Below are positions 1-64,000 of a stretch of DNA of 64,000 nucleotides, piece by piece (position 1 is the stretch's first letter; each line of letters opens with the position of its first letter). The translations under genes and the position numbers were made by a program. The notes beneath the pieces are model-generated. The model saw only the letters and a program-made list of their open reading frames with translations. It made no database searches and was not told the DNA's origin. Origin of the DNA: Apilactobacillus ozensis DSM 23829 = JCM 17196 (GTDB lineage Bacteria > Bacillota > Bacilli > Lactobacillales > Lactobacillaceae). Where the stretch lies: contig NZ_AYYQ01000031.1 in assembly GCF_001435995.1 (NCBI RefSeq), positions 62,001-126,000 of the forward strand. Direction: 5' to 3'.

Positions 1-542
1 TTAGCATGTAAATTTTCTAACTGTGACAATTTTAAGGTTTGATGCTCATATTCAATATCACTAGCTTGTCCTGCAACCATCCCAGATGGGCCAGCTGCTT
101 TGGAAAGACTATTAACTAAAGCAATTCTTTTATCAGCAGATAAATCATTATCAGCTAACCATTGAAAAGCAAGCGTTAAGAGTCCGTCTCCAGCTAAGGT
201 GGCCATCCCTGGACCAAAGATTCTGTGGTTAGTAGGTTTATTCCTACGCAAATCATCGTTATCCATGGCTGGCAAATCATCATGAATTAAAGAATACGTG
301 TGTAATAATTCTACCGCACAGGCAACTTGTAAATAGTCATGATTTAATTCAACTTTAAAAGCTTGCAAAGTAGCTATAGTTAACATTGGACGCAGTCTTT
401 TACCGCCCGCTAACAAAGAATATTTCATTGAATCGTTTAATGTTTGTTGACTAACGTATTTAGAAATATTTTGATTTAAAAAATTATTTATTTTACCAAT
501 GTTAGCTTGCTCAAAACTTTTGAGCACTTCACTATTAAACAT
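1..542 (-). CDS. ispA: Polyprenyl (farnesyl/geranylgeranyl) diphosphate synthase, 5' part only
   Basis: Trans-isoprenyl diphosphate synthase that condenses IPP onto allylic diphosphates in the cytoplasm, supplying undecaprenyl phosphate and quinone precursors. Translating the minus strand from the ATG at 540-542 gives 180 residues before the window edge, against about 290 for the family, so the C-terminal third with the second Asp-rich motif is not visible. Seen: GGKRLRP near residue 46, the first Asp-rich motif HDDLPAMD at 87-94, and GPSGMVAGQ near 151-159. The ATG overlaps the xseB stop by 8 bases (ATGTTTAA), so translation is probably coupled within an folD-xseA-xseB-ispA operon, the same order as in Bacillus. 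Confidence 0.93.
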   Translation of the reverse strand, partial: MFNSEVLKSFEQANIGKINNFLNQNISKYVSQQTLNDSMKYSLLAGGKRLRPMLTIATLQAFKVELNHDYLQVACAVELLHTYSLIHDDLPAMDNDDLRRNKPTNHRIFGPGMATLAGDGLLTLAFQWLADNDLSADKRIALVNSLSKAAGPSGMVAGQASDIEYEHQTLKLSQLENLHA

Positions 543-777
543 TTTGTGAATCTTCACTTTCTACATTTTCAAAAGGATGTTCTTTTCCGTCATCTTTTAC
601 TACTTTAGCTAAAGTATTTTCAGCATTCTTTAAAGTTTGTTGAAGCTTTTTGCTTAATTCAACACCATCTTTAAATTTATCCAAAGCTTCTTCTAAAGGT
701 ACATCGCCTCGTTCTAAATCATTAACAATTTTTTCTAAATTTTGCATATTTTGTTCAAAACTAACTTGTTCAGCCAT
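535..777 (-). CDS. xseB: Exodeoxyribonuclease VII small subunit
   Basis: Small subunit of exonuclease VII, which degrades single-stranded DNA to oligonucleotides together with XseA. The 80-residue protein is helical and matches family length. It carries FEQNMQNLEKIVNDLERGD, which is the family signature, followed by PLEEALDKFKDGVEL. I chose the ATG at 775-777 (MAEQVSFE) because AGGAGC lies six bases upstream; an earlier in-frame codon at 798 would place the start inside xseA and has no ribosome binding site of its own. It starts one base after the xseA stop, and its stop overlaps the ispA start. Confidence 0.95.
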   Translation of the reverse strand: MAEQVSFEQNMQNLEKIVNDLERGDVPLEEALDKFKDGVELSKKLQQTLKNAENTLAKVVKDDGKEHPFENVESEDSQNV

Positions 778-778
778 T

Positions 779-2125
779 TTATTGCTCCTTTTTGTCAACA
801 GATTTTACTTCTGCATATGCAGAACCATCGATAAAATTAAGTTTAATTTCATCATTATTATTAACTTCATCAACCTTTTTAATCACTTTTTGACTATCAG
901 TAGAAGTTACATAGGCATACCCTCTACTCATTGTTTTTAGAGGACTTAAGTGTTCTAAAGATGAAACCATTTTTTGCATATTACCCTTCTTATCAGACAG
1001 AATTGTTTGCATAGAACGAATAATATTTTCCAAATTAACATCAACTGATTTTCTAGCATCTATCAATGATTGCATTGGTGAATTAATTTTTAGACGATAA
1101 CTGTAATCAGTTAATAACTTGTTACTATTGTTTATTTTATCTTTCATAATAGTGTTCAAGTTATTAGAAAGGCCATCTAGTTGCTGCAAATAAGCTTCAT
1201 AGAGTCTTTCTGGTTGTTTAAAAATGTAAGATTGATTTAATTTATTTAAGCCTTGACGTTTAATGGCAATACTATTATTAAAAGCATTAACTATTCTAGC
1301 ATAATATTCGTTAATATTATTAATTTCATCCGTTAAAACTGGTACGGCTAATTCAGCAGCCGCTGTAGGAGTTGCTGCTCGTACATCTGCAACCAAATCA
1401 GCAATCGTTGTATCAGTTTCATGACCTACCGAAGAAATAATAGGAATTTGGCTATCATAAATTGCTCTAGCAACTATTTCCTCATTAAATGGCCACAAGT
1501 CTTCAATCGATCCACCACCACGACCAATAATTAGTGTGTCAAAGTTACCGTCATGATTAACTTGCTCTATTTGATCAGCAATACTTTTAGCTGCTTCTTG
1601 TCCTTGTACCACTGCTGGGTATAAAACAATCTGTGCAATTGGATATCTACGTCTAGTAGTAGTTATTATATCTCTAATAACCGCTCCGCTAGGTGATGTT
1701 ACCACAGCAATTCTTTTTGGATACTTTGGTAATCGTTTTTTAGTAGCATTAAATAAGCCTTCCTTAGAAAGCTTATTTTTTAATTGCTCGTAGGCTTGAT
1801 ATAATTGTCCAACGCCATCTGGCTCCATATGATTAACATATATCTGATAGCTACCACTACGCTCATATAAAGATATTCTTCCGGTAACAAGAACTTTCAT
1901 ACCTTCTTCAGGTTGAAATTTAACTTTAGCAAAAGCTGATTTAAACATGATAGCACTAATTTTAGAGTTATCATCCTTAATACTAAAATATTGGTGGCTA
2001 TTACCTCGATAACGATAATTAGAAATTTCACCCGTTAAATAAACTTTTCCTAAGAAAGGATCATAATCAAATTTTTTCTTTAGATATTGAGTTAAAGCTG
2101 TGACTGTTAAATACTCATTATCCAT
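779..2125 (-). CDS. xseA: Exodeoxyribonuclease VII large subunit
   Basis: Catalytic subunit of exonuclease VII (448 aa, normal length). The N-terminal OB-fold, roughly residues 1-100 with YLTGEISNYR near 32-41, binds DNA. The central nuclease domain shows RIAVVTSPSGAVIRDI and GRGGGSIEDLWPFN, both strongly conserved in the family, and the C-terminal third is coiled coil that recruits XseB. The ATG at 2123-2125 (MDNEYLTV) is preferred to the upstream in-frame GTG at 2137. It overlaps the folD stop by 8 bases as ATGGATAA, and GGAG lies 11 bases upstream inside folD. Confidence 0.95.
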   Translation of the reverse strand: MDNEYLTVTALTQYLKKKFDYDPFLGKVYLTGEISNYRYRGNSHQYFSIKDDNSKISAIMFKSAFAKVKFQPEEGMKVLVTGRISLYERSGSYQIYVNHMEPDGVGQLYQAYEQLKNKLSKEGLFNATKKRLPKYPKRIAVVTSPSGAVIRDIITTTRRRYPIAQIVLYPAVVQGQEAAKSIADQIEQVNHDGNFDTLIIGRGGGSIEDLWPFNEEIVARAIYDSQIPIISSVGHETDTTIADLVADVRAATPTAAAELAVPVLTDEINNINEYYARIVNAFNNSIAIKRQGLNKLNQSYIFKQPERLYEAYLQQLDGLSNNLNTIMKDKINNSNKLLTDYSYRLKINSPMQSLIDARKSVDVNLENIIRSMQTILSDKKGNMQKMVSSLEHLSPLKTMSRGYAYVTSTDSQKVIKKVDEVNNNDEIKLNFIDGSAYAEVKSVDKKEQ

Positions 2126-2978
2126 TTTGCTTATCACTCCATTTTGCTAGTTGAACAGTTTGTTTCATTAGCATGCAAATAGTCATTGGACCTACTCCAC
2201 CAGGAACTGGGGTGATATAGTTTGCAACTTTTGAAATTTCATCAAAATCTACGTCCCCAACTAGCTTGCCATTCTCATCAACGTTTTGACCTACATCAAT
2301 AATTGTAGCACCAGGTTTAACATCTTCTGCGGTTAATGTATGCAATTTCCCAGTAGCAGAAACGACTATGTCAGCATTCTTAGTATATTCAGATATGTCA
2401 GCAAAATGATTTAAAACTGTAACTTCTGCTCCAGCGTTAATTAATAATGCTGCCATAGGACGTCCTACAATTGTACTTCTTCCAATGACCACAGCATTTT
2501 TGCCTTCTAACTCAATATTGTATTCTTTAAACATTTGTATAATTCCATTTGGAGTACATGCAACCGGATAATTAGTAGGCTCATTTAAAAATAGATTACC
2601 TGCATTAATGGTTTGAAAACCGTCAACATCTTTTTCAGGATTAATTTGTTTCATGATAAATTTTTCATCAATCTGCTTAGGTAATGGTGATTGAATCAAA
2701 ATAGCATGGATACTGTCATCATGATTATATTCATCTAAAACTTTCATAAGACTAGCTTGTGTGGTATTTTCAGGCATTTCTTTAACAATTGATTTAATTC
2801 CCAATTGTTCAGCTTTACGATGTTTGCTTCTTACATATCGGTGACTAGCTTGATCATCACCAACCAAGATAACTGCTAAGCAAGGACAAATGTTCTTAGA
2901 TTTAAGTTCAGTTACTTGTTCTGCGGTTTCGTTGTTAATTTTTTTAGCTAATTTTCTACCATCGATTATGTTTGCCAT
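2118..2978 (-). CDS. folD: Methylenetetrahydrofolate dehydrogenase / methenyl-THF cyclohydrolase
   Basis: Bifunctional one-carbon enzyme interconverting 5,10-methylene-THF, 5,10-methenyl-THF and 10-formyl-THF with NADP. The 286 residues match family length. Seen: the catalytic region YVRSKHRKAEQLGI near 48-61, the IQSPLPKQ loop near 96, the Rossmann motif VVIGRSTIVGRP near 162, and the C-terminal PGGVGPMTICML. AAGGGTGG precedes the ATG. It is the first gene of the folD-xseA-xseB-ispA transcript. The intergenic space toward nusB holds a terminator for nusB and the promoter for this gene. Confidence 0.96.
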   Translation of the reverse strand: MANIIDGRKLAKKINNETAEQVTELKSKNICPCLAVILVGDDQASHRYVRSKHRKAEQLGIKSIVKEMPENTTQASLMKVLDEYNHDDSIHAILIQSPLPKQIDEKFIMKQINPEKDVDGFQTINAGNLFLNEPTNYPVACTPNGIIQMFKEYNIELEGKNAVVIGRSTIVGRPMAALLINAGAEVTVLNHFADISEYTKNADIVVSATGKLHTLTAEDVKPGATIIDVGQNVDENGKLVGDVDFDEISKVANYITPVPGGVGPMTICMLMKQTVQLAKWSDKQNG

Positions 2979-3010
2979 TAATAAATACCACCCTTACGAA
3001 TTTTAACCTT

Positions 3011-3016
3011 ATTTTA
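3011..3016 (-). promoter_or_regulatory. Candidate extended -10 of the folD promoter
   Basis: Reading the minus strand, TATGCTAAAAT provides an extended -10 (TGC then TAAAAT) about 30 bases upstream of the folD ribosome binding site. The best -35 candidate, TTGTAC, would be 19 bases away, which is long, so the call rests on the extended -10. Confidence 0.45.
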
Positions 3017-3053
3017 GCATATAAAATTTAAATGTGTACAATCTGCAAAATAA

Positions 3054-3090
3054 AAAATAAACTTCCAATTAAAAATCAGAAGTTTATTTT
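3054..3090 (-). terminator. Rho-independent terminator of the efp-asp23-nusB operon
   Basis: A 12-bp perfect inverted repeat (AAAATAAACTTC and its complement at 3054-3065 and 3079-3090) lies four bases after the nusB stop. It is AT-rich, so it is weaker than most, but its position fits termination of the nusB transcript. Confidence 0.7.
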
Positions 3091-3093
3091 AAG

Positions 3094-3501
3094 TTAAACA
3101 TTAGAGACAATATTAGCTAGTACACCGTTAACAAACTTTCTAGAACGGTCATCACTATATTTTTTGGTTATTTCCAAAGCCTCATTAATTGCAACATTAG
3201 CTGGAACGTTTTCAACATATTTTGCTTCAAAGAAAGCTATTCTAAGAACAATCAAATCCGTTTTAGCAATACGTTGAATAGACCAACCTGAACTTAGATG
3301 TTTACTAATTAGCGAATCTAATTCACTTTTATGCTCTAAAACACCATCCACAATAACGTTAAAATATTGAGGAATTTCTTCATCCTCATTCATTTTAGTT
3401 AAGGCGTAAAAAAACATTTCTTTATCAGTAGCACTATTAGCTTCGATCGCAAAAAGAGTTTGAAACGCAAGTTCTCGTATTTTGTGTCTAGTTAGATTCA
3501 C
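3094..3501 (-). CDS. nusB: Transcription antitermination protein NusB
   Basis: NusB binds boxA RNA with S10 (NusE) and promotes processive transcription of rRNA. I call a GTG start at 3499-3501 (protein begins MNLTRHKIRELAFQTLFA), because AAAGGTGA sits five bases upstream on the minus strand; the result is 135 aa, the normal NusB size. A longer frame reaching 3579 would run deep into the preceding gene. The C-terminal part holds TDLIVLRIAFFEA, PANVAINEALEITKKYSDD and RKFVNGVLANI, all family hallmarks. The start overlaps the Asp23-family stop by 14 bases. Confidence 0.93.
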   Translation of the reverse strand: MNLTRHKIRELAFQTLFAIEANSATDKEMFFYALTKMNEDEEIPQYFNVIVDGVLEHKSELDSLISKHLSSGWSIQRIAKTDLIVLRIAFFEAKYVENVPANVAINEALEITKKYSDDRSRKFVNGVLANIVSNV

Positions 3502-3940
3502 TGTTATCACCTTTGCTGTTTTCATTATCTGAGAATAATTGATCAGGATCAATTTTAACACTATCTTTTTGAGGAACAATTCCTTCTACGTGAACATTTA
3601 CCTCATTTACTTTAAGCTCAGTCATAAATAAAAGTTGTTGCTTAACTTGTTTTTGAATTTCTAAAGCCACTTGTGGTACTGAAACTCCATATTCCAAGTA
3701 AACATAAACGTCAACATTTAGCTGATCATCATTAAAATCTAGCTTGACACCTTTATTAAACTCTTTGTGTCCAAAAAGTTCATTCATACTATTAGAAAAT
3801 GAACCACACATACGATTTACACCTTTTACCTGAACTGAAGCAATACTAGATACAATTTCTAATACTCGAGGAGCAATTTTGATTTCACCAAGTTCTGATG
3901 ATTCAGTGTTCTTCAAGTCAATGTTTGATTCTTCTGCCAA
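3488..3940 (-). CDS. Asp23/Gls24 family envelope-stress protein (YqhY-like)
   Basis: 150-aa member of the Asp23/Gls24 (DUF322) family. The domain runs from about residue 16 (LGEIKIAPRVLEIVSSIA) to about 120 (NEVNVHVEGIV) with an acidic C-terminal tail. In Bacillus the YqhY paralogue sits at the same place, between efp and nusB, and is linked to the control of acetyl-CoA carboxylase; whether that holds here is inference. The TTG at 3938-3940 (MAEESNID) is the likely start, because GGAGGT lies seven bases upstream; the ATG at 3958 lies before that site and has no ribosome binding site. Confidence 0.85.
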   Translation of the reverse strand: MAEESNIDLKNTESSELGEIKIAPRVLEIVSSIASVQVKGVNRMCGSFSNSMNELFGHKEFNKGVKLDFNDDQLNVDVYVYLEYGVSVPQVALEIQKQVKQQLLFMTELKVNEVNVHVEGIVPQKDSVKIDPDQLFSDNENSKGDNSESN

Positions 3941-3982
3941 AATAAGACCTCCAATCAAATATTATTCAAATAATAAAATTAT

Positions 3983-4546
3983 TTAAGCTCTTGAAATGTA
4001 AGTTCCATCTGTAGTATTAATTACCAGTTTATCACCTTTGTTTACAAAGAATGGTACTTGGACAACTAATCCTGTATCCATAGTTGCTGGTTTACTACCA
4101 CCAGAAGCAGTATTTCCTTTGATACTTGGTTCAGTATCAGATACTTCCAATGTTACTGTGTTAGGAACTTCAATTCCAATAACTTCATTTTCATATTGAA
4201 CAATACTTACATCCATATTTTCTTGTAAGTAATTTAAAGCATCTTTAATTTTTTCACCAGGTACAGAGATTTGTTCGTAGTTATCCATATCCATAAATAC
4301 GTAACCAGAGCCATCTTCATATAAGTATTGCATACTTCTAGTGTCAATTTGTGCTTGTTCCATCTTAGCACCTGAACGGAATGTTTTGTCTTGCACAGCA
4401 CCAGTTCTTAAGTTCTTTAGCTTTGTACGTACGAAAGCTCCACCCTTACCTGGTTTAACGTGTTGAAAACTAACGATTCTCCAAATAGCATTATCTACTT
4501 CAATGGTTAATCCATTTTTAAAGTTTGCAGTTGAAATTGTTGACAT
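3983..4546 (-). CDS. efp: Translation elongation factor P
   Basis: EF-P rescues ribosomes stalled at polyproline. The 187-residue protein has the KOW-like N domain and two OB domains. The tip loop VKPGKGGAF places Lys34 where Bacillus EF-P carries its modified lysine, so this belongs to the lysine-type Firmicute EF-P rather than the arginine type. The C-terminal signature runs through [25 protein letters not shown] precedes the ATG. It heads the efp-asp23-nusB transcript and has a recognisable promoter upstream. Confidence 0.97.
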
Positions 4547-4595
4547 ATTTTTATCCCCCTATAAAAGGCCTCTAACATACACCATAGCAATAAAT

Positions 4596-4624
4596 ATTAT
4601 ATTTGTCGCGTAATATGTAGTTAA
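4596..4624 (-). promoter_or_regulatory. Sigma-A-type promoter of efp
   Basis: On the minus strand, TTAACT (4619-4624) and a perfect TATAAT (4596-4601) are separated by exactly 17 bases, 50 bases upstream of the efp start. Confidence 0.7.
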
Positions 4625-4640
4625 AATGACTTTATAATTA

Positions 4641-4666
4641 AAAAAGCCTGTTTAACAGGCTTTTTT
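4641..4666 (-). terminator. Terminator of the rplU-prp-rpmA operon
   Basis: GC-centred hairpin with stem AAAAAGCCTGTT/AACAGGCTTTTT followed on the minus strand by a T-run, 15 bases after the rpmA stop. Confidence 0.85.
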
Positions 4667-4681
4667 AGATATTGTATTATT

Positions 4682-4978
4682 TTATTTAGCAACGGCTTCA
4701 GATTCTGGGTAAACAGAAACTTGACGTTTGCTACGTCCCATACGTTCAAAACGTACAACACCATCTACTAAAGCAAATAAAGTATCATCACTTGCACGTT
4801 TAACATTTTTACCTGGGTAAATATGTGTACCACGTTGACGGTAAATAATTGATCCACTTGTAACAGTTGAACCATCTGCAGCCTTAGTACCTAAACGACG
4901 ACCAGCAGAGTCACGACCGTTAGCAGTTGAACCTCCCCCTTTATGGTGAGAGAAGAATTGTAAATTCATATTTAACAT
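4682..4978 (-). CDS. rpmA: 50S ribosomal protein L27 with cleavable N-terminal extension
   Basis: L27 reaches the peptidyl-transferase centre with its N-terminus. The 98-aa precursor starts [18 protein letters not shown]; in Firmicutes studied (Staphylococcus aureus) the residues before the Phe-Phe/Ala-or-Ser junction are removed by the cysteine protease Prp, exposing the mature end. Here cleavage would fall after LQFF, before SHHKGGGS. The ATG at 4976-4978 is chosen because GGAGGTG lies eight bases upstream. The prp gene sits immediately upstream in the same transcript. Confidence 0.97.
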
Positions 4979-5010
4979 AACGATTACACCTCCATACAAC
5001 TTATATTCTT

Positions 5011-5340
5011 TTATTGTAGTTTCACATAATCAGAATAGTTATGTGATATATCTCTTAATCCATTTTCAAAAGTATCCAATAAAGCGTTAGCCATAATTTT
5101 TTGATCATGGTTACTAACTGCAGGGATATCTACAATCATTAAACCACCATTTAAATTATCACTAGTAACTTTAGGATGAATGCCAACAACAGACTCTAAT
5201 CCATTAACTATCGAAATAGAAAGCGCAGAAACCGCAGAACATACTATATCACTACCATATTCTCCAGCATCAGCATGGCCTCGCATTTCAATTTTAACAA
5301 TATTATTGTCATTGTTATGGAATATTTTGACTCTAATCAT
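5011..5340 (-). CDS. prp: Ribosomal-processing cysteine protease Prp (YsxB)
   Basis: 109-aa cysteine protease that removes the N-terminal extension of L27. The conserved segment [20 protein letters not shown] contains His22 and Cys34, at the same positions as the catalytic pair reported for the S. aureus enzyme. It lies between rplU and rpmA, the standard order. It is often annotated as a hypothetical protein in older genomes. Confidence 0.93.
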
Positions 5341-5360
5341 CCGCGATACCTCTTAAAAAA

Positions 5361-5669
5361 TTATGCATTAATAGAATTGATTGTAACTTTAGTATAAGGT
5401 TGTCTGTGACCCTTCTTTGAACGAGCACCCTTCTTAGGTTTGTATCTAAGAATAGTAATCTTCTTGCCACGTCCGTGTTTGTCTACAGTACCTTCAACAG
5501 AAGCACCGTCTACTAAAGGAGTACCAACCTTAGCTGAGTCACCACCAACGAATACAACTTGGTCAAATTTAACCTTGTCACCTTCATTTGCGTTTAACTT
5601 TTCAACGTAGATTGAATCACCTTCAGCAACTTTATATTGCTTTCCACCAGTAACGATAATTGCGTACAT
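5361..5669 (-). CDS. rplU: 50S ribosomal protein L21
   Basis: 102-aa L21 binding 23S rRNA. The frame opens [17 protein letters not shown] and closes with [20 protein letters not shown], the family C-terminal signature. The ATG at 5667-5669 is preferred to an in-frame Met four codons earlier because a full AAGGAGGTG lies nine bases upstream. First gene of the rplU-prp-rpmA operon; its 5' leader is structured and is listed separately. Confidence 0.97.
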
Positions 5670-5684
5670 AATTATGTGCACCTC

Positions 5685-5790
5685 CTTAAATATTTGCTTA
5701 GACTCGCCAAAATTAAGCGTTCACTATAGAAACTTAATACTTATTCTGTGCGGTTGTAGCTGTGGAAGCCCACAAATACAACAAATTAAT
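5685..5790 (-). promoter_or_regulatory. rplU leader: Structured 5' leader of rplU (L21 leader type)
   Basis: The region upstream of rplU folds, on the minus strand, into a hairpin with outer stem GTTGTA/TACAAC and inner stem TGTGG/CCACA (5753-5782), then the unpaired ACCGCACAG segment, then a second 7-bp hairpin ATTAAGT/GCTTAAT (5712-5738). This matches what I remember of the Firmicute L21 leader (Rfam L21_leader), thought to let L21 repress its own operon. A covariance-model search is needed to confirm it. Confidence 0.65.
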
Positions 5791-5828
5791 TGTACAAAAT
5801 TACAATTAAATAGTCAACATTAATATTA

Positions 5829-5862
5829 AAAAAAGACAGATGCTTACGCACTGTCTTCTTTT
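5829..5862 (-). terminator. Terminator downstream of tRNA-Arg
   Basis: Minus-strand hairpin AAGACAG/CTGTCTT followed by a run of seven T, directly after the tRNA gene. The flanking AATATTAAA/TTTAATATT also pairs and lengthens the stem. Confidence 0.8.
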
Positions 5863-5870
5863 AATATTAT

Positions 5871-5943
5871 GTCGCAGAAGAGATTCGAACTCTTGACCTA
5901 CGGTTTAGAAGACCGTTGCTCTATCCAGCTGAGCTACTGCGAC
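5871..5943 (-). tRNA. tRNA-Arg (anticodon TCT)
   Basis: 73-nt cloverleaf with a perfect 7-bp acceptor stem (GTCGCAG/CTGCGAC), D-arm AGCTCAGCTGGATAGAGCA, anticodon loop CTTCTAA giving anticodon TCT, and T-arm AGAGTTCGAATCTCT. The CCA end is not encoded. It would decode AGA (and AGG), the main Arg codons of an AT-rich genome. Confidence 0.97.
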
Positions 5944-5970
5944 ATATCGAATATCACTCAACAGAAAATA

Positions 5971-5999
5971 ATTATACATAAACTATAAAAAAGTGTCAA
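5971..5999 (-). promoter_or_regulatory. Consensus promoter of tRNA-Arg
   Basis: Minus strand shows TTGACA (5994-5999) and TATAAT (5971-5976), both perfect, with 17-bp spacing and a TG before the -10. The tRNA starts 28 bases further on. Confidence 0.9.
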
Positions 6000-6026
6000 C
6001 ACCTTAAATTAAAAAAATTAAATTAA

Positions 6027-6500
6027 TTAATCTAAAGTTAAATTTAGATCAACAAAACATAATTTTAAGAATACTTTCCATGAACGATTAAAATCATCTT
6101 TTGAATGATTAAAAAATGCATTGTAAAGTGTCTTTTTTAAAATCAAATAAGTCTTACTTATTTCTTGATCTGCATTAAGTTGTTTAACTTTAACTAAATA
6201 TTCATTACCTGAAATAATAACATCGTTCCAATTTTTTAAATTAGCCAGTAAGAAATAAGCATTTAAACATTTTAAAAATTCATAGTTCAGCTTTTTCTTA
6301 TAATCATCTTTATCTATGTTTTTAACAATTTTTAAAGAACATCTTTTTGAATCATCAATCAAATTAGCTAAATGGATGTCCAGATTTATTAATGACTTAT
6401 CTACTTTATTTTTAGGATTTAATAGAATTTCTTGTTTCTGCTCCATTATTCTAAAATCAGCTATTCCTTTTTTTAATAGTTTTTCAAAATTAACATTCAT
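6027..6500 (-). CDS. Unrecognised 157-aa protein; possibly a degenerate dUTPase_2-like fold
   Basis: I do not recognise this protein with confidence. It is Lys/Asn-rich, all-helical in appearance, without signal peptide or membrane segment. Its pattern recalls dimeric all-alpha dUTPases (PF08761): an N-terminal helix opening MNVNFEKLLK, then LDIHLANLIDDSKRC at 40-54 where the family has an ExxE helix, then NYEFLKCLNA at 72-81 where the family has ExxD. The aligned metal ligands would be His43, Asn46, Glu74 and Lys77, so most are missing and catalysis is unlikely. The frame is open and its codon use looks like its neighbours. It stands alone between tRNA-Arg and pyrD. Confidence 0.6.
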   Translation of the reverse strand: MNVNFEKLLKKGIADFRIMEQKQEILLNPKNKVDKSLINLDIHLANLIDDSKRCSLKIVKNIDKDDYKKKLNYEFLKCLNAYFLLANLKNWNDVIISGNEYLVKVKQLNADQEISKTYLILKKTLYNAFFNHSKDDFNRSWKVFLKLCFVDLNLTLD

Positions 6501-6560
6501 ATTATCAACTCCAAAATTATAAAAATTACAAAACTAATTTTATCATTTTTAACAAAATAA

Positions 6561-6584
6561 AAAAAAGGCTACATTCAGCCTTTA
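6561..6584 (-). terminator. Terminator of the pyrimidine operon
   Basis: Minus-strand hairpin AAAGGCT/AGCCTTT followed by eight T, starting seven bases after the pyrD stop. Confidence 0.85.
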
Positions 6585-6590
6585 TTAATT

Positions 6591-7526
6591 TCAGGATTCT
6601 TTCAAAGCACTTCTAAAATCTTCCACACTACTGTATCCCTTGTTTTTCATAATATCAAGAAGACCATTATTAAGTTCTCTAAAAATACCTATTCCACGTT
6701 TATTAAGTTCAGTTCCAATTGAAACCAAGTCTGCTCCACAAAGAATGTGAGCAAAAACATCTTCTGGGGTTTTGACACCACCAGTTCCAATAATTTTAAT
6801 ACTATCATTCAAACGAAGTCTAAATGCTCTAACGTTAGCTAATGCTGTAGGCAAAATATTATGACCACCTAAACCGCCAAATCCACCTTTAGGTTTAATA
6901 ACTGGAGCCTCAGTATCTATGTCAACTAAAAGTCCATTGCCAATTGAGTTTACCGAGTTAACATGTGATAAAGGATATTTGTTCAATACTTGTGCAATTT
7001 GATCAAAATGTGTCAAGTCAAAATAAGGAGGCAATTTAATGCCTAAGGGTTTCTTAAAAAAGCTAAATACTTCATTTAAGATTTCATCAGTAGCTGCAAA
7101 GTCATAAGCAACTTGTGGTTTTCCAATAACGTTTGGACAAGATAGATTTAATTCCGTGATTCCATTAAAATTAGAATCTTGGACTTTTTTAAGTAATTTT
7201 ACACATTCCGATTTAGATAAACTCGCAATTGATAAAATTATTGGCTTATTATTTTTATGCGTTTCAACATATTTTAGATAGTATTCAAAGCCATTATTAG
7301 GTAACCCCATTGAATTTATGGAACCATTTTCAAATTCAAAATAAGATGGTTTAGGATTACCATCCCTAGAATTTAATGTAGCACTCTTGGTAACAGGTGC
7401 TGCAACTGCATCGTCGTTTAACAGCTCATCTAATTCTTTTTCAGTTTGACAATGTACACCTGAAGCATTAATCAAAACTCCATTGAAGTCCACGCCAGCT
7501 ATGTTAGCAGATAATTTTCCAGTCAT
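6591..7526 (-). CDS. pyrD: Dihydroorotate dehydrogenase, class 1A (fumarate-type)
   Basis: Cytosolic FMN flavoprotein oxidising dihydroorotate to orotate. At 311 aa it matches Lactococcus PyrDA. Catalytic Cys130 lies in NLSCPNVIGKPQ, marking class 1 enzymes; the TKSAT FMN motif with Lys47 and the GTGGV phosphate-binding segment are present. No pyrK electron-transfer subunit lies nearby, which fits class 1A (fumarate as acceptor) rather than the NAD-linked 1B. AGGAGG precedes the ATG. Last gene of the operon, followed by a terminator. Confidence 0.94.
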   Translation of the reverse strand: MTGKLSANIAGVDFNGVLINASGVHCQTEKELDELLNDDAVAAPVTKSATLNSRDGNPKPSYFEFENGSINSMGLPNNGFEYYLKYVETHKNNKPIILSIASLSKSECVKLLKKVQDSNFNGITELNLSCPNVIGKPQVAYDFAATDEILNEVFSFFKKPLGIKLPPYFDLTHFDQIAQVLNKYPLSHVNSVNSIGNGLLVDIDTEAPVIKPKGGFGGLGGHNILPTALANVRAFRLRLNDSIKIIGTGGVKTPEDVFAHILCGADLVSIGTELNKRGIGIFRELNNGLLDIMKNKGYSSVEDFRSALKES

Positions 7527-7564
7527 ATTAAGTAATTCCTCCTAAAAGTGTCTTTGTTAACGTA

Positions 7565-10500
7565 TTAAACTTTTTTAACATCTAGTTCGTCATGCTCGTC
7601 AATTACATCTAAGTAAGCATTGATTGTATCTAAGGAAGTAAACATATTTATATTATCTTCAACACCTGCTTCTCTAATTAACTTATTTTCTTTAGAATCT
7701 AAATCTAAATTATTGCATGTGTCGATGACCATTTTAATGTTCTTATGTCTTAAGTATTCAAGTGAATCGGCTAATAAGTTATCTTTATTTATTAATTCTA
7801 CATTAATGTCTTTAGTATTAGATTTTAACAAATTATAATTGTTATCATCAGCAACAATGTTAAATCCAATTTGGCTTAACTTACGAGCTAATTTCAAAGT
7901 CTCTTCAGTATCGTTTTTATCAACAGATAAAATAACATTTCCATGATTCAATGCGTCTAAACCAGATGCGACGAATGCTTTATACAATGCTTGTTTTAAG
8001 TTATGACCTGTTCCCATTACTTCACCAGTAGATTTCATTTCTGGTCCTAGCAATGTGTTCATGTTGTGAATTTTATTAAAACTAAACACAGGTGCTTTTA
8101 CATGTATCATGTCGTCAGTTGGTAGTAAACCTTCTTGGTATCCTAAATCCTTTAATTTATCACCTAACATTAGCATTGTAGCAAGTTGAGATAATGGTGT
8201 TTTTGTAACTTTAGACATAAAAGGAACCGTTCTGGATGCTCGAGGATTAACTTCAATTACATAAGCAATATCATTTTTAATAACAAACTGAATATTCATT
8301 AATCCTATTACATTCAATTCTTTAGTTAACTTAATTGCTGCACTTACAATCTGCTTTTTTACATTATCACTCATTGACTGTGGTGGATAAATTGCCATTG
8401 AATCTCCGGAATGTACCCCTGCTCTTTCAACATGTTCTAATATTCCCGGAATGATAACTGTATCACCATCTGAAACCACATCTACTTCTGCTTCGGAACC
8501 TTCTAAGTAAGAATCAATTAATACAGGATGGTCATTTGAAACTTCAACGGCCTTATCCATGTACTCCTTTAGTTCATCGTCTGACCTTACAATTTCCATC
8601 CCTCTACCACCTAAAACATAAGATGGTCGAATTAACACTGGATAGCCTATTTTATTAGCAATGATTAGCGCATCTTTAGTGTTAGTAGCGGTACTACCCA
8701 ATGGTTGAGCTAGTTGTAATTTTTTTATAACTTGATTAAATAAATCTCGATCTTCAGAGCGATTAATATCAGTTACATCTGTTCCTAAAACTTTTATTCC
8801 GTAATCTGATAATTTTTTAGCTAAGTTAATGGATGTTTGTCCACCAAACTGTACAACTACACCAATTGGCTTTTCGAGGTCAATAATATTCAAAATATCT
8901 TCCAAACTGAGTGGTTCAAAGTAAAGTTTGTCCGAAATTGAAAAATCAGTCGATACAGTTTCTGGATTAGAATTTACAATAATGGATTCATAACCCATCT
9001 TTTGAATGGCTTGAACACTGTGAACAGTAGCATAATCAAATTCCACTCCTTGACCAATTCTAATTGGTCCAGAACCAATTACTAAAACTGATTTCTTGTC
9101 TGAAACTTTAGATTCATTTTTATGGTCGTAAGTAGAGTAATAATAAGGAGTTTTAGATTCAAATTCGGCAGCAGCAGTATCTACCATTTTATAAACTGGC
9201 TTAAGTCCATTTTCTAATCTTAATTTTCTAATATCAGAAGCTTGTGCGTGCCAATAATAAGCAATGCTTTCATCCGTAAAACCATTCTTCTTGGCAACCG
9301 ATAATAAATCTAAATTCATCGGATTTGAAGACAGTTGCTCAGATATTTCAACAATGTGCAACATTTTATCTAAGAAGAAAACATTGATTTTAGTTTTTTC
9401 AGCAATTTCATCAATACTGTGTCCCCTGCGGATTAGTTCAAAAATCATAAACATCCGATCATCAGTAGCTGGTGTAAGCCCATCAAGTAGTGCTTGGTCG
9501 TCATATGCACTGTATTCAATATCTTCAATTCCGTTAATACCAATTTCTAAAGATCTCATAGCTTTTTGAATGGATTCTTCAAAATTACGTCCAATTGCCA
9601 TAACTTCTCCAGTCGCTTTCATTTGTGTACCTAAAGCGTTATCAGCGGTCGGAAATTTATCAAATGGCCATCGTGGTATCTTAGTTACAACGTAGTCCAT
9701 AGTTGGTTCAAAGTTAGCAAATGTTGTTTGCGTAATTGGATTTTTAATTTCACTTAAAGATAGTCCTACTGCTATTTTAGATGCCATTTTAGCAATTGGA
9801 TAACCAGTGGCTTTAGATGCTAGTGCCGAAGAACGAGATACTCGTGGATTAACTTCGATAATATAATATTTTAAACTTTCTGGATCTAGAGCCATTTGGA
9901 CATTACATCCACCTTCAATTTTCAAAGCTCTTATAATCTTTAACGCCGAATCACGCATCATTTGGTATTCACGGTCAGAAAGTGTTTGAACCGGAGCTGT
10001 AACAATCGAATCCCCTGTATGTACACCCACTGGATCAACATTTTCCATAGAAGCAACAATTAAAGCATTATCATAATGGTCACGCATTACTTCGAACTCA
10101 ATTTCCTTGTATCCAGCAATGGATTTTTCAACTAACACTTGATTAACTGGTGAAAGATCTAGACCGTTAGTCACAATTTCTTCTAATTCATGGTCATTAT
10201 ATACAAATCCGCCACCAGTACCACCCAAGGTATAAGCTGGTCTAATAACTAAAGGATAACCAATTTGCTTAGCAATTTTTTTAGCATCTGACAAGGTATT
10301 AGCTATATCGGATTCAGGAACTGGCTCGCCTAACTCGTTCATTAATTTTTTGAATTTATCACGGTCTTCAGCTTTTTCAATCGTGTCTAGATTAGTTCCT
10401 AACAGTTCTAAATTGTATTTTTCCAAAATCCCGTCATCTGACAACTGCTTCGCCATATTTAAACCAGTTTGACCACCAAGTGTAGGTAGAATAGCGTCCG

Positions 10501-10747
10501 GTCTTTCTTTTTCAATTACTTTCTTAACAAATTCAACTGTAATGGGTTCAATATATACCTCATCTGCAATTTCATCATCGGTCATGATAGTAGCAGGATT
10601 CGAATTAATTAAAACTACTTCATATCCTTCTTCCTTTAAAGATAAACAGGCTTGCGAACCAGAATAATCAAATTCAGCAGCTTGACCGATAATAATTGGT
10701 CCGGAGCCAATCACTAATATTTTATTTAAATCTTTGCGTTTAGGCAT
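7565..10747 (-). CDS. carB: Carbamoyl-phosphate synthase large subunit
   Basis: Makes carbamoyl phosphate from bicarbonate, two ATP and ammonia passed from CarA. The 1060 residues hold two homologous ATP-grasp halves (each opens with a VIGSGPI motif, near residues 12 and 555), an oligomerisation region and a C-terminal allosteric MGS-like domain from about 930. That last domain looks more diverged than the rest. The ATG at 10745-10747 (MPKRKDLNK) is chosen because AAAGGAGC precedes it by seven bases; it overlaps the carA stop as ATGCCTAA. Confidence 0.96.
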
Positions 10748-11822
10748 TTTGTAAGCTCCTTTCATTTTTAATCATCATATTAATGAATCTATCAAACATA
10801 TATTCAGCATCGTGAGGCCCTGGACATGCATCTGGATGGTATTGAACTGAAAAAGCCGGTCTGTTAACTAATTTCAACCCTTCCACAGTTCCATCATTAA
10901 TTTCTTTTTGTGTTATTTGAAGATTAGTTTGAGTGATTGAAATTGCATCAACTGCGTAACCATGATTTTGTGAAGTAAAATTAGATTTATTGGTTTCAAA
11001 GTCGTTAACTGCATGGTTAAAACCACGATGACCATATTTCATTTTGTATGTTTTAGCGCCATTAGCTAAGGCAAAAAGCTGATGACCCAAGCAAATTCCC
11101 ATCAATGGATACTTTGCTTCTAATTTTTGAATCGTTGGAATAGCTACGGCGTAATTTTCAGGGTTACCCGGGCCATTTGATAATAGTATTCCAGAGGGAT
11201 TAATTGCCGAAATTTCTTCATAGCTAGCATGGTATGGAAACATAACAACGTGAATGTTGCGCTTTTGTAGAGCTGCTATAATTGAATCTTTAATTCCAAA
11301 ATTAATTACCGCAACTGTTCTACCATCATTGTTATCCATTGATTCTCCATGAATATTTTTGTTCTGATAGGTATTGTCCAGTTCTTCGTTATTAAATAAT
11401 GCATTTACCTTTTTCCAGTCAAATTCAGATAAGATAACGGCTTTCATGGAACCTTTATTACGGATAATTTCAGTTAGTTCTCTTGTATCAATTCCGCTAA
11501 TTCCTGGTAAATCATTTTTTACAGCATATTCTTGTAAAGTCATATCAGCACGCTTATTGCCAATTCGACGAGCAAGTTCGTGTACAATAATGGCTTCCGC
11601 AGCTGGTTTATCGTTTTCTGAGTCCTCTAAATTAATACCGTAGTTTCCAATTATTGGATAAGTAAATGTTACAATTTGACCTTTATAACTGTTATCAGTA
11701 ATGGTTTCTTGATAGCCAGTCATCCCAGTATTAAATACTATTTCAGCATATACATCTCTATGTGAACCAAAACTTTCACCAATAAATACATGTCCGTCTT
11801 CTAAAACTAAGTATTTTTTCAT
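10740..11822 (-). CDS. carA: Carbamoyl-phosphate synthase small (glutaminase) subunit
   Basis: Class I glutamine amidotransferase subunit that releases ammonia for CarB. The 360-aa chain has the N-terminal CPSase small domain ([13 protein letters not shown], then [10 protein letters not shown] near 31) and a C-terminal glutaminase with the nucleophile elbow GICLGHQL and the catalytic His/Glu segment [26 protein letters not shown]-type ribosome binding sequence precedes the ATG. Translationally coupled to carB by an 8-base overlap. Confidence 0.96.
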
Positions 11823-11834
11823 AATAAGCCCTCC

Positions 11835-13106
11835 CTAAATACGATAAGCAACTTTGCCATTAGATAATGTTAATAAAGTTCTCCCAAATACCTTTTCACA
11901 AATAAATGGTGAATTTTTCCCTTTGGATAAGAATTCTTGTGAATCAATTTGGTATTTAGCATTTAAATCCATAATCGTTAAATTAGCTTTCGCACCAACT
12001 TTGATTTCATTTGGTTTTAAATTGAAAGTTCGTAGTGGATTGAATGACATCCATTTTAATAAGGTCTTTAAATCAACTAAACCATTTTTAACAAACTTGG
12101 TATACATCAAGCTAAAAGCTGTTTCTAAGCCAACAATTCCAAATGATGCCGTTAGCATACTGCCAGACTTTTCTTCCTTACTATGTGGAGCATGGTCAGT
12201 AGCAACCATGTCAATGGTTCCGTCTAGTAATCCAGCAATCAAGGCCTGACGATCTTTAGGACTTCTCAATGGTGGGTTCATTTTCATCATAGGATTATCC
12301 ATACTAATCATTGAATCGTCTAATAGCAAATGATGTGGTGAAACTTCAGCAGTTACTTTGACTCCCAACTCCTTAGCCATTCTTACTAGTTGCACTGATT
12401 CTGCTGTAGAAATGTGTGCAACATGGTAATGAACGCCAGTTTTGTAGGCTAAAACCAAATCCCTAGCTAGTTGCGAAGATTCACTTAAACCATTCATACC
12501 AGGTAAACCTAATTTTTGGGCAGCTTTACCGGAATTTATTACTCCATGATTAATTAATGAATCATCTTCCACGTGTGCTACGATAGCTTTATTGTTTTGC
12601 TTAGCAGCTAACATTGCCTTATACATAACACCAGTATTTTGCACGCCATGACCATCGTTAGTAAAAGCTATGGCACCTAACTGAGCCATCGTATTTATAT
12701 CTGTGTTATCTGGTTGATCTAAGTTACTAGAAATCGAGGCGTATTGATAAGTTTCAATACAACTATCTGTTTTATTTTTTAATAACATATTTTTTAAAGC
12801 TTGCGGGTTATCAACAACCGGTTTTACATTGGGCATTGCAAATACGGTTGTAAACCCACCATGTGCAGCCGCTTTGCTACCCGTTTCAATCGTTTCTTTA
12901 TACGTGAGCCCTGGATCTCTAAAATGAACATGAACATCAACTAACCCAGGTAAAATGGTATTTCCCTTTGCATCAAATACTTCATATTCATCTAAATTAA
13001 CTATCTCAGAATGATTACTTACAATTGACTTAATCGTATCGTTTTCAATAGAAATGTTTACTATTTCTCGGTTTAATTTGACATTTTTCAGTAAAATTTT
13101 ATTCAT
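11835..13106 (-). CDS. pyrC: Dihydroorotase
   Basis: Zinc amidohydrolase cyclising carbamoyl aspartate to dihydroorotate. The 423-aa chain is the Gram-positive type. Metal-binding DVHVHFRDPG lies at 57-66 (His59, His61) and the conserved aspartate motif ATDHAPHSKEEK near 300. The ATG at 13104-13106 has GAGGAGA upstream and overlaps the pyrB stop as ATGAATAA; a longer frame to 13121 has no separate ribosome binding site. Confidence 0.95.
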   Translation of the reverse strand: MNKILLKNVKLNREIVNISIENDTIKSIVSNHSEIVNLDEYEVFDAKGNTILPGLVDVHVHFRDPGLTYKETIETGSKAAAHGGFTTVFAMPNVKPVVDNPQALKNMLLKNKTDSCIETYQYASISSNLDQPDNTDINTMAQLGAIAFTNDGHGVQNTGVMYKAMLAAKQNNKAIVAHVEDDSLINHGVINSGKAAQKLGLPGMNGLSESSQLARDLVLAYKTGVHYHVAHISTAESVQLVRMAKELGVKVTAEVSPHHLLLDDSMISMDNPMMKMNPPLRSPKDRQALIAGLLDGTIDMVATDHAPHSKEEKSGSMLTASFGIVGLETAFSLMYTKFVKNGLVDLKTLLKWMSFNPLRTFNLKPNEIKVGAKANLTIMDLNAKYQIDSQEFLSKGKNSPFICEKVFGRTLLTLSNGKVAYRI

Positions 13107-14040
13107 AAGTAATCTCCTCAAATAGTAATTTTTTGTTTTTTAAAATGTTAGCTAAAATTGCCATTCTAGCAAAAACACCATTTTCCATTTGTTTAAAAAT
13201 TCGCGATTGGCTACATTCAACTAATGATGAATCAATTTCAACACCACGGTTGACCGGCGCCGGATGCATAATAATTGAACTTGGTTTCATCCTATTCATT
13301 CGATTAGTATTCAAGCCAAATCTTTCGTGATATTCATTGGCTTTAAACTGATTAACTGAATCTTCATTAAGTCTTTCCAGTTGTACACGAAGTAACATTG
13401 TAATGTCTAACTTGTCGATAATATTGTCAAAACTATCGTATTTTCCGTAAAGATCAAATTCTGAATCATACCATTCTCTTGGCCCACTAAAATATAAATT
13501 AGCTCCTAACTTATGCAAGATTTGTGCATCTGATTTAGCAACTCTGGAATGTGATAAATCGCCAATAATGCCTACGTTCAATCCTTTAAACGTTCCAAAT
13601 TCCTCATAAATTGTCATTAAATCTAATAGACTTTGTGAAGGATGTTGGCCTGCACCATCACCAGCATTTACAATAGAAGTTTTTACATTACTATCTTTAA
13701 TAATCGATGAATACCATCCTGTAGTCTTATGACGAATAACTTCAATTGAAGTTCCTAAAGCTTGAAGCGTTTTAACTGTGTCAGATAATGACTCACCCTT
13801 TTTTACTGAACTAGTAGAAGTGTTAATATCAACTATTTTCAAGCCTAATCTACTTTCAGCCATGTAAAATGATGTATGGGTTCTAGTGCTGTTTTCAAAA
13901 AATAAGTTAGCAACATAAACTGGTTCTTTTAGATAAACTTGATAGCCTTGTTTGAATTTTTCACTTAATTTAATTAAATCAAGTATTTGCTTTTCATAAA
14001 AATCACTTAAATTTACAAAATTATCAGACAAAATAGACAT
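13099..14040 (-). CDS. pyrB: Aspartate carbamoyltransferase catalytic subunit
   Basis: Condenses carbamoyl phosphate with aspartate, the committed step of pyrimidine synthesis. The 313-aa chain shows the carbamoyl-phosphate motif FFENSTRTHTSF near 48, NAGDGAGQHPSQSLLDL near 127, and the aspartate-loop region LLRVQLERL near 215. No regulatory subunit pyrI is present, as in other Firmicutes. First gene of the pyr operon, downstream of two attenuators; AGGAGG precedes the ATG. Confidence 0.96.
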   Translation of the reverse strand: MSILSDNFVNLSDFYEKQILDLIKLSEKFKQGYQVYLKEPVYVANLFFENSTRTHTSFYMAESRLGLKIVDINTSTSSVKKGESLSDTVKTLQALGTSIEVIRHKTTGWYSSIIKDSNVKTSIVNAGDGAGQHPSQSLLDLMTIYEEFGTFKGLNVGIIGDLSHSRVAKSDAQILHKLGANLYFSGPREWYDSEFDLYGKYDSFDNIIDKLDITMLLRVQLERLNEDSVNQFKANEYHERFGLNTNRMNRMKPSSIIMHPAPVNRGVEIDSSLVECSQSRIFKQMENGVFARMAILANILKNKKLLFEEITYE

Positions 14041-14061
14041 GTAGAATCCTCCTAATATACA

Positions 14062-14135
14062 AAAAAGCCCTCAATGTAAATGAATACACGGAGGGCTTTG
14101 CTTAATTAAATTACCCTCACTGGAGTATCCATTAT
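14062..14135 (-). promoter_or_regulatory. pyr attenuator: PyrR-type attenuator 2 (pyrB-proximal)
   Basis: On the minus strand the loop ACTCCAGTGAGGGT (within 14111-14130) fits the PyrR RNA consensus UCCNGNGAGG and is flanked by AATTAA/TTAATT arms. It is followed by a terminator with stem GAGGGCTTT paired to AAAGCCCTC (14064-14072 and 14091-14099) and a T-run, 20 bases before the pyrB ribosome binding site. GAGGG of the PyrR loop can pair instead with the CCCTC arm, forming an antiterminator. UMP-bound PyrR would stabilise the anti-antiterminator. Confidence 0.85.
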
Positions 14136-14164
14136 TAATTACATTTCATTTTCAAGTTAGAGAT

Positions 14165-14298
14165 AAAAAGACTCTCTAGATTTATCATCCAGAGAGTCTT
14201 TTTATAGTCTTTTAGTCTTATTAATTTAAATGTTATATTCGATTTATATTACAAAGAAATTATTAAGGCCTTTGCGACTCTCTGGTCAACATTAAAGG
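14165..14298 (-). promoter_or_regulatory. pyr attenuator: PyrR-type attenuator 1 (promoter-proximal)
   Basis: A second complete set. The PyrR-binding element (14269-14298) is an anti-antiterminator with stem CCTTT/AAAGG and loop GACCAGAGAGTC. About 70 bases downstream lies a terminator with 13-bp perfect stem AAAAAGACTCTCT (14165-14177 and 14191-14203) ending in T. The antiterminator is explicit: CCAGAGAGTC of the PyrR loop (14276-14285) is perfectly complementary to GACTCTCTGG at the terminator (14189-14198). Confidence 0.88.
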
Positions 14299-14353
14299 TT
14301 GCTTCTTATGTTATGAATAATAATAACACGAATATAGAAAAATGCAAATAAAA

Positions 14354-14377
14354 AAAAGACGTTTAATAACGTCTTTT
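14354..14377 (-). terminator. Terminator of glnR-glnA
   Basis: Hairpin AAAAGACGTT/AACGTCTTTT with further T residues on the minus strand, ten bases after the glnA stop. Confidence 0.85.
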
Positions 14378-14387
14378 CTAATCAAAA

Positions 14388-15731
14388 TTAATATTTGTCC
14401 ATGTATTGGTTAGTTTCCCATTCAGAAACTTGAGTTCTGTATGAGTTATACTCAATATTTTTAGCAGTAATGAAACTATTAAATAATTTTGTACCAAGTG
14501 CATCTTCAAGAACCTTATCTGCAGCTAAATCTTTAACCGCATTATGCAAATTATCTGGTAAGTTTACAATATCATTTTCTTTACGTTCTTCAGCATTCAT
14601 ACGATAGATGTTTCTATCAATACTCTTAGGAGCCTTAATTTTATTTCTAAGACCATCCATACCTGATTCTAGAACCGCAGCAATAGCCAAATATGGGTTA
14701 GCAGTAGGATCAACACTTCTTAATTCCAATCTAGTTGCCAATCCTCTAGCATTTGGTACTCGAATTAATGGTGAACGGTTCGATCCAGACCATGCAACGT
14801 ATACTGGTGCTTCGTATCCAGGAACTAATCGCTTATATGAGTTTACCAATGGATCACAAATAGCTGTATAGCTTCTAGCATGTTTAATTAAACCACCCAT
14901 AAAGTTGTAAGCCACTTCTGATAATTGTAATTCACCATTTTCATCGTAGAAAGCATCACCATTTTCATGGAATAATGACATGTTTAAGTGCATTCCTGAA
15001 CCGTTAATTCCACTTAGTGGTTTAGGCATAAAGGTTGCATATAGACCATGTTTTCTAGCAATTGTTTTAACAACTAATTTAAAAGTTTGAATATTGTCAG
15101 CTGCATTCAAAGCATCTGCATATTTAAAGTCAATTTCATGTTGACCTGGAGCTACTTCGTGATGAGCAGCTTCAACGTCAAATCCCATTTCTTCAAGTGT
15201 TAGTACGATATCACGACGACAGTTTCCACCCAAGTCAAGTGGTGCCATATCAAAGTAGCTACCTTGATCATTCAAATTCAAAGTTGGTTTACCATTTTCG
15301 TCCATTTTGAATAAGAAAAATTCTGGTTCTGGTCCAATGTTAAATGAAGTGAAACCAGCTTTTTTCATGTCGTCTAGAACTCGAATTAAGTTATTTCTAG
15401 GGTCTCCTTCAAAAGGAGTTCCATCAGTCTTGTAAACACCACAAATTACTCGAGCAATTTTTCCTCTTTCTGAACTCCAAGGGAATATCATCCATGTTGA
15501 TAAGTCTGGGCGTAAGTACATGTCACTTTCTTCAATTCTAACGAATCCTTCAATTGAAGAACCATCAAACATTAGCTTATCATCTAGTAAATCATCTAAC
15601 TGACTAATTGGAACTTCTACGTTCTTTAAAGTTCCTAAAACGTCAGTGAACATTAGTCGAAGAAAACGAACGTTTTCTTCTTTAACCATTTTTCGAATAT
15701 CTTCTTTTGAATAATCATGTTTTGTAGCCAT
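14388..15731 (-). CDS. glnA: Glutamine synthetase type I
   Basis: Makes glutamine from glutamate, ammonia and ATP; in Firmicutes the feedback-inhibited enzyme also binds GlnR. The 447 aa are typical of the short Bacillus form without the adenylylation insert. Seen: FDGSSIEGF near 55, GPEPEFFLF near 132, the metal/ATP segment [11 protein letters not shown] near 245, and NRSPLIRVP near 319. The ATG at 15729-15731 follows TAGGGGCG; a TTG immediately before it is not needed. glnR lies directly upstream with no terminator between. Confidence 0.97.
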
Positions 15732-15784
15732 CAAATTCGCCCCTAAATGTTTTTTATTAGTTTGGATAGAACTAACGTGTGATA

Positions 15785-16165
15785 TTAAAAGGTACTACTA
15801 TTAGAAGAATCATCCGGATCTAAACCACTAACTTTTATTATTTCGTCGGACAATAACATTCTTGCTTCTTGATCTGACAAACTCTTGGATAATCTTGCCT
15901 GCTCTTCAACTTTTTTTGAAGCTCTTTCGTCATAAATCTTTTTAATATCAGAAATATTCAAACCATCTGATAAATAATCTTTTATTTCCAAAAGTTCATC
16001 AATATTATTTAAAGAGTACATTCGACGATTACCCTCATTACGTTTAGGTATTACAAGTTTTTGTTCCTCATAATATCTGATTTGCCTAGCGGTTAAATCA
16101 GTTAGCTTCATAACTGTACCAATTGGCAAAACAGATAATGAGCGCCTTAAATCCTTTTCTTTCAT
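15785..16165 (-). CDS. glnR: MerR-family nitrogen regulator GlnR
   Basis: Dimeric winged-helix repressor of nitrogen genes, active when bound by feedback-inhibited glutamine synthetase. The 126-aa chain has the MerR DNA-binding helix pair ([18 protein letters not shown] near 17-34, then [15 protein letters not shown]) and a short C-terminal tail that in Bacillus is the autoinhibitory GS-sensing part. The ATG at 16163-16165 follows GAAGGGGC. Autoregulation is supported by a perfect GlnR box upstream. Confidence 0.95.
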
Positions 16166-16191
16166 AATTAATAGCCCCTTCAATATGTCTA

Positions 16192-16219
16192 ATAATAACA
16201 TTTTTTATTTCAAAGTCAA
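16192..16219 (-). promoter_or_regulatory. Promoter of glnR-glnA
   Basis: Minus strand TTGACT (16214-16219) and TATTAT (16192-16197) with 16-bp spacing, 27 bases before the glnR start. The GlnR box lies just upstream of the -35. Confidence 0.7.
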
Positions 16220-16227
16220 CAAGTTCA

Positions 16228-16244
16228 TGTAACTTTTTATAACA
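16228..16244. promoter_or_regulatory. GlnR box: GlnR operator
   Basis: Seventeen bases that fit TGTNA-N7-TNACA exactly (TGTAACTTTTTATAACA). The box lies nine bases upstream of the glnR -35. A second, 15-base near match (TGT...ACA at 16186-16200) overlaps the -10. Confidence 0.88.
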
Positions 16245-16251
16245 TAAGAAA

Positions 16252-17181
16252 TCATTTTTTATAATTAATCCACTTATTAACATCGTTCTCAATGTTATAT
16301 ATATTATTATGGTTCTTAATAATGTCATACCATGTGACATCCATCTTATTTCTAAACCAAGTTAGTTGGCGTTTTGCATAGTGTCTAGAATCTTTTTGAA
16401 TATTTTCTATAACTTCGTCTAGAGTAACATCATTATCAAAATAAGGATAAAATTCTCGATAACCGATTCCCTTACCAGCAGGAATATTGTTGCCTCCCTG
16501 TTCATATAACCAACGAGCTTCTTCTTCTAAATTATTTTTAATCATAAGTAATACTCGCCGATTTATACGATTGTACAGTAAATTTCTTTCAGTGTTTAAA
16601 CATATAGAAAAATAATCATACTCATTTTTGTTATAATCGTCATTTTGCTCTGAAAATTTTTTACCAGTTTTGTCAAAAACTTCTAGCGCCCTTATCACCC
16701 TACGTTCATTTTGCTCGGGAATTTTTTTAGCTGAAGCTGGATCTAAGTTATACAATTTTTTCCAAAGTTCATGTTGACCATATTCCAATGCATAATGATG
16801 ATAATCATTTCTCAAATTGTCGTTATTGTATTCATCTCCACCAAAATGAAAATCGCTTAGTAATGATTGTAAGTAGAAGCCAGTGCCACCGACAATAATT
16901 GGTAATTTATGTCTTTTGGTAATATCGTCAATACATTTCTTAGCATCACTAACAAAATCTGAAACAGTATATCTTTCATTAATATTTTTAATATCAATCA
17001 GGTGATGCTTTACACCTTGCATTTCACTTTTTGATATTTTAGCCGTTCCAACATCTAAGCCTTTATAAATTTGCATTGAGTCCCCAGATATAATCTCACC
17101 ATTAAATTTCTTAGCTAACTTAATAGATAACTCAGTTTTTCCAACCGCTGTAGGACCAACAATCAATAATAATTTTTTCAT
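16252..17181 (-). CDS. miaA: tRNA dimethylallyltransferase
   Basis: Adds dimethylallyl to A37 of tRNAs reading UNN codons. The 309-aa chain has the P-loop GPTAVGKTEL at 8-17, the substrate motif SGDSMQIYKGLDVGTAK near 33-49, and the C-terminal GKGIGYREFYPYF and KRQLTWFRN typical of MiaA. Ends shortly before the GlnR box, so its transcript reads toward glnR; miaA-glnR-glnA is a common lactobacillar order. Confidence 0.95.
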   Translation of the reverse strand: MKKLLLIVGPTAVGKTELSIKLAKKFNGEIISGDSMQIYKGLDVGTAKISKSEMQGVKHHLIDIKNINERYTVSDFVSDAKKCIDDITKRHKLPIIVGGTGFYLQSLLSDFHFGGDEYNNDNLRNDYHHYALEYGQHELWKKLYNLDPASAKKIPEQNERRVIRALEVFDKTGKKFSEQNDDYNKNEYDYFSICLNTERNLLYNRINRRVLLMIKNNLEEEARWLYEQGGNNIPAGKGIGYREFYPYFDNDVTLDEVIENIQKDSRHYAKRQLTWFRNKMDVTWYDIIKNHNNIYNIENDVNKWINYKK

Positions 17182-17316
17182 ATATATTCCCTACCTAGTT
17201 TGTTTATAGTTATAGTTTAGCATATAAATATCAGCTTAATTATTAAACATCAGACTGGATAATTTATTATAAATAAAGCATAATGTAATAGTAAATGATA
17301 TTTAGGAGGTTTTCTT

Positions 17317-17493
17317 ATGAAGAAGTTTGGAAAAGGATTTTTAATCGGTGCTCTAGCAACTGCAGGTGCAACCGTAGGTGCTTTATTTTCTTTCAAAAAA
17401 ACAGTCGTAGAACCAATTGAAAATCAAGAAGAAAAAATAGAAGAAAATAGAAAACGTGCCCTACGTAAACAAAGATCTTCTCATCTACAATAA
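17317..17493 (+). CDS. DUF3042 family 58-aa membrane mini-protein
   Basis: A short gene with AGGAGG seven bases before the ATG. The protein opens MKKFGKGFLIGALATAGATV, continues GALFSFKKTVVEPIE and ends in a charged helix rich in Glu, Arg and Lys. One N-terminal glycine-rich membrane segment (about residues 7-25) is followed by a short cytoplasmic tail. This matches what I know of DUF3042, a Lactobacillales-specific family commonly next to miaA. Function unknown. It is the only plus-strand gene among its neighbours and ends in a strong bidirectional terminator. Confidence 0.88.
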   Translation: MKKFGKGFLIGALATAGATVGALFSFKKTVVEPIENQEEKIEENRKRALRKQRSSHLQ

Positions 17494-17537
17494 AACTAAA
17501 AAAAGTGCTACTAATAAGTAGCACTTTTTTTAGTTTT
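17492..17537. terminator. Bidirectional terminator between DUF3042 gene and rhodanese gene
   Basis: Perfect 20-bp inverted repeat (17492-17511 and 17518-17537) with a six-base loop; core GTGCTAC/GTAGCAC flanked by seven A and seven T. It serves both convergent genes. On the minus strand it overlaps the last codons and stop of the rhodanese gene. Confidence 0.93.
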
Positions 17538-17900
17538 ACCATTCCAGTTTCTGTAACCATTTTTAAGAATACTGATATTATCAAATCCATTTTTATGTAG
17601 AAAAATGGCTGTTCTAATACTAATATTACTACCTTGATCATATAAATAAACTGGCAAATCTTTTCTGATGTTAGAGTAAAAAGTTTTCATTGTAGAATAT
17701 GGCAGATTCCTTGCACCTAGAATGTGGCCTGCATTAAAATCCTTTTTCTCTCTCAAATCTATAATTTGAGCTCTTCGACTACCATTTTTAAATTCTTCTT
17801 CGGTAATAAACTTAGCAAATTGCTTTACTCGCATTCGATTAAAAATAGTCCAACAAATCCAAAGGATAATGATAATCAAAATTAAAATAATCAGAAACAT
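17511..17900 (-). CDS. Membrane-anchored rhodanese-like protein, active-site Cys absent
   Basis: 129 aa: an N-terminal membrane helix (about residues 2-20) and a rhodanese domain with IIDLREKKDFNAGHILGARNLPYS (46-69). The active-site loop reads VYLYDQGSNIS, placing Asp88 where catalytic rhodaneses have Cys, so sulfurtransferase activity is unlikely and a binding role is more plausible. It follows the glucokinase gene in an yqgN-rhomboid-yqgQ-glk-rhodanese operon. Its stop TAG falls in the loop of the transcription terminator. Confidence 0.85.
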   Translation of the reverse strand: MFLIILILIIIILWICWTIFNRMRVKQFAKFITEEEFKNGSRRAQIIDLREKKDFNAGHILGARNLPYSTMKTFYSNIRKDLPVYLYDQGSNISIRTAIFLHKNGFDNISILKNGYRNWNGKTKKSATY

Positions 17901-17933
17901 TTAAATCATTTCTCCTTCTTTTTTAATCAGAAA

Positions 17934-18899
17934 TTATTTTTTGCTTTGTAGTACTAAAGCTCCGGCTCCCATTACACCAGCATCATTACCTAATTGAGCT
18001 AAACGAATCTTAGTTGAGTCTCTAACTGGTCTAAAAGCGTTTTCTTGGAAATATTTTGTAGTTGGTTGTAATAGTGTGTTTCCAGCATTTGAAACCCCAC
18101 CACCAATAATAATGTTACCAGGGTTTAATGTATTACCTACATTAGATAATGCTAATCCTAAGAAGTAACAAACACGGTCTACAACTTGGTTTGCAAAAAT
18201 ATCGCCGTTATCAGCAAGATAAAATACAATCTTAGAAGTAATTTCTTCGCCAGAATCAATAATTTCTTTTAATCTAGATTTACCAGTAAATTCTGATGAT
18301 AGGTGTTTAGCTACATTAACAACTCCAGTAGCAGATGCATATTGTTCTAGACAACCTCTCTTACCACATGTACACATGAATCCACCTGGTTCAACTGTTA
18401 TATGACCAATTTCACCGGCACCACCATTAATTCCATGTACTAACTGTCCGTCGGTAATGACACCACCACCAACACCAGTTCCTAGAGTTACGAAAACAAC
18501 GTCAGAATCCTTGCTTCCAGCACCTTTCCAGTATTCACCTAATGAAGCTACGTTAGCATCATTATCGATAAAGAAAGGAATTCCCAAAGCTTTTTCGATT
18601 TGGTCTTTGATGTGTTGAGTAGTTTTCCAGTTTAGATTATAAGCACCAATAACAGTACCAGCATCTCTGTTAACGGAACCAGGAGTACCCATTCCAATAC
18701 CAATAAAATCATCGATAACATGGTTAGAATTTTCCATATTTTTGTTGATTGATTTAATGATATTAGGAACAATATTTCCACCGTTACCGCTTACATCTGT
18801 TGGTATAGCCCACTTTTCTAAGACTTCACCCTTTTCAGTTAAAAATGCAAGTTTGGTGGTGGTTCCTCCTAAATCAATTCCAATTAACTTCTTTACCAT
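17934..18899 (-). CDS. glcK: ROK-family glucokinase
   Basis: Phosphorylates glucose to glucose 6-phosphate. The 321-aa chain has the ATP-binding IGIDLGGTTTKLA at 6-18, the sugar-binding DNDANVASLGEYWKG, the second ATP motif VTLGTGVGGG, and the ROK zinc cluster CTCGKRGCLEQYAS with its His in GEIGHITVEPGG. AGGAGGAA precedes the ATG. The order yqgN, rhomboid, yqgQ, glcK matches Bacillus. Confidence 0.94.
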   Translation of the reverse strand: MVKKLIGIDLGGTTTKLAFLTEKGEVLEKWAIPTDVSGNGGNIVPNIIKSINKNMENSNHVIDDFIGIGMGTPGSVNRDAGTVIGAYNLNWKTTQHIKDQIEKALGIPFFIDNDANVASLGEYWKGAGSKDSDVVFVTLGTGVGGGVITDGQLVHGINGGAGEIGHITVEPGGFMCTCGKRGCLEQYASATGVVNVAKHLSSEFTGKSRLKEIIDSGEEITSKIVFYLADNGDIFANQVVDRVCYFLGLALSNVGNTLNPGNIIIGGGVSNAGNTLLQPTTKYFQENAFRPVRDSTKIRLAQLGNDAGVMGAGALVLQSKK

Positions 18900-18901
18900 G
18901 A

Positions 18902-19129
18902 TTAAATTCCTCCTAAGTGACTTTTATTCTTAGCCTTATTCTCTTCAATTTTATGTTCATGATTAAGCACTAACTTCGATTGAATAAATTGCTTTTTAGA
19001 AATAAGATCAGCATCATGTAAATGGTCTATTTCTAAAGCCATGACTTCAATATCCCATAGTCTTTTACCAACATAAACATATGTTCCAAATTTTTTCAAT
19101 AACTGTTGAACATCATACAACGTTTTCAT
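18902..19129 (-). CDS. yqgQ: YqgQ family protein (DUF910)
   Basis: 75-aa helical protein of unknown function, always found before glucokinase in Firmicutes. The family core MKTLYDVQQLLKKFGTYVY and GKRLWDIEVMALEI is clear. The C-terminus here is longer and Lys/Asn-rich compared with Bacillus. The ATG at 19127-19129 is favoured (AGGATGTGGG upstream) over an in-frame Met at 19156. Confidence 0.85.
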   Translation of the reverse strand: MKTLYDVQQLLKKFGTYVYVGKRLWDIEVMALEIDHLHDADLISKKQFIQSKLVLNHEHKIEENKAKNKSHLGGI

Positions 19130-19165
19130 TGTCCCACATCCTAAAGAAAAATGCACTAAATAATT

Positions 19166-19843
19166 TTAATAACTTGATGAAAAACCTATTTTAAGCATTG
19201 ATACACTAATTATTAAAACCATAATAAATGCAACAACTCTCTTCATTTTACTAATATTTGGATTATTAGGCAAGCTAAAAACATAAGCATATAAAAAACC
19301 ACCGATGAGTCCGCCAATATGTCCATACATATCAACATTAGGCATCATCAAATCAATTCCTATATTTAAAATAATTAAAAAGGAAAAACTTTTAGCCAAA
19401 CTTCTTATAAAAATATTATTATGAAAATTTTCGCCTAACATTAAATAAACACCGAAAAGTCCAAATAGTGAAGTACTTGCACCAGCACTAATAGAATTAT
19501 TACTAAAGGCAAAACTTACCATGTTACCCATTATTCCGGATAATAAAAATATAAGTAAAAATCTTGTGTGGCCAAAAAAACTTTCTAGCTGAACCCCAAT
19601 AAAATAAAGAGTAATTCCATTAAATAAAATATGCATAAAATCCCAGTGCAAAAATATAGCCGTTAAGAATCGCCAATATTCACCGTCAGCAACTAAAGCA
19701 TGTACATTGGCACCATAATTAATCATTCCATAAGGATTGTTATTTCCAGAAAATAACATGTACAAATAAACGATAATCATAATACCTAATAGCCCTTCGC
19801 TAATAAAAGGTCTATTTTTAATATTATTTATATATTTTTTCAA
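19166..19843 (-). CDS. Rhomboid-family intramembrane serine protease
   Basis: 225 aa with about six membrane segments. The catalytic dyad is visible: Ser123 in GASTSLFGLFG and His175 in YGHIGGLIGG; Asn75 in HILFNGITL corresponds to the oxyanion-hole region. It lacks the long N-terminal soluble and TPR parts of Bacillus YqgP (GluP), so it is a minimal rhomboid. Located between yqgN and yqgQ as in Bacillus. Confidence 0.93.
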   Translation of the reverse strand: MKKYINNIKNRPFISEGLLGIMIIVYLYMLFSGNNNPYGMINYGANVHALVADGEYWRFLTAIFLHWDFMHILFNGITLYFIGVQLESFFGHTRFLLIFLLSGIMGNMVSFAFSNNSISAGASTSLFGLFGVYLMLGENFHNNIFIRSLAKSFSFLIILNIGIDLMMPNVDMYGHIGGLIGGFLYAYVFSLPNNPNISKMKRVVAFIMVLIISVSMLKIGFSSSY

Positions 19844-19859
19844 AATATCTCCAATCTTT

Positions 19860-20393
19860 TTAATAAATAATTTTATTAATTTTTATATCAAATTGATTCA
19901 CTACCCATTTAGGTGTCTCTACTAATTGATAGCTTGTAGCAAGTGCAACTGTGAAGCCTTCATAGTCAGCCAAATAACGATCATAATAACCACCACCAAA
20001 GCCTAAGCGGTTATTACTTAATTTATCAAAGCAAAGTCCAGGAACTACGATTAAATCTATGTTTTGTTTATAGATAATTGGAGCTGTAACTGGCTCTAAT
20101 ATACCAAATTTACTTTTAATCAACTTAGTATTTTCATTATATAAATAAAATTGCATTTTATGATTTGAAAGTGTCTTGGGAACTACAACTTGCTTACCTG
20201 ATTTCCAACATTTTTCGATAATTGGAAACGTATCAATTTCTATTTTTGAATTTAACGTAACAGCAATTGTAGAAGCATTTTTAAATTCGTCTAACTCAAA
20301 TAGTTTGGTATATAAAGATGAATAATTTTGTTTAAAAATATTAGCACTATTAAGTTTTTTTATTATTTCATTTCTAAATTCTTGCTTATTCAT
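19860..20393 (-). CDS. 5-formyltetrahydrofolate cyclo-ligase
   Basis: Converts 5-formyl-THF to 5,10-methenyl-THF using ATP. The 177-aa chain carries the family signature NRLGFGGGYYDRYL near 128-141 and VVPGLCFD before it. Equivalent to Bacillus YqgN and in the same place, downstream of rpmG and upstream of the rhomboid gene. Confidence 0.92.
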   Translation of the reverse strand: MNKQEFRNEIIKKLNSANIFKQNYSSLYTKLFELDEFKNASTIAVTLNSKIEIDTFPIIEKCWKSGKQVVVPKTLSNHKMQFYLYNENTKLIKSKFGILEPVTAPIIYKQNIDLIVVPGLCFDKLSNNRLGFGGGYYDRYLADYEGFTVALATSYQLVETPKWVVNQFDIKINKIIY

Positions 20394-20417
20394 AAGAATT
20401 CACCAACTTTTGAGTAA

Positions 20418-20448
20418 TAAAAAAGGGTTTGGGTAAAAACCCAAAACC
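20418..20448 (-). terminator. Terminator of rpmG
   Basis: Minus-strand hairpin TTTGGGT/ACCCAAA followed by CCC and six T, starting at the rpmG stop codon. Confidence 0.8.
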
Positions 20449-20598
20449 TTATTTTGTTTCACGATGCAATGTAACTTTTCTTTCACGTGGGCAGTACTTA
20501 TTTAATTCTAAACGGTCGGGGTTATTACGACGACTCTTAGTAGATAAGTAATTACGTTCATGACATTCAGTACATTCTAAAGTAATGTGTACTCGCAT
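20449..20598 (-). CDS. rpmG: 50S ribosomal protein L33
   Basis: 49-aa L33: opens [17 protein letters not shown], continues [19 protein letters not shown] and ends HRETK. GGAGGTG precedes the ATG. It has the first CxxC pair (Cys9, Cys12) and Cys36, but the fourth cysteine of the zinc-binding form is replaced (YCPRERK). Bacillus has a similar three-cysteine paralogue. Confidence 0.95.
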
Positions 20599-20732
20599 AT
20601 GTTCTGCACCTCCAAATTACGTTTTTTAATTTAATAGATATAAACAACTGTCAACTTTTAATATGTTATCATTTTTTAACCAATTTTACCAGTATTATTA
20701 TAAACATTGTTAAGGAAATTTACTTAACACCC

Positions 20733-22772
20733 TTATTTAAAATCATCACTGGATTGAACATATTTCCAATATGCCTGATAAATCTGTTTAGCTAATGTTA
20801 TATTATTGCTTTCGGCATCAACTGGTAGATTAGGAATGGCAACTGCTACAACTACTTGCGGATCATCTGAAGGCGCATATGAAGCTAAAGTTAAGTTAAC
20901 AGTTTCTTTACCATTATAAAAACTTTGTGCAGTACCAGTTTTAGCTGAAATTTCAGGTTTAATTTCATTCAATTGCATACCAGTTCTAAATTGGTTAGTA
21001 CCATGAACAACATTATATAAACCTTTTTTAACTACAGCTAATTCTGAAGGCTTGATGTCAATCTTATTTAACACGTTAGGAGTAACTGAATATTTTACTG
21101 GTCCCATTTTACCATCTTTATTAGTTCCACGAATATTTTGAACTATATGTGGTTGAACTCGATATCCACCATTAGCAATAGTAGACATGTATTGAGCAAC
21201 TTGAATCATGGTATAAGAATCGTAGTTCCCATAAGACATATCTAGAGCCTTACCTAAATGATTAATACCGCTAGGGCCTTTAAAACCAGTGGTTTCACCA
21301 GGCAAATCAATACCAGTTTTAACTCCTAAACCAAATTGATTAAAGTAACCGCGCATAGTATTAAACACATCTGGATTCATACTAGTTAAAGGTCCACCAG
21401 GCTTGTATCCTCCTTCTTTCATAGCAAGTTGCATCATATAAGAGTTAGAAGATATTTCTAAGGCTGTAGAAGCATCGACAGCAACATTATTAGATCCACT
21501 GTGGTTAAACCAAGAAGATTTATTAAAAATAGGTCTATCAACTAAAACTGAGTTAGTTGGTGTAATTACTTTATCCATTAAAGCTCCTGAGACCATAGCA
21601 CCCTTAACAACAGATCCCATAACAATTCCACTGTTGATAGTTCCTAATGCATTAGGCGTCTCTTTTCCGGTAGAAGGGTTTCTATCTACACCAGCTAAGC
21701 CCACAATTGCTCCAGTGTTAGGATTCATAACTACAGCATATGCTCCAGTTGAATATCCAGCACCTCGATCCGCATTAGTAACTAATTCTTGAAGTTTCTT
21801 TTGGAACTGACTATTGACTGTTAATTGTAGGTTATCACCTTTTTGCCCGCCATATTTTTTAATCATATTAGACATAGATGAATTTTCACTACTTATTTTT
21901 ACCTGAGTTTGAGACTTAGAACCTCTTAAAACTGGTTCATACTTAGCTTCTAGGTAACTTTGTCCAACACTATCATTTCGAGAATATCCCTGAGCAAGTA
22001 AGGAATTAATTTTATCAGAAGGCAATCCTGCTTTTTCTGATGAAACTGTTCCTATGATACTTTGAATAGAAGATCCATTAGGATAATCTCTAGTCCAACT
22101 ATCACCTACTTGAACTCCTGGCATTTCAGATAAATGTTCACCCACTTCAGCCAATTCTTTGCTAGTTACACCAGTGCTTTTAATGTAAGTAGTTGATAAC
22201 TGATAGGCCCCACTCATTTTTTGAAAAATTGCAGCTGCATTCTTAGCGCGTTTATTGAAAACAATGTTTTTGTCATTTTTAACGTATTCTAATTCTTTTT
22301 GATATTGTTCATCCGGAGTTGTATCTTTAGCAAAGGTTAATTTGCTAGCAACATTTTTTAAGTTTTCTGGATTAGCTAAATAGTATTCAGCTTTTTGATT
22401 AGGAGTTAGCACAATATCGTTCAAGCTTAAATATTTACTTAAATTATTGGCTATATTATATAGTTCAGAACTAGTAACATTTAAAGCTTTAGTATACTGA
22501 ATGGCTTGATGCGCTTTATTACCTACCAAAACCCTTCCAGCTGAGTCATAAATCATCCCTCTCTGCACATTTCCTAGCTTAGTAGCATTATCAGAACGAT
22601 TGACTTCCGCTTTATATTTATTACCGTTTATAATTTGTAAAATAGCTAGCTGTGCAACCAAAACTGCAAATAAAATTCCCACTATTATAAATATAAAATT
22701 TAATCTAAAAGGAATACGCGATTTGTTACTACCACCATCGCTATTAAAAACTTTTTTTAAAAAATTATTCAA
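20733..22772 (-). CDS. Class B penicillin-binding protein (PBP2 family, elongation-type)
   Basis: Monofunctional D,D-transpeptidase cross-linking peptidoglycan. Called from the TTG at 22770-22772 (AAGGAG ten bases upstream), giving 679 aa; no ATG lies nearby. One membrane helix at about residues 25-48, a PBP dimer domain, then the transpeptidase with SVVK (Ser387), SSN (441-443) and KTGTAQ (611-616). No PASTA repeats. Its proximity to rpmG-yqgN-yqgP-glcK matches Bacillus pbpA (PBP2A), so a role in lateral wall growth is inferred. Confidence 0.92.
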   Translation of the reverse strand: MNNFLKKVFNSDGGSNKSRIPFRLNFIFIIVGILFAVLVAQLAILQIINGNKYKAEVNRSDNATKLGNVQRGMIYDSAGRVLVGNKAHQAIQYTKALNVTSSELYNIANNLSKYLSLNDIVLTPNQKAEYYLANPENLKNVASKLTFAKDTTPDEQYQKELEYVKNDKNIVFNKRAKNAAAIFQKMSGAYQLSTTYIKSTGVTSKELAEVGEHLSEMPGVQVGDSWTRDYPNGSSIQSIIGTVSSEKAGLPSDKINSLLAQGYSRNDSVGQSYLEAKYEPVLRGSKSQTQVKISSENSSMSNMIKKYGGQKGDNLQLTVNSQFQKKLQELVTNADRGAGYSTGAYAVVMNPNTGAIVGLAGVDRNPSTGKETPNALGTINSGIVMGSVVKGAMVSGALMDKVITPTNSVLVDRPIFNKSSWFNHSGSNNVAVDASTALEISSNSYMMQLAMKEGGYKPGGPLTSMNPDVFNTMRGYFNQFGLGVKTGIDLPGETTGFKGPSGINHLGKALDMSYGNYDSYTMIQVAQYMSTIANGGYRVQPHIVQNIRGTNKDGKMGPVKYSVTPNVLNKIDIKPSELAVVKKGLYNVVHGTNQFRTGMQLNEIKPEISAKTGTAQSFYNGKETVNLTLASYAPSDDPQVVVAVAIPNLPVDAESNNITLAKQIYQAYWKYVQSSDDFK

Positions 22773-22881
22773 ATCAATGAGTCTCCTTAGTATCTTATAT
22801 TCAATATTTATATTGTATGTAATAGACATCAAATTGTACAATAAAAATATAGCATATAAAAACAGTTTATGAGGTGAAATT

Positions 22882-25485
22882 GTGTTTAAATTTTCGCAAA
22901 GAAGCTTAAAAAAAGCAGCACCAATTTTATTAAGTTTCTTAATACCAATATTAATTATGACATCTTACTTTGCATACCGCAATATGTTTCCATTCGGAAA
23001 TAGCAGTTTATTAACAGTCGATTTAGGTCAACAATACGTGGATTTTTTTAAATATTATCGTGAAAATTTAGGTAATTGGCATCAAATGATTTACTCTTTT
23101 TCAAATGGATATGGAAACTCGATGCTTGGTACGTGGTCTTATTATTTAATGAGTCCACTAAATATTGTTTTACTTTTCTTTAAAGCAAGCAATCTTAACA
23201 TCGCCATTTTAATAATTACGTTACTAAAGTATGGATTATCTGGCGCTAGCTTTGCATATTTAATTAAAAAAGATAAAAACATCATCTTAAGCAATGCTTA
23301 TGTTCCAATATTTTCTTCCGTGTACGCTTTAAATGGATGGATGATAGCTAACCAATTGAATATCATGTGGTTAGACGGAATGATATTTTTACCTATAATT
23401 ATCTTAGGTGTGAATAAAATAGTAGAAAAAAATAATTGTAAAACTTACATCATCGCATTGTCATTAATGATTATAATTAACTACTATATTGGGTATATGA
23501 TTTGTATTTTTTCATTACTATATTTTATATATTATTTTGCTATAAAACTAGGAAATATCCAAAATAAATTAAAAACAGTAGCCAATTTTATAATTAGTTC
23601 TATAGTTTCAGGCATGCTGTCCGCTTGGATTTTAATACCCACTATTTTTGAGATAGCTAGCAGTAAAGGTAGCTATACCATAAATAATATTAAATGGAAA
23701 TTTGAGTATTTTCCATTCGATATGCTTGGAAAACTTTTTAATGGTACTTTTGATTTCAGCCAAATGCCAAGTGGCACCCCCAATATTTTTGTAGGATGCG
23801 TTGTTTGTATCATGTTCATTGCATACTTTTTCAGTAAAAATATTAACTTGAAAAATAAGGTACTAACATTAACTTTGACTTTAATATTGATATTATCAAT
23901 GTGTTTTGAGCCCCTAGATTTAGTTTGGCACGCTATGCAATTTCCAATTTGGTATCCATATCGTTTCTCTTTTATATTTTGTTTTTGGATGATATACATC
24001 GCGTTAATCAGCTGGTCGAAAACTCCTAGTAACTTGCCTGTTAAGTTATTTTATAAAATTTCGATTATTATTTTAGTGGTTTTAGTATATATCGGAGTGA
24101 ATATTAAAAAATTTAAATATCTATCTTTAGAAAAATATACTATTTCATTGTTACTAGTGGGAATTACAATAATAATACTAATCAAATTAAATAAAAATAG
24201 TAATCTTTTCAAAATGTTATTTATATTAATAACGCTTTCCGATATTTCTGCAAATGTTTTTAATTCATTAAATTCCATATCATATGTTTCGAATACAGAC
24301 TACACTCAATATAACAAAACGGTTAATGAAAACGTAAGCGAAATAAAAAATTACAATAAAGGATTCTATCGTATAGCAAAAACATTTTTCAGAACTAAGG
24401 ATGATCCACTAGAATTAAACTACTATGGAGGATCAACTTTTAATTCGATGATGTCACCATCAGAACAACAATTTGCAAATAACATTGGTATTCCTAACAC
24501 CTCTGGTTCAGTGGAATATTCAAATGGAACAGTTGTTACCGACGCAATTTTAGGCTATCGATATATTATTGATAATCCTTATAATAATTTAAAAATGGCT
24601 CAAAAGATTTCTAAGAGATATGATTTGGGCTTATACAAGTCAGAGTTTTTATATAAACTACAAAATTTGTACAATCCATATGCTGTTTCACTAATTTTTA
24701 ACGCTAACAAACAAATCATTTCCAATAAAAATCAAAATAACAATCCTATTTTATACCAAAATCAGATGCTAAATAGTATTTATGGAAATAATATTAATAT
24801 ATTCAAAAAGATTCCGTTTAGCAAAGTGAAATTTAACAATATTAAAAACACTGACAATGACATTAGTAATGCAATACTAACCAAGAAAAACTTATTGAAG
24901 AATGGTAATTTAAGGTTATATTATACCTTACCTAAAAATAGCATTAATTATTTAAATTTCAGCCAAAATATGAACCAAAAAAGTTGTGAAGTTAAAATTA
25001 ATAACCAAAATGTTATTATTCCAAATAACCTTCAAAATAATTTAGTTGTTAGTGTTCCAAATACCCACAAAGGCTATATAGATATAGACATTAAAAAATC
25101 AAACAATTTATTTTTACAAGATTTTAATTTATACAGTGTCAATATCAACAAGTTTAAAAAAGTCATGTCTACTATTAAATCCAATGAAGCTCATAATTTA
25201 ATAATTAACGATGACCAAATAAAAGCTAACATTAAAGTTAAAAATAATAACTTGTTAGCCACAACTATTCCATACGATAAAAACTGGTGCTTAAAAGTAG
25301 ATGGTCAATCGGTTAAAACTATAAAGTGGAATGATAATTTTATTGCTGCTAAAGTTGCTAAGGGTAAACATACTATCGATTTTAGCTATCAAAATAATAA
25401 ACTTCTACTAAGTTTAATAATTAGTATGATTAGTTTAATAATTACACTGATATACTATTGCATAATAAAAAAGCGATTGAAATAA
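22882..25485 (+). CDS. YfhO-family polytopic membrane protein (GT-C-type)
   Basis: 867 aa with about a dozen N-terminal membrane helices, a large extracellular domain (about 450-830) and a final membrane helix. The N-terminal loop LLTVDLGQQYVDFFKYY with a conserved Asp is the family signature. In Bacillus, YfhO transfers sugar from an undecaprenyl carrier to lipoteichoic acid outside the membrane; a similar role is inferred. GTG start with GAGGTG upstream. Divergent from the PBP gene; Asn/Lys-rich like its neighbours. Confidence 0.88.
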   Translation: MFKFSQRSLKKAAPILLSFLIPILIMTSYFAYRNMFPFGNSSLLTVDLGQQYVDFFKYYRENLGNWHQMIYSFSNGYGNSMLGTWSYYLMSPLNIVLLFFKASNLNIAILIITLLKYGLSGASFAYLIKKDKNIILSNAYVPIFSSVYALNGWMIANQLNIMWLDGMIFLPIIILGVNKIVEKNNCKTYIIALSLMIIINYYIGYMICIFSLLYFIYYFAIKLGNIQNKLKTVANFIISSIVSGMLSAWILIPTIFEIASSKGSYTINNIKWKFEYFPFDMLGKLFNGTFDFSQMPSGTPNIFVGCVVCIMFIAYFFSKNINLKNKVLTLTLTLILILSMCFEPLDLVWHAMQFPIWYPYRFSFIFCFWMIYIALISWSKTPSNLPVKLFYKISIIILVVLVYIGVNIKKFKYLSLEKYTISLLLVGITIIILIKLNKNSNLFKMLFILITLSDISANVFNSLNSISYVSNTDYTQYNKTVNENVSEIKNYNKGFYRIAKTFFRTKDDPLELNYYGGSTFNSMMSPSEQQFANNIGIPNTSGSVEYSNGTVVTDAILGYRYIIDNPYNNLKMAQKISKRYDLGLYKSEFLYKLQNLYNPYAVSLIFNANKQIISNKNQNNNPILYQNQMLNSIYGNNINIFKKIPFSKVKFNNIKNTDNDISNAILTKKNLLKNGNLRLYYTLPKNSINYLNFSQNMNQKSCEVKINNQNVIIPNNLQNNLVVSVPNTHKGYIDIDIKKSNNLFLQDFNLYSVNINKFKKVMSTIKSNEAHNLIINDDQIKANIKVKNNNLLATTIPYDKNWCLKVDGQSVKTIKWNDNFIAAKVAKGKHTIDFSYQNNKLLLSLIISMISLIITLIYYCIIKKRLK

Positions 25486-25500
25486 TTCAATCGCTTTTTT
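25467..25500. terminator. Bidirectional terminator between yfhO-like gene and greA
   Basis: Perfect 15-bp stem AAAAAAGCGATTGAA with four-base loop. It overlaps the last codons of the yfhO-like gene and ends two bases before the greA stop. Confidence 0.92.
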
Positions 25501-25501
25501 A

Positions 25502-25978
25502 TTATTTAATTTCTATAATTTTAACCTTCATATTACCAGCTGGGATTTCAATTGTTACTTCTTCGTTCAATTTGTGACCTAAAAGTCCTTTTGCAATTGG
25601 CGAATCATTTGAAATTTTACCAGACATTGGGTCAGCTTCAGCAGCACCTACGATTTGGTATTCTTCAGGTTCTTCATCTGGTAATTCTTTAAATGTAACT
25701 TTTTTACCAACACTAACTACATCGCTTTCTACGTTAGCATTATCAACAACTTCTGCATATTGAAGCATGTGTTCAATTGTAGCAATTCTACTTTCTAGCA
25801 TACTTTGTTCATTTTTAGCAGATTCATATTCAGAATTTTCTGATAAATCACCATAACTTCTAGCAATCTTAATTCTTTCAATTATTTTAGGACGTTGATT
25901 CAAACGCAAGTCCTCTAGTTCATGTTCTAGCTTAATTTTACCATCCATTGTCATTGGATATGTTTTTTCATCAGCCAT
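25502..25978 (-). CDS. greA: Transcription elongation factor GreA
   Basis: Reactivates backtracked RNA polymerase by stimulating transcript cleavage. The 158-aa chain has the N-terminal coiled coil ending in the acidic tip region [16 protein letters not shown] (the catalytic Asp/Glu pair) and a C-terminal FKBP-like domain with [16 protein letters not shown]. The ATG at 25976-25978 (MADEKTYP) follows GAGGTG by eight bases. Confidence 0.96.
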
Positions 25979-26004
25979 ATACAAAACACCTCAAATTTCT
26001 ATTA

Positions 26005-26679
26005 TTAAATTGTTGTATCAATGTTATTAGCAATTCGATTATTACCATGTTTTAATAAAATGGATTGAATTTTCGTAGTTAATAAATCAATAGCAACCTG
26101 ATTTTTACCACCTTCGGGAACGATTATATCAGCATAACGTTTAGTTGGTTCAATAAATTGATGATACATAGGTCTTACGGTTTCCAAATATTGTTGAATA
26201 ACGGAATCTAGCGTCTTGCCTCTTTCTTTAGTATCACGTTGAATTCTTCTCAAAATTCTAATGTCATCATCTGTATCCACAAATACTTTAATATCCATTA
26301 AATCACGCAATCTTTGATCATCAAGAATTAAAATACCTTCAACAATGATAACATCTCTAGGTTCTTGTAGAACAGTTTCTTTACTACGATTTAACTTTTT
26401 ATAATCGTATACTGGTTTTTCAATTGATTCATAGTTAAGTAATTTATTTAAATGTTCTAACAATAAATCTGAGTCAAATGCCAATGGATGATCGTAATTA
26501 GTTTCAGCTCGTTCTTCCATCGTCTTATTTGATTGGTCTTTGTAGTAAGAATCTTGTTGTAAAATCATTAAGGAATGACCTAACAATTGATTAAAAATAG
26601 CTCTACTAACTGTAGTTTTCCCACTACCAGAACCACCTGTAACTCCAATAACTACTGGACGCTTTTTCTTGTTCAACAT
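26005..26679 (-). CDS. udk: Uridine kinase
   Basis: Pyrimidine salvage enzyme phosphorylating uridine and cytidine. 224 aa with P-loop [14 protein letters not shown] at 12-25, [10 protein letters not shown] near 41, NYDHPLAFD near 60, and IVEGILIL near 108. Follows mltG and precedes greA, the order in Bacillus and lactobacilli. Confidence 0.95.
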
Positions 26680-26735
26680 AACTAATTTACCCTCTCTGTA
26701 GTAACTTTATCTTATAACAAAAATTTTTTCAATAA

Positions 26736-27815
26736 TTAATTATTTAATTCTTCATAATAGTATACCTTGCCATTACTAGAATTAGCAACATAATATAAGT
26801 ACATTTTGTCTTGATAGTCAGGATTTATAACCGCTTTGATAGATTCAATGCTTGGATTATTAAATGGACCAGGTCCAAACCCTGTGTGCTTATATAAATT
26901 ATAAGGAGATTTAACTTTTAAATCTTTATTAGTTAATTTTAGATGATTCTTGTTTAATATATAAAAAATAGATGTACTGCTTCTTAAAGGCATATTCATT
27001 CTAATTTTATTAAATAAGACACCAGCTATTTTACGCTTGTTACTATAAGAGAAATCCTCTTTCTCAACTATAGAAGCAATCGTTAAAACTTTTCTAACGT
27101 TCAACTTACTATCACTTATTTTCTTATAGTATGGGCTCATCTCATAATTAGTTTTGGAAACCATTTGTTCAACAATACTTTTTAACGAAATATCATTGGA
27201 CGAATTATAAGTAGCTGGATATAAGAACCCTTCTAAAGGATATTTAACATCCTTACCTCTGTTAATTGACTTAAGCAACTTAGGATACTTATCTACTAAG
27301 TAATCAATAAATTTTTTATCTTTCATAAGATTAATAAAATCTTTTGCTGAATACTTACTACCCTTGTCAACTGCTGAAGCAATTTGATCAATTGAAGCTC
27401 CTTCACGAACAAGAACTCGACCATAAGTACCTTCTAGTGGTTGTGCGGAGCCACCTTTTTGCAAACTATCGGCTATTTTTTTTAAGCTCATCGATGGCGA
27501 TAAACGATAATATCCCGCACCAAATTTAGATAAATTATGTGAGTTAACATAATAGTCGAAAACCATTCCACTTTTTACAATTCCATTGTCTTGCAAAATT
27601 GAACCTATTTTCTTATCAGATGCACCCATTGGAATTTTAATTTGTTTGAAAGATTTATCATTAGAATTAAGAGGCTTCAATGAAGTTTTTAAATAATTAT
27701 GAAAAACCAAAAAAATACACAAGCCCAAAACCAGCAAGATACCAACTATTGACAGAAATATTTTTCTACCAATATTGTTATTATTTTTTTGGGAATGATT
27801 TGAATCAGTATTCAA
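26736..27815 (-). CDS. mltG: Endolytic murein transglycosylase MltG
   Basis: Membrane-anchored YceG-fold enzyme that cuts nascent glycan strands and sets their length. 359 aa: Asn-rich cytoplasmic tail, one membrane helix at about 17-38, a LysM-like segment, then the catalytic domain with Glu251 in TIASIVEKE and YPLEGFLYPATY near 192-203. Starts at TTG (27813-27815) with GGAGGA upstream. Confidence 0.93.
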   Translation of the reverse strand: MNTDSNHSQKNNNNIGRKIFLSIVGILLVLGLCIFLVFHNYLKTSLKPLNSNDKSFKQIKIPMGASDKKIGSILQDNGIVKSGMVFDYYVNSHNLSKFGAGYYRLSPSMSLKKIADSLQKGGSAQPLEGTYGRVLVREGASIDQIASAVDKGSKYSAKDFINLMKDKKFIDYLVDKYPKLLKSINRGKDVKYPLEGFLYPATYNSSNDISLKSIVEQMVSKTNYEMSPYYKKISDSKLNVRKVLTIASIVEKEDFSYSNKRKIAGVLFNKIRMNMPLRSSTSIFYILNKNHLKLTNKDLKVKSPYNLYKHTGFGPGPFNNPSIESIKAVINPDYQDKMYLYYVANSSNGKVYYYEELNN

Positions 27816-27836
27816 AATAACTTCCTCCGTTTAATC

Positions 27837-30251
27837 CTATCTAATTTCAACATCAAATTCTTTAACTAAGTTTCTTTCAACTTTATCAAATGCTTTATTA
27901 ACTTCGTCATCAGTTAAAGTATCTTTTTTATTTTGATATGTCAAGCTATATGCCATAGATTTCTTGCCTTCAGGTACATTTTTACCATTATAAACATCAA
28001 ATAAACTTACATTGGTTAAATAAGCTCCACCACGTTTTAAAATAACGTCCATAATTTGTTTGTTAGTAATTTCAGTATTAACTAACATGGCAATATCTCT
28101 AGAAATAGAAGGATACTTAGACACTAAATCATATTGTTGTTCTTGCTTAGGCAAATCAATAATTGTTTGAAGGTTTAAGTCAAATACATAAGTTTCTTTA
28201 ATGTTAAATTTCTTAGCAATTTTAGGATGAACTTGTCCAATGAATCCAATGTAATGTCCATGAACCATAATATCAGCTGTTCTACCTGGATGCATTTCTG
28301 GATATTTATTAGTGGCAATATATTCAATATTTCCGTTTAATTGCAAACTGCTTAAATAGTTTTCTAAAATACCCTTGATGTCATAGAAATCAACATTTTT
28401 AGGATTATTATTCCATTTTTTGTTTACTAGTGCACCGGAAATTGCAGCTGAGATATGTTCAATTTCATTTGGACGAACTTGATCTTCATTATCCTTATAA
28501 AATACTCGACCTTGTTCATATAACGCAACATCTTTAACATTGCGAGCTTGATTGTAAGCAATATCGTCTAACAAACCAGTTACTAAGTTCATTCTTAATG
28601 TGAAATGGTCGGTACTCATTGGAAAACTCAAATCAGTTTCATAAGTATCTTGCATTAAAAACATATTAGCTTTTTCGGGAGTAGTTAATGAGTATGAAAT
28701 CGCGTGTGTTAAGCCTAAAGCTTGTAATTTATTTCTACTATTTCTAATCAATTGTTGCTTAGGACTTAACATTCCAATGGTAGTTTTTCCTTCAGGTAAG
28801 GTACTTGGTAAATTGTCATATCCATATATACGAGCAACTTCTTCAATTAAGTCAGAATCTATATGAATATCACCTCTACGAGTAGGTACTTCTACGTCAA
28901 AATCATTATTTTTAACGTCTACTTTAAATGCTAATCTTTCAAAAATGTCTTTAACTTGGTCAACAGTTAATTTAGTTCCCAATACGTGATTAATTCTGTC
29001 TAGTGAAATTCTAACATTTATATTCTCTTTAGGTTTATCAACAGCAGTTACAATGTCTTCACAAACATCCCCAATAGCTAAATCATTAATCATCCAGCTA
29101 GCTTCTTCTAAAACATTAGTTAAATTATTTATATCTACTCCACGTTCGAAGCGTTGTGAAGCTTCTGTATGAATAACATGCTTACGCGCCATTTTACGTA
29201 CTTTGATTGAATCAAAAACGGCACATTCTAAGACAATATTTTTAGTGTCATTAGTAATCGAAGTGTTTAATCCACCAATCACCCCACCCATTGCAATGGG
29301 TGCTTTACTGTCAGCCACAACTAAATCATTTTCATCTAAGTTAACTTCATCTTCGTCTAAAGTGGTTATCTTTTCGCCTACTTTTGCATTTCTAACAATA
29401 AATTGTTTACCACTAACTTTGTCTAAGTCATATGCATGCATAGGTTGACCAAACTTAATCATCATATAGTTAGTAATATCAACAATATTGTTGATTGGCT
29501 TAATGCCAGCATTCCATAATCTAATTTGTAACCATAAAGGACTCGCTTTAACTTCTACATTATTAATTACTCTATTTTTATAACTACTTACATCTTCTAA
29601 ATCTACACGGTTAGAAATTTGATCAGCTGATTTATCATTAGAAAAATCATTTAACTTTTTATAGTCTAAATTAACTGGTTTGTTATAGATAGCTGATAAA
29701 TCGCGTAAGGTCCCATACATACTCAACATATCACCACGGTTAGGAGTTACGTCTAAGTCAATTAATTCATCATTCATTCCAATGTAATCATAAACATCTG
29801 AACCAATTTCAGCATTTTCAGGTAAGAAATAAATTCCTTCAGACCATTCTTTAGGAACAACATCTTTTGGAAAGCCAATTTCATCAAGTGCGCAAAGCAT
29901 TCCAAAAGAAGGTACGCCACGCATCTTTGATTTTTTAATTTTAACATTGTCAGCAATTCTAGAACCTGGCAGTGCTACAATTACTTTCTTATTTACAGCT
30001 ACGTTAGGTGCACCACAAACAATTTGTAAAGGTTCATCTTCACCAACATCAACTTGACAAATATGAAGATGATCAGAATCAGGATGGTCTTCCAATGACA
30101 AAATTTGACCAACTACTATCTTTTTAAGACCAGCACTAGGTTTAACAACTGAATCAACCTCCACTGAAGAACGTTCAATTTTTTCGGCTAATTCATCGGC
30201 TGATACGTCTAAATTAATATAATCTTTTAGCCATTTGTAAGAAACTTTCAT
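27837..30251 (-). CDS. pheT: Phenylalanyl-tRNA synthetase beta subunit
   Basis: 804-aa beta chain of the tetrameric PheRS. Domains in order: B1 and EMAP-like tRNA-binding domain (about 40-150), B5, B3/B4 editing domain with HAYD, PIAMGGVIGG, LECAVFD and TEASQRFERG, B5/B6/B7, and a C-terminal B8 anticodon-binding domain. The editing-site residues (His of HAYD, Glu of LECAVFD, Thr of TEAS) look intact, in contrast to thrS in this window. Cotranscribed with pheS. Confidence 0.96.
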   Translation of the reverse strand: MKVSYKWLKDYINLDVSADELAEKIERSSVEVDSVVKPSAGLKKIVVGQILSLEDHPDSDHLHICQVDVGEDEPLQIVCGAPNVAVNKKVIVALPGSRIADNVKIKKSKMRGVPSFGMLCALDEIGFPKDVVPKEWSEGIYFLPENAEIGSDVYDYIGMNDELIDLDVTPNRGDMLSMYGTLRDLSAIYNKPVNLDYKKLNDFSNDKSADQISNRVDLEDVSSYKNRVINNVEVKASPLWLQIRLWNAGIKPINNIVDITNYMMIKFGQPMHAYDLDKVSGKQFIVRNAKVGEKITTLDEDEVNLDENDLVVADSKAPIAMGGVIGGLNTSITNDTKNIVLECAVFDSIKVRKMARKHVIHTEASQRFERGVDINNLTNVLEEASWMINDLAIGDVCEDIVTAVDKPKENINVRISLDRINHVLGTKLTVDQVKDIFERLAFKVDVKNNDFDVEVPTRRGDIHIDSDLIEEVARIYGYDNLPSTLPEGKTTIGMLSPKQQLIRNSRNKLQALGLTHAISYSLTTPEKANMFLMQDTYETDLSFPMSTDHFTLRMNLVTGLLDDIAYNQARNVKDVALYEQGRVFYKDNEDQVRPNEIEHISAAISGALVNKKWNNNPKNVDFYDIKGILENYLSSLQLNGNIEYIATNKYPEMHPGRTADIMVHGHYIGFIGQVHPKIAKKFNIKETYVFDLNLQTIIDLPKQEQQYDLVSKYPSISRDIAMLVNTEITNKQIMDVILKRGGAYLTNVSLFDVYNGKNVPEGKKSMAYSLTYQNKKDTLTDDEVNKAFDKVERNLVKEFDVEIR

Positions 30252-30264
30252 TTAATATCTCTCC

Positions 30265-31305
30265 TTAGTTAAATTGTGATAAGAATCGTACATCGTTTAA
30301 ATAAAAATCACGAATATCATCAACCCCATATTTAAGCATGGCAAAACGGTCTGGTCCTAAACCAAAAGCAAATCCACCATATTTTTGCGAGTCAACTCCA
30401 GCCATCTCTAAAACGTTAGGATGAACCATTCCGGCACCTAAAACTTCAATCCATCCGGTATTCTTACATACGTCACAACCCTTACCATTACACTTAAAGC
30501 AAGTAATGTCAGCTTCTACTGATGGTTCAGTAAATGGGAAATAGCTTGGTCTTAATCTAACGTCAAATTTATCACCAAATAGTTGATGAGTTAGAAATTC
30601 TAGTGTTCCCTTTAAATCTCCCATAGTAATATTTTCATCTATCACAATACCTTCAACCTGGTGGAATTGATGTGAATGAGTAGGGTCATCAGTATCACGT
30701 CGATAAACTACACCTGGTGAAATCATCTTCAAAGGTCCTTTAGAAAAATCATGTTTTTCTAGAGTTCTAGCTTGCATTGGAGAGGTTTGAGTACGCATTA
30801 AAATTTCTTTTGTAATATAAAATGTATCTTGCATATCACGTGCTGGATGGTCTTTAGGAAGGTTCATCATTTCAAAATTGTATTTATCTTCCTCTACTTC
30901 TGGACCACTTAATACTTCATAGCCCATTCCCATGAACATATCGCAAATCTGATCAATAATTGATTGTATAACATGTGGATGCCCCACTCTGGTAGTAGAA
31001 CCCGGCAACGTAACATCTATTTTTTCAGCACTTAATTTTGCATTTAAGGCTTCATTTTCTAAAATTTCTTGCTTATTTGCCAGTGCAGTCTGAATTTCAT
31101 CACGAACCTTATTGGCGTATTGACCAACTAGTGGTTTTTCTTCATTAGGCAGGTCTTTGATTCCTCTTAAAACTTTAGTAATTTCACCCTTTTTACCTAA
31201 CAAATTAACTTTTATATCGTTAGTTATTTCTTTAAGGTCAGTAGAATGATTAATCTTTTCGAGACCTTCTTTAAGAACTGATTGTAGTTCATCTTGTAAA
31301 GACAT
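30265..31305 (-). CDS. pheS: Phenylalanyl-tRNA synthetase alpha subunit
   Basis: 346-aa catalytic alpha chain: N-terminal coiled coil (residues 1-90) and class II core with the motifs [33 protein letters not shown] and [18 protein letters not shown] four-cysteine insert [17 protein letters not shown] suggests a zinc site. The ATG at 31303-31305 has AAGGAGG upstream. Controlled by the T-box leader upstream. Confidence 0.97.
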
Positions 31306-31324
31306 TATTTTTTCCTCCTTGTTA

Positions 31325-31530
31325 AATAAAAAAGCTCCGCCCCAAAAAGGGACGAAGCATCGCGGTACCACCCTAGTTTATACAACAATCGTATACAACT
31401 TAAAGTCCTATAACGGTGGACGAACCGAAATGTTTTTTGCCAAAATTGACTCCCAACATTAGCTCGGAAAATGAATTCAGCTATATCAATGTTCATTCTC
31501 ATCCCAATATGAACTTTCTGTAAAGTATAG
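31325..31530 (-). promoter_or_regulatory. T-box: T-box riboswitch of pheST (tRNA-Phe)
   Basis: The minus strand holds the antiterminator core AGGGTGGTACCGCG (31361-31374) followed by a terminator with stem GCTTCGTCCC/GGGGCGGAGC and six T (31328-31358). Upstream is the stem I region, where GAATTC contains a TTC phenylalanine specifier (complement of 31473-31475). Uncharged tRNA-Phe would favour read-through. A TTGACG at 31544-31549 is the nearest -35 candidate. Confidence 0.93.
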
Positions 31531-31599
31531 CTTACTAATTTTTCGTCAAAACTCTTAATTTGATAATAAAATATTTTAATAAATTGGTCAAGGCCATTA

Positions 31600-31920
31600 T
31601 TACTTATGACACCATTTATTTGACCAATTATGAACCTCATCCATAATTGGTTTTAATTCTTCACCTTTTTTAGTTAAAGAATATTCAATTAAATTTGAAT
31701 TTTCAAAAGCCCTTCTCTTTACAATATGTTTACCCTCAAGTTCTTTTAAACGTTCAGCTAACATACGGTCACTACATTTTTCAACAGCTTTAGACAAGGT
31801 TTTAAAACGTTGTGGACTATCGTTTAGCAACGATTCTATAATTAATCCATTCCATTTTTTACCAAGAATAGAAAAAGTTTGTTCAAATTTAGGGCAAACT
31901 TTACAATCTTCAGATATCAA
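31600..31920 (-). CDS. HxlR-family transcriptional regulator
   Basis: 106-aa winged-helix protein of the HxlR/DUF24 family: CPKFEQTFSILGKKWNGLII at 9-28, then SDRMLAERLKELEGKHIVKR and EYSLTKKGEEL. Cys6 and Cys9 at the N-terminus and Cys104 near the C-terminus are candidates for thiol or electrophile sensing, as in YodB and HypR of Bacillus; this is inference. It is downstream of an HD hydrolase gene, nine bases apart, and just upstream of the pheS leader. Confidence 0.88.
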   Translation of the reverse strand: MISEDCKVCPKFEQTFSILGKKWNGLIIESLLNDSPQRFKTLSKAVEKCSDRMLAERLKELEGKHIVKRRAFENSNLIEYSLTKKGEELKPIMDEVHNWSNKWCHK

Positions 31921-31928
31921 TTAATAAG

Positions 31929-32417
31929 CTACCTCCTTAATATCTTTTTCACTAGTGTTTTTTTAAGTAAAGACTTAAAATATTCACCTACTGCTTCATA
32001 GTCATCCACAAAAGAAACAATGTAACTTTCAGCATACTTGGGACGCGCTAAAGTAAATCCCCACATATGTTTTAAGATAATATCTTTTTCCTTTTCGTTT
32101 AAACTGGTAATCTTTTCAGCATTTCTCAATGCAATTCTAGGATGCATAAAAGCATGTGACCCTAGATTGAACTTGGTTTCACGCCAGTCGTAATAAAATA
32201 AATCATGTAATAGGCCAGCTCTGGCAATAGATCGGGTATCTAGATGCAACTTCTCGGCTATTTGATAACTTGCATATGAAACGCTTATACAATGTATCAT
32301 TCTTGTAGAGTTATGGTGTTGAATATAGTTATCTAGTTTTTTAAAACGTTCATCTTCTAATATATCTTTAACCAAAGACATATAGTGTTCATCTAACTCC
32401 CAAACATCTTTTTTCAT
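31929..32417 (-). CDS. HD-domain phosphohydrolase
   Basis: 162-aa metal-dependent phosphohydrolase of unknown substrate. HD motif: His42 and His71-Asp72 in ARAGLLHDLFYYDW, then SHAFMHPRIALRNA and the terminal Asp region FVDDYEAVGEY. AGGG precedes the ATG. Paired with the HxlR regulator downstream. Confidence 0.85.
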   Translation of the reverse strand: MKKDVWELDEHYMSLVKDILEDERFKKLDNYIQHHNSTRMIHCISVSYASYQIAEKLHLDTRSIARAGLLHDLFYYDWRETKFNLGSHAFMHPRIALRNAEKITSLNEKEKDIILKHMWGFTLARPKYAESYIVSFVDDYEAVGEYFKSLLKKTLVKKILRR

Positions 32418-32499
32418 AAAAGAGATTTTCCCTTCTAAAAGTAAATATATAAATTAATTAGTTATATAATAAACAAAAGTCCGCAATATGCAAGTAATT

Positions 32500-33276
32500 C
32501 TACTTACATAAACTAAACATTAAAATACCAGCAGCTATTGCTACATTTAAGGATTCAGCATGTCCTTTAATTGGAATATATAAATTGTCAGTTGTTTTCT
32601 CAAGTAATGATTGTTGCATACCATTACCCTCATTTCCCATTATCAAAGAAAAGTCATTAATTGGTTTTACAGTATTATAATCTATAGCTTGTGGATTTAA
32701 TTCGCTACCATAAACTGGAATTCCAAAGTTAATACAGCTATCTACCCAATCATTTAAATCATATTTCATAATTTTAACGTGAAAGTTGCTTCCCTGCATA
32801 GATCTTAATACTTTAGCATTAAAAATGTCAGAGGTTCCCTCTCCAAAAACTACTCCCTCCATACCAGCTGCATCAGCGGTACGTATCATTGTTCCAATAT
32901 TTCCTGGGTCCTGAACATTATCAAGTAACAACCATTTCCCACTAACTGTATCTTTGGTAAAATCATTATCAATGTGGGGTAATTGTACGATAGCAAAAGC
33001 TCCCTGTGGAGTAGTAGTAGAACCTAATTTTAGCGATACTTCATCAGAAATAATAATGATTTCATATTTTTCAATATTATTTATTTCTTTGAAATGCAAA
33101 TCATATTGCTTTTCAGTGAATAATATTGTTTTTACATTTTGCTTATAATTAATTGCTTCCTTGATTAAATGCCAATTTTCTAAAATATAAAGATTCATTT
33201 TATCTCTGTTTTTTTTAGTTTTTAATTTAGACCAAGATTTAATTCGTTCATTTTTAGGTGACACGATTTTTTCCAT
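32500..33276 (-). CDS. TrmH/SpoU-family rRNA methyltransferase
   Basis: 258-aa SPOUT methyltransferase that 2'-O-methylates RNA. The N-terminal L30e-like substrate-binding domain (1-100) precedes the knotted domain with LLDNVQDPGNIGTMIRTADA near 117, IMGNEGNG near 214 and PIKGHAESLNVAIAAGI near 236. Close to Bacillus YsgA. Divergent from acyP, as in other lactobacilli; the exact RNA target is not known from sequence. Confidence 0.92.
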   Translation of the reverse strand: MEKIVSPKNERIKSWSKLKTKKNRDKMNLYILENWHLIKEAINYKQNVKTILFTEKQYDLHFKEINNIEKYEIIIISDEVSLKLGSTTTPQGAFAIVQLPHIDNDFTKDTVSGKWLLLDNVQDPGNIGTMIRTADAAGMEGVVFGEGTSDIFNAKVLRSMQGSNFHVKIMKYDLNDWVDSCINFGIPVYGSELNPQAIDYNTVKPINDFSLIMGNEGNGMQQSLLEKTTDNLYIPIKGHAESLNVAIAAGILMFSLCK

Positions 33277-33359
33277 ATGGGTTTTATCTCCTATTTTAGC
33301 TTAACTAATTTCATATTTCATATTCTATCATAATCTTTTTAATTTTCAGGAGGAAAATC

Positions 33360-33644
33360 ATGTCAAATAAATCTATAAACGTAATAGTTAAAGGTATTGT
33401 TCAAGGAGTTGGCTATCGAGTAACAGTAAAACGTATAGCTAACGAGCTTAATATAGTCGGAACTGTGCAAAATCTTAAAAATGGAAACGTTAAAATTGTA
33501 GCTGCCGGAAATTCCAATAAAATTGAAAAATTTATAACATTAATTAAGAATAATCCAACTCCATTTTCCAAAGTAGACGATATTAGCATTGAAAGTAATT
33601 ACCAAAACAACAATAAATATTCAGATTTCAAAATTATAATATAA
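33360..33644 (+). CDS. acyP: Acylphosphatase
   Basis: 94-aa enzyme hydrolysing acyl phosphates. The catalytic pair is present: Arg20 in GIVQGVGYR and Asn38 in VQNLKNGNV. AGGAGG precedes the ATG by six bases. It lies between a divergent SpoU methyltransferase gene and yidC, a conserved arrangement in lactobacilli. Confidence 0.94.
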   Translation: MSNKSINVIVKGIVQGVGYRVTVKRIANELNIVGTVQNLKNGNVKIVAAGNSNKIEKFITLIKNNPTPFSKVDDISIESNYQNNNKYSDFKIII

Positions 33645-33718
33645 AAGCAAACTAAAAAATTTATACATTTTCTGTTATTATTATAAAGTATATTATTTTT
33701 AGGAAGGGTTTTATCTTA

Positions 33719-34627
33719 ATGAAAAGAATAAAGAAATTGTACTTACTAATGGCTATTGCTGTTATGACAATAACATTATCAGGTTGTGTAAGAGTAAATA
33801 ATGACGGTACTCCCAAAGAAGGCTTTGTTTATAATTATTTAGCACTACCAGCTGAACATATTTTAGACTTCATCGCTAAATTCGTAGGTGGTTATGGTTG
33901 GGCATTAATTGTATTAACAGTAATTGTAAGAATGATTTTATTACCAGTTATGATCAATCAAATGACTAAATCTACAAAAATGCAAGAAAAAATGAATTTA
34001 ATTCGTCCTCAGATGAAGAACATTCAAAAAAGACAACAAAGTGCCAAAACACAAGAAGAAAAAATGCAAATTCAACAAGAAATGATGGCATTGTATCGAG
34101 ATAATGATGTAAACATGATGGGTGGCATTGGGTGTTTACCATTACTTATTCAAACTCCGGTGTTTATCGCGTTATATAATGCAATTCGTTTTTCACCTGA
34201 AGTTTCACATACTGTTTTTATGGGTATTAGATTAGGTGATAAAAATTTTGTTTTGGTTATTCTATCAGTAATAACTTATTTACTTCAAGGTTATTTAATG
34301 ACCTTGGGCGTACCTGAGGAACAAAAGAAACAAATGAAATTTATGATTTTATTAAATCCTATCGTTATATTGATAGCTACACTGCAATCTCCTGCCGGTT
34401 TAGGAATCTACTTCTTCATAGGTGGAATTTTTATTTGTATTCAAACTTTAATAATAAACATGTACAGACCAAAAATAAGAAGAGAAGTAATCGAACAGGC
34501 TAAGAAAAATCCTACAAAAGTTGTAACAGAGGTAAAAGAAGAAATAAAAGAAACTCCTAAAGAAATAAACAAAACTGACATTAATCAAAATCGTAAAAGA
34601 AATTCTGGTAAGCAAAATAAGAAATAA
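33719..34627 (+). CDS. yidC: Membrane protein insertase YidC/OxaA (lipoprotein form)
   Basis: 302-aa insertase. N-terminal lipoprotein signal with lipobox LSGC (Cys23), five membrane segments, the conserved groove arginine Arg71 in TVIVRMILLP, the coiled-coil cytoplasmic hairpin 95-130, and a basic Lys/Asn-rich tail that can bind the ribosome. AGGAAGGG precedes the ATG. Its stop lies six bases before an IS1182-type element, so its own terminator has probably been displaced. Confidence 0.95.
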   Translation: MKRIKKLYLLMAIAVMTITLSGCVRVNNDGTPKEGFVYNYLALPAEHILDFIAKFVGGYGWALIVLTVIVRMILLPVMINQMTKSTKMQEKMNLIRPQMKNIQKRQQSAKTQEEKMQIQQEMMALYRDNDVNMMGGIGCLPLLIQTPVFIALYNAIRFSPEVSHTVFMGIRLGDKNFVLVILSVITYLLQGYLMTLGVPEEQKKQMKFMILLNPIVILIATLQSPAGLGIYFFIGGIFICIQTLIINMYRPKIRREVIEQAKKNPTKVVTEVKEEIKETPKEINKTDINQNRKRNSGKQNKK

Positions 34628-34633
34628 ACAAAA

Positions 34634-34660
34634 GGGGCTGTGACATAAGTCTCTAAAAAA
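34634..34660 (+). repeat. Left terminal inverted repeat of the IS1182-type element
   Basis: Twenty-seven bases beginning GGGGCTGTGACATAAG and ending in an A-run, matching 35857-35883 in inverse orientation. Confidence 0.92.
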
Positions 34661-34702
34661 ATAACGCTCGTTGGAATTTGATTTTTCCAACGAGCGTTAT
34701 TT
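34659..34702. repeat. Subterminal hairpin at the left IS end
   Basis: Perfect 17-bp inverted repeat AAATAACGCTCGTTGGA (34659-34675 and 34686-34702) with a ten-base loop, directly inside the terminal repeat. It can act as a terminator for transcripts entering from yidC. A second hairpin, AACGATATC/GATATCGTT (about 34716-34742), precedes the transposase start. Confidence 0.85.
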
Positions 34703-35817
34703 ATGTATAATAAAAAACGATATCGCACCAACTGATATCGTTTAAATAAATCTCCTTGAAAGGAAACTTAAAAATAATGAGTGCTCATTATACTTTAAAT
34801 ATTAAAGATTGGCAACCTAAAAATAATCATCCAGTAAACATTATCAATAAAATTGTTGAAATGATTGGTTTATAAGAAAAATGCATATTTGGTAGGCCAC
34901 GAAAATATGACCTACGGTCACTATTAAAGTTAACCTTGTTTGCCTATTCCAAAGGAATTTTTAGTAGTCGCCAAATTAGCGAATTGGCAGAAGAAAATTT
35001 TTGCTAATCGTAATAGTTATTCTAAAACTGATCATGATGCTACCTTCATGCGTATTAAAGAAAATCACATGTTGAACGGACAATTGAAACCTGCCTATAA
35101 TTTACAAATTGCTACTAGTGGACAATTCATAAATAATTTTGATATTTATCAAAATCCTAACGATACTCGAACCTTAATTCCGTTCTTAAATAAACAAATT
35201 AAGAATAATAGTTTAGGTAAATATATTGTTGCCGATGCTGGTTATTGATCTGAAAGTAATTATCGTTTTATAGAAGAAAAACTAACTAATCATATTCCTT
35301 TAATTCCCTATGGATCAATGTTAAAAGAACAAAGTCGTAAATGGAAAAGTGATGACCATAAGGTCATGAATTGGTATTATAATGCAAAAGATGATTATTT
35401 CATTGATCCTAATGGTGTTCGATTCAATTTTAATGGTTATCGTAAAAGAACTGATAAGCATCAATTTACTCGTGATTTTAAAGAATATAAAGCTTAAAAA
35501 TATGATATTAATCAAAATATAGATTCTAATGCATTAGCCAAATCTGGTAATACCAGAAGAATTAGAATTAATTATGCATGGGAATATTTTAAAAATAAAC
35601 AAAAAGAATTGCTTTTGACACCAAAAACAAGTGATATCTATGCACGAAGAAAAATAGATGTAGAATCAGTTTTTGGTAAACTAAAGGCTTCTTTACGTTT
35701 CAATCGATTCTCTGTTAGGGGAATCGAAAAGGTAAAAAAAGAAATTGGTTTTACTGTAATGGCATTAAATATAAGAAAACTAATGACGAAAGTCATTAAT
35801 TTTATAAATTTATATAC

Positions 35818-35861
35818 AAAAATAGGATTTACGTTAAGTTCCAAACGTAAATCCTATTTTT
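35818..35861. repeat. Subterminal hairpin at the right IS end
   Basis: Perfect 18-bp inverted repeat AAAAATAGGATTTACGTT (35818-35835 and 35844-35861), flanked by A and T, just inside the right terminal repeat. Unrelated in sequence to the left hairpin. Could terminate transcription in either direction. Confidence 0.85.
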
Positions 35862-35883
35862 TAGAGACTTATGTCACAGCCCC
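35857..35883 (-). repeat. Right terminal inverted repeat of the IS1182-type element
   Basis: Inverse copy of the left end; it also encodes the last codons of the adjacent histidine kinase gene. Confidence 0.92.
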
Positions 35884-37445
35884 TTTTTGTTTTGTATTTT
35901 TTCCCTATCTTCATTAGACAAAATTGGTAAAGTAATCCTAAAAATTGATCCATGACCTACGGAACTTTCCACTGATAAGTGGCCATTATAAGCTTCAATA
36001 AGTCGTTTAGCAATAGATAACCCTAGTCCATTTCCACCTTGATTTCGACTACGTGCCTTGTCTACTCTATAAAATCTATTAAAGACTTTATGCATGTTTT
36101 TTGGAGATATTCCCTCACCAAAATCTTGGATTGCAATATCAACATTTTTAGTGCTTCTTGAAATGGATATATGAACTTCTTTTCGTTTGGTCGAATACTT
36201 AACCGCATTATCTAACAATATTATTAAGACTTGTTCCAGATGATTACGATAAATTTGCACAAATGTCTCTTTTTTTATGTCATTATCTAATGTAAACATA
36301 AAATCTGGATGTATCATTTTAAAATCATTATATTCTTGAAAAACTAAATCTTGAGCATCAGTAATTTTATCATTGTAATTTATTTCTACTTGCTCTGCTC
36401 GAGATAAATCAAGCATTTCTTGAACTAAACTCTTCATACGATTAATTTCTGAAACTGATGCATCAATGGACTCTTTCAAAATTTGTGGATCATCTTTTCC
36501 CCACCTTGAAAGCATGTTTAAGTGACCTTGAATAACTGCAACAGGAGTTCTAAGCTCATGAGAAACATCTTCAACGAATTGTTGCTGCTGCTCAATGTAT
36601 CTTTGCATAGTATCCAACATATCATTGAATAATGAAGCTAAGTCAGTTAACTCATCATTACTATGCATTTTAGGTACCCTGACTTCATTTTCAGGAGAAT
36701 CATTTATTCTATTTATAGTTTTAGAAATTACGCTGATTGGTCTAAGCATATAAGCGGCTAACAAGTAAGAAAGCAATGCTGACATGAAAACGCCTAAAAC
36801 TAAAATAAATAATAAAATGAACAGCAATTTTTTAGTGTAATAATGATAATCACCCAATTTATTTACAACTCTAATCGTACCAATTCTTCTACCATTAACC
36901 TTAGAAAAAATAGGTGTCTCACCTATAAGTGAGTTGTTATTATCAAATTTATCCATGAATATGTTTTCTTTATTTACCTTACCGATTGTAGAGTAAGATT
37001 TAGGAACATAACTAGAATAAAAAACCGGGTTATTATCTTTATCAAAAACGCTAATTATATTATTGTTTTTGGCCAAACTAGCAAATACGGAATTAGAATA
37101 TGCACTAGACACATTACTATCGTTAGACTTAGTTTTAATTTTATTATTGTCGTTAGTTTTTGGCGTCAAAACATCATCAACTTTGTATCCAACCAAAGGA
37201 CGACTAAAATCACTTAACTTGTCGGAAATAGTTCCCATAGTTTCGCTGATATGAACCCTTTCTTGATGTATTAAAACATCAGAAAAACGGTTATATATTA
37301 AAAAAGAAAAAATTGATAACATCACAAAAACAATCAGTGATGTTCCTGCTGACCATTTCCATTTTAGCGATAGTCTTCTCTTAGAAGAAACTAATTTAGT
37401 ATTTTGAATATTATTACTAAGATTTTTAGTATTTAGTGAGTTCAT
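35874..37445 (-). CDS. Two-component sensor histidine kinase (LisK/ArlS type)
   Basis: 523-aa membrane kinase. Membrane helices at about 34-52 and 207-233 flank a 150-aa extracellular sensor region; HAMP 233-285; phosphoacceptor His297 in FVEDVSHELRTPVAV; ATPase boxes LLDNAVKYS, DFGEGI and GGNGLGLSIAKR. The start overlaps the regulator stop as ATGA. The last two codons and the TGA stop (GGG CTG TGA) lie in the inverted repeat of the neighbouring IS, so the native C-terminus has been cut or changed, but all catalytic boxes are intact. Confidence 0.93.
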   Translation of the reverse strand: MNSLNTKNLSNNIQNTKLVSSKRRLSLKWKWSAGTSLIVFVMLSIFSFLIYNRFSDVLIHQERVHISETMGTISDKLSDFSRPLVGYKVDDVLTPKTNDNNKIKTKSNDSNVSSAYSNSVFASLAKNNNIISVFDKDNNPVFYSSYVPKSYSTIGKVNKENIFMDKFDNNNSLIGETPIFSKVNGRRIGTIRVVNKLGDYHYYTKKLLFILLFILVLGVFMSALLSYLLAAYMLRPISVISKTINRINDSPENEVRVPKMHSNDELTDLASLFNDMLDTMQRYIEQQQQFVEDVSHELRTPVAVIQGHLNMLSRWGKDDPQILKESIDASVSEINRMKSLVQEMLDLSRAEQVEINYNDKITDAQDLVFQEYNDFKMIHPDFMFTLDNDIKKETFVQIYRNHLEQVLIILLDNAVKYSTKRKEVHISISRSTKNVDIAIQDFGEGISPKNMHKVFNRFYRVDKARSRNQGGNGLGLSIAKRLIEAYNGHLSVESSVGHGSIFRITLPILSNEDREKIQNKKGL

Positions 37446-38128
37446 GAACGCATCACGTAACCTGTACCACGAACTGTTTGAATGTAGCTCTTTTGATCTG
37501 GTCGATCAATCTTATTTCTTAAGTATCTAACGTACACATCAACAACGTTGGTTTCAGCTTCAGAATTATATCCCCAAACTTTGGTCAACAATACGTCTCT
37601 TCCTAAAACCACATTAACGTTTTCCATTAAAGTTAATAACAATTCATATTCACGCTTAGTAAGATTTATAATATCATCGCCACGTCTGACAATACGACTT
37701 TCTTTTTCAACTGTTATATCTTTAAAATGAACTACTTTTTGGCTTTCTTTCTTTTCGTCTCCTTCTATTTCAATACGACGCAATAAAGCTCTAACTCTTG
37801 CTAATAGTTCTTCAATGGCAAATGGTTTAACGATATAATCATCAGCACCATGATCAAATCCTGAAACTCTATCTATAACAGAATCTCTGGCTGTCATCAT
37901 GATAATTGGTGTTGCTTTCTTTTCTCTAAGTCTTCTAGCAACTTCCATACCATTTAATTTTGGTAGCATTAAATCTAATAAAATGACATCATAGTCATTT
38001 TTCATGGCTTCATCTAAGCCATCGCGACCATCAAGACTAACTTTAACTTCATAGCCTTCATGTTCTAATTCAAGTTCAACAAAACGAGCTAAACTTTTTT
38101 CATCTTCAATAATTAAAATACGACTCAT
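37442..38128 (-). CDS. OmpR-family response regulator
   Basis: 228 aa: receiver domain with acidic pocket Glu8/Asp9, phosphoacceptor Asp52 in VILLDLMLPKLNG, and Lys in DDYIVKPF; winged-helix DNA-binding domain from about 128 with NLTKREYELLLTL and VDVYVRYLRNKID. Closest in style to LisR/ArlR/CsrR. Overlaps the kinase start by four bases. Target genes cannot be told from sequence. Confidence 0.94.
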   Translation of the reverse strand: MSRILIIEDEKSLARFVELELEHEGYEVKVSLDGRDGLDEAMKNDYDVILLDLMLPKLNGMEVARRLREKKATPIIMMTARDSVIDRVSGFDHGADDYIVKPFAIEELLARVRALLRRIEIEGDEKKESQKVVHFKDITVEKESRIVRRGDDIINLTKREYELLLTLMENVNVVLGRDVLLTKVWGYNSEAETNVVDVYVRYLRNKIDRPDQKSYIQTVRGTGYVMRS

Positions 38129-38254
38129 TAGGTAAATACACCTCTATATATTATTCTTTTTTCAAATTAACAAATCATTTTACATTTTAGCATAAAAATA
38201 GCATTAATAGTAGCTATGCCGGTTACATATTTAATTTTTTGTGAATCTTTTCAC

Positions 38255-38283
38255 TTGATTTTACTTATAACATCTAATATAAT
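38255..38283 (+). promoter_or_regulatory. Promoter of the alcohol dehydrogenase gene
   Basis: TTGATT (38255-38260) and perfect TATAAT (38278-38283), 17 bp apart, 33 bases before the ATG. Confidence 0.85.
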
Positions 38284-38316
38284 GAAATTATAAATTAATA
38301 GAAAGAAGTTGTTAGT

Positions 38317-39333
38317 ATGAAAGCTGCTGTAGTAAGAGATAATTCCGATGGTTATGTAGACATTAAAGATGTTGATTTAAGACCTTTAAAATATGGTGAA
38401 GCTCTTGTTGATGTTGAATATTGTGGACTTTGTCACACAGATTTACATGTAGCATCAGGAGATTTTGGTAAAGTTCCTGGAAGAATCATTGGACACGAAG
38501 GTGTTGGACGCGTATCTAAAGTTGCTGATGGAGTTTCTAACTTAAGAGTTGGCGACAGAGTTTCTATCGCTTGGTTCTTCAAGGGATGTGGACATTGTGA
38601 ATACTGTTTAACTGGTCGTGAAACTTTATGTAGAAATGTACAAAATGCCGGTTTTACAGTAGATGGTGCTATGGCAGAACAAGTAATCGTTGATGCTAAC
38701 TATGCTGTAAAAGTTCCAGAAGGACTAGACCCAGTTGAAGCAACATCATTAACTTGTGCTGGAGTTACAACTTATAAGGCTCTTAAAGTTGGAGATGCTC
38801 GACCAGGACAATGGATTGAAATTGTTGGTGCTGGTGGTTTAGGTAACGTCGCTGTACAATTAGCTCATAATGTTTTTGGAGCACATGTTGTAGCAGTAGA
38901 TGGTAATGAACAAAAATTGGAAGCTGCTAAGAAAAATGGTGCCGAATTATTAATCGATCGTCATGATTCCGACGTTGCTGAACAAATTCAAGAAAAAGTT
39001 GGCGGTGTTCATAGTTCAATCGTTACTGCTGTAAACAAAGATGCATTTACTACATCAGTAAACGCACTTCGCCCAGATGGTAAATTAGTAGCAGTAGCCC
39101 TTCCTAAGGGTGATATGGCACTAAATATCGATAAAACTGTACTTGATGGAATTCAAGTTGCTGGATCACTAGTAGGTACTAGACAAGACCTAGCTGAAAC
39201 ATTCCAATTCGGTGCTGAAGGTAAAGTTAAACCAATTGTAAGAACTTGTAAATTAGACGAAATCAATGATGTTATTGATGAAATGAAACAAAATAAGATT
39301 GTTGGTCGTGTAGTTGTAGATTTTACTAAGTAA
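38317..39333 (+). CDS. adhP: Zinc-dependent alcohol dehydrogenase (AdhP type)
   Basis: 338-aa medium-chain dehydrogenase oxidising/reducing ethanol-acetaldehyde with NAD. Catalytic zinc ligands: Cys37 in CGLCHTDLH, the GHEGVGRV His/Glu pair, and the Cys of [12 protein letters not shown]. Structural zinc cysteines are in [16 protein letters not shown]. The cofactor motif is [13 protein letters not shown]. Codon use looks stronger (fewer rare codons) than the neighbours, as for a well expressed gene. Monocistronic with its own promoter and terminator. Confidence 0.95.
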
Positions 39334-39337
39334 AAAT

Positions 39338-39396
39338 AAAAGCTAAATAAAAAATCTCAGAACCCATGGTGTTCTGAGATTTTTTATTTAGCTTTT
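39338..39396. terminator. Long bidirectional terminator between adhP and rpmF
   Basis: Perfect 26-bp stem (39338-39363 and 39371-39396), core ATCTCAGAAC/GTTCTGAGAT, seven-base loop, T-runs in both directions. Serves adhP on plus and rpmF on minus. Confidence 0.95.
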
Positions 39397-39397
39397 A

Positions 39398-39577
39398 TTA
39401 GTTATTAACTTTAATAACTTGTTTACCGTTGTAGAAGCCACAGTTTGGACAAACTACGTGTGATTTACGTAACTCACCACAGTTTGGGCAAGCACTTAAA
39501 CCTGGGTTAGCTAATTTAATATGACCACGACGCATATTTTTCTTAGCTTTTGAAGTCTTTCTTGCTGGTACAGCCAA
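39398..39577 (-). CDS. rpmF: 50S ribosomal protein L32
   Basis: 59-aa L32 starting at TTG (39575-39577; mature start [18 protein letters not shown]) with AAAGGAGG seven to eight bases upstream. The zinc ribbon is complete: Cys30, Cys33 (CPNCG) and Cys43, Cys46 (CPNCG). Its usual partner yceD lies upstream in the same transcript. Confidence 0.96.
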
Positions 39578-39641
39578 TATAAAAACCTCCTTTTATTAAA
39601 AAATATCCACTAGTGAAAAATTTTATAGTCTTACCAAAAAA

Positions 39642-40178
39642 TTACTTAAAGTAATCTTTTAATTTGGCAAGACGTGGATCAACTGTTTTATTTTCTGCCT
39701 TAGGATTACTATATTCTTGTTCGGAAATAACTTTCCAAAACTTTCCTTCGGGCATTTCTTTGCCCTCCTCTTCTTGAGGAGACAGAATATGCATTGGGAT
39801 TTGCAAAATAATATTGTCAGCAACTGATTTATCAAAATCAATTTTTTGATTTTCAATTAAAAAAGCTACATCGCCAAGTTCTTCATACTTTTTAAGATTA
39901 TATTGATCTTTCACATAAACTTCATCAATATTGAAATTCAAGTCTACATCAACTGGATCTAAAGATCTAGAAGATGGCACAACCATCTTGCCAGTAACTT
40001 TGGCGTTAACAATCACATTACCATCATCATAAAATACGTTAGCACTAACATCGACTGGATTAACAGATAAAATATATTTAGGATATCTTGCTAATAAATC
40101 TTGCTCTAAGTCAAGTTTTTCATCAACAGAAAGTGGAGTATCTTGATATTTAGATAGTTCATTCAATGACCATTTCAT
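39642..40178 (-). CDS. yceD: YceD family protein (DUF177), 23S rRNA accumulation factor
   Basis: 178 aa. The family couples to rpmF and is needed for normal 23S rRNA levels in bacteria and plastids. Seen: MKWSLNELSKY start, VTGKMVVPSSRSLDPVDVDL in the core, and the C-terminal DPRLAKLKDYFK helix. The ATG at 40176-40178 follows AGGGGGAC by five bases; a longer frame to 40235 would overlap its promoter. Confidence 0.9.
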   Translation of the reverse strand: MKWSLNELSKYQDTPLSVDEKLDLEQDLLARYPKYILSVNPVDVSANVFYDDGNVIVNAKVTGKMVVPSSRSLDPVDVDLNFNIDEVYVKDQYNLKKYEELGDVAFLIENQKIDFDKSVADNIILQIPMHILSPQEEEGKEMPEGKFWKVISEQEYSNPKAENKTVDPRLAKLKDYFK

Positions 40179-40206
40179 GTATAGTCCCCCTAATGCAACG
40201 ATGTTT

Positions 40207-40235
40207 ATTATACATATTACAAATATGCTTGTCAA
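40207..40235 (-). promoter_or_regulatory. Consensus promoter of yceD-rpmF
   Basis: Minus strand TTGACA (40230-40235) and TATAAT (40207-40212), both perfect, 17 bp apart, with TG before the -10. Confidence 0.9.
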
Positions 40236-40257
40236 GGTGTTTCCCTTGATAGCAAAA

Positions 40258-41382
40258 TCACTTATAAATCAACGGAAAACGATATAAATCTTCATTTTCA
40301 TGAGTAATCAAACTAATCATAAAACCAGCTTTATATTCGTATTTTAATTCATCATTTAAATTTTTTTTATTAGCTCTAGATATTATTGGTACATCAACAG
40401 ATTTTTTGATTTGCTTTAAATATGTTCTACCTGTCTGATTAAATCCTAATATTCTAACATAATCAAAAATAGCATCATCTTTATAATTTACTAGGATATA
40501 ACAACATAGTCGTCTTAATCTGGCATAGGTATATCTTTTCGACTTTATTTTTGACATAAATTCTTCAAAAGTATTAGAACTAGTAATTTCCTTTTTTAAT
40601 TTAAATTCTAAGCCTTCATTAACTTGGTATACTTGTTTCAAGTCACTTAATGAAGAAGTAATTATTCGATACTTCAAGTATGGAAATAAGTCATCCCAGT
40701 TAATAAAATCATCAAAATTAAAATCATTATAATAACTAGGTAGATAGTCATTAAAGTTTTTCTTTTTATGAAAGATTGACGAACGAATAGCCGAAGCGCT
40801 AGAAATGTTTTTATGAATATTAAGCTTTAAGTCGTCATGCTCAGCTCCTAAGCGTTTAACTGGAAAAATTTGCATTGGATGTTCTAACGATTTATTAGCT
40901 ACTGAATAATTCATCCCCAAAATATCATTGGGGCTAGAAATAGATTGACCGGTTTTTTCAAAAACATATTCTCGAATAGCTGATGCGTATGGCATACTAG
41001 ATTTTAAATTATTTTTTATAGAATCTTGTATCTTAAAATTACCTAATTCTTTAAAATTGATATGATAATTTTCACACCCAAAGCTTAAATAATCACATTT
41101 TAAGTGTCCTAAAATGTTAACTGCATATTTAGCAAATAAATCTGCTGGCTGTACTGCACATTGAAATGGAAGTTCAACAACTAAATCGACGCCACTTTTG
41201 ATAGCCATTCTAGTACGTGACCATTTATCAAATATGGCTGGTTCGCCTCTTTGTACCCAGTTACCACTCATAACAACTACAGTTAAATCAGCATTAGTTA
41301 TCTTTTTTGCTTGTCTTAACTGATATAAATGACCATTATGAAAAGGATTATATTCAGATATTATTCCAACAGCTTTTAACAT
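40258..41382 (-). CDS. tmcAL: tRNA(Met) cytidine acetate ligase TmcAL
   Basis: Forms N4-acetylcytidine at the wobble base of elongator tRNA-Met using acetate and ATP (Bacillus YlbM). 374 aa with nucleotidylyltransferase motif GIISEYNPFHNGHL at 6-19, SGNWVQRGEPAIFDKW near 39, and LVVELPFQCAVQPAD near 68. The C-terminal half is more diverged. Downstream of yqeM as in other lactobacilli. Confidence 0.92.
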   Translation of the reverse strand: MLKAVGIISEYNPFHNGHLYQLRQAKKITNADLTVVVMSGNWVQRGEPAIFDKWSRTRMAIKSGVDLVVELPFQCAVQPADLFAKYAVNILGHLKCDYLSFGCENYHINFKELGNFKIQDSIKNNLKSSMPYASAIREYVFEKTGQSISSPNDILGMNYSVANKSLEHPMQIFPVKRLGAEHDDLKLNIHKNISSASAIRSSIFHKKKNFNDYLPSYYNDFNFDDFINWDDLFPYLKYRIITSSLSDLKQVYQVNEGLEFKLKKEITSSNTFEEFMSKIKSKRYTYARLRRLCCYILVNYKDDAIFDYVRILGFNQTGRTYLKQIKKSVDVPIISRANKKNLNDELKYEYKAGFMISLITHENEDLYRFPLIYK

Positions 41383-41386
41383 TTTA

Positions 41387-42124
41387 TTAAATCACCTTAT
41401 CGCAAACAAAAAACCATCGATCAGTTTTAATATCTATATCTTTTTTACCAAATTCTGCTGATACTTCAACGTTTTTAAAGCCCACCTTTTTAAGCAAGTC
41501 AACATACACACTTAAATCATACGTTCTTTCACAGTGAATTTCGTTAAATGAATCATAAGCATCAATCTCATCATTAAAAAAGAAGAATGCCAAGTCATGT
41601 TCTACCGAATGCTCATATTCGCCAATGTAGCTAGACCACATAAAAGCCCTAGTTTCATCATGATAGTTATACATATAGCCAGGATAGTAAACGTCTGTTT
41701 TATAAGGTGTTATTACATCAAATAAATATTTTCCACCCGAAGTTAAGTGATTATAAACATTTTTAAAGGCTAGCTCTAACGACTTTTCCGAATCCAAATA
41801 ACATAACGAATCATCAAAACAGGTTATGACTTCATAGTCGTCAACACCAGATAAATCTAACATATTTCCCTCAATCAAAGGTAATGATAGATTAGATTCA
41901 TTAGCATGCTTACTAGCTATTGATAACATGTCACTAGATAAATCTAATCCTGTCACATTATAACCATTTTCTAAGAGTAAACAGTCTAGTCGACCATTTC
42001 CACAAGCGACATTAAGAATGTTAGAATCTTTATCTACATGTTTTGCAACAAATTCAAACCAGTTATCATACATATCAGAATCAAAAAGTTCATCATAAAG
42101 TTGCGCGAAACTAGTATAAATCAT
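41387..42124 (-). CDS. Class I SAM-dependent methyltransferase (YqeM-like)
   Basis: 245 aa with Rossmann methyltransferase motif I ILNVACGNGRLDCLLLE at 34-50, motif II VTGLDLSSDML, and ITCFDDSLCYLDS near 95. Substrate unknown; the gene is a fixed member of the yqeG-yqeH-yhbY-nadD-yqeK-rsfS-yqeM cluster. Its ATG directly abuts the rsfS stop. Confidence 0.87.
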   Translation of the reverse strand: MIYTSFAQLYDELFDSDMYDNWFEFVAKHVDKDSNILNVACGNGRLDCLLLENGYNVTGLDLSSDMLSIASKHANESNLSLPLIEGNMLDLSGVDDYEVITCFDDSLCYLDSEKSLELAFKNVYNHLTSGGKYLFDVITPYKTDVYYPGYMYNYHDETRAFMWSSYIGEYEHSVEHDLAFFFFNDEIDAYDSFNEIHCERTYDLSVYVDLLKKVGFKNVEVSAEFGKKDIDIKTDRWFFVCDKVI

Positions 42125-42481
42125 CTATTCTTCTATCCAATCACTTAAATCAACTGAATCTGCGTCAGACCATAACTTTTCTAAATTATAGAATGCTCTT
42201 TCATCAGATTGAAATACGTGTACAATAACTTCTCCTAAATCAATTAAAATCCATTTAGCAGTACTTTTACCTTCAACCTGTTTAATGTAAATATTTTTTT
42301 CTTCTACGGCATCTACAATTTCATCTGCAATAGATTTAACTTGACGATTAGATGCTGCATCCATTATTACAAAATAATCAGCCATCAAGCTTACTTCTTT
42401 AACATTAAGTGCAACGATGTCATTTGCTCTTTTTTTATCAGCGGCTAAAACCACTTCTTTTAAAATATCTTTACTATTCAA
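42125..42481 (-). CDS. rsfS: Ribosome silencing factor RsfS
   Basis: 118 aa. Binds L14 on the 50S subunit and blocks subunit joining when nutrients are poor. Family motifs: VSLMADYFVIMDAASNRQVKSI at 30-51 (pieces), VEGKSTAKWILIDLGEVIVHVF near 79-100, and YNLEKLWSDAD. Lies between yqeK and yqeM. Confidence 0.94.
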   Translation of the reverse strand: MNSKDILKEVVLAADKKRANDIVALNVKEVSLMADYFVIMDAASNRQVKSIADEIVDAVEEKNIYIKQVEGKSTAKWILIDLGEVIVHVFQSDERAFYNLEKLWSDADSVDLSDWIEE

Positions 42482-42497
42482 ATTAAAATCTCCTTTG

Positions 42498-43067
42498 TTA
42501 TTTTACTTTAGAGTTAACTACCCACTCATTGTAAGTGTCAATTGTTTTTGGATACACACTTTTATTATTTGAAATCAAATAATCCAAAGTATGCTTAGTT
42601 TGATAAGCTACCCCTAGGCCTAAATTATTGAAAGTTATTTTTCTAGCATCATCGACTCCAGGAAAATCCCTTCCCATTTCTATATAATCAGCCATGTAAA
42701 CAATTTGTTCTAATTTGGACATATATTTAGCACCCACAGTGTGATGTTTAACAGCGTTTAAAATATCTATATTTTGAATTCCTAATTCATGTTGAACAAA
42801 TAAATATCCTACTTCGCCGTGCCAAATAGCATTGCCATAATTCAACAAATTATCGTCTAAATGATATTTATGGATAGCATTAATAAAGTCTTCATCAGGT
42901 CGTTGCTTTGCATAATCGTGTACTAGGCCACCAATGCTAGCTAATTCAACGTCAACATCATTTAGCTTAGCCAACTTGATAGCCATTTTTTCAACTCTTA
43001 AAACGTGTTCAAATCTGGACTGATTTAAAGCCTTTTTTAGACGACTAACTAATTCTTCACGACTCAA
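42498..43067 (-). CDS. yqeK: HD-domain diadenosine tetraphosphatase YqeK
   Basis: Symmetric Ap4A hydrolase family. 189 aa from the TTG at 43065-43067 (MSREELVSRLKKAL), the best standard start. HD motif GGLVHDYAK, HGEVGYLFVQ and VYMADYIEMGRDFPGV are clear. The frame is open further upstream; lactobacillar homologues often carry about 15 more N-terminal residues, and an AAAGGAG lies before an ATC codon at 43104-43106, so the real start could be non-canonical. Confidence 0.9.
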   Translation of the reverse strand: MSREELVSRLKKALNQSRFEHVLRVEKMAIKLAKLNDVDVELASIGGLVHDYAKQRPDEDFINAIHKYHLDDNLLNYGNAIWHGEVGYLFVQHELGIQNIDILNAVKHHTVGAKYMSKLEQIVYMADYIEMGRDFPGVDDARKITFNNLGLGVAYQTKHTLDYLISNNKSVYPKTIDTYNEWVVNSKVK

Positions 43068-43098
43068 TGGAACGATATTCTTTTTATAAACTAATTTA

Positions 43099-43689
43099 TT
43101 ATCGATAAATTGAATGCTCCTTTATATAAACATTAACATTTTCTGGAACCAAGTATCTAACGGATTGATTACGACTCAGTTTATTCCTAATCATAGTTGA
43201 TGAGATATCAATTTCTGGAACATCAACCCAAGTAACTGGATAATCAGTCTTTGGAACATAATTAGCTCTTCGTACTCCAACAAAATTTACCAAATTTAGT
43301 AAATCATCAATTCGATGCCACTTAGGTAGATAATCAACCATATCTCCACCAATAATAAAATAATACTCATTATTAGGATACTTTCGACACAATTCAAGCA
43401 TAGTTTCATAAGTATAGCTCTTACCTTTTCTGTTAATCTCAGACAACTCTATATCCAGATTATTGTTACCTTGTATAGCTAACTTAATCATATCTACTCT
43501 TAAATCAGCATCGATTGCATGTTTTTCATCAATATGTGGTGGGATATAATCAGGCATGAGATAAACTTTTTCTAAGCCTAAATACTCACATACTTGGTCA
43601 GCTATAAATAAGTGTTCATTATGAATTGGATTAAAAGTACCGCCAAATATACCAATTTTATGTTTACTGTTAGAACTTAAAGCAGTCAA
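43099..43689 (-). CDS. nadD: Nicotinate-nucleotide adenylyltransferase
   Basis: Makes nicotinic acid adenine dinucleotide in NAD synthesis. 196 aa with IGIFGGTFNPIHNEHL at 12-27 (HxxH), YYFIIGGDMVDYLPKWHR near 108, and ISSTMIRNKLSR near 161. Starts at TTG (43687-43689) with AAGGTGA upstream. Its 3' end overlaps the region upstream of yqeK. Confidence 0.95.
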   Translation of the reverse strand: MTALSSNSKHKIGIFGGTFNPIHNEHLFIADQVCEYLGLEKVYLMPDYIPPHIDEKHAIDADLRVDMIKLAIQGNNNLDIELSEINRKGKSYTYETMLELCRKYPNNEYYFIIGGDMVDYLPKWHRIDDLLNLVNFVGVRRANYVPKTDYPVTWVDVPEIDISSTMIRNKLSRNQSVRYLVPENVNVYIKEHSIYR

Positions 43690-43698
43690 TATATCACC

Positions 43699-44010
43699 TT
43701 AAATATTTTTTACTTCTACCGAAACGATTTGATTTTCTTCATTATTAGAAGGTAGGAACAATAATAATGTTTTACCAATCGTTTGTACAACATTAATATC
43801 ACTGTTAGATTCCAAGAAATTTTTTACATCATCGGTATCCACGTCAGCGTTTTGTTGAATATTGATTTTCACTAATTCTCTTTTTTGCAACACATCCAAA
43901 ATTTGTTCTAACCAAATGTTAGTTAAACCATTTTTCCCAATTGAAGATACTGGTTTCATGCGATTAGCTTGTGATCTTAAATATCTTTTTTGTTTACCTC
44001 TAAGTTTCAT
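43699..44010 (-). CDS. yhbY: YhbY family RNA-binding (CRM domain) protein
   Basis: 103-aa CRM-domain protein associated with 50S assembly. The GxxG loop SIGKNGLT near 23-30 and LRSQANRMKPV before it are the family features. Located between yqeH and nadD, the standard order. Confidence 0.92.
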   Translation of the reverse strand: MKLRGKQKRYLRSQANRMKPVSSIGKNGLTNIWLEQILDVLQKRELVKINIQQNADVDTDDVKNFLESNSDINVVQTIGKTLLLFLPSNNEENQIVSVEVKNI

Positions 44011-44025
44011 AAATTCTCCTTTGTG

Positions 44026-45159
44026 TTAAATCATTGATTTTCTAATTAAAACTGAAACTCCTTTAGGAGCCCACCCAGCAACTACGACATTTTCAGGTAC
44101 TGTTATCCAACCTAACCCTTCAATAACTAAATCACTTTTTTCAGTAGTTTTAAATTCATATCTAACTAATTTAGGAAAATCATTAGCATATGATTCATCC
44201 GGTGGTGTTAGTAATTCACCAAAGTGTTTGTCATAGAATTCATCAGCATTAATTAATTTAGTACGATGAATTAGCAAGTTATTTTCAACATAGACTGTAA
44301 ATCCATATTTTTTGTCTCCTTGAACATAATCAAATCTACCAACACCGGCAAAAAACAAAGTTTGTTCTGGATTTAATTGATATACCTTAGGCTTAATTTG
44401 CTTTTGTGGCTCGACTATTTTCAAGTCCTTACCTTTTAAATAATGAGCCATTTGTTCTTTATGAATAATCCCTGGTGTATCAACTATTTTACTACCATCA
44501 TCCAAATTAATATTAATTTGATCTAATGTTGTTCCTGGAAATTTAGAAGTAGTTATAAGTTCTTGAATTCCAGTATTTTGACGAATGATTTGGTTAATCA
44601 ATGTAGATTTACCAACATTGGTAACACCAACTACATAAACATCTTTACCCTGACGATATTTATCAACCTTAACTAATAAATCATCTACTGATTGATTAGT
44701 TTTGGCTGAGACTAAAGCAACATCAATCGGCCTAATTCCTTGTTCGTTAGCTCTTTGGCGTAACCAATCTTTTAACTTTCTACGATTAAGTGATTGTGGT
44801 AATAAGTCTTCTTTATTACCTACTAATAAAACTTCATTATCACCAACAAAACGGTGTAATCCTGGAATGACACTACCATTAAAGTCAAATATATCCACGA
44901 CATAAACGATTAAAGCATCAGAATCTCTAATCTTATTTAAAATTTTCAAGAAATCATCGTCAGTTAGACTAACTGGAGCTATCTCATTATAATGTCTCAA
45001 TCTAAAACATCTTTGACAATAAATGTCATTATCTAATTCTTGTGCTTTGTTTAAAGCAGAAGTAGGCGTATAGCCTAATTCATCTGGATTGTTAGTTTGA
45101 ATAAAAGCACCGCAACCTATACATTGTAGTTTATCTTCCATTTGGTTAGTTTCGCTCAT
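44026..45159 (-). CDS. yqeH: Circularly permuted GTPase YqeH
   Basis: GTPase for 30S assembly, 377 aa. N-terminal zinc finger CIGCG...YCQRC (first 50 residues), then permuted motifs G4 NKEDLLP, G5 SAKTNQS, G1 GVTNVGKSTLIN, G2/G3 TTLDQ and DTPGI, and a C-terminal RNA-binding domain. The ATG at 45157-45159 has AGGAGG upstream and overlaps yqeG by 14 bases. Confidence 0.95.
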   Translation of the reverse strand: MSETNQMEDKLQCIGCGAFIQTNNPDELGYTPTSALNKAQELDNDIYCQRCFRLRHYNEIAPVSLTDDDFLKILNKIRDSDALIVYVVDIFDFNGSVIPGLHRFVGDNEVLLVGNKEDLLPQSLNRRKLKDWLRQRANEQGIRPIDVALVSAKTNQSVDDLLVKVDKYRQGKDVYVVGVTNVGKSTLINQIIRQNTGIQELITTSKFPGTTLDQININLDDGSKIVDTPGIIHKEQMAHYLKGKDLKIVEPQKQIKPKVYQLNPEQTLFFAGVGRFDYVQGDKKYGFTVYVENNLLIHRTKLINADEFYDKHFGELLTPPDESYANDFPKLVRYEFKTTEKSDLVIEGLGWITVPENVVVAGWAPKGVSVLIRKSMI

Positions 45160-45682
45160 CAATATCCTCCTGCCATGTCAAATTATTATACTTATCAAAT
45201 AATTTTTTCCATATTTTTTTCTCAATAAAACGATTCAATTTAGTGTTCCAAGCATCACTAGGCAACACCGGTTTAACAAGTACACTTCTAACTCCAGCAT
45301 TATTAGAAGCAACGACATCAGTTAAAAGTTGATCTCCAATCATTATAACTTGTCTACTATTCAAATTATATTTTTTTAGAGCTTTATTAAGTCCTGTTGG
45401 AAGTGGTTTATAAGCTCTAGCAATGTAATCAACTCTAAAGTTTTGAACCGCTTTACCTACTCTTTTATAGCTATTATTAGATATAATAACTAATTTAATT
45501 TCATATCTATCCAGTTCACTAATCCAAGATTTCAACTGATTAGTTCCATAAGTATTATTCCAAGGAATTAAAGTATTATCTAAATCCGTAAATACCGCTT
45601 TAATCCCCATTTTGTTCAACCTTGAAGGTGATATTTGATATATAGTTGGAATCATCCAAGTTGGTTTAAATTTAGATAACAT
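45146..45682 (-). CDS. yqeG: HAD-superfamily phosphatase YqeG (IIIA type)
   Basis: 178 aa. HAD motif I VFTDLDNTLIPW at 30-41, motif II VIISNNS, and motif III/IV KPLPTGLNKAL...VIMIGDQLLTDV. Substrate unknown, with the plant plastid PGP phosphatase and yeast Gep4 as distant relatives. First gene of the yqeG-yqeM cluster. Confidence 0.92.
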   Translation of the reverse strand: MLSKFKPTWMIPTIYQISPSRLNKMGIKAVFTDLDNTLIPWNNTYGTNQLKSWISELDRYEIKLVIISNNSYKRVGKAVQNFRVDYIARAYKPLPTGLNKALKKYNLNSRQVIMIGDQLLTDVVASNNAGVRSVLVKPVLPSDAWNTKLNRFIEKKIWKKLFDKYNNLTWQEDIDERN

Positions 45683-45742
45683 TTTAATTTCTCCTTATTA
45701 TAAAATATTATGTACAGCCGAAATAAATCGGCATATATTAAT

Positions 45743-45781
45743 AAAAAAACTCCCACCTACTTAAACTAAGTGGTGAAAGTT
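45743..45781 (-). terminator. Terminator of infC-rpmI-rplT
   Basis: Minus-strand hairpin AACTTTCACC/GGTGGGAGTT (with two G-U pairs), extended by ACTTA/TAAGT, followed by seven T; starts eight bases after the rplT stop. Confidence 0.85.
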
Positions 45782-45788
45782 CAAAAAA

Positions 45789-46145
45789 TTATTTTACAGC
45801 TTTTTTAGCTTCTTCAGCTAATGAAGCAAATGCTTTTTCATCGTTAACTGCTAAATCAGCTAACATTTTACGGTTAACTTCAATGTTAGCAAGTTTTAAA
45901 CCGTGCATTAATTTGCTGTAGCTTAAACCATTCATACGTGCAGCTGCGTTAATACGAGCAATCCATAATCTTCTGAAGTTGCTCTTGTTTGCACGACGGT
46001 CACGGAAAGCATATTCGCGTGATTTCATTACTTGGTCTTTAGCAGTTTTGAAAAGACTGTGTTTACCTTCACGGTAACCCTTAGCTTGTTTTAAAACACG
46101 TTTACGACGTGCGTGAGTGACTGTTCCACCTTTTACTCGTGGCAT
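45789..46145 (-). CDS. rplT: 50S ribosomal protein L20
   Basis: 118-aa L20: [20 protein letters not shown] start, [18 protein letters not shown] in the core. Besides its place in the 50S subunit, L20 represses its own operon in Bacillus by binding the leader. Such a leader is present upstream of infC. Confidence 0.97.
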
Positions 46146-46173
46146 ATTAAATTCCTCCCGATATTAAAAAATA

Positions 46174-46368
46174 TTATTTGTGTAATAAATGTGTGTATTT
46201 TTTAGTCATAGTAGCACCAGTCATGCTTGTACCACGTAATTGACGACGTTGTTTCTTGGTTTTACCATGAAAACGGTGACTAGTAAAAGCGTTTGCGCTC
46301 TTTAAACCACCTTTAGCAGTTTTTTTGAAACGTTTTGCTATAGCACGGTTTGTTTTAATCTTAGGCAT
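46174..46368 (-). CDS. rpmI: 50S ribosomal protein L35
   Basis: 64-aa basic protein opening [20 protein letters not shown], typical length and sequence. Between infC and rplT. Confidence 0.97.
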
Positions 46369-46401
46369 TAGAAAATATCCTCCCTTTTTATAGTAAAAAA
46401 A

Positions 46402-46923
46402 TTATTTTTTATCGCTTGAATTAGGTGCGAGCATCAAGAACATACTTCTACCGTCCATTTTTGCTCGTTGGGTAACATTAGCAACATCTGATGTAGAATC
46501 TGCCATTTTGTTTAAAACATCACGACCAATTTCTTTATGTGTGATGGCACGTCCTTTGAAGCGAATAGATACTCTAACTTTTTCACCTTTGCTCAAAAAC
46601 TTCTTAGCGTTTTTAAGCTTAGTGTTAAAGTCATTGGTATCAATTGTAGGGCTTAATCTAATTTCTTTCACACTAACAACTTTTTGCTTCTTTCTAGACA
46701 TACGAGCTTTCTTTTGTTGTTCAAAACGGTATTTCCCATAGTCTAATATCTTAGCTACGGGTGGTTTTGCCTTAGGAGCTACCACTACAAGATCTAAGCT
46801 TGCATCTTCAGCCATTTTTAAAGCCTCAGATTTTGACTTAACTCCTAATTGATCACCGTTTGCACCGATTAAACGAACCTCTCTAGCTCTAATTCCATCA
46901 TTGACCATCATATCGTTTGCTAT
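46402..46923 (-). CDS. infC: Translation initiation factor IF-3, probable AUA start
   Basis: 173 aa called from the ATA at 46921-46923 (ATA GCA AAC GAT ATG ATG): GGAGGTG lies exactly seven bases upstream, whereas the first ATG (46911) is 19 bases away from it. Bacillus infC starts with AUU at the matching position (ISKDMIVNEG compared with [10 protein letters not shown] here). Rare start codons allow IF-3 to repress itself. The N-domain [18 protein letters not shown] and C-domain [20 protein letters not shown] are clear. Confidence 0.93.
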
Positions 46924-46941
46924 GGCAATTCACCTCCAAGT

Positions 46942-47073
46942 AATTAAAAGCAGAAAAAGAGCGGATATATAAATATACCCGCTCTCAATCCCACAAAAAG
47001 TGGTTTTCATCCGAAAATTAGCCTAGCAATCTTAATCACTTAGGCGAGAAGCGGGATGCTTCTGCTTTTATGT
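46942..47073 (-). promoter_or_regulatory. L20 leader: infC leader (L20 leader type) with terminator
   Basis: The minus strand starts AAAAGCAGAAGCATCCCGCT and ends with terminator stem GAGCGGGTATAT/ATATATCCGCTC plus T-run (46954-46985), then CTGCTTTTA, which can pair with the 5' end. This agrees with the Firmicute L20 leader, in which L20 binding promotes termination. I recognise it by pattern only. Confidence 0.75.
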
Positions 47074-47080
47074 TAACTAT

Positions 47081-47109
47081 ATGATAACAATTCAATGGAT
47101 GATTGTCAA
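47081..47109 (-). promoter_or_regulatory. Promoter of infC-rpmI-rplT
   Basis: Minus strand TTGACA (47104-47109) and TATCAT (47081-47086) with 17-bp spacing, about eight bases before the start of the leader. Confidence 0.8.
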
Positions 47110-47113
47110 TAAA

Positions 47114-49060
47114 TTATTTATTTTTTCTTGAATAGTTACTAATATCTTCTTGAATGTTCTTAACAAAATCATTAATAGACAATTCTGTACTGTTATCTTC
47201 ACCGTAACGACGTACAGATACTTTATCTGATGATGCTTCATCATCACCTACAACTAAAGTGTAAGGAACTTTATTAGTTTGAGCATCTCTAATTAAGTAA
47301 CCCATTTTTTCATTTCGGCTATCTACGCTAGATCTAATACCTAAAGCAGTTAACTTATTATTAACTTTTTTAGCATATTCACCATGTTTATCCATACTTA
47401 CAGGAATAACTTTAACTTGGTGTGGAGCTAACCAAGTTGGAAAAGCACCCTTGTAAACTTCGATTAGGTAAGCAACAAATCTTTCCATTGTAGAAACTAA
47501 TCCACGGTGAACCATAACTGGACGATGTTCTTTACCGTCTTCACCAACATAATGAAGGTCAAACCTTTCTGGTAGCATGAAGTCTAATTGAATAGTAGAC
47601 AATGTTTCTTCATTTCCCATAGCAGTGTATGTTTGAACATCTAACTTAGGACCATAAAAGGCTGCTTCTCCTTCAGCTTCTACATAGTCTAAACCTAATT
47701 CATCCATGGCACCTTTTAGCATGGATTGTGATTTATTCCACATTTCATCATCATCAAAGTACTTTTCAGTATTTTTAGGATCACGATAACTTAATCTAAA
47801 GTGGTAGTTTTCAATATCAAAGTCTTTGTAAACTTCAACCATAAGATGAAGAATTCGTTTAAATTCTTCTTTAATTTGTTCAATTGCTAAGAAAGTATGT
47901 CCATCATTTAGAGTCATTTCACGAACTCTTTGTAAACCGGAAAGGGCTCCTGATTTTTCATATCTATGCATCATACCTAATTCAGCTATTCGCATAGGTA
48001 ATTCACGATATGAACGAATATGATGTTTAAAAATTTGAATGTGACTAGGACAATTCATTGGACGAAGTTCTAATTGTTCACCATCACCCATGTCCATTGG
48101 AGGAAACATGTCTTCACGGTAATGTGCCCAATGACCAGATGTTTTATATGCATCTAAATTCATTAGAACTGGTGTAATTACGTGTTGGTAACCATTAGCT
48201 AATTCCTTGTCAACAATATATCTTTCAATAACTCTTCTAACTGTAGCACCATTAGGCATCCAGTACGCTAAACCAGCACCTACTTTAGGATCAACAAAGA
48301 ATAAGTCTAATTTGTTACCGATTACTCGATGGTCTCTTTCTTTAGCTTCTTGACGACGTTTTAAATCAGCTTCTAAATCAGCTTTTTTATAAAAGGCTGT
48401 AGCAAAAATTCTTTGAAGCATAGGATTAGAAGATTTACCTTCCCAGTAAGCTCCAGCAACAGATAATAGCTTAAATTCTTTAACATCTTTAGCAGATGGA
48501 AGAACAACTCCTTCACCTAAACTTAAGTAATCACCAATTTGATAGAAAACGACTTCATCACCATTAGCTAATTTATTAACTAACTTAGCTTGGTAAGGAT
48601 CCCCATCAACTTGTTTTAAAGCATCTTCTTTGCTTAAAACTTTGCGTTCAATAGAAACATTATTTTTAACCATTTTACGCATTTTATCTTCTAAGGGTTT
48701 TAATTCATCAGCACTTACTTGAGTATCTTTTTTATCAGTATCAACAAAGAATCCATCTTCATCAGAAGTACTTTCACCAAATTCAATACCTACAAATTGA
48801 TCTGCCAAAGCAGCTTTCAATAATTGTGAAGCAGTTTGTCTCAATACTTTTAGACCATCATCAGAATCTTTTGTGATAATTTCAATTTTACCACCGTTAG
48901 CTAATGGTTCATTGATACCATACATTTGACCATCAATTTTTCCCGCAACAGCTTTTTTAGCCAAACTAACAGCTATGCTTTTAGCAACATCTTCAACCGT
49001 TACACCTTGTTCAAATTCTTTTACACTACCATCTGGAAATTCAAAAGAAAGTTTAGACAT
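47114..49060 (-). CDS. thrS: Threonyl-tRNA synthetase with degenerate editing site
   Basis: 648 aa, full length: TGS domain (1-63), N2 editing domain (about 64-225), class II catalytic core (about 240-535) and C-terminal anticodon domain. The catalytic zinc ligands are intact (Cys in MNCPSH, His in NDGHTF, His in VMVHRG). The editing site is not: RHSxxHL of E. coli reads RQTASQL (Gln75, Gln79), and CRGPHVP reads GEGVVLP (Gly182, Val186), so all four His/Cys ligands are replaced. AGGAGG precedes the ATG. Controlled by a T-box. Confidence 0.96.
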
Positions 49061-49083
49061 ATAAAATACCTCCTAAATTAAAT

Positions 49084-49285
49084 AAAAAAAGCCCTAGCAC
49101 TATTAAAGTACTAGGGACGTTATTAACGTGGTTCCACCCATATTTACTTACACAATAAATGTAAGCCTCATGTAAAGCCAATTAAGGCATATATAATTTT
49201 TTTGAGAAGTGGTAGCTTAAAATCAACAATTAAGAAAACTTACAGTTAGTGTTTTCTCTCCCTTTAATTGTGAAGATTAAGTCAT
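49084..49285 (-). promoter_or_regulatory. T-box: T-box riboswitch of thrS (tRNA-Thr)
   Basis: Minus strand core GGGTGGAACCACG (49127-49139) and terminator stem CCCTAG/CTAGGG plus seven T (49084-49116). Stem I region includes CTACCACTTCTC, in which ACC (complement of 49211-49213) is the likely Thr specifier, as in Bacillus thrS. Confidence 0.92.
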
Positions 49286-49301
49286 GTCTTCTTTAACTAA
49301 C

Positions 49302-49330
49302 ATTATCATCATTTTTTAATAAAATGTCAA
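49302..49330 (-). promoter_or_regulatory. Promoter of thrS
   Basis: Minus strand TTGACA (49325-49330) and GATAAT (49302-49307), 17 bp apart, just after the dnaI stop. Confidence 0.8.
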
Positions 49331-49345
49331 GGCTTAATAAAAAAT

Positions 49346-50275
49346 TTATTGTGGTCTTCTATTATCACCTGTCATCAAGCATTCTTTAGATAGAAAACGA
49401 ATTCTTTGCATAATTCTTTTAGCCTTCAAAGGTTCATCATCACCACGATTGTTAACACTTAAATGTTCTTTTTCTAATTTTTCCATTGAAAAATTAGAAC
49501 TAAAAAAAGTTGGTAAATGATTTTGCATCCGCCATTCCAATATGACTCCTAAAATGTCATCTCTCACCCAAGAAGACATTGAATCAGCACCAATGTCATC
49601 AAGCATTAGAATTGAAGATTTCTTAATTGCGTCAACTTTATCAGCTACATTATTATTGCCAATAGAATTCTTCATTTCAACTGCAAAACTAGGGAAATGC
49701 AACATAGTAACATCCACTCCGTTTTCGGCCAACTTATTAGCAATTGCACCCAATAAATAAGTTTTTCCAATTCCAAAACTACCATACAAATATAGACCCG
49801 GTATCCATTGATTAGTTTTATGATAATTTTTGACAAAGTTAAGTGCTTGTTCCAAAACATTAAGTCTAGAAGAATTTTCATCCATATCAAAATCATGCAA
49901 ACTAGCATGTTTAACATCTTTAGGCATCATTAACATTTTAATTCGATTTTGTAATTGTTTTTGCTTTCTAGAATTAATGGTTTCTTTAGTTGGACGATAA
50001 GATACATCTATTAAATGATTATTTAACACAAGTTTTGGTTCATATCCTGGAATGGTACTATTTTGACCATTTTTTATTTTACTTTTTTCAGTAACGAACT
50101 CATAAAGATTTGATAGTGATTTAACGATGGCATCTTTGTCTAATGATTGTTTATTTTGTTCTAAAAAAGATTGAACATCACTATCATCTAAAGCATGATG
50201 TACAAGTTTTCGATAACGATCCGAAGCATTTAGCTTGCCCATCATATTTTTCATACTTTGACTAACACTTTCCAA
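49346..50275 (-). CDS. dnaI: Primosomal helicase loader DnaI
   Basis: AAA+ loader of the DnaC helicase, 309 aa. Walker A GSFGIGKTYLLGA and Walker B ILMLDDIGADSMSSWVRDD are intact, and the C-terminus is PTFFSSNFSMEKLE...GDNRRPQ. I prefer the TTG at 50273-50275 (MESVSQSM; GGTGGTG five bases upstream), since it matches the Bacillus N-terminus; the ATG at 50293 overlaps the dnaB stop (ATGA) but has no clear ribosome site. The N-terminal domain has none of the cysteines of the Bacillus zinc site. Confidence 0.92.
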   Translation of the reverse strand: MESVSQSMKNMMGKLNASDRYRKLVHHALDDSDVQSFLEQNKQSLDKDAIVKSLSNLYEFVTEKSKIKNGQNSTIPGYEPKLVLNNHLIDVSYRPTKETINSRKQKQLQNRIKMLMMPKDVKHASLHDFDMDENSSRLNVLEQALNFVKNYHKTNQWIPGLYLYGSFGIGKTYLLGAIANKLAENGVDVTMLHFPSFAVEMKNSIGNNNVADKVDAIKKSSILMLDDIGADSMSSWVRDDILGVILEWRMQNHLPTFFSSNFSMEKLEKEHLSVNNRGDDEPLKAKRIMQRIRFLSKECLMTGDNRRPQ

Positions 50276-50289
50276 ATTAACACCACCAA

Positions 50290-51654
50290 TCATTTATTAT
50301 TATCTAATTCTTCCAATTCTAACTCTAGTTGACGCTTTTTATTTTTATCAATCGGCTTATTATTTTTACGCGGATTATAATCATCCCTAGCCCATTCTGG
50401 CAACGACTCTTTAATTTGCTTTATATTGCTATTTTTATGAGTACTAAAAGATTTCTTATAAGATTTTGTTTGAGTTGATTTACGATTTCGGATATATTCA
50501 ATTGCACCAGCAGCACTACTGATATTATTTTTGGCCCAATCGTTAGCAATTGTATCAACTAAATTTTTATTTAAGCTAGCATTACCTTGGTCTATTAAAA
50601 TATGATAAGTAATCATATTGATAACTTCTTTAGGTAAAATCATCCGATGAACTAATTCACGCAAAATTCTTTCTTCGTTTGAAGAAACATAGCCTTTATT
50701 TAGTTTTTTCAACTGATACAAAAAGTCAATCGGTGCATAAAAATCGGCTGACTTAACTAAGCCTCTTTCGACTGAACTTAGTTTAACTGTCTCGTCTTTT
50801 GAAGCCTTTTTAGGCACTTTATTAAGTTTAACGTTGTCAAATTGCCTCGAAACTAACAGTTTAAATTTATTCACATCAAGATTGTTAGTATTGATATTAG
50901 TTGCTTTTTCGACGAATTTAGAAGTGCTAATTTCATCAATTCCATATAATAAATGTTCTGACAAAATTAAATCATGACTTTTTTTCACACTATCGAGATT
51001 TACATAAGATTGGCTTAAGATATCTAATAATAAATTAAAGTCAAAGTCTTTTACATCATTCACTATCTTGTGTTTAGTATTATTATCATCTGAAAGACTA
51101 GATCTTATTTTTTTAGTAACATCAGGAGTATTAGCAAGGTCATCTTTTTTAACGACAAAAACGTCTAAAAAGTTTTTAGAAATGTCTTTTAAATCATTAC
51201 TGCTATAAACCTTTTTAATCAACTTAGTGCCTAAATCATAGTATTGTTTCTCACCAATCATTTGAAGCAGCGTAATGCTTAATAAATCATCTTTGAAGAA
51301 TTCCTTAACATCTAATGGACTAAATAATTTATAAACATATATGTTATTCAAAGAATCAGTTGCTTGAACGTATGTTTTTAATAAACCTGCACCTTCTAAT
51401 TTTACTCTGGCATCATAGAATTCTGATAAATCAATATTCAATAAAGACAATAATTCAAAATTGTTTTTAATTTGAAATTTTTCATTATCAGATTCCATTC
51501 GCCAAAGTATATTAACCAAAGCATAAGCGGTCTGACCAATTATTGGTTGATATAACAAGTCTAAGGTCTTTCGTTGTAAGTCTGAAATATAGTCAGTAGC
51601 AGTAACAATAAAACTAGCGTTGGGACTTATCTTTCTCCATTCACCGTCAACCAT
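50290..51654 (-). CDS. dnaB: Replication initiation and membrane attachment protein DnaB
   Basis: 454-aa Firmicute DnaB, which works with DnaD and DnaI to load helicase at the origin and at restart sites. N-terminal DDBH1 domain (about 1-150, YQPIIGQTAYALVNILW) and C-terminal DDBH2 domain (about 300-400) ending in a Lys/Asn-rich basic tail. Middle part is diverged. TAATG overlap with nrdR upstream and ATGA overlap with dnaI downstream, the standard nrdR-dnaB-dnaI order. Confidence 0.93.
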   Translation of the reverse strand: MVDGEWRKISPNASFIVTATDYISDLQRKTLDLLYQPIIGQTAYALVNILWRMESDNEKFQIKNNFELLSLLNIDLSEFYDARVKLEGAGLLKTYVQATDSLNNIYVYKLFSPLDVKEFFKDDLLSITLLQMIGEKQYYDLGTKLIKKVYSSNDLKDISKNFLDVFVVKKDDLANTPDVTKKIRSSLSDDNNTKHKIVNDVKDFDFNLLLDILSQSYVNLDSVKKSHDLILSEHLLYGIDEISTSKFVEKATNINTNNLDVNKFKLLVSRQFDNVKLNKVPKKASKDETVKLSSVERGLVKSADFYAPIDFLYQLKKLNKGYVSSNEERILRELVHRMILPKEVINMITYHILIDQGNASLNKNLVDTIANDWAKNNISSAAGAIEYIRNRKSTQTKSYKKSFSTHKNSNIKQIKESLPEWARDDYNPRKNNKPIDKNKKRQLELELEELDNNK

Positions 51655-52127
51655 TATTTATCACGTTTCTTCTTGTCTTTTTCCATAACACCTTTAAGTT
51701 CATTATAAAAGACTGTCATGTCTTTAAATTGACGATAAACACTAGCAAATCTAATGTATGAAATTTCGTCAATATCAGCTAATTCGTTCATAACATAACT
51801 TCCAATGATTTGGCTTGAAACTTCATTATCGCCAGTCGAACGAATTTTATTCTCTACATGGTCTACAATGTTGGTCATTTCACTCATCGGAACAGGTCTT
51901 TTTTCTGCCGATCTAATAATTCCGCGAAGAATTTTTTCACGATTAAACTCTTCACGATTGCCATTACTTTTGATAACTAGTAGCGGAGTTTCTTCAATCT
52001 TTTCAAAAGTGGTGTATCGATAACCACAACTTTCGCACTCTCTTCTTCTTCTAATCACTCTACCATTTTCAGTTGGCCTACTATCAATAACTTTTGAAGA
52101 TTTTTTATGACAATGAGGACATTGCAT
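51654..52127 (-). CDS. nrdR: Transcriptional repressor NrdR
   Basis: ATP/dATP-sensing repressor of ribonucleotide reductase genes. 157 aa: zinc ribbon Cys3, Cys6, Cys31, Cys34 (MQCPHC, CESCGYRYTTFE) and ATP-cone domain 49-139 (VIKSNGNREEFNREKILRGI). No NrdR-regulated reductase genes are in this window. Confidence 0.96.
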   Translation of the reverse strand: MQCPHCHKKSSKVIDSRPTENGRVIRRRRECESCGYRYTTFEKIEETPLLVIKSNGNREEFNREKILRGIIRSAEKRPVPMSEMTNIVDHVENKIRSTGDNEVSSQIIGSYVMNELADIDEISYIRFASVYRQFKDMTVFYNELKGVMEKDKKKRDK

Positions 52128-52146
52128 TTATTTCACCTCAATATTT

Positions 52147-52737
52147 TTATAATTTATTTAAAATATTTAAAAATTTAGATCTAGTATCTGATATTAAGCC
52201 ATCAGTATTAATGGAAAAATCAGATAGACTTTCTTTATATTCAATTGGCCACTGATTTTTAATAATTTTAATGGCTACGCTAATTGATATCTTATTTCTA
52301 TTTGTTAAACGCTTTAGCTGTTCTTCTGGTGAACAATAAACTGTAATTATCTTATCACAAAATAACTGATACCCATTTTCAAATAATGTAGGTGCATCCA
52401 GAAATAAAAGATTTATTTCTTGACTTTCAGCTCTCCTAATTTCTTCACTAATTTGTTTTCTTATAAAAGGATCAACTATTCTGGTCAATCGTTTCAATTT
52501 ATTTTTATTGCTAAACACTGTTCGGGAAAGCTTTTTACGATTTAATTCACCATTAGATAATAGATAGTCATTTCCAAAGAAATCAATAATGGCTTGCAGC
52601 CCCTTACTACCTTTTGATTGAACTGTATGTGTAATTTTATCAGCATCAATAATTTGATAGCCTAATTCTGCTAGATAGCTAGAAACAGTAGATTTACCAG
52701 TAGCAATACCACCTGTTATTCCTATAATCTTAGTCAT
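52147..52737 (-). CDS. coaE: Dephospho-CoA kinase
   Basis: Last step of coenzyme A synthesis. 196 aa with P-loop GITGGIATGKSTVS at 6-19, IIDADKITH near 29, and LFLDAPTLFENGY near 111. Start codon overlaps the mutM stop by one base (TAATG). Confidence 0.95.
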   Translation of the reverse strand: MTKIIGITGGIATGKSTVSSYLAELGYQIIDADKITHTVQSKGSKGLQAIIDFFGNDYLLSNGELNRKKLSRTVFSNKNKLKRLTRIVDPFIRKQISEEIRRAESQEINLLFLDAPTLFENGYQLFCDKIITVYCSPEEQLKRLTNRNKISISVAIKIIKNQWPIEYKESLSDFSINTDGLISDTRSKFLNILNKL

Positions 52738-53570
52738 TATTTTATTACCTTAATTTGACATTTCGGGCAAAAATGAGTTCCACGTTGTGCAACTACAGTT
52801 TTTTCAATTTTACTGCCACATCTAAAACATGGTTGCCCTTTTCTTCCATAAACCTTGAGCTTATCTTGAAATTGACCAGCTTCTCCATAAGCATTGGAAT
52901 AAGAATGGACCGTGGTTCCATGTCCTTTGATTGCATTTTTCATTTCTTCAATAATATTATTTCTCAGCGATTTTATTTCATCATCACTAATTAGTGAAGT
53001 AGTTGTTTCTGGATGTATTTTGCTCATCCAAAGTACTTCATCAACATAAATATTACCTAACCCAGCTAAGTGGCTTTGATTTAATAAGAACGGCTTAATC
53101 TTGCCTCTAGATTTATTCATTATCTTTTTAAGATATTCAAAGGTTAAATCTTGTTCAGTCGGTTCTGGCCCGAGTGTTCCTAATCCTGACAATGTATGTT
53201 CTTCTCCATTGTGAATTAAATACATACGGCCAAATTTTCGACTATCATTATATCTCAATTCTCTATCGTCGTTTAAATGAAAAATAATATGCGTATGTTT
53301 ACCTGGAGCAGTCCCCTCAGTTTCTACGTCATATTTACCTTCCATTCTGAGATGTGAAACTAATGTAATATTATTATCAAATCTAAATAGTAAATACTTA
53401 CCTCGGCGATCGATTTTAATTATTTTACGACCAGCCAAACTATTTTTAAATACCTCAGGTGCAACGTTAATCATTTTAGGATAAATAACTTCTACCCTGT
53501 TTATTGTACTTCCTTCAACTAGGTTAGTTAAACCAGTTCTAACTGTTTCTACCTCTGGTAATTCAGGCAT
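52737..53570 (-). CDS. mutM: Formamidopyrimidine-DNA glycosylase
   Basis: Removes 8-oxoguanine and opens the abasic site. 277 aa with catalytic N-terminus PELPEVETVR (Pro2, Glu3), Lys in RRGKYLLF, the H2TH segment, and the C-terminal zinc finger CFRCG...CPKCQ. Lies between polA and coaE, the common lactobacillar order. Confidence 0.96.
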   Translation of the reverse strand: MPELPEVETVRTGLTNLVEGSTINRVEVIYPKMINVAPEVFKNSLAGRKIIKIDRRGKYLLFRFDNNITLVSHLRMEGKYDVETEGTAPGKHTHIIFHLNDDRELRYNDSRKFGRMYLIHNGEEHTLSGLGTLGPEPTEQDLTFEYLKKIMNKSRGKIKPFLLNQSHLAGLGNIYVDEVLWMSKIHPETTTSLISDDEIKSLRNNIIEEMKNAIKGHGTTVHSYSNAYGEAGQFQDKLKVYGRKGQPCFRCGSKIEKTVVAQRGTHFCPKCQIKVIK

Positions 53571-53597
53571 TTTTATAACCTCGATTCTTATACTCTT

Positions 53598-56246
53598 CTA
53601 CTTAAGATCATACCAATTTTTACCGTAATGACTTTTAACTTTTAAAGGTACATTTAACTTAACTGCAGAATCCATAATTGATGGAACTATCTTTTCTAAT
53701 TTAGGTATTTCATCAACTGGGGCTTCGAAGATAAGTTCATCATGAACCTGTAATAACATTTTAGCATGCATATCTTTAATTGCTTCGGCCATGTTAATCA
53801 TAGCTATTTTTATAATATCAGCGGCACTACCTTGAATTGGACTATTAATAGCTGTTCGTTCTGCAAATGAACGTTGATGAAAATTCTTAGAATTAATTTC
53901 AGGTATATATCTTCTTCGATGTGCAATAGTTTCTACATAACCATTGGCTTTAGCTTTTTCGACTGAGTCGTCCATGTATTTTTTAACGCCTGGATATTCA
54001 GCAAAATATTTATCAATAAATTCTTTAGCCTTGGCTCTCGATATGCCAGTATTTTTAGCCAATCCAAAGTCTGAAATACCGTAAACGATTCCAAAATTAA
54101 CCGCTTTAGCTTGCCTTCTTATATTAGGTGTAACTTCATCATTAGATGACAACCCGAAAATTCTACGCGCTGTGGAAGCATGAATATCATCATTATTCAT
54201 AAATTCTTCTTGCATATTAGTATCGCCAGTAATTGATGCTAAAACCCTTAATTCAATTTGCGAATAATCTGATGAAAAAATTTGCCAGTCCGACTTATGT
54301 GGAACAAAAGCTTTTCTAATCAATCTACCTTCTTCAGTTCGCACTGGAATATTTTGTAAATTAGGATCCACTGATGATAATCTACCAGTTTGTGTCAAGG
54401 TCTGTAAATATCTGGTATGAACTTTATTATCACTATCATTAACAACTTTTAAAATTCCATCGACATAGGTAGATAATATTTTAGACAGTTGACGATAGTC
54501 TAATACTTTTTGAACAATTGGATAGTCAGGAGCCAGCTGTTCTAACACATCAACCGCAGTGGAATAACCAGTTTTAGTCTTTTTAATAACCGGTAAACCC
54601 ATTTTTTCAAAAAGTATAACCCCTAATTGTTTAGGAGAACCTATATTAAATTCTTCATTAGCCATGTTATAAATAGACTGTTCAATTTCGGATATACGCT
54701 CTTTAAGTTTACTACCCATATTAGATAAATATTCACTATTAACAGTAATCCCATTAATCTCCATATCAGCTAAGACAAAAGTAACTGGCAGTTCAACGTT
54801 ATGATATAAATCTTTCTGATTATGGTCTTTTAGCTTATCAAATAATGGCACTTTCAAATCATTTATTGCTTTAGCTTTTTTAACTAAATGTGAAAAGAAT
54901 TTATCATCGCTGTCAGGAATGGAACGTTTAGCTCCCTTTCCATAAACTTCTTCATCGGATTTAACATCATAGTAATCGTGTAGATTAGCTATTTTACCTA
55001 AATCATTACTATTATCATTAGTATCTAATAAATATGAAACTATTAACATATCAAAATTAACTGATTTTAGATGAATGCCTAAACGATTAAGTCCAACGTA
55101 AGTACGTTTGGCATCAAAAACATTTTTAGTAACCTTTGAGTTTTCTAAAATACTTTTGATTGAGGTACTTTTTAACATTTCAATATCACGACTTACATAC
55201 CAATCGTTACCATTGCCTAATACAAAACCAACAATAGGTGCATTATGGTAGTTATCACCATCCATCTCTAAATAAAACGTACAATCATTGAGATTGATAT
55301 TTGATAAATCATCAACGTTTTGCGTACTTAGCGCATGATAGTTAACAGAACTATCATCTACTTCATGGGATGAGTTTAATTCTCTTAAAAATTTTCTAAA
55401 GTTCATTTTCTGATAAAATGTGACTAATTCATCAACTTGGTCACCTAAATAAGGAACATCCTCAATTCCTATTTCTAGCGGAGCATCTCGTTTAATAGTA
55501 GCTAATTTTTTGCCTAAAAACGCATTTTTCTTACCTTCAATCAAGTGTTCTTTTAACTTCTTACCACTGATTTCGTCAATATTATCATATAGTTTTTCAA
55601 TACTTCCGTACTGATTAATTAACTTTAAAGCTGTTTTAGGACCAACTTTTTCGATTCCTGGATAGTTGTCAGAATTATCACCTTGCAAAGCTTTAACATC
55701 AATAATTTGATTAGGCGTTATATTCATGTTTTCCATAACATAATCAGCATTATAATGAACAATGTTAGATGTACCAGTTTTAGAGATGCTTACCGTAACC
55801 TTATCAGAACAGAGTTGGGTTAAATCTCTATCACCAGTAACGATGGTAGTTTCATATCCCATATCTTCAGCCTGCTTTGAAAGCGTACCGATAATATCGT
55901 CAGCTTCATAGTTTTCTAATTCATAGCTTTTAATTCCCCTAGCTGAAAGTAATTTCTTCACACCATCAAACTGTTCTATCAATTCATCAGGTGTCTTATG
56001 TCTGCCACCTTTATAATCAGCATATAGTTTGGTTCTAAAGGTAACTTTCCCAAAGTCAAAAGCCGCCAAAGCCATATCTGGATGTACCTTGTCTAGCATA
56101 GTTTGTAACATGTTATTGAACCCATAAATTGCATTCGTATGTAATCCTTCACTATTAGTAAAACGATCAATTGAATGATAAAGTGCATAAAAAGCTTTGT
56201 ATAAAATACTGTTACCATCAATTAAAAGTAATTTTTTGTCTGCCAT
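53598..56246 (-). CDS. polA: DNA polymerase I
   Basis: 882 aa. 5'-3' nuclease domain (1-290) with LLIDGNSILYKAFYAL, YEADDIIGTL and VTGDRDLTQL; a degenerate 3'-5' exonuclease-like domain (about 300-470), where the DxE motif reads FYLEMD, as in other Firmicutes; polymerase domain with DYSQIELRVLAS, RRQAKAVNFGIVYGIS and QVHDELIFE. The ATG at 56244-56246 follows GAGGGAGA. Confidence 0.96.
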   Translation of the reverse strand: MADKKLLLIDGNSILYKAFYALYHSIDRFTNSEGLHTNAIYGFNNMLQTMLDKVHPDMALAAFDFGKVTFRTKLYADYKGGRHKTPDELIEQFDGVKKLLSARGIKSYELENYEADDIIGTLSKQAEDMGYETTIVTGDRDLTQLCSDKVTVSISKTGTSNIVHYNADYVMENMNITPNQIIDVKALQGDNSDNYPGIEKVGPKTALKLINQYGSIEKLYDNIDEISGKKLKEHLIEGKKNAFLGKKLATIKRDAPLEIGIEDVPYLGDQVDELVTFYQKMNFRKFLRELNSSHEVDDSSVNYHALSTQNVDDLSNINLNDCTFYLEMDGDNYHNAPIVGFVLGNGNDWYVSRDIEMLKSTSIKSILENSKVTKNVFDAKRTYVGLNRLGIHLKSVNFDMLIVSYLLDTNDNSNDLGKIANLHDYYDVKSDEEVYGKGAKRSIPDSDDKFFSHLVKKAKAINDLKVPLFDKLKDHNQKDLYHNVELPVTFVLADMEINGITVNSEYLSNMGSKLKERISEIEQSIYNMANEEFNIGSPKQLGVILFEKMGLPVIKKTKTGYSTAVDVLEQLAPDYPIVQKVLDYRQLSKILSTYVDGILKVVNDSDNKVHTRYLQTLTQTGRLSSVDPNLQNIPVRTEEGRLIRKAFVPHKSDWQIFSSDYSQIELRVLASITGDTNMQEEFMNNDDIHASTARRIFGLSSNDEVTPNIRRQAKAVNFGIVYGISDFGLAKNTGISRAKAKEFIDKYFAEYPGVKKYMDDSVEKAKANGYVETIAHRRRYIPEINSKNFHQRSFAERTAINSPIQGSAADIIKIAMINMAEAIKDMHAKMLLQVHDELIFEAPVDEIPKLEKIVPSIMDSAVKLNVPLKVKSHYGKNWYDLK

Positions 56247-56307
56247 AAATATCTCCCTCAAAGCTTCTAAATTAGTTATAGTAATTTTAACATTTTTATC
56301 TATGTAA

Positions 56308-56341
56308 TAAAAAAATGGTGTTATTAAAACACCATTTTTTT
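56308..56341 (-). terminator. Terminator of the BI-1 family gene
   Basis: Hairpin AAAAAATGGTGTT/AACACCATTTTTT, two bases after the stop codon. Confidence 0.88.
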
Positions 56342-56343
56342 AG

Positions 56344-57042
56344 TTAATCTCGGTTATCTCCTAAACCAAATAATTGTAGTAGTTGTAAGAAAAGATTAAC
56401 AAAATCTAAATATAGGATAAGTGCCCCGTTAATAGCTAAACCACTATCTGAAACTTGTCCATTATATTGATTATATAAATTTTTCATTTTTTGTGCATCG
56501 TAAGCTGTCAATATCGTAAAAATTCCAACTGTAATGATTGATAACACAATTTCAAATAAGCTAACTTTCAAAAATATATTAATTATGCTAACTATTATTA
56601 CAGCAATTAAAGCTGAATAAGCTTGAGTCCCTAATTTGTCTAAATTCTTTTTAGTAACTACACCTATAAATGCCATAATTATAAAGTCAGCTGCAGCTGT
56701 AACGAAGGCAGAAAATATTGTAGCACCCGTATAGGTTAAAACTATTCCCGAAAAAATAACTCCTGTTAGCGACGCAAAAATCATCAGCTGTATAAATCCA
56801 ATTACTGGATTTTTAAGAGATGTAGATTGAATAGTCATGGAAAGAATAAACCAAACGATGAACGCCAATATAGTTTGAATACCACTTAGTGTAACGTGAT
56901 AAACGCTTCCTGTTACATAGGCAACTAAACCTGAAACTAAAACTGAAAGTGCCATCCAGCCATACATTTTAGTAAGAAATTTATTTAAACCAAAAGCATT
57001 GTTAACAATTTTTCTATCAGTTGATTGATCATAATTGTTCAT
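56344..57042 (-). CDS. BI-1/YccA family inner-membrane protein
   Basis: 232 aa with seven membrane segments and the conserved C-terminal TAYDAQKMKNLY containing the pH-sensing Asp of the Bax-inhibitor-1 family (YetJ in Bacillus is a Ca2+ leak channel). The physiological role in lactobacilli is not known. The ATG at 57040-57042 follows AAGGAGG by eight bases. Monocistronic or the end of the murC transcript. Confidence 0.9.
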   Translation of the reverse strand: MNNYDQSTDRKIVNNAFGLNKFLTKMYGWMALSVLVSGLVAYVTGSVYHVTLSGIQTILAFIVWFILSMTIQSTSLKNPVIGFIQLMIFASLTGVIFSGIVLTYTGATIFSAFVTAAADFIIMAFIGVVTKKNLDKLGTQAYSALIAVIIVSIINIFLKVSLFEIVLSIITVGIFTILTAYDAQKMKNLYNQYNGQVSDSGLAINGALILYLDFVNLFLQLLQLFGLGDNRD

Positions 57043-57114
57043 GCATGTTCCTCCTTGATTTACACTAATCTTATTAAGAAACATTTTATCAAAACAATAA
57101 TAAAAGGCAAGTAA

Positions 57115-58446
57115 TTAATTCAACTTGTTACTTAAATGACTTAACAAATCTTCATAAATTTTTTCGTATTTTTGAATATCACCAGCACCCATAAAGATTA
57201 CAACTGCATCGTGGTAATCCAATAATGGTGACATGTTTTCTGCCTGAATTAATCCACCATCTTTAACAATTTTAGCCTCTAAATCTGCACTAGAAACCTT
57301 TCCAGATTTTTCACGTGGTGAACCATATATTTTTGTTATATAAACTTTATCAGCTTTATTTAAACTTTTAGCAAAATCATCTAAATAAGCAATCGTTCTA
57401 CTGAAAGTATGTGGTTGAAATACCGCAATAATTTCTTTATTTGGATATTCTTGTCTTGCTGCATCCAAAGTAGCATCAATTTCAGATGGATGATGAGCGT
57501 AATCGTCAATGATAGTCATATCTGCCACTTTTCTTTGTGCAAAGCGACGCTTAACTCCACTAAAGGTTTCTAATTCACTTCTAATTTCATCCAAATTATC
57601 ATGTTCAAAATATGCAACAGCAATTACTGCTAAAGAGTTTAGTATATTATGTTCACCATACATATGAATATTGAACTGACCTAAGTCTTTACCTCGATAG
57701 AGTACATTAAATTCTGATCCAGTAGTACTTTTTCTGATATTAACTGCTCTAAAATCATCATCTTCATTTACACCATAGTAGTAAATTGGAACATTAGCTT
57801 TAATTTTGCGAAGATTTTCATCATCTCCCCACGCAAAAATACCTTTTTTAGTTTGATTAGCAAAAGTTTGAAATGCATCCCTAACATCATCGATGCCAGT
57901 ATAATAATCAGGATGGTCAAAATCAATGTTTGTCATAATAGCATAATCAGGCTTAGTAGCTAGAAAATGACGACGATATTCATCTGCTTCATAGGCAAAG
58001 AATCTAGCATCAGGAACTCCCTTACCACTTCCATCACCAATTAAATAATCAGTTGGTGCAATACCAGATAGTACGTGTGCTAAAAGACCTGTTGTACTAG
58101 TTTTACCGTGAGCTCCACAAACTCCGATACTAGTATGGCCTTCAATCATTTTACCTAAGAATTCATGGTAACGATATACTTTAAGACCCATTTCATGAGC
58201 TTTTTTAATTTCTGGATGGTCATCTTTAAAAGCATTACCAGCTATTACTATTAGTCCTTCATGGATGTTTTTTTCGTCAAATGGATAAATATCAATATTG
58301 GCTTGTTCTAATCCTCTTTGAGTAAAAGTATATTTTTCAATATCAGAACCTTGCACTTTATAGCCACGATCATTAAGAATTAAGGCCATAGCAGCCATTC
58401 CAGTACCTTTAATTCCAACAAAATAGTAAACATCATTTTTATTCAT
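57115..58446 (-). CDS. murC: UDP-N-acetylmuramate--L-alanine ligase
   Basis: Adds L-Ala to UDP-MurNAc. 443 aa with [13 protein letters not shown] near 9, ATP loop [13 protein letters not shown] near 107, [11 protein letters not shown] near 171 and [10 protein letters not shown] near 291. Next to sftA as in Bacillus and most lactobacilli. Confidence 0.96.
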
Positions 58447-58469
58447 TATTTACATTTCCTTTCGGCAAA

Positions 58470-60884
58470 TTAAATATTTAATTTTTTGTAATCTTCCTCG
58501 CTAAGATATACATCACGAGGTTTGGAACCATGCTGACCTGAAACATAATTATGAGTTTCTAAGTCGTCAATTAAGGTTGCAGCTCTATTATAGCCGATTG
58601 AGAACACTCGTTGTAGTTTTGAAGTTGAAATTGTATCTTCTTTTGAAATATATTTTAAAACTTCTGGCATCAATTCATCTTGTTGTTCTACTTGGCTAAC
58701 TTTTTTCAACAATGATTTAGGTTGAAAAGCATAATTTGGCTGACCTTGTGATTTTACTGCTTCGGTAATTTGTTCAATTTCTTTGCTGGTAATAAATGTT
58801 CCTTGTAAACGCATAGATTGACTAGAACCATTACCTAAGTAAAGCATATCTCCTTTACCTAATAACCTTTCAGCCCCTGCAGTATCTATAATTGTACGCG
58901 AATCAACTTGACTTGAAACCATAAATGCCACTCTAGTTGGAATGTTATTTTTAATAGTCCCAGTAATAACATCAACACTTGGACGTTGAGTAGCAACAAT
59001 CAAGTGAATACCCGCTGCACGTGCCTTTTGAGTAATACGAACAATGTAGTCTTGCACTTCAGCAGAGGCAACCATCATCAAATCAGCTAATTCATCAATT
59101 ACAATTAAAATATAAGGCATCTTTAAGCCATATTGTTCATGTTCTTCTGCCATCTTATTAAATTGTTCAATATTTCTAGCTCCAGAAGCTGCTAATTTCT
59201 CATATCTTTGATCCATTTCTTTAACCGCCCAATTTAGAGCTGCTGAAGCTTGCTTAGCATCAGATATAACTGGAGAAATCAGATGTGGAATGTCATTATA
59301 AGGAGCCATTTCTACAGCTTTAGGGTCAATTAAAATCATTTTTAATTCAGCTGGTGTCGCTTTATATAATAACGAAACAAGTAAACTATTTAAAAAGACA
59401 CTTTTTCCTGAACCAGTAGCACCGGCGATTAATCCATGTGGCATTTTTCTCAAATCAGTAACTTGAGGTTTACCAGTTAAATCTACTCCCAAAGCTACCG
59501 TCAATGGATTTTTATTTTTACGGAATGTATCGGAGGATAGTACCTCTGATAACATTACTGGACGTGGTTTAGGATTAGGTATCTCAATTCCCACTGTCGT
59601 TTTACCTGGAATAGGAGCTTCTATTCGTATATCTTTTGCTGCTAAAGCTAATTTTAAATCATCAGTTAGGTTTGTTATTTTATTAACCTTTACCCCTAGT
59701 TTTAACTTAACTTGAAACTGGGTAACTGTGGGTCCATTATCCCAATCAACAACATTTGCTTTAACATGAAATGCTTCAAGGGTTTCATCCAAAATTTCAG
59801 CTTGATTTTCAATCCAGTCATCTAATCCTTCATCATCTTTAGTTTTAGGTTCATTCAAAATTTGCAAAGATGGATATTGGTATTCACTATTATCAACGCT
59901 TTTTACTGGTTTATCTTTAAATAAAGCCAGGTCCTTTTGAGCATCTTGTTCTTCATCTAAAATTGAGTTTAAAGAATGGCCTAGCCCACTGCGATGAACA
60001 TTAAGTTTACTCTGATTAGTTTCCGAATTATTCGAACTATCATCAGCAATATTTTTAGCATCCGAATTGTTAGTTTCTATTTCGCCTATATTATCTTTTT
60101 CATTAGCTAACGCATTACTTTCAGGTTTCTCAAATGTTTTCGTAGCATCAGATGTCGAAGTTTCTTTTTCATCTTCAGTAGAAACGTTTGAAGCCGTGTC
60201 TTCTTCGTTTGATATGTTACTGTCTAAAACAGAATTATTTAGTGCTTGGTTTTGAGCATTAGTATCACTCTCTGAATCTAAGCTACTTACTTCAGGTTCA
60301 TAATCAGTTTCTAGCACTTCTTTATCAATAGTTTCATCAACTTTATCAGTGCTTTCAGAAATATGTTGATTGCTTTCGATATCGTCATTGTGCAATTTTG
60401 GTTCATCATTTTCACGATTAGTGTCATCGTATTCATTAAGATTATTTTCTTTATCTACTTTTTCAATAGTTATTGAAGGAGTATTAATATCGTTAACTTG
60501 AAAGACGTCTTCATGAGTGTCATCGAGTAATATAAAAGTTTCTGCATCTTTTAGTAGCTGTTGCTTTAGCTCAGTATATTCAGCTGAAATGGGCTTTTGA
60601 TAGTAATTAGGCTTAATTTCTTTTTGTTCGTATATTTTAGTCGGTTGAAACGCAGCAACTCTTTTAGCAATTGGGTTGTCTTTAGCTATCGATTCCGAAT
60701 ATCCATTAGTTTTTGAGCTAACTGGTTTTGATGATTTCAAAGCTTTATTACTTTTCTGTTTAATATCATCAATTTGTTTATTAGATTGATTAATAACTTG
60801 TTTTGCCGTACTTTTTTTAGTAAACATATTTGCATTATTTATGGGATACTTTCTGAAAAAAGCCGGTCCATCATAATGATTCAT
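58470..60884 (-). CDS. sftA: Soluble DNA translocase SftA (FtsK/SpoIIIE family)
   Basis: 804-aa translocase that clears DNA from the closing septum. It lacks N-terminal membrane helices, which separates SftA from FtsK/SpoIIIE. Residues 1-120 are basic; 120-320 form a highly acidic Asp/Glu/Ser/Asn-rich linker; the motor holds GATGSGKS and ILIVIDELADLMM; the C-terminal gamma winged helix has STSKLQRVFSIGYNRAA. AAGGAT precedes the ATG. Neighbours murC and ytpR match Bacillus. Confidence 0.93.
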   Translation of the reverse strand: MNHYDGPAFFRKYPINNANMFTKKSTAKQVINQSNKQIDDIKQKSNKALKSSKPVSSKTNGYSESIAKDNPIAKRVAAFQPTKIYEQKEIKPNYYQKPISAEYTELKQQLLKDAETFILLDDTHEDVFQVNDINTPSITIEKVDKENNLNEYDDTNRENDEPKLHNDDIESNQHISESTDKVDETIDKEVLETDYEPEVSSLDSESDTNAQNQALNNSVLDSNISNEEDTASNVSTEDEKETSTSDATKTFEKPESNALANEKDNIGEIETNNSDAKNIADDSSNNSETNQSKLNVHRSGLGHSLNSILDEEQDAQKDLALFKDKPVKSVDNSEYQYPSLQILNEPKTKDDEGLDDWIENQAEILDETLEAFHVKANVVDWDNGPTVTQFQVKLKLGVKVNKITNLTDDLKLALAAKDIRIEAPIPGKTTVGIEIPNPKPRPVMLSEVLSSDTFRKNKNPLTVALGVDLTGKPQVTDLRKMPHGLIAGATGSGKSVFLNSLLVSLLYKATPAELKMILIDPKAVEMAPYNDIPHLISPVISDAKQASAALNWAVKEMDQRYEKLAASGARNIEQFNKMAEEHEQYGLKMPYILIVIDELADLMMVASAEVQDYIVRITQKARAAGIHLIVATQRPSVDVITGTIKNNIPTRVAFMVSSQVDSRTIIDTAGAERLLGKGDMLYLGNGSSQSMRLQGTFITSKEIEQITEAVKSQGQPNYAFQPKSLLKKVSQVEQQDELMPEVLKYISKEDTISTSKLQRVFSIGYNRAATLIDDLETHNYVSGQHGSKPRDVYLSEEDYKKLNI

Positions 60885-60953
60885 ATAAAAATCATCCTTA
60901 ACTCTATTAAGATTTTATGTACAGGAAAGCCATAAGCTTTCCTAAAATTTATA

Positions 60954-61592
60954 TTATACAAATAAGTCAGTTGCTGCTTTAGGATTAAAAGCATCCCCTA
61001 CCTGATAAGAATCAGGTAATATTAAAGCACCTGGTTTTTGAGGAGCATTGGGAATTTTTAATTCTCTACCAGAACAAATCATTCCATTACTTGGTTCGCC
61101 CTTTAGTTCACCAGGCCAGATAATTAATCCATTAGGCATCATTGCACCAACTTTAGCAACTACTACTTTAATGTTTTCTTGCATGTTTGGTGAGCTGCTA
61201 ACAATTTGCAAAGTATTATCGTTATCAACTACAGTTTCGGTTATTTTTAAATGATCAGACTTAGGATGTGGCTTAACTGTTTTCACATATCCCACAACAA
61301 ATTTAGAATCTTTATCCAATTGGATTTCTTGCTCTAAATCACTTTCCTCAAGCACTTGGTTTAGTTTTGCTACATCTTCTGCAGACAAAATAACTTGTCC
61401 ATTGTGTTGAGCTAATGTTGGTAAAATTTTACTAGCATTTAAAAAATTAAATCCAATTGTTTCATTATTGTCTTGATTATAAATTCTTACAACATTGTTC
61501 TTTTCTGCCTCGGCTTGATTTTTAACATCTTCGCCTAAAATAACAACTAGTATGTCACCCATTTGACTTGGATTGTAACTAGCAATTAACAT
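60954..61592 (-). CDS. ytpR: YtpR family tRNA-binding protein
   Basis: 212 aa. N-terminal DUF4479 region and C-terminal EMAP/OB-fold tRNA-binding domain (about 95-205) with VGYVKTVKPHPKSDHLKI and GEPSNGMICSGRELKI, similar to the PheT N-terminal domain. Function unknown. Lies between thioredoxin and sftA as in Bacillus. Confidence 0.92.
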   Translation of the reverse strand: MLIASYNPSQMGDILVVILGEDVKNQAEAEKNNVVRIYNQDNNETIGFNFLNASKILPTLAQHNGQVILSAEDVAKLNQVLEESDLEQEIQLDKDSKFVVGYVKTVKPHPKSDHLKITETVVDNDNTLQIVSSSPNMQENIKVVVAKVGAMMPNGLIIWPGELKGEPSNGMICSGRELKIPNAPQKPGALILPDSYQVGDAFNPKAATDLFV

Positions 61593-61611
61593 TTAAAATC
61601 ATCTCCAATTA

Positions 61612-61935
61612 TTATTTATCCAAACCGTTTAAGAAACTCTCAACTTGTTCCTTAGTTTTTCTATCTTTGTTAACTAAACGTCCCGTTTCTTTACCATCTT
61701 TAAATACAATAAAGCTAGGAATGCCAAAAACTTCTAATTCAGCTGTTAAATCAATATTCTCATCTCTATCAACTGATAAAAATTGATAGTCAGAATAGTC
61801 CTTTTCTATTTCTGGTAAAGCCGGTTTAATAAAAGAACAATCTGGGCACCAATCTGCAGAGAAGAATAAAACATATTGACCGTTTTGAATTTTATTTTTT
61901 AATTGTTCTAAACTCATTTTTTCTAATTTTTCCAT
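61612..61935 (-). CDS. ytpP: Thioredoxin-like protein YtpP
   Basis: 107-aa thioredoxin fold with active site SADWCPDC (Cys30, Cys33), Pro in GIPSFIVF. The redox motif WCPDC differs from WCGPC of housekeeping thioredoxin. The ATG at 61933-61935 is used, with GAGTG upstream; an in-frame GTG three codons earlier is a possible alternative. Confidence 0.9.
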   Translation of the reverse strand: MEKLEKMSLEQLKNKIQNGQYVLFFSADWCPDCSFIKPALPEIEKDYSDYQFLSVDRDENIDLTAELEVFGIPSFIVFKDGKETGRLVNKDRKTKEQVESFLNGLDK

Positions 61936-62031
61936 ATTAATCACTCAATCCTTATAATAGTATATACCAATCGTTAGAGGTTGGCTAAAAGTCATACGTA
62001 ATTATATAATAAAGTTAAATTATATTCAGAG

Positions 62032-62325
62032 GTGAGGTTTATCAACTTAAAAAGAATAGTTACAACTGCTGTTGGCTTTTCAGTAATAGCCATAAGTGCA
62101 TACATTATAAATCAAGAAACATTGTTTAATAAAAATGCAAATTTAGAGAAATTAATCATTAAAGAAGTAAAAAAACAACTATCGCTATCTAATGTGTATG
62201 GATCTTGGATTACATTTAACCATTCTAACAAAATATTTACTGGACAAATATTTGTCACAACCAATAAATCATATAGTTTTAAAGCTAATGCTAAAGGAAA
62301 AGTTTTATCAATCACAGAAGACTAG
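62032..62325 (+). CDS. Small membrane-anchored PepSY-like protein (YtzB-like)
   Basis: 97 aa with an N-terminal membrane helix (about 8-27) and a short extracellular domain: VKKQLSLSNVYGSWITFN, then FTGQIFVTTNKSYSFKANA and GKVLSI, reminiscent of PepSY. Bacillus ytzB sits in the same neighbourhood. The start is uncertain: GTG at 62032 fits the frame but overlaps the purine-rich AGAGGTGAGG that should be the ribosome site, and no ATG lies in the first codons. Confidence 0.7.
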   Translation: MRFINLKRIVTTAVGFSVIAISAYIINQETLFNKNANLEKLIIKEVKKQLSLSNVYGSWITFNHSNKIFTGQIFVTTNKSYSFKANAKGKVLSITED

Positions 62326-62345
62326 ATACTAGTCTTCTTTTTTAT
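62316..62345 (+). terminator. Terminator of the YtzB-like gene
   Basis: Ten-bp stem AGAAGACTAG/CTAGTCTTCT followed by seven T on the plus strand. Both convergent genes have their TAG stops in this stem. Confidence 0.85.
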
Positions 62346-62982
62346 TATCAAATTTAACAATTGCTTTATAGATAGGACCTTTTTTACTAAATTTATTCTC
62401 ATATTCAGTTTCTACGTTATCTTCATTTTCTGGACTATTGTGTAAGTCTAGCGAAACATATTCAAAATGCATACCATAGTTATTAAATGTAACTAGTGAA
62501 TATTCAAAAAGCCCTCTATTATCAGTTTTAAAAACAATTGGCGCATCTTCTTTTAATACTTCAGCATAACTATCTAAAAATTTAGGTGAAGTTAATCTAC
62601 GCTTAGCGTGTCTTTTTTTAGGCCATGGATCTGAAAAATTAAGATAAATGGTAGAAATTTCATGATGATTAAAGAAGGTATTAACTCCTGCACCGTCCGT
62701 GTGCACTAAAATCACATTATTCAATTCTTCACTTGCTAATTTTTTCAAAGCCAAAGCAATTACTGATTTTTGAATTTCTACACCTATAAAGTTAATGTTT
62801 GGAAATTTTTTAGCCATTTCTATAATGAATTTTCCCTTACCCATCCCTATTTCAACATGAATAGGTTGGTTTTTAGAAAATTTTTGTGACCATTTACCTA
62901 ACCAATTTTCTGGGTCTTCAACTATATAATCAGAATGTTCTTTAATAAAATCATCAGCCCATGGTTTATTTCTTACGCGCAA
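62329..62982 (-). CDS. trmB: tRNA (guanine-N7-)-methyltransferase
   Basis: 217 aa, forms m7G46 in tRNA. SAM motif VEIGMGKGKFI near 43-53, LVHTDGAG region, and the family signature NFSDPWPKKRHAKRRL near 118-133. Downstream of ecsB, near ytpP. Confidence 0.95.
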   Translation of the reverse strand: MRVRNKPWADDFIKEHSDYIVEDPENWLGKWSQKFSKNQPIHVEIGMGKGKFIIEMAKKFPNINFIGVEIQKSVIALALKKLASEELNNVILVHTDGAGVNTFFNHHEISTIYLNFSDPWPKKRHAKRRLTSPKFLDSYAEVLKEDAPIVFKTDNRGLFEYSLVTFNNYGMHFEYVSLDLHNSPENEDNVETEYENKFSKKGPIYKAIVKFDNKKED

Positions 62983-63082
62983 ATCATTTCCTCCTCAATT
63001 TTTATCAATCCAATAAAAATAGCCAAAACACAATCGTTTTGACCATCAAAATTACTTGAAATCAAAATAAATAACTATTGTT

Positions 63083-63112
63083 ATTTTACTTTGATAAATG
63101 CAACAACGTCAA
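63083..63112 (-). promoter_or_regulatory. Candidate promoter of trmB
   Basis: Minus strand TTGACG (63107-63112) and TAAAAT (63083-63088) with 18-bp spacing, about 100 bases before the trmB start. Confidence 0.5.
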
Positions 63113-63132
63113 GCCTTAAAAGACCTTTATAA

Positions 63133-64000
63133 CTAAGATTTCATAATTCTTTTTGACATATAAATTCTTACCATTACAACAGATAGCAAGTAGTTCAAAA
63201 TTAATGATAATAAACTATATACTAATGAGCCTGTACCTATAAAACTAGCAATAAAGAAAACTACTAAAACTATACATGATAAGAAGCTGAGCACTTTTTT
63301 AAACCCTAAGACTTTATCTTTTTCACTTATTGGATAAATGTGCACAAACGCATTACCTTCAAAGTGTTTATAAAACGGAATCAACTGGAATATTATAAGA
63401 TATATAAATAATAAACTGATCACAACACTTAATATCTTATTATCTATAAACGCTAGCAGTATAATTCCAATTAAACTTAAACGTATATACAATCCACTAA
63501 ATTCATTATTTCTCAGTAATCCACGAATATATAAATATGAGAACGTATTGTCATGATTAGTCTTAAATATACCCATTAAGAATGAAAGATAACTTCTACG
63601 CTTAACTGAAGTTGTTAGTTGTGGAACATCGGTAAACATATTAAAAAATTTGTAAACATTTAACATTCGGCTATTTTCGCTATTAATTATTTTATTCCAA
63701 TTCAATGGATTATGTTTACTTTTAATAATCAAATGGTAAATGAATAAATTAAGCACTATCACTAATCCTACTGCTAAATATGAATTTAAAAATACAGCTA
63801 TTATTAAAAGCACAGTAGGATAAGCTACTCTAATATTAAATTTATTGTATAAATAGTTTTTAGGAATATGATAACTAGTTAGTAAATCAAAACTTATCAT
63901 GCTTACCTTTAACATGGTAAAAGTAATCAAATATGCTAATATTCCAATAATATCATAACTATTTCGAGAAATATTAATTAATGGAACTAACACAATTCCA
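63133..64000 (-). CDS. ecsB: ABC transporter permease EcsB, 3' part
   Basis: The last 288 or so residues of an EcsB-type permease (about 400 aa in the family) with at least six membrane segments; the 5' end lies beyond the window. Seen: SVKRRSYLSFLMGIFK and YLYIRGLLRNNEFSGLYIRL, the EcsB core. EcsAB affects protein secretion and regulated proteolysis in Bacillus; substrate unknown. ecsA is expected just outside. Confidence 0.87.
   Translation of the reverse strand, partial: GIVLVPLINISRNSYDIIGILAYLITFTMLKVSMISFDLLTSYHIPKNYLYNKFNIRVAYPTVLLIIAVFLNSYLAVGLVIVLNLFIYHLIIKSKHNPLNWNKIINSENSRMLNVYKFFNMFTDVPQLTTSVKRRSYLSFLMGIFKTNHDNTFSYLYIRGLLRNNEFSGLYIRLSLIGIILLAFIDNKILSVVISLLFIYLIIFQLIPFYKHFEGNAFVHIYPISEKDKVLGFKKVLSFLSCIVLVVFFIASFIGTGSLVYSLLSLILNYLLSVVMVRIYMSKRIMKS

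What the first reader, a model, noticed from the sequence alone, without database searches (positions are those of the whole stretch)
48320..48880. Threonyl-tRNA synthetase appears to have lost its editing site
In E. coli ThrRS the N2 editing site uses His73, His77, Cys182 and His186 (RHSxxHL and CRGPHVP). At the aligned places here the protein reads RQTASQL (Gln75, Gln79) and GEGVVLP (Gly182, Val186): all four are gone, although the domain is kept and flanking segments ([17 protein letters not shown]) align without gaps. The aminoacylation core and its zinc ligands are intact. Loss of editing is known in Mycoplasma synthetases, but it is unexpected in a free-living Gram-positive. Ser-to-Thr misincorporation, or a second ThrRS or free-standing editing protein, would follow. 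The PheRS editing residues in the same window look normal.
Basis: partly seen in the sequence, partly recalled or inferred. Interest (0 to 1): 0.68.

Follow-up and report, generated by a model that had tools for sequence, protein, structure and literature searches.

The report
Lactobacilli's threonyl-tRNA synthetase lost its proofreading
The enzyme that loads threonine onto its tRNA has lost all four catalytic residues of its proofreading site in this Apilactobacillus-like bacterium, and all or nearly all of them in the other lactobacilli sampled, so these bacteria probably make slightly error-prone proteins, something reviews ascribe to host-restricted bacteria and not to free-living ones.

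Summary
Confirmed: the only ThrRS of this Apilactobacillus-like genome has Gln75, Gln79, Gly182 and Val186 in place of the editing residues His73, His77, Cys182 and His186, with no gaps at the motifs. It is no quirk of this organism. Of 144 distinct Lactobacillaceae ThrRS, 121 keep none and 5 keep one of the four; 13 keep HxxxH but have Cys>Asp and His>Leu; 5 (one genus) are intact. All 18 from other Lactobacillales families are intact. A catalytic-core tree puts the complete loss on one branch (36 rows, 32 genus codes); an AlaRS tree is less clear but does not reject that. The N2 domain still folds but diverges about 2.4 times faster relative to the core than in outgroups. Core zinc ligands and the genome's other editing motifs are intact. 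No second ThrRS, AlaX or archaeal Thr-editing protein was found in the genome; a YbaK/EbsC-type protein and DTD are present. Best reading: an old, tolerated loss of Ser-tRNA(Thr) proofreading. Mistranslation was not measured. Side finding: some family members carry Asp for the editing cysteine in ThrRS and AlaRS, with the domain still constrained.

The parts
47114..49060 (-). thrS, threonyl-tRNA synthetase, 648 aa, the only copy found in the genome
48872..49060 (-). TGS domain (residues 1-63)
   Evidence: Pfam PF02824, residues 8-63
48392..48865 (-). degenerate N2 (SAD) editing domain, about residues 66-223
   Evidence: Pfam tRNA_SAD 22.1 bits on the protein, below the cut-off of 24, 26.8 bits in the genome search, not matched at all in the search; confident model close to 1nyq and 1tje
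48824..48838 (-). residues 75-79, QTASQ in place of HxxxH (E. coli H73, H77)
48503..48517 (-). residues 182-186, GEGVV in place of CRGPH (E. coli C182, H186)
47441..48328 (-). catalytic core (about residues 245-540) with zinc ligands C337, H388, H518 intact
47153..47428 (-). anticodon-binding domain, about residues 545-636
   Evidence: Pfam PF03129, residues 548-638
49110..49306 (-). T-box-like leader upstream of thrS
   Evidence: Rfam RF00230, 48.1 bits, E 7.7e-10, below the gathering score of 93

Best explanation
The N2 domain of this ThrRS is a catalytically dead relic, kept as a structural part (and possibly for holding the tRNA) while the enzyme aminoacylates normally. Proofreading of Ser-tRNA(Thr) in cis was lost completely, most likely once, in the ancestor of the lactobacilli and has stayed lost in every descendant sampled, including genomes over 3 Mb. 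The cell lives with somewhat more serine at threonine codons, a mild swap, limited by discrimination in the catalytic site and by the Ser:Thr ratio inside the cell. Shown here: loss of the residues, its distribution, one branch on the ThrRS core tree, relaxed constraint on N2, intact zinc ligands and other editing motifs, absence of known Thr-specific trans-editing proteins in the genome. Inferred: that deacylation is absent, that the domain is a scaffold, and that serine errors are raised and tolerated.
For: All four catalytic residues are replaced in the window protein; 126 of 144 distinct Lactobacillaceae ThrRS keep none or one. Passages of PMC4041444 say that H73A, H186A and C182A/S lower the editing kcat of the E. 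coli enzyme 7000-, 70- and over 500-fold. All 36 lost rows lie on one side of a branch with support 99/97. Of 90 N2 positions conserved in intact enzymes 20 are abandoned in the lost group, against 8 of 250 in the core and 0 of 22 in TGS; median N2/core distance ratio 4.49 in the lost group against 1.84 in outgroups, anticodon domain 3.48 against 3.11. N2 fold predicted with pLDDT 94.5. One ThrRS in the genome. SAD domain in the own genome only in AlaRS and ThrRS; archaeal Thr-editing domain in 0 of 63 genomes. Passages of PMC10057733 say that ThrRS C182A gives little growth defect in E. coli.
Against: No deacylation or misincorporation was measured. The AlaRS tree puts the Asp-type and intact genera inside the lactobacilli (SH-aLRT 86, not starred), which would mean more than one change there; its data do not reject one lactobacilli clade (p-AU 0.256) but do not show it either. 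Pre-transfer editing could still remove Ser-AMP (passages of PMC4267643). A YbaK/EbsC-type protein is present, and members of that superfamily are said to correct ThrRS errors in some organisms (passage of PMC11415595). That same paper lists ThrRS among synthetases whose editing defects give growth defects in bacteria, and PMC10057733 reports a mild defect with excess serine and, for the oxidised enzyme, a severe one without heat-shock proteases. The other Lactobacillales families sampled keep the site, so relaxed need alone does not explain the loss.
Confidence: 0.72

Rival explanations
1. Cis-editing is lost, but accuracy is kept by the aminoacylation site itself: stronger rejection of serine or hydrolysis of seryl-adenylate (pre-transfer editing).
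For: A yeast mitochondrial ThrRS without an editing domain does pre-transfer editing (passages of PMC4267643); PMC11415595 notes that loss of an editing function can go with tighter specificity (passage). Eight positions from residue 245 on differ consistently between intact and lost enzymes (246, 249, 257, 259, 349, 420, 460, 495), 495 being four residues from invariant Gln491.
Against: The three zinc ligands and M335, R366, D386, E465, F468, G482 and Q491 are the same in all 62 enzymes, so no change of the pocket is evident; that these line the pocket is recalled. [quoted passage not shown]
Confidence: 0.18
2. A trans-acting deacylase clears Ser-tRNA(Thr): the resident YbaK/EbsC-type protein or an unrecognised one.
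For: A 167-aa YbaK/EbsC-type protein is encoded on C14; INS-family proteins can correct mistakes of other synthetases, ThrRS included (passage of PMC11415595).
Against: Free-standing frames of this family (by length) also occur in 5 of 5 intact g20 genomes and 10 of 11 intact outgroup genomes, and copy number shows no consistent rise in the lost group. AlaX-like frames are in 2 of 63 genomes, archaeal Thr-editing domains in 0 of 63. The protein's best NCBIfam match is a Cys-tRNA(Pro) deacylase model, slightly under its cut-off (148.4 against 153.25).
Confidence: 0.07
3. The N2 pocket still edits, using other residues.
For: The domain is retained and folds; in a 37-row lactobacilli alignment D107, T108, D109 and most of the [15 protein letters not shown] segment are invariant or nearly so.
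Against: In the lost group the four positions hold many residue types (75: N, Q, A, D; 79: F, Q, L; 182: G, S, A; 186: L, V, Q, I), and the N2 domain is under relaxed constraint.
Confidence: 0.03

Closest known systems
Mycoplasma ThrRS with a degenerate editing domain (Li et al. 2011, PMC3111296, not held; seen only through passages of PMC7302879, PMC10057733 and PMC7373986)
   Same: Editing domain degenerate or mutated at key residues while the synthetase is in use.
   Different: Mycoplasmas are host-restricted with reduced genomes, and some lack two editing activities (passage of PMC7373986); here the trait is shared across many genera of Lactobacillaceae, some genomes over 3 Mb, and the other editing motifs of this genome are intact.
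Yeast mitochondrial ThrRS (PMC4267643, passages)
   Same: A working ThrRS without post-transfer editing.
   Different: The whole editing domain is absent there; here a folded relic remains.
Anabaena ThrRS T2 and ThrRS with the same insert (PMC4787780, passages)
   Same: ThrRS with weakened editing; the authors expect impaired editing also in Mycoplasma and high-G+C Gram-positives that carry the insert.
   Different: T2 keeps HxxxH and DxCRGPH and is helped by its editing-competent partner T1; here the motifs are gone and no partner was found.

Membership tests
Bacterial threonyl-tRNA synthetase (thrS) | Class II core with the three zinc ligands and the anticodon-binding domain | tested here: met
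   Pfam PF00587 and PF03129; C337, H388, H518 in 62 of 62; thrS equivalog far over cut-off
Editing-competent bacterial ThrRS | HxxxH and CxxxH residues of the N2 site | tested here: not met
   0 of 4 residues present
Editing-competent bacterial ThrRS | N2 fold | tested here: met
   AlphaFold model pLDDT 94.5; Z 29.3, rmsd 2.1, 234 aligned to 1nyq and Z 27.0, rmsd 2.6, 221 aligned to 1tje
Naturally editing-deficient ThrRS (Mycoplasma kind) | Catalytic residues of the editing domain lost, aminoacylation core intact | tested here: met
Naturally editing-deficient ThrRS (Mycoplasma kind) | No Ser-tRNA(Thr) deacylation and raised Ser at Thr codons | not testable with these tools
   needs biochemistry and proteomics
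ThrRS with a trans-editing partner of a known Thr-specific kind | Archaeal Thr-editing protein, AlaX-type protein or second ThrRS in the genome | tested here: not met
   single ThrRS; SAD domain in own genome only in AlaRS and ThrRS; PF08915 in 0 of 63 genomes, own included, with 3 of 14 control genomes matching, all archaea

The most novel reading that the evidence does not exclude
A large bacterial family, mostly free-living as I recall its ecology, has run since its lactobacilli ancestor without cis-proofreading of Ser-tRNA(Thr), so lactobacilli, probiotics and food starters included, would have a standing statistical proteome with Ser at Thr codons; and the sister Leuconostoc-type lineage has instead rebuilt its editing site around Asp in place of the oxidation-prone cysteine in both ThrRS and AlaRS, giving a cysteine-free proofreading chemistry.
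Probability: 0.3. Interest if true: 0.82.

Novelty: new member of a known kind. Interest (0 to 1): 0.6.

Why it matters
[quoted passage not shown] An old loss shared by every lactobacilli genus sampled, with genomes up to 3.3 Mb, would break that rule for ThrRS and offer a set of natural candidates for mistranslation in culturable bacteria, with an intact genus of the same family as a control. It also raises a practical point: proteins made in lactobacilli may carry Ser at some Thr positions.

Tried and rejected
Chance misalignment: rejected, no gaps at the motifs against solved ThrRS and 126 sequences with the same loss. Species-specific decay or assembly error: rejected. Second thrS: not found; the weaker hits are, as I read the translations, ProRS (C8) and SerRS (C35). 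AlaX-type rescue: of 63 genomes only G040 (181 aa) and G035 (372 aa) have a SAD hit in a frame that is neither AlaRS- nor ThrRS-sized, apart from a 417-aa frame in G007 that I took for a partial AlaRS and did not pursue. Archaeal Thr-editing domain: 0 of 63. Gain of YbaK-type copies with the loss: no consistent rise. General collapse of editing in this genome: rejected; AlaRS HTATH/CGGNH, ValRS ATTRPET/HDPND, IleRS TTTPWT/GTGLVHTAPGFGEDD, LeuRS TTRPDT/AHDQRD and PheT motifs are present and ProRS keeps its INS domain; which residues in these motifs are catalytic is recalled.

Idea that H2O2 made by lactic acid bacteria oxidised Cys182 and drove the loss: not supported as a general cause, since the other Lactobacillales families sampled keep the cysteine; that some of them also make H2O2 is recalled. 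Class-wide survey (80 genomes besides the own): the ThrRS-sized frames listed score about 63-74 bits for the SAD domain, but the list was cut, residues were not read, G443 and G488 showed one match only and were not pursued, and the own ThrRS was not matched in that run.

Literature: Melnikov et al. 2018 (PMC6298100), a survey of editing loss, and Li et al. 2011 (PMC3111296) are not held, so I cannot exclude that lactobacilli ThrRS is listed in their data. The searches listed no paper that I recognised as reporting it; the listings showed 20 of 22, 20 of 61, 20 of 886 and 20 of 123 papers. All papers were seen as listings, abstracts or passages, one (PMC4041444) also as one section.

Full report
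What is there. The gene at 47114-49060 (minus) is the only threonyl-tRNA synthetase found in a 1.48 Mb, 99.96% complete genome. The closest named relatives are Apilactobacillus species (84-87% identity of ThrRS), so the window is from an Apilactobacillus-like member of the Lactobacillaceae. A T-box-like leader lies upstream (48.1 bits, E 7.7e-10, under the Rfam gathering score of 93).

The editing site. Against S. aureus and E. coli ThrRS of known structure the protein aligns without gaps at both editing motifs and has Q75, Q79, G182 and V186 where the known enzymes have His, His, Cys and His. Positions that I recall as further pocket residues (E. coli Y104, K156, D180) are V, Q and S. The zinc ligands of the aminoacylation site, C337, H388 and H518, are the same in all 62 enzymes aligned. 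Passages of PMC4041444 give the cost of single changes in E. coli: H73A 7000-fold, H186A 70-fold, C182A/S over 500-fold in kcat. Losing all four should abolish editing; this is inference.

How widespread. After merging duplicates there were 165 distinct sequences; three were dropped (one cut by a contig end, two divergent extra copies of G378). Of the remaining 162, the 18 from eight other Lactobacillales families are all intact. Of 144 from Lactobacillaceae, 121 keep none of the four residues, 5 keep one, 13 keep both His of HxxxH but have Asp for Cys182 and Leu for His186, and 5 are intact. By genus code all 40 genera drawn from the family are represented: 32 lost, 7 of the Asp/Leu type, 1 (g20) intact in 5 of 5 genomes. 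No tool named the Asp/Leu genera; that they are Leuconostoc, Weissella, Oenococcus and relatives is my inference from recall, and I call them Leuconostoc-type on that basis.

History. A tree of the catalytic and anticodon part only (62 rows, editing domain left out) puts all 36 lost rows on one side of a branch with support 99/97, and three changes explain the three states. A quick tree from the AlaRS N-terminal part also needs three changes, but there the Leuconostoc-type and g20 rows fall inside the lactobacilli (SH-aLRT 86, not starred), which would require a second loss or a regain. The AlaRS data do not reject one lactobacilli clade (p-AU 0.256), nor do they show it. One old loss is thus the likelier reading, not a proven one. 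Lactiplantibacillus plantarum (L047) and a 3.3 Mb genome (G021) are among the carriers.

State of the dead domain. The N-terminal 241 residues are predicted with mean pLDDT 94.5 and superpose on solved ThrRS (Z 29.3, rmsd 2.1, 234 aligned to 1nyq; Z 27.0, rmsd 2.6, 221 aligned to the editing domain 1tje). So the fold stays. But constraint is relaxed: the median ratio of N2 to catalytic distance is 4.49 in the lost group, 1.84 in outgroups and 1.83 in the Asp/Leu group, while the anticodon domain is about level (3.48, 3.11, 3.64). The TGS domain also runs higher in the lost group (4.7 against 3.36 and 2.98), and the four g20 rows, which are close to each other, give high ratios throughout (2.85 for N2, 7.65 for the anticodon domain). 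Of 90 N2 positions conserved in intact enzymes 20 are abandoned in the lost group, against 8 of 250 from residue 245 on and 0 of 22 in TGS (Fisher p 2.4e-7 for N2 against the core; rows are related, so this is descriptive). Two genera (g3, g6) have in addition lost most of the TGS domain.

Compensation. No second ThrRS. In the own genome the SAD domain is found only in AlaRS and in ThrRS itself. In 63 genomes a free-standing SAD frame occurs in 2, and the archaeal Thr-editing domain in none, while 3 of the 14 control genomes, all archaea, match it. One YbaK/EbsC-type protein and one DTD are present. By frame length, free-standing YbaK-type proteins also occur in 5 of 5 g20 and 10 of 11 outgroup genomes, all with intact ThrRS. 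DTD was searched in the own genome only. The other editing motifs of this genome are present, so this is a loss of one proofreader, not of proofreading at large.

What it does. Most likely the enzyme charges tRNA(Thr) normally and lets some Ser-tRNA(Thr) through. Passages of PMC10057733 say that ThrRS C182A has little growth cost in E. coli and that Thr-to-Ser errors are well tolerated, but also report a mild defect with excess serine and, for the oxidised enzyme, a severe defect without heat-shock proteases; a passage of PMC11415595 lists ThrRS editing defects among those that harm bacterial growth. Pre-transfer editing may lessen the error (passages of PMC4267643). None of this was measured here.

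Known or new. Naturally editing-deficient ThrRS are known from Mycoplasma (passages of PMC7302879, PMC10057733, PMC7373986), and PMC4787780 expects impaired editing in further ThrRS that carry an insert, among them high-G+C Gram-positives. PMC10057733 holds that free-living bacteria keep editing. A loss across the lactobacilli is therefore a large new member of a known kind. The survey that could already list it (Melnikov et al. 2018) is not held, so priority is uncertain.

A side result. In the Asp/Leu ThrRS the N2 domain is not relaxed (ratio 1.83). Of 19 positions abandoned by the lost group that I checked (one search counts 20), 14 are kept in at least 9 of 11 Asp/Leu rows; the others are 126 (2 of 11), 183 (7), 215 (8), 182 and 186 (0). 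This suggests that the altered site may still work. AlaRS has Asp for its editing cysteine in 16 of 48 Lactobacillaceae genomes and in 0 of 11 outgroups, with four changes on a quick tree (three forced by starred branches) and an unchanged editing/catalytic ratio (1.20 with Asp, 1.23 with Cys). A cysteine-free editing site in two synthetases of one family is the boldest lead from this work.

Noticed in passing
AlaRS loci among L189-L245, L256, L257, e.g. L224, L229, L234: AlaRS editing-site cysteine (CGGxH) is Asp (DGGxH) in 16 of 48 Lactobacillaceae genomes sampled and 0 of 11 outgroups; four changes on a quick tree, domain still constrained.
   Followed up: partly
L132, L133, L135-L144, L147, L148: Leuconostoc-type ThrRS keep HxxxH but have Cys>Asp and His>Leu in a conserved motif ([DE]LD[KR]GGLVP), with N2 as constrained as in outgroup enzymes.
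   Followed up: partly
L124, L125, L129, L134, L251: Two genera (g3, g6) have ThrRS lacking most of the TGS domain; one genome (G042) has two such ThrRS genes.
   Followed up: partly
L252 7187-9094, L253 8031-9953: Genome G378 (another Lactobacillales family) has an intact ThrRS plus two divergent extra ThrRS (about 35% identity to the query) whose editing motifs are gone.
   Followed up: partly
window 31345-31558: T-box leader (103.7 bits) next to the phenylalanyl-tRNA synthetase genes, as I read the neighbouring frames.
   Followed up: no
L254 and L255 (G040, G035): SAD-domain hits in frames of 181 and 372 aa (AlaX-like by length), seen in only 2 of 63 genomes.
   Followed up: no
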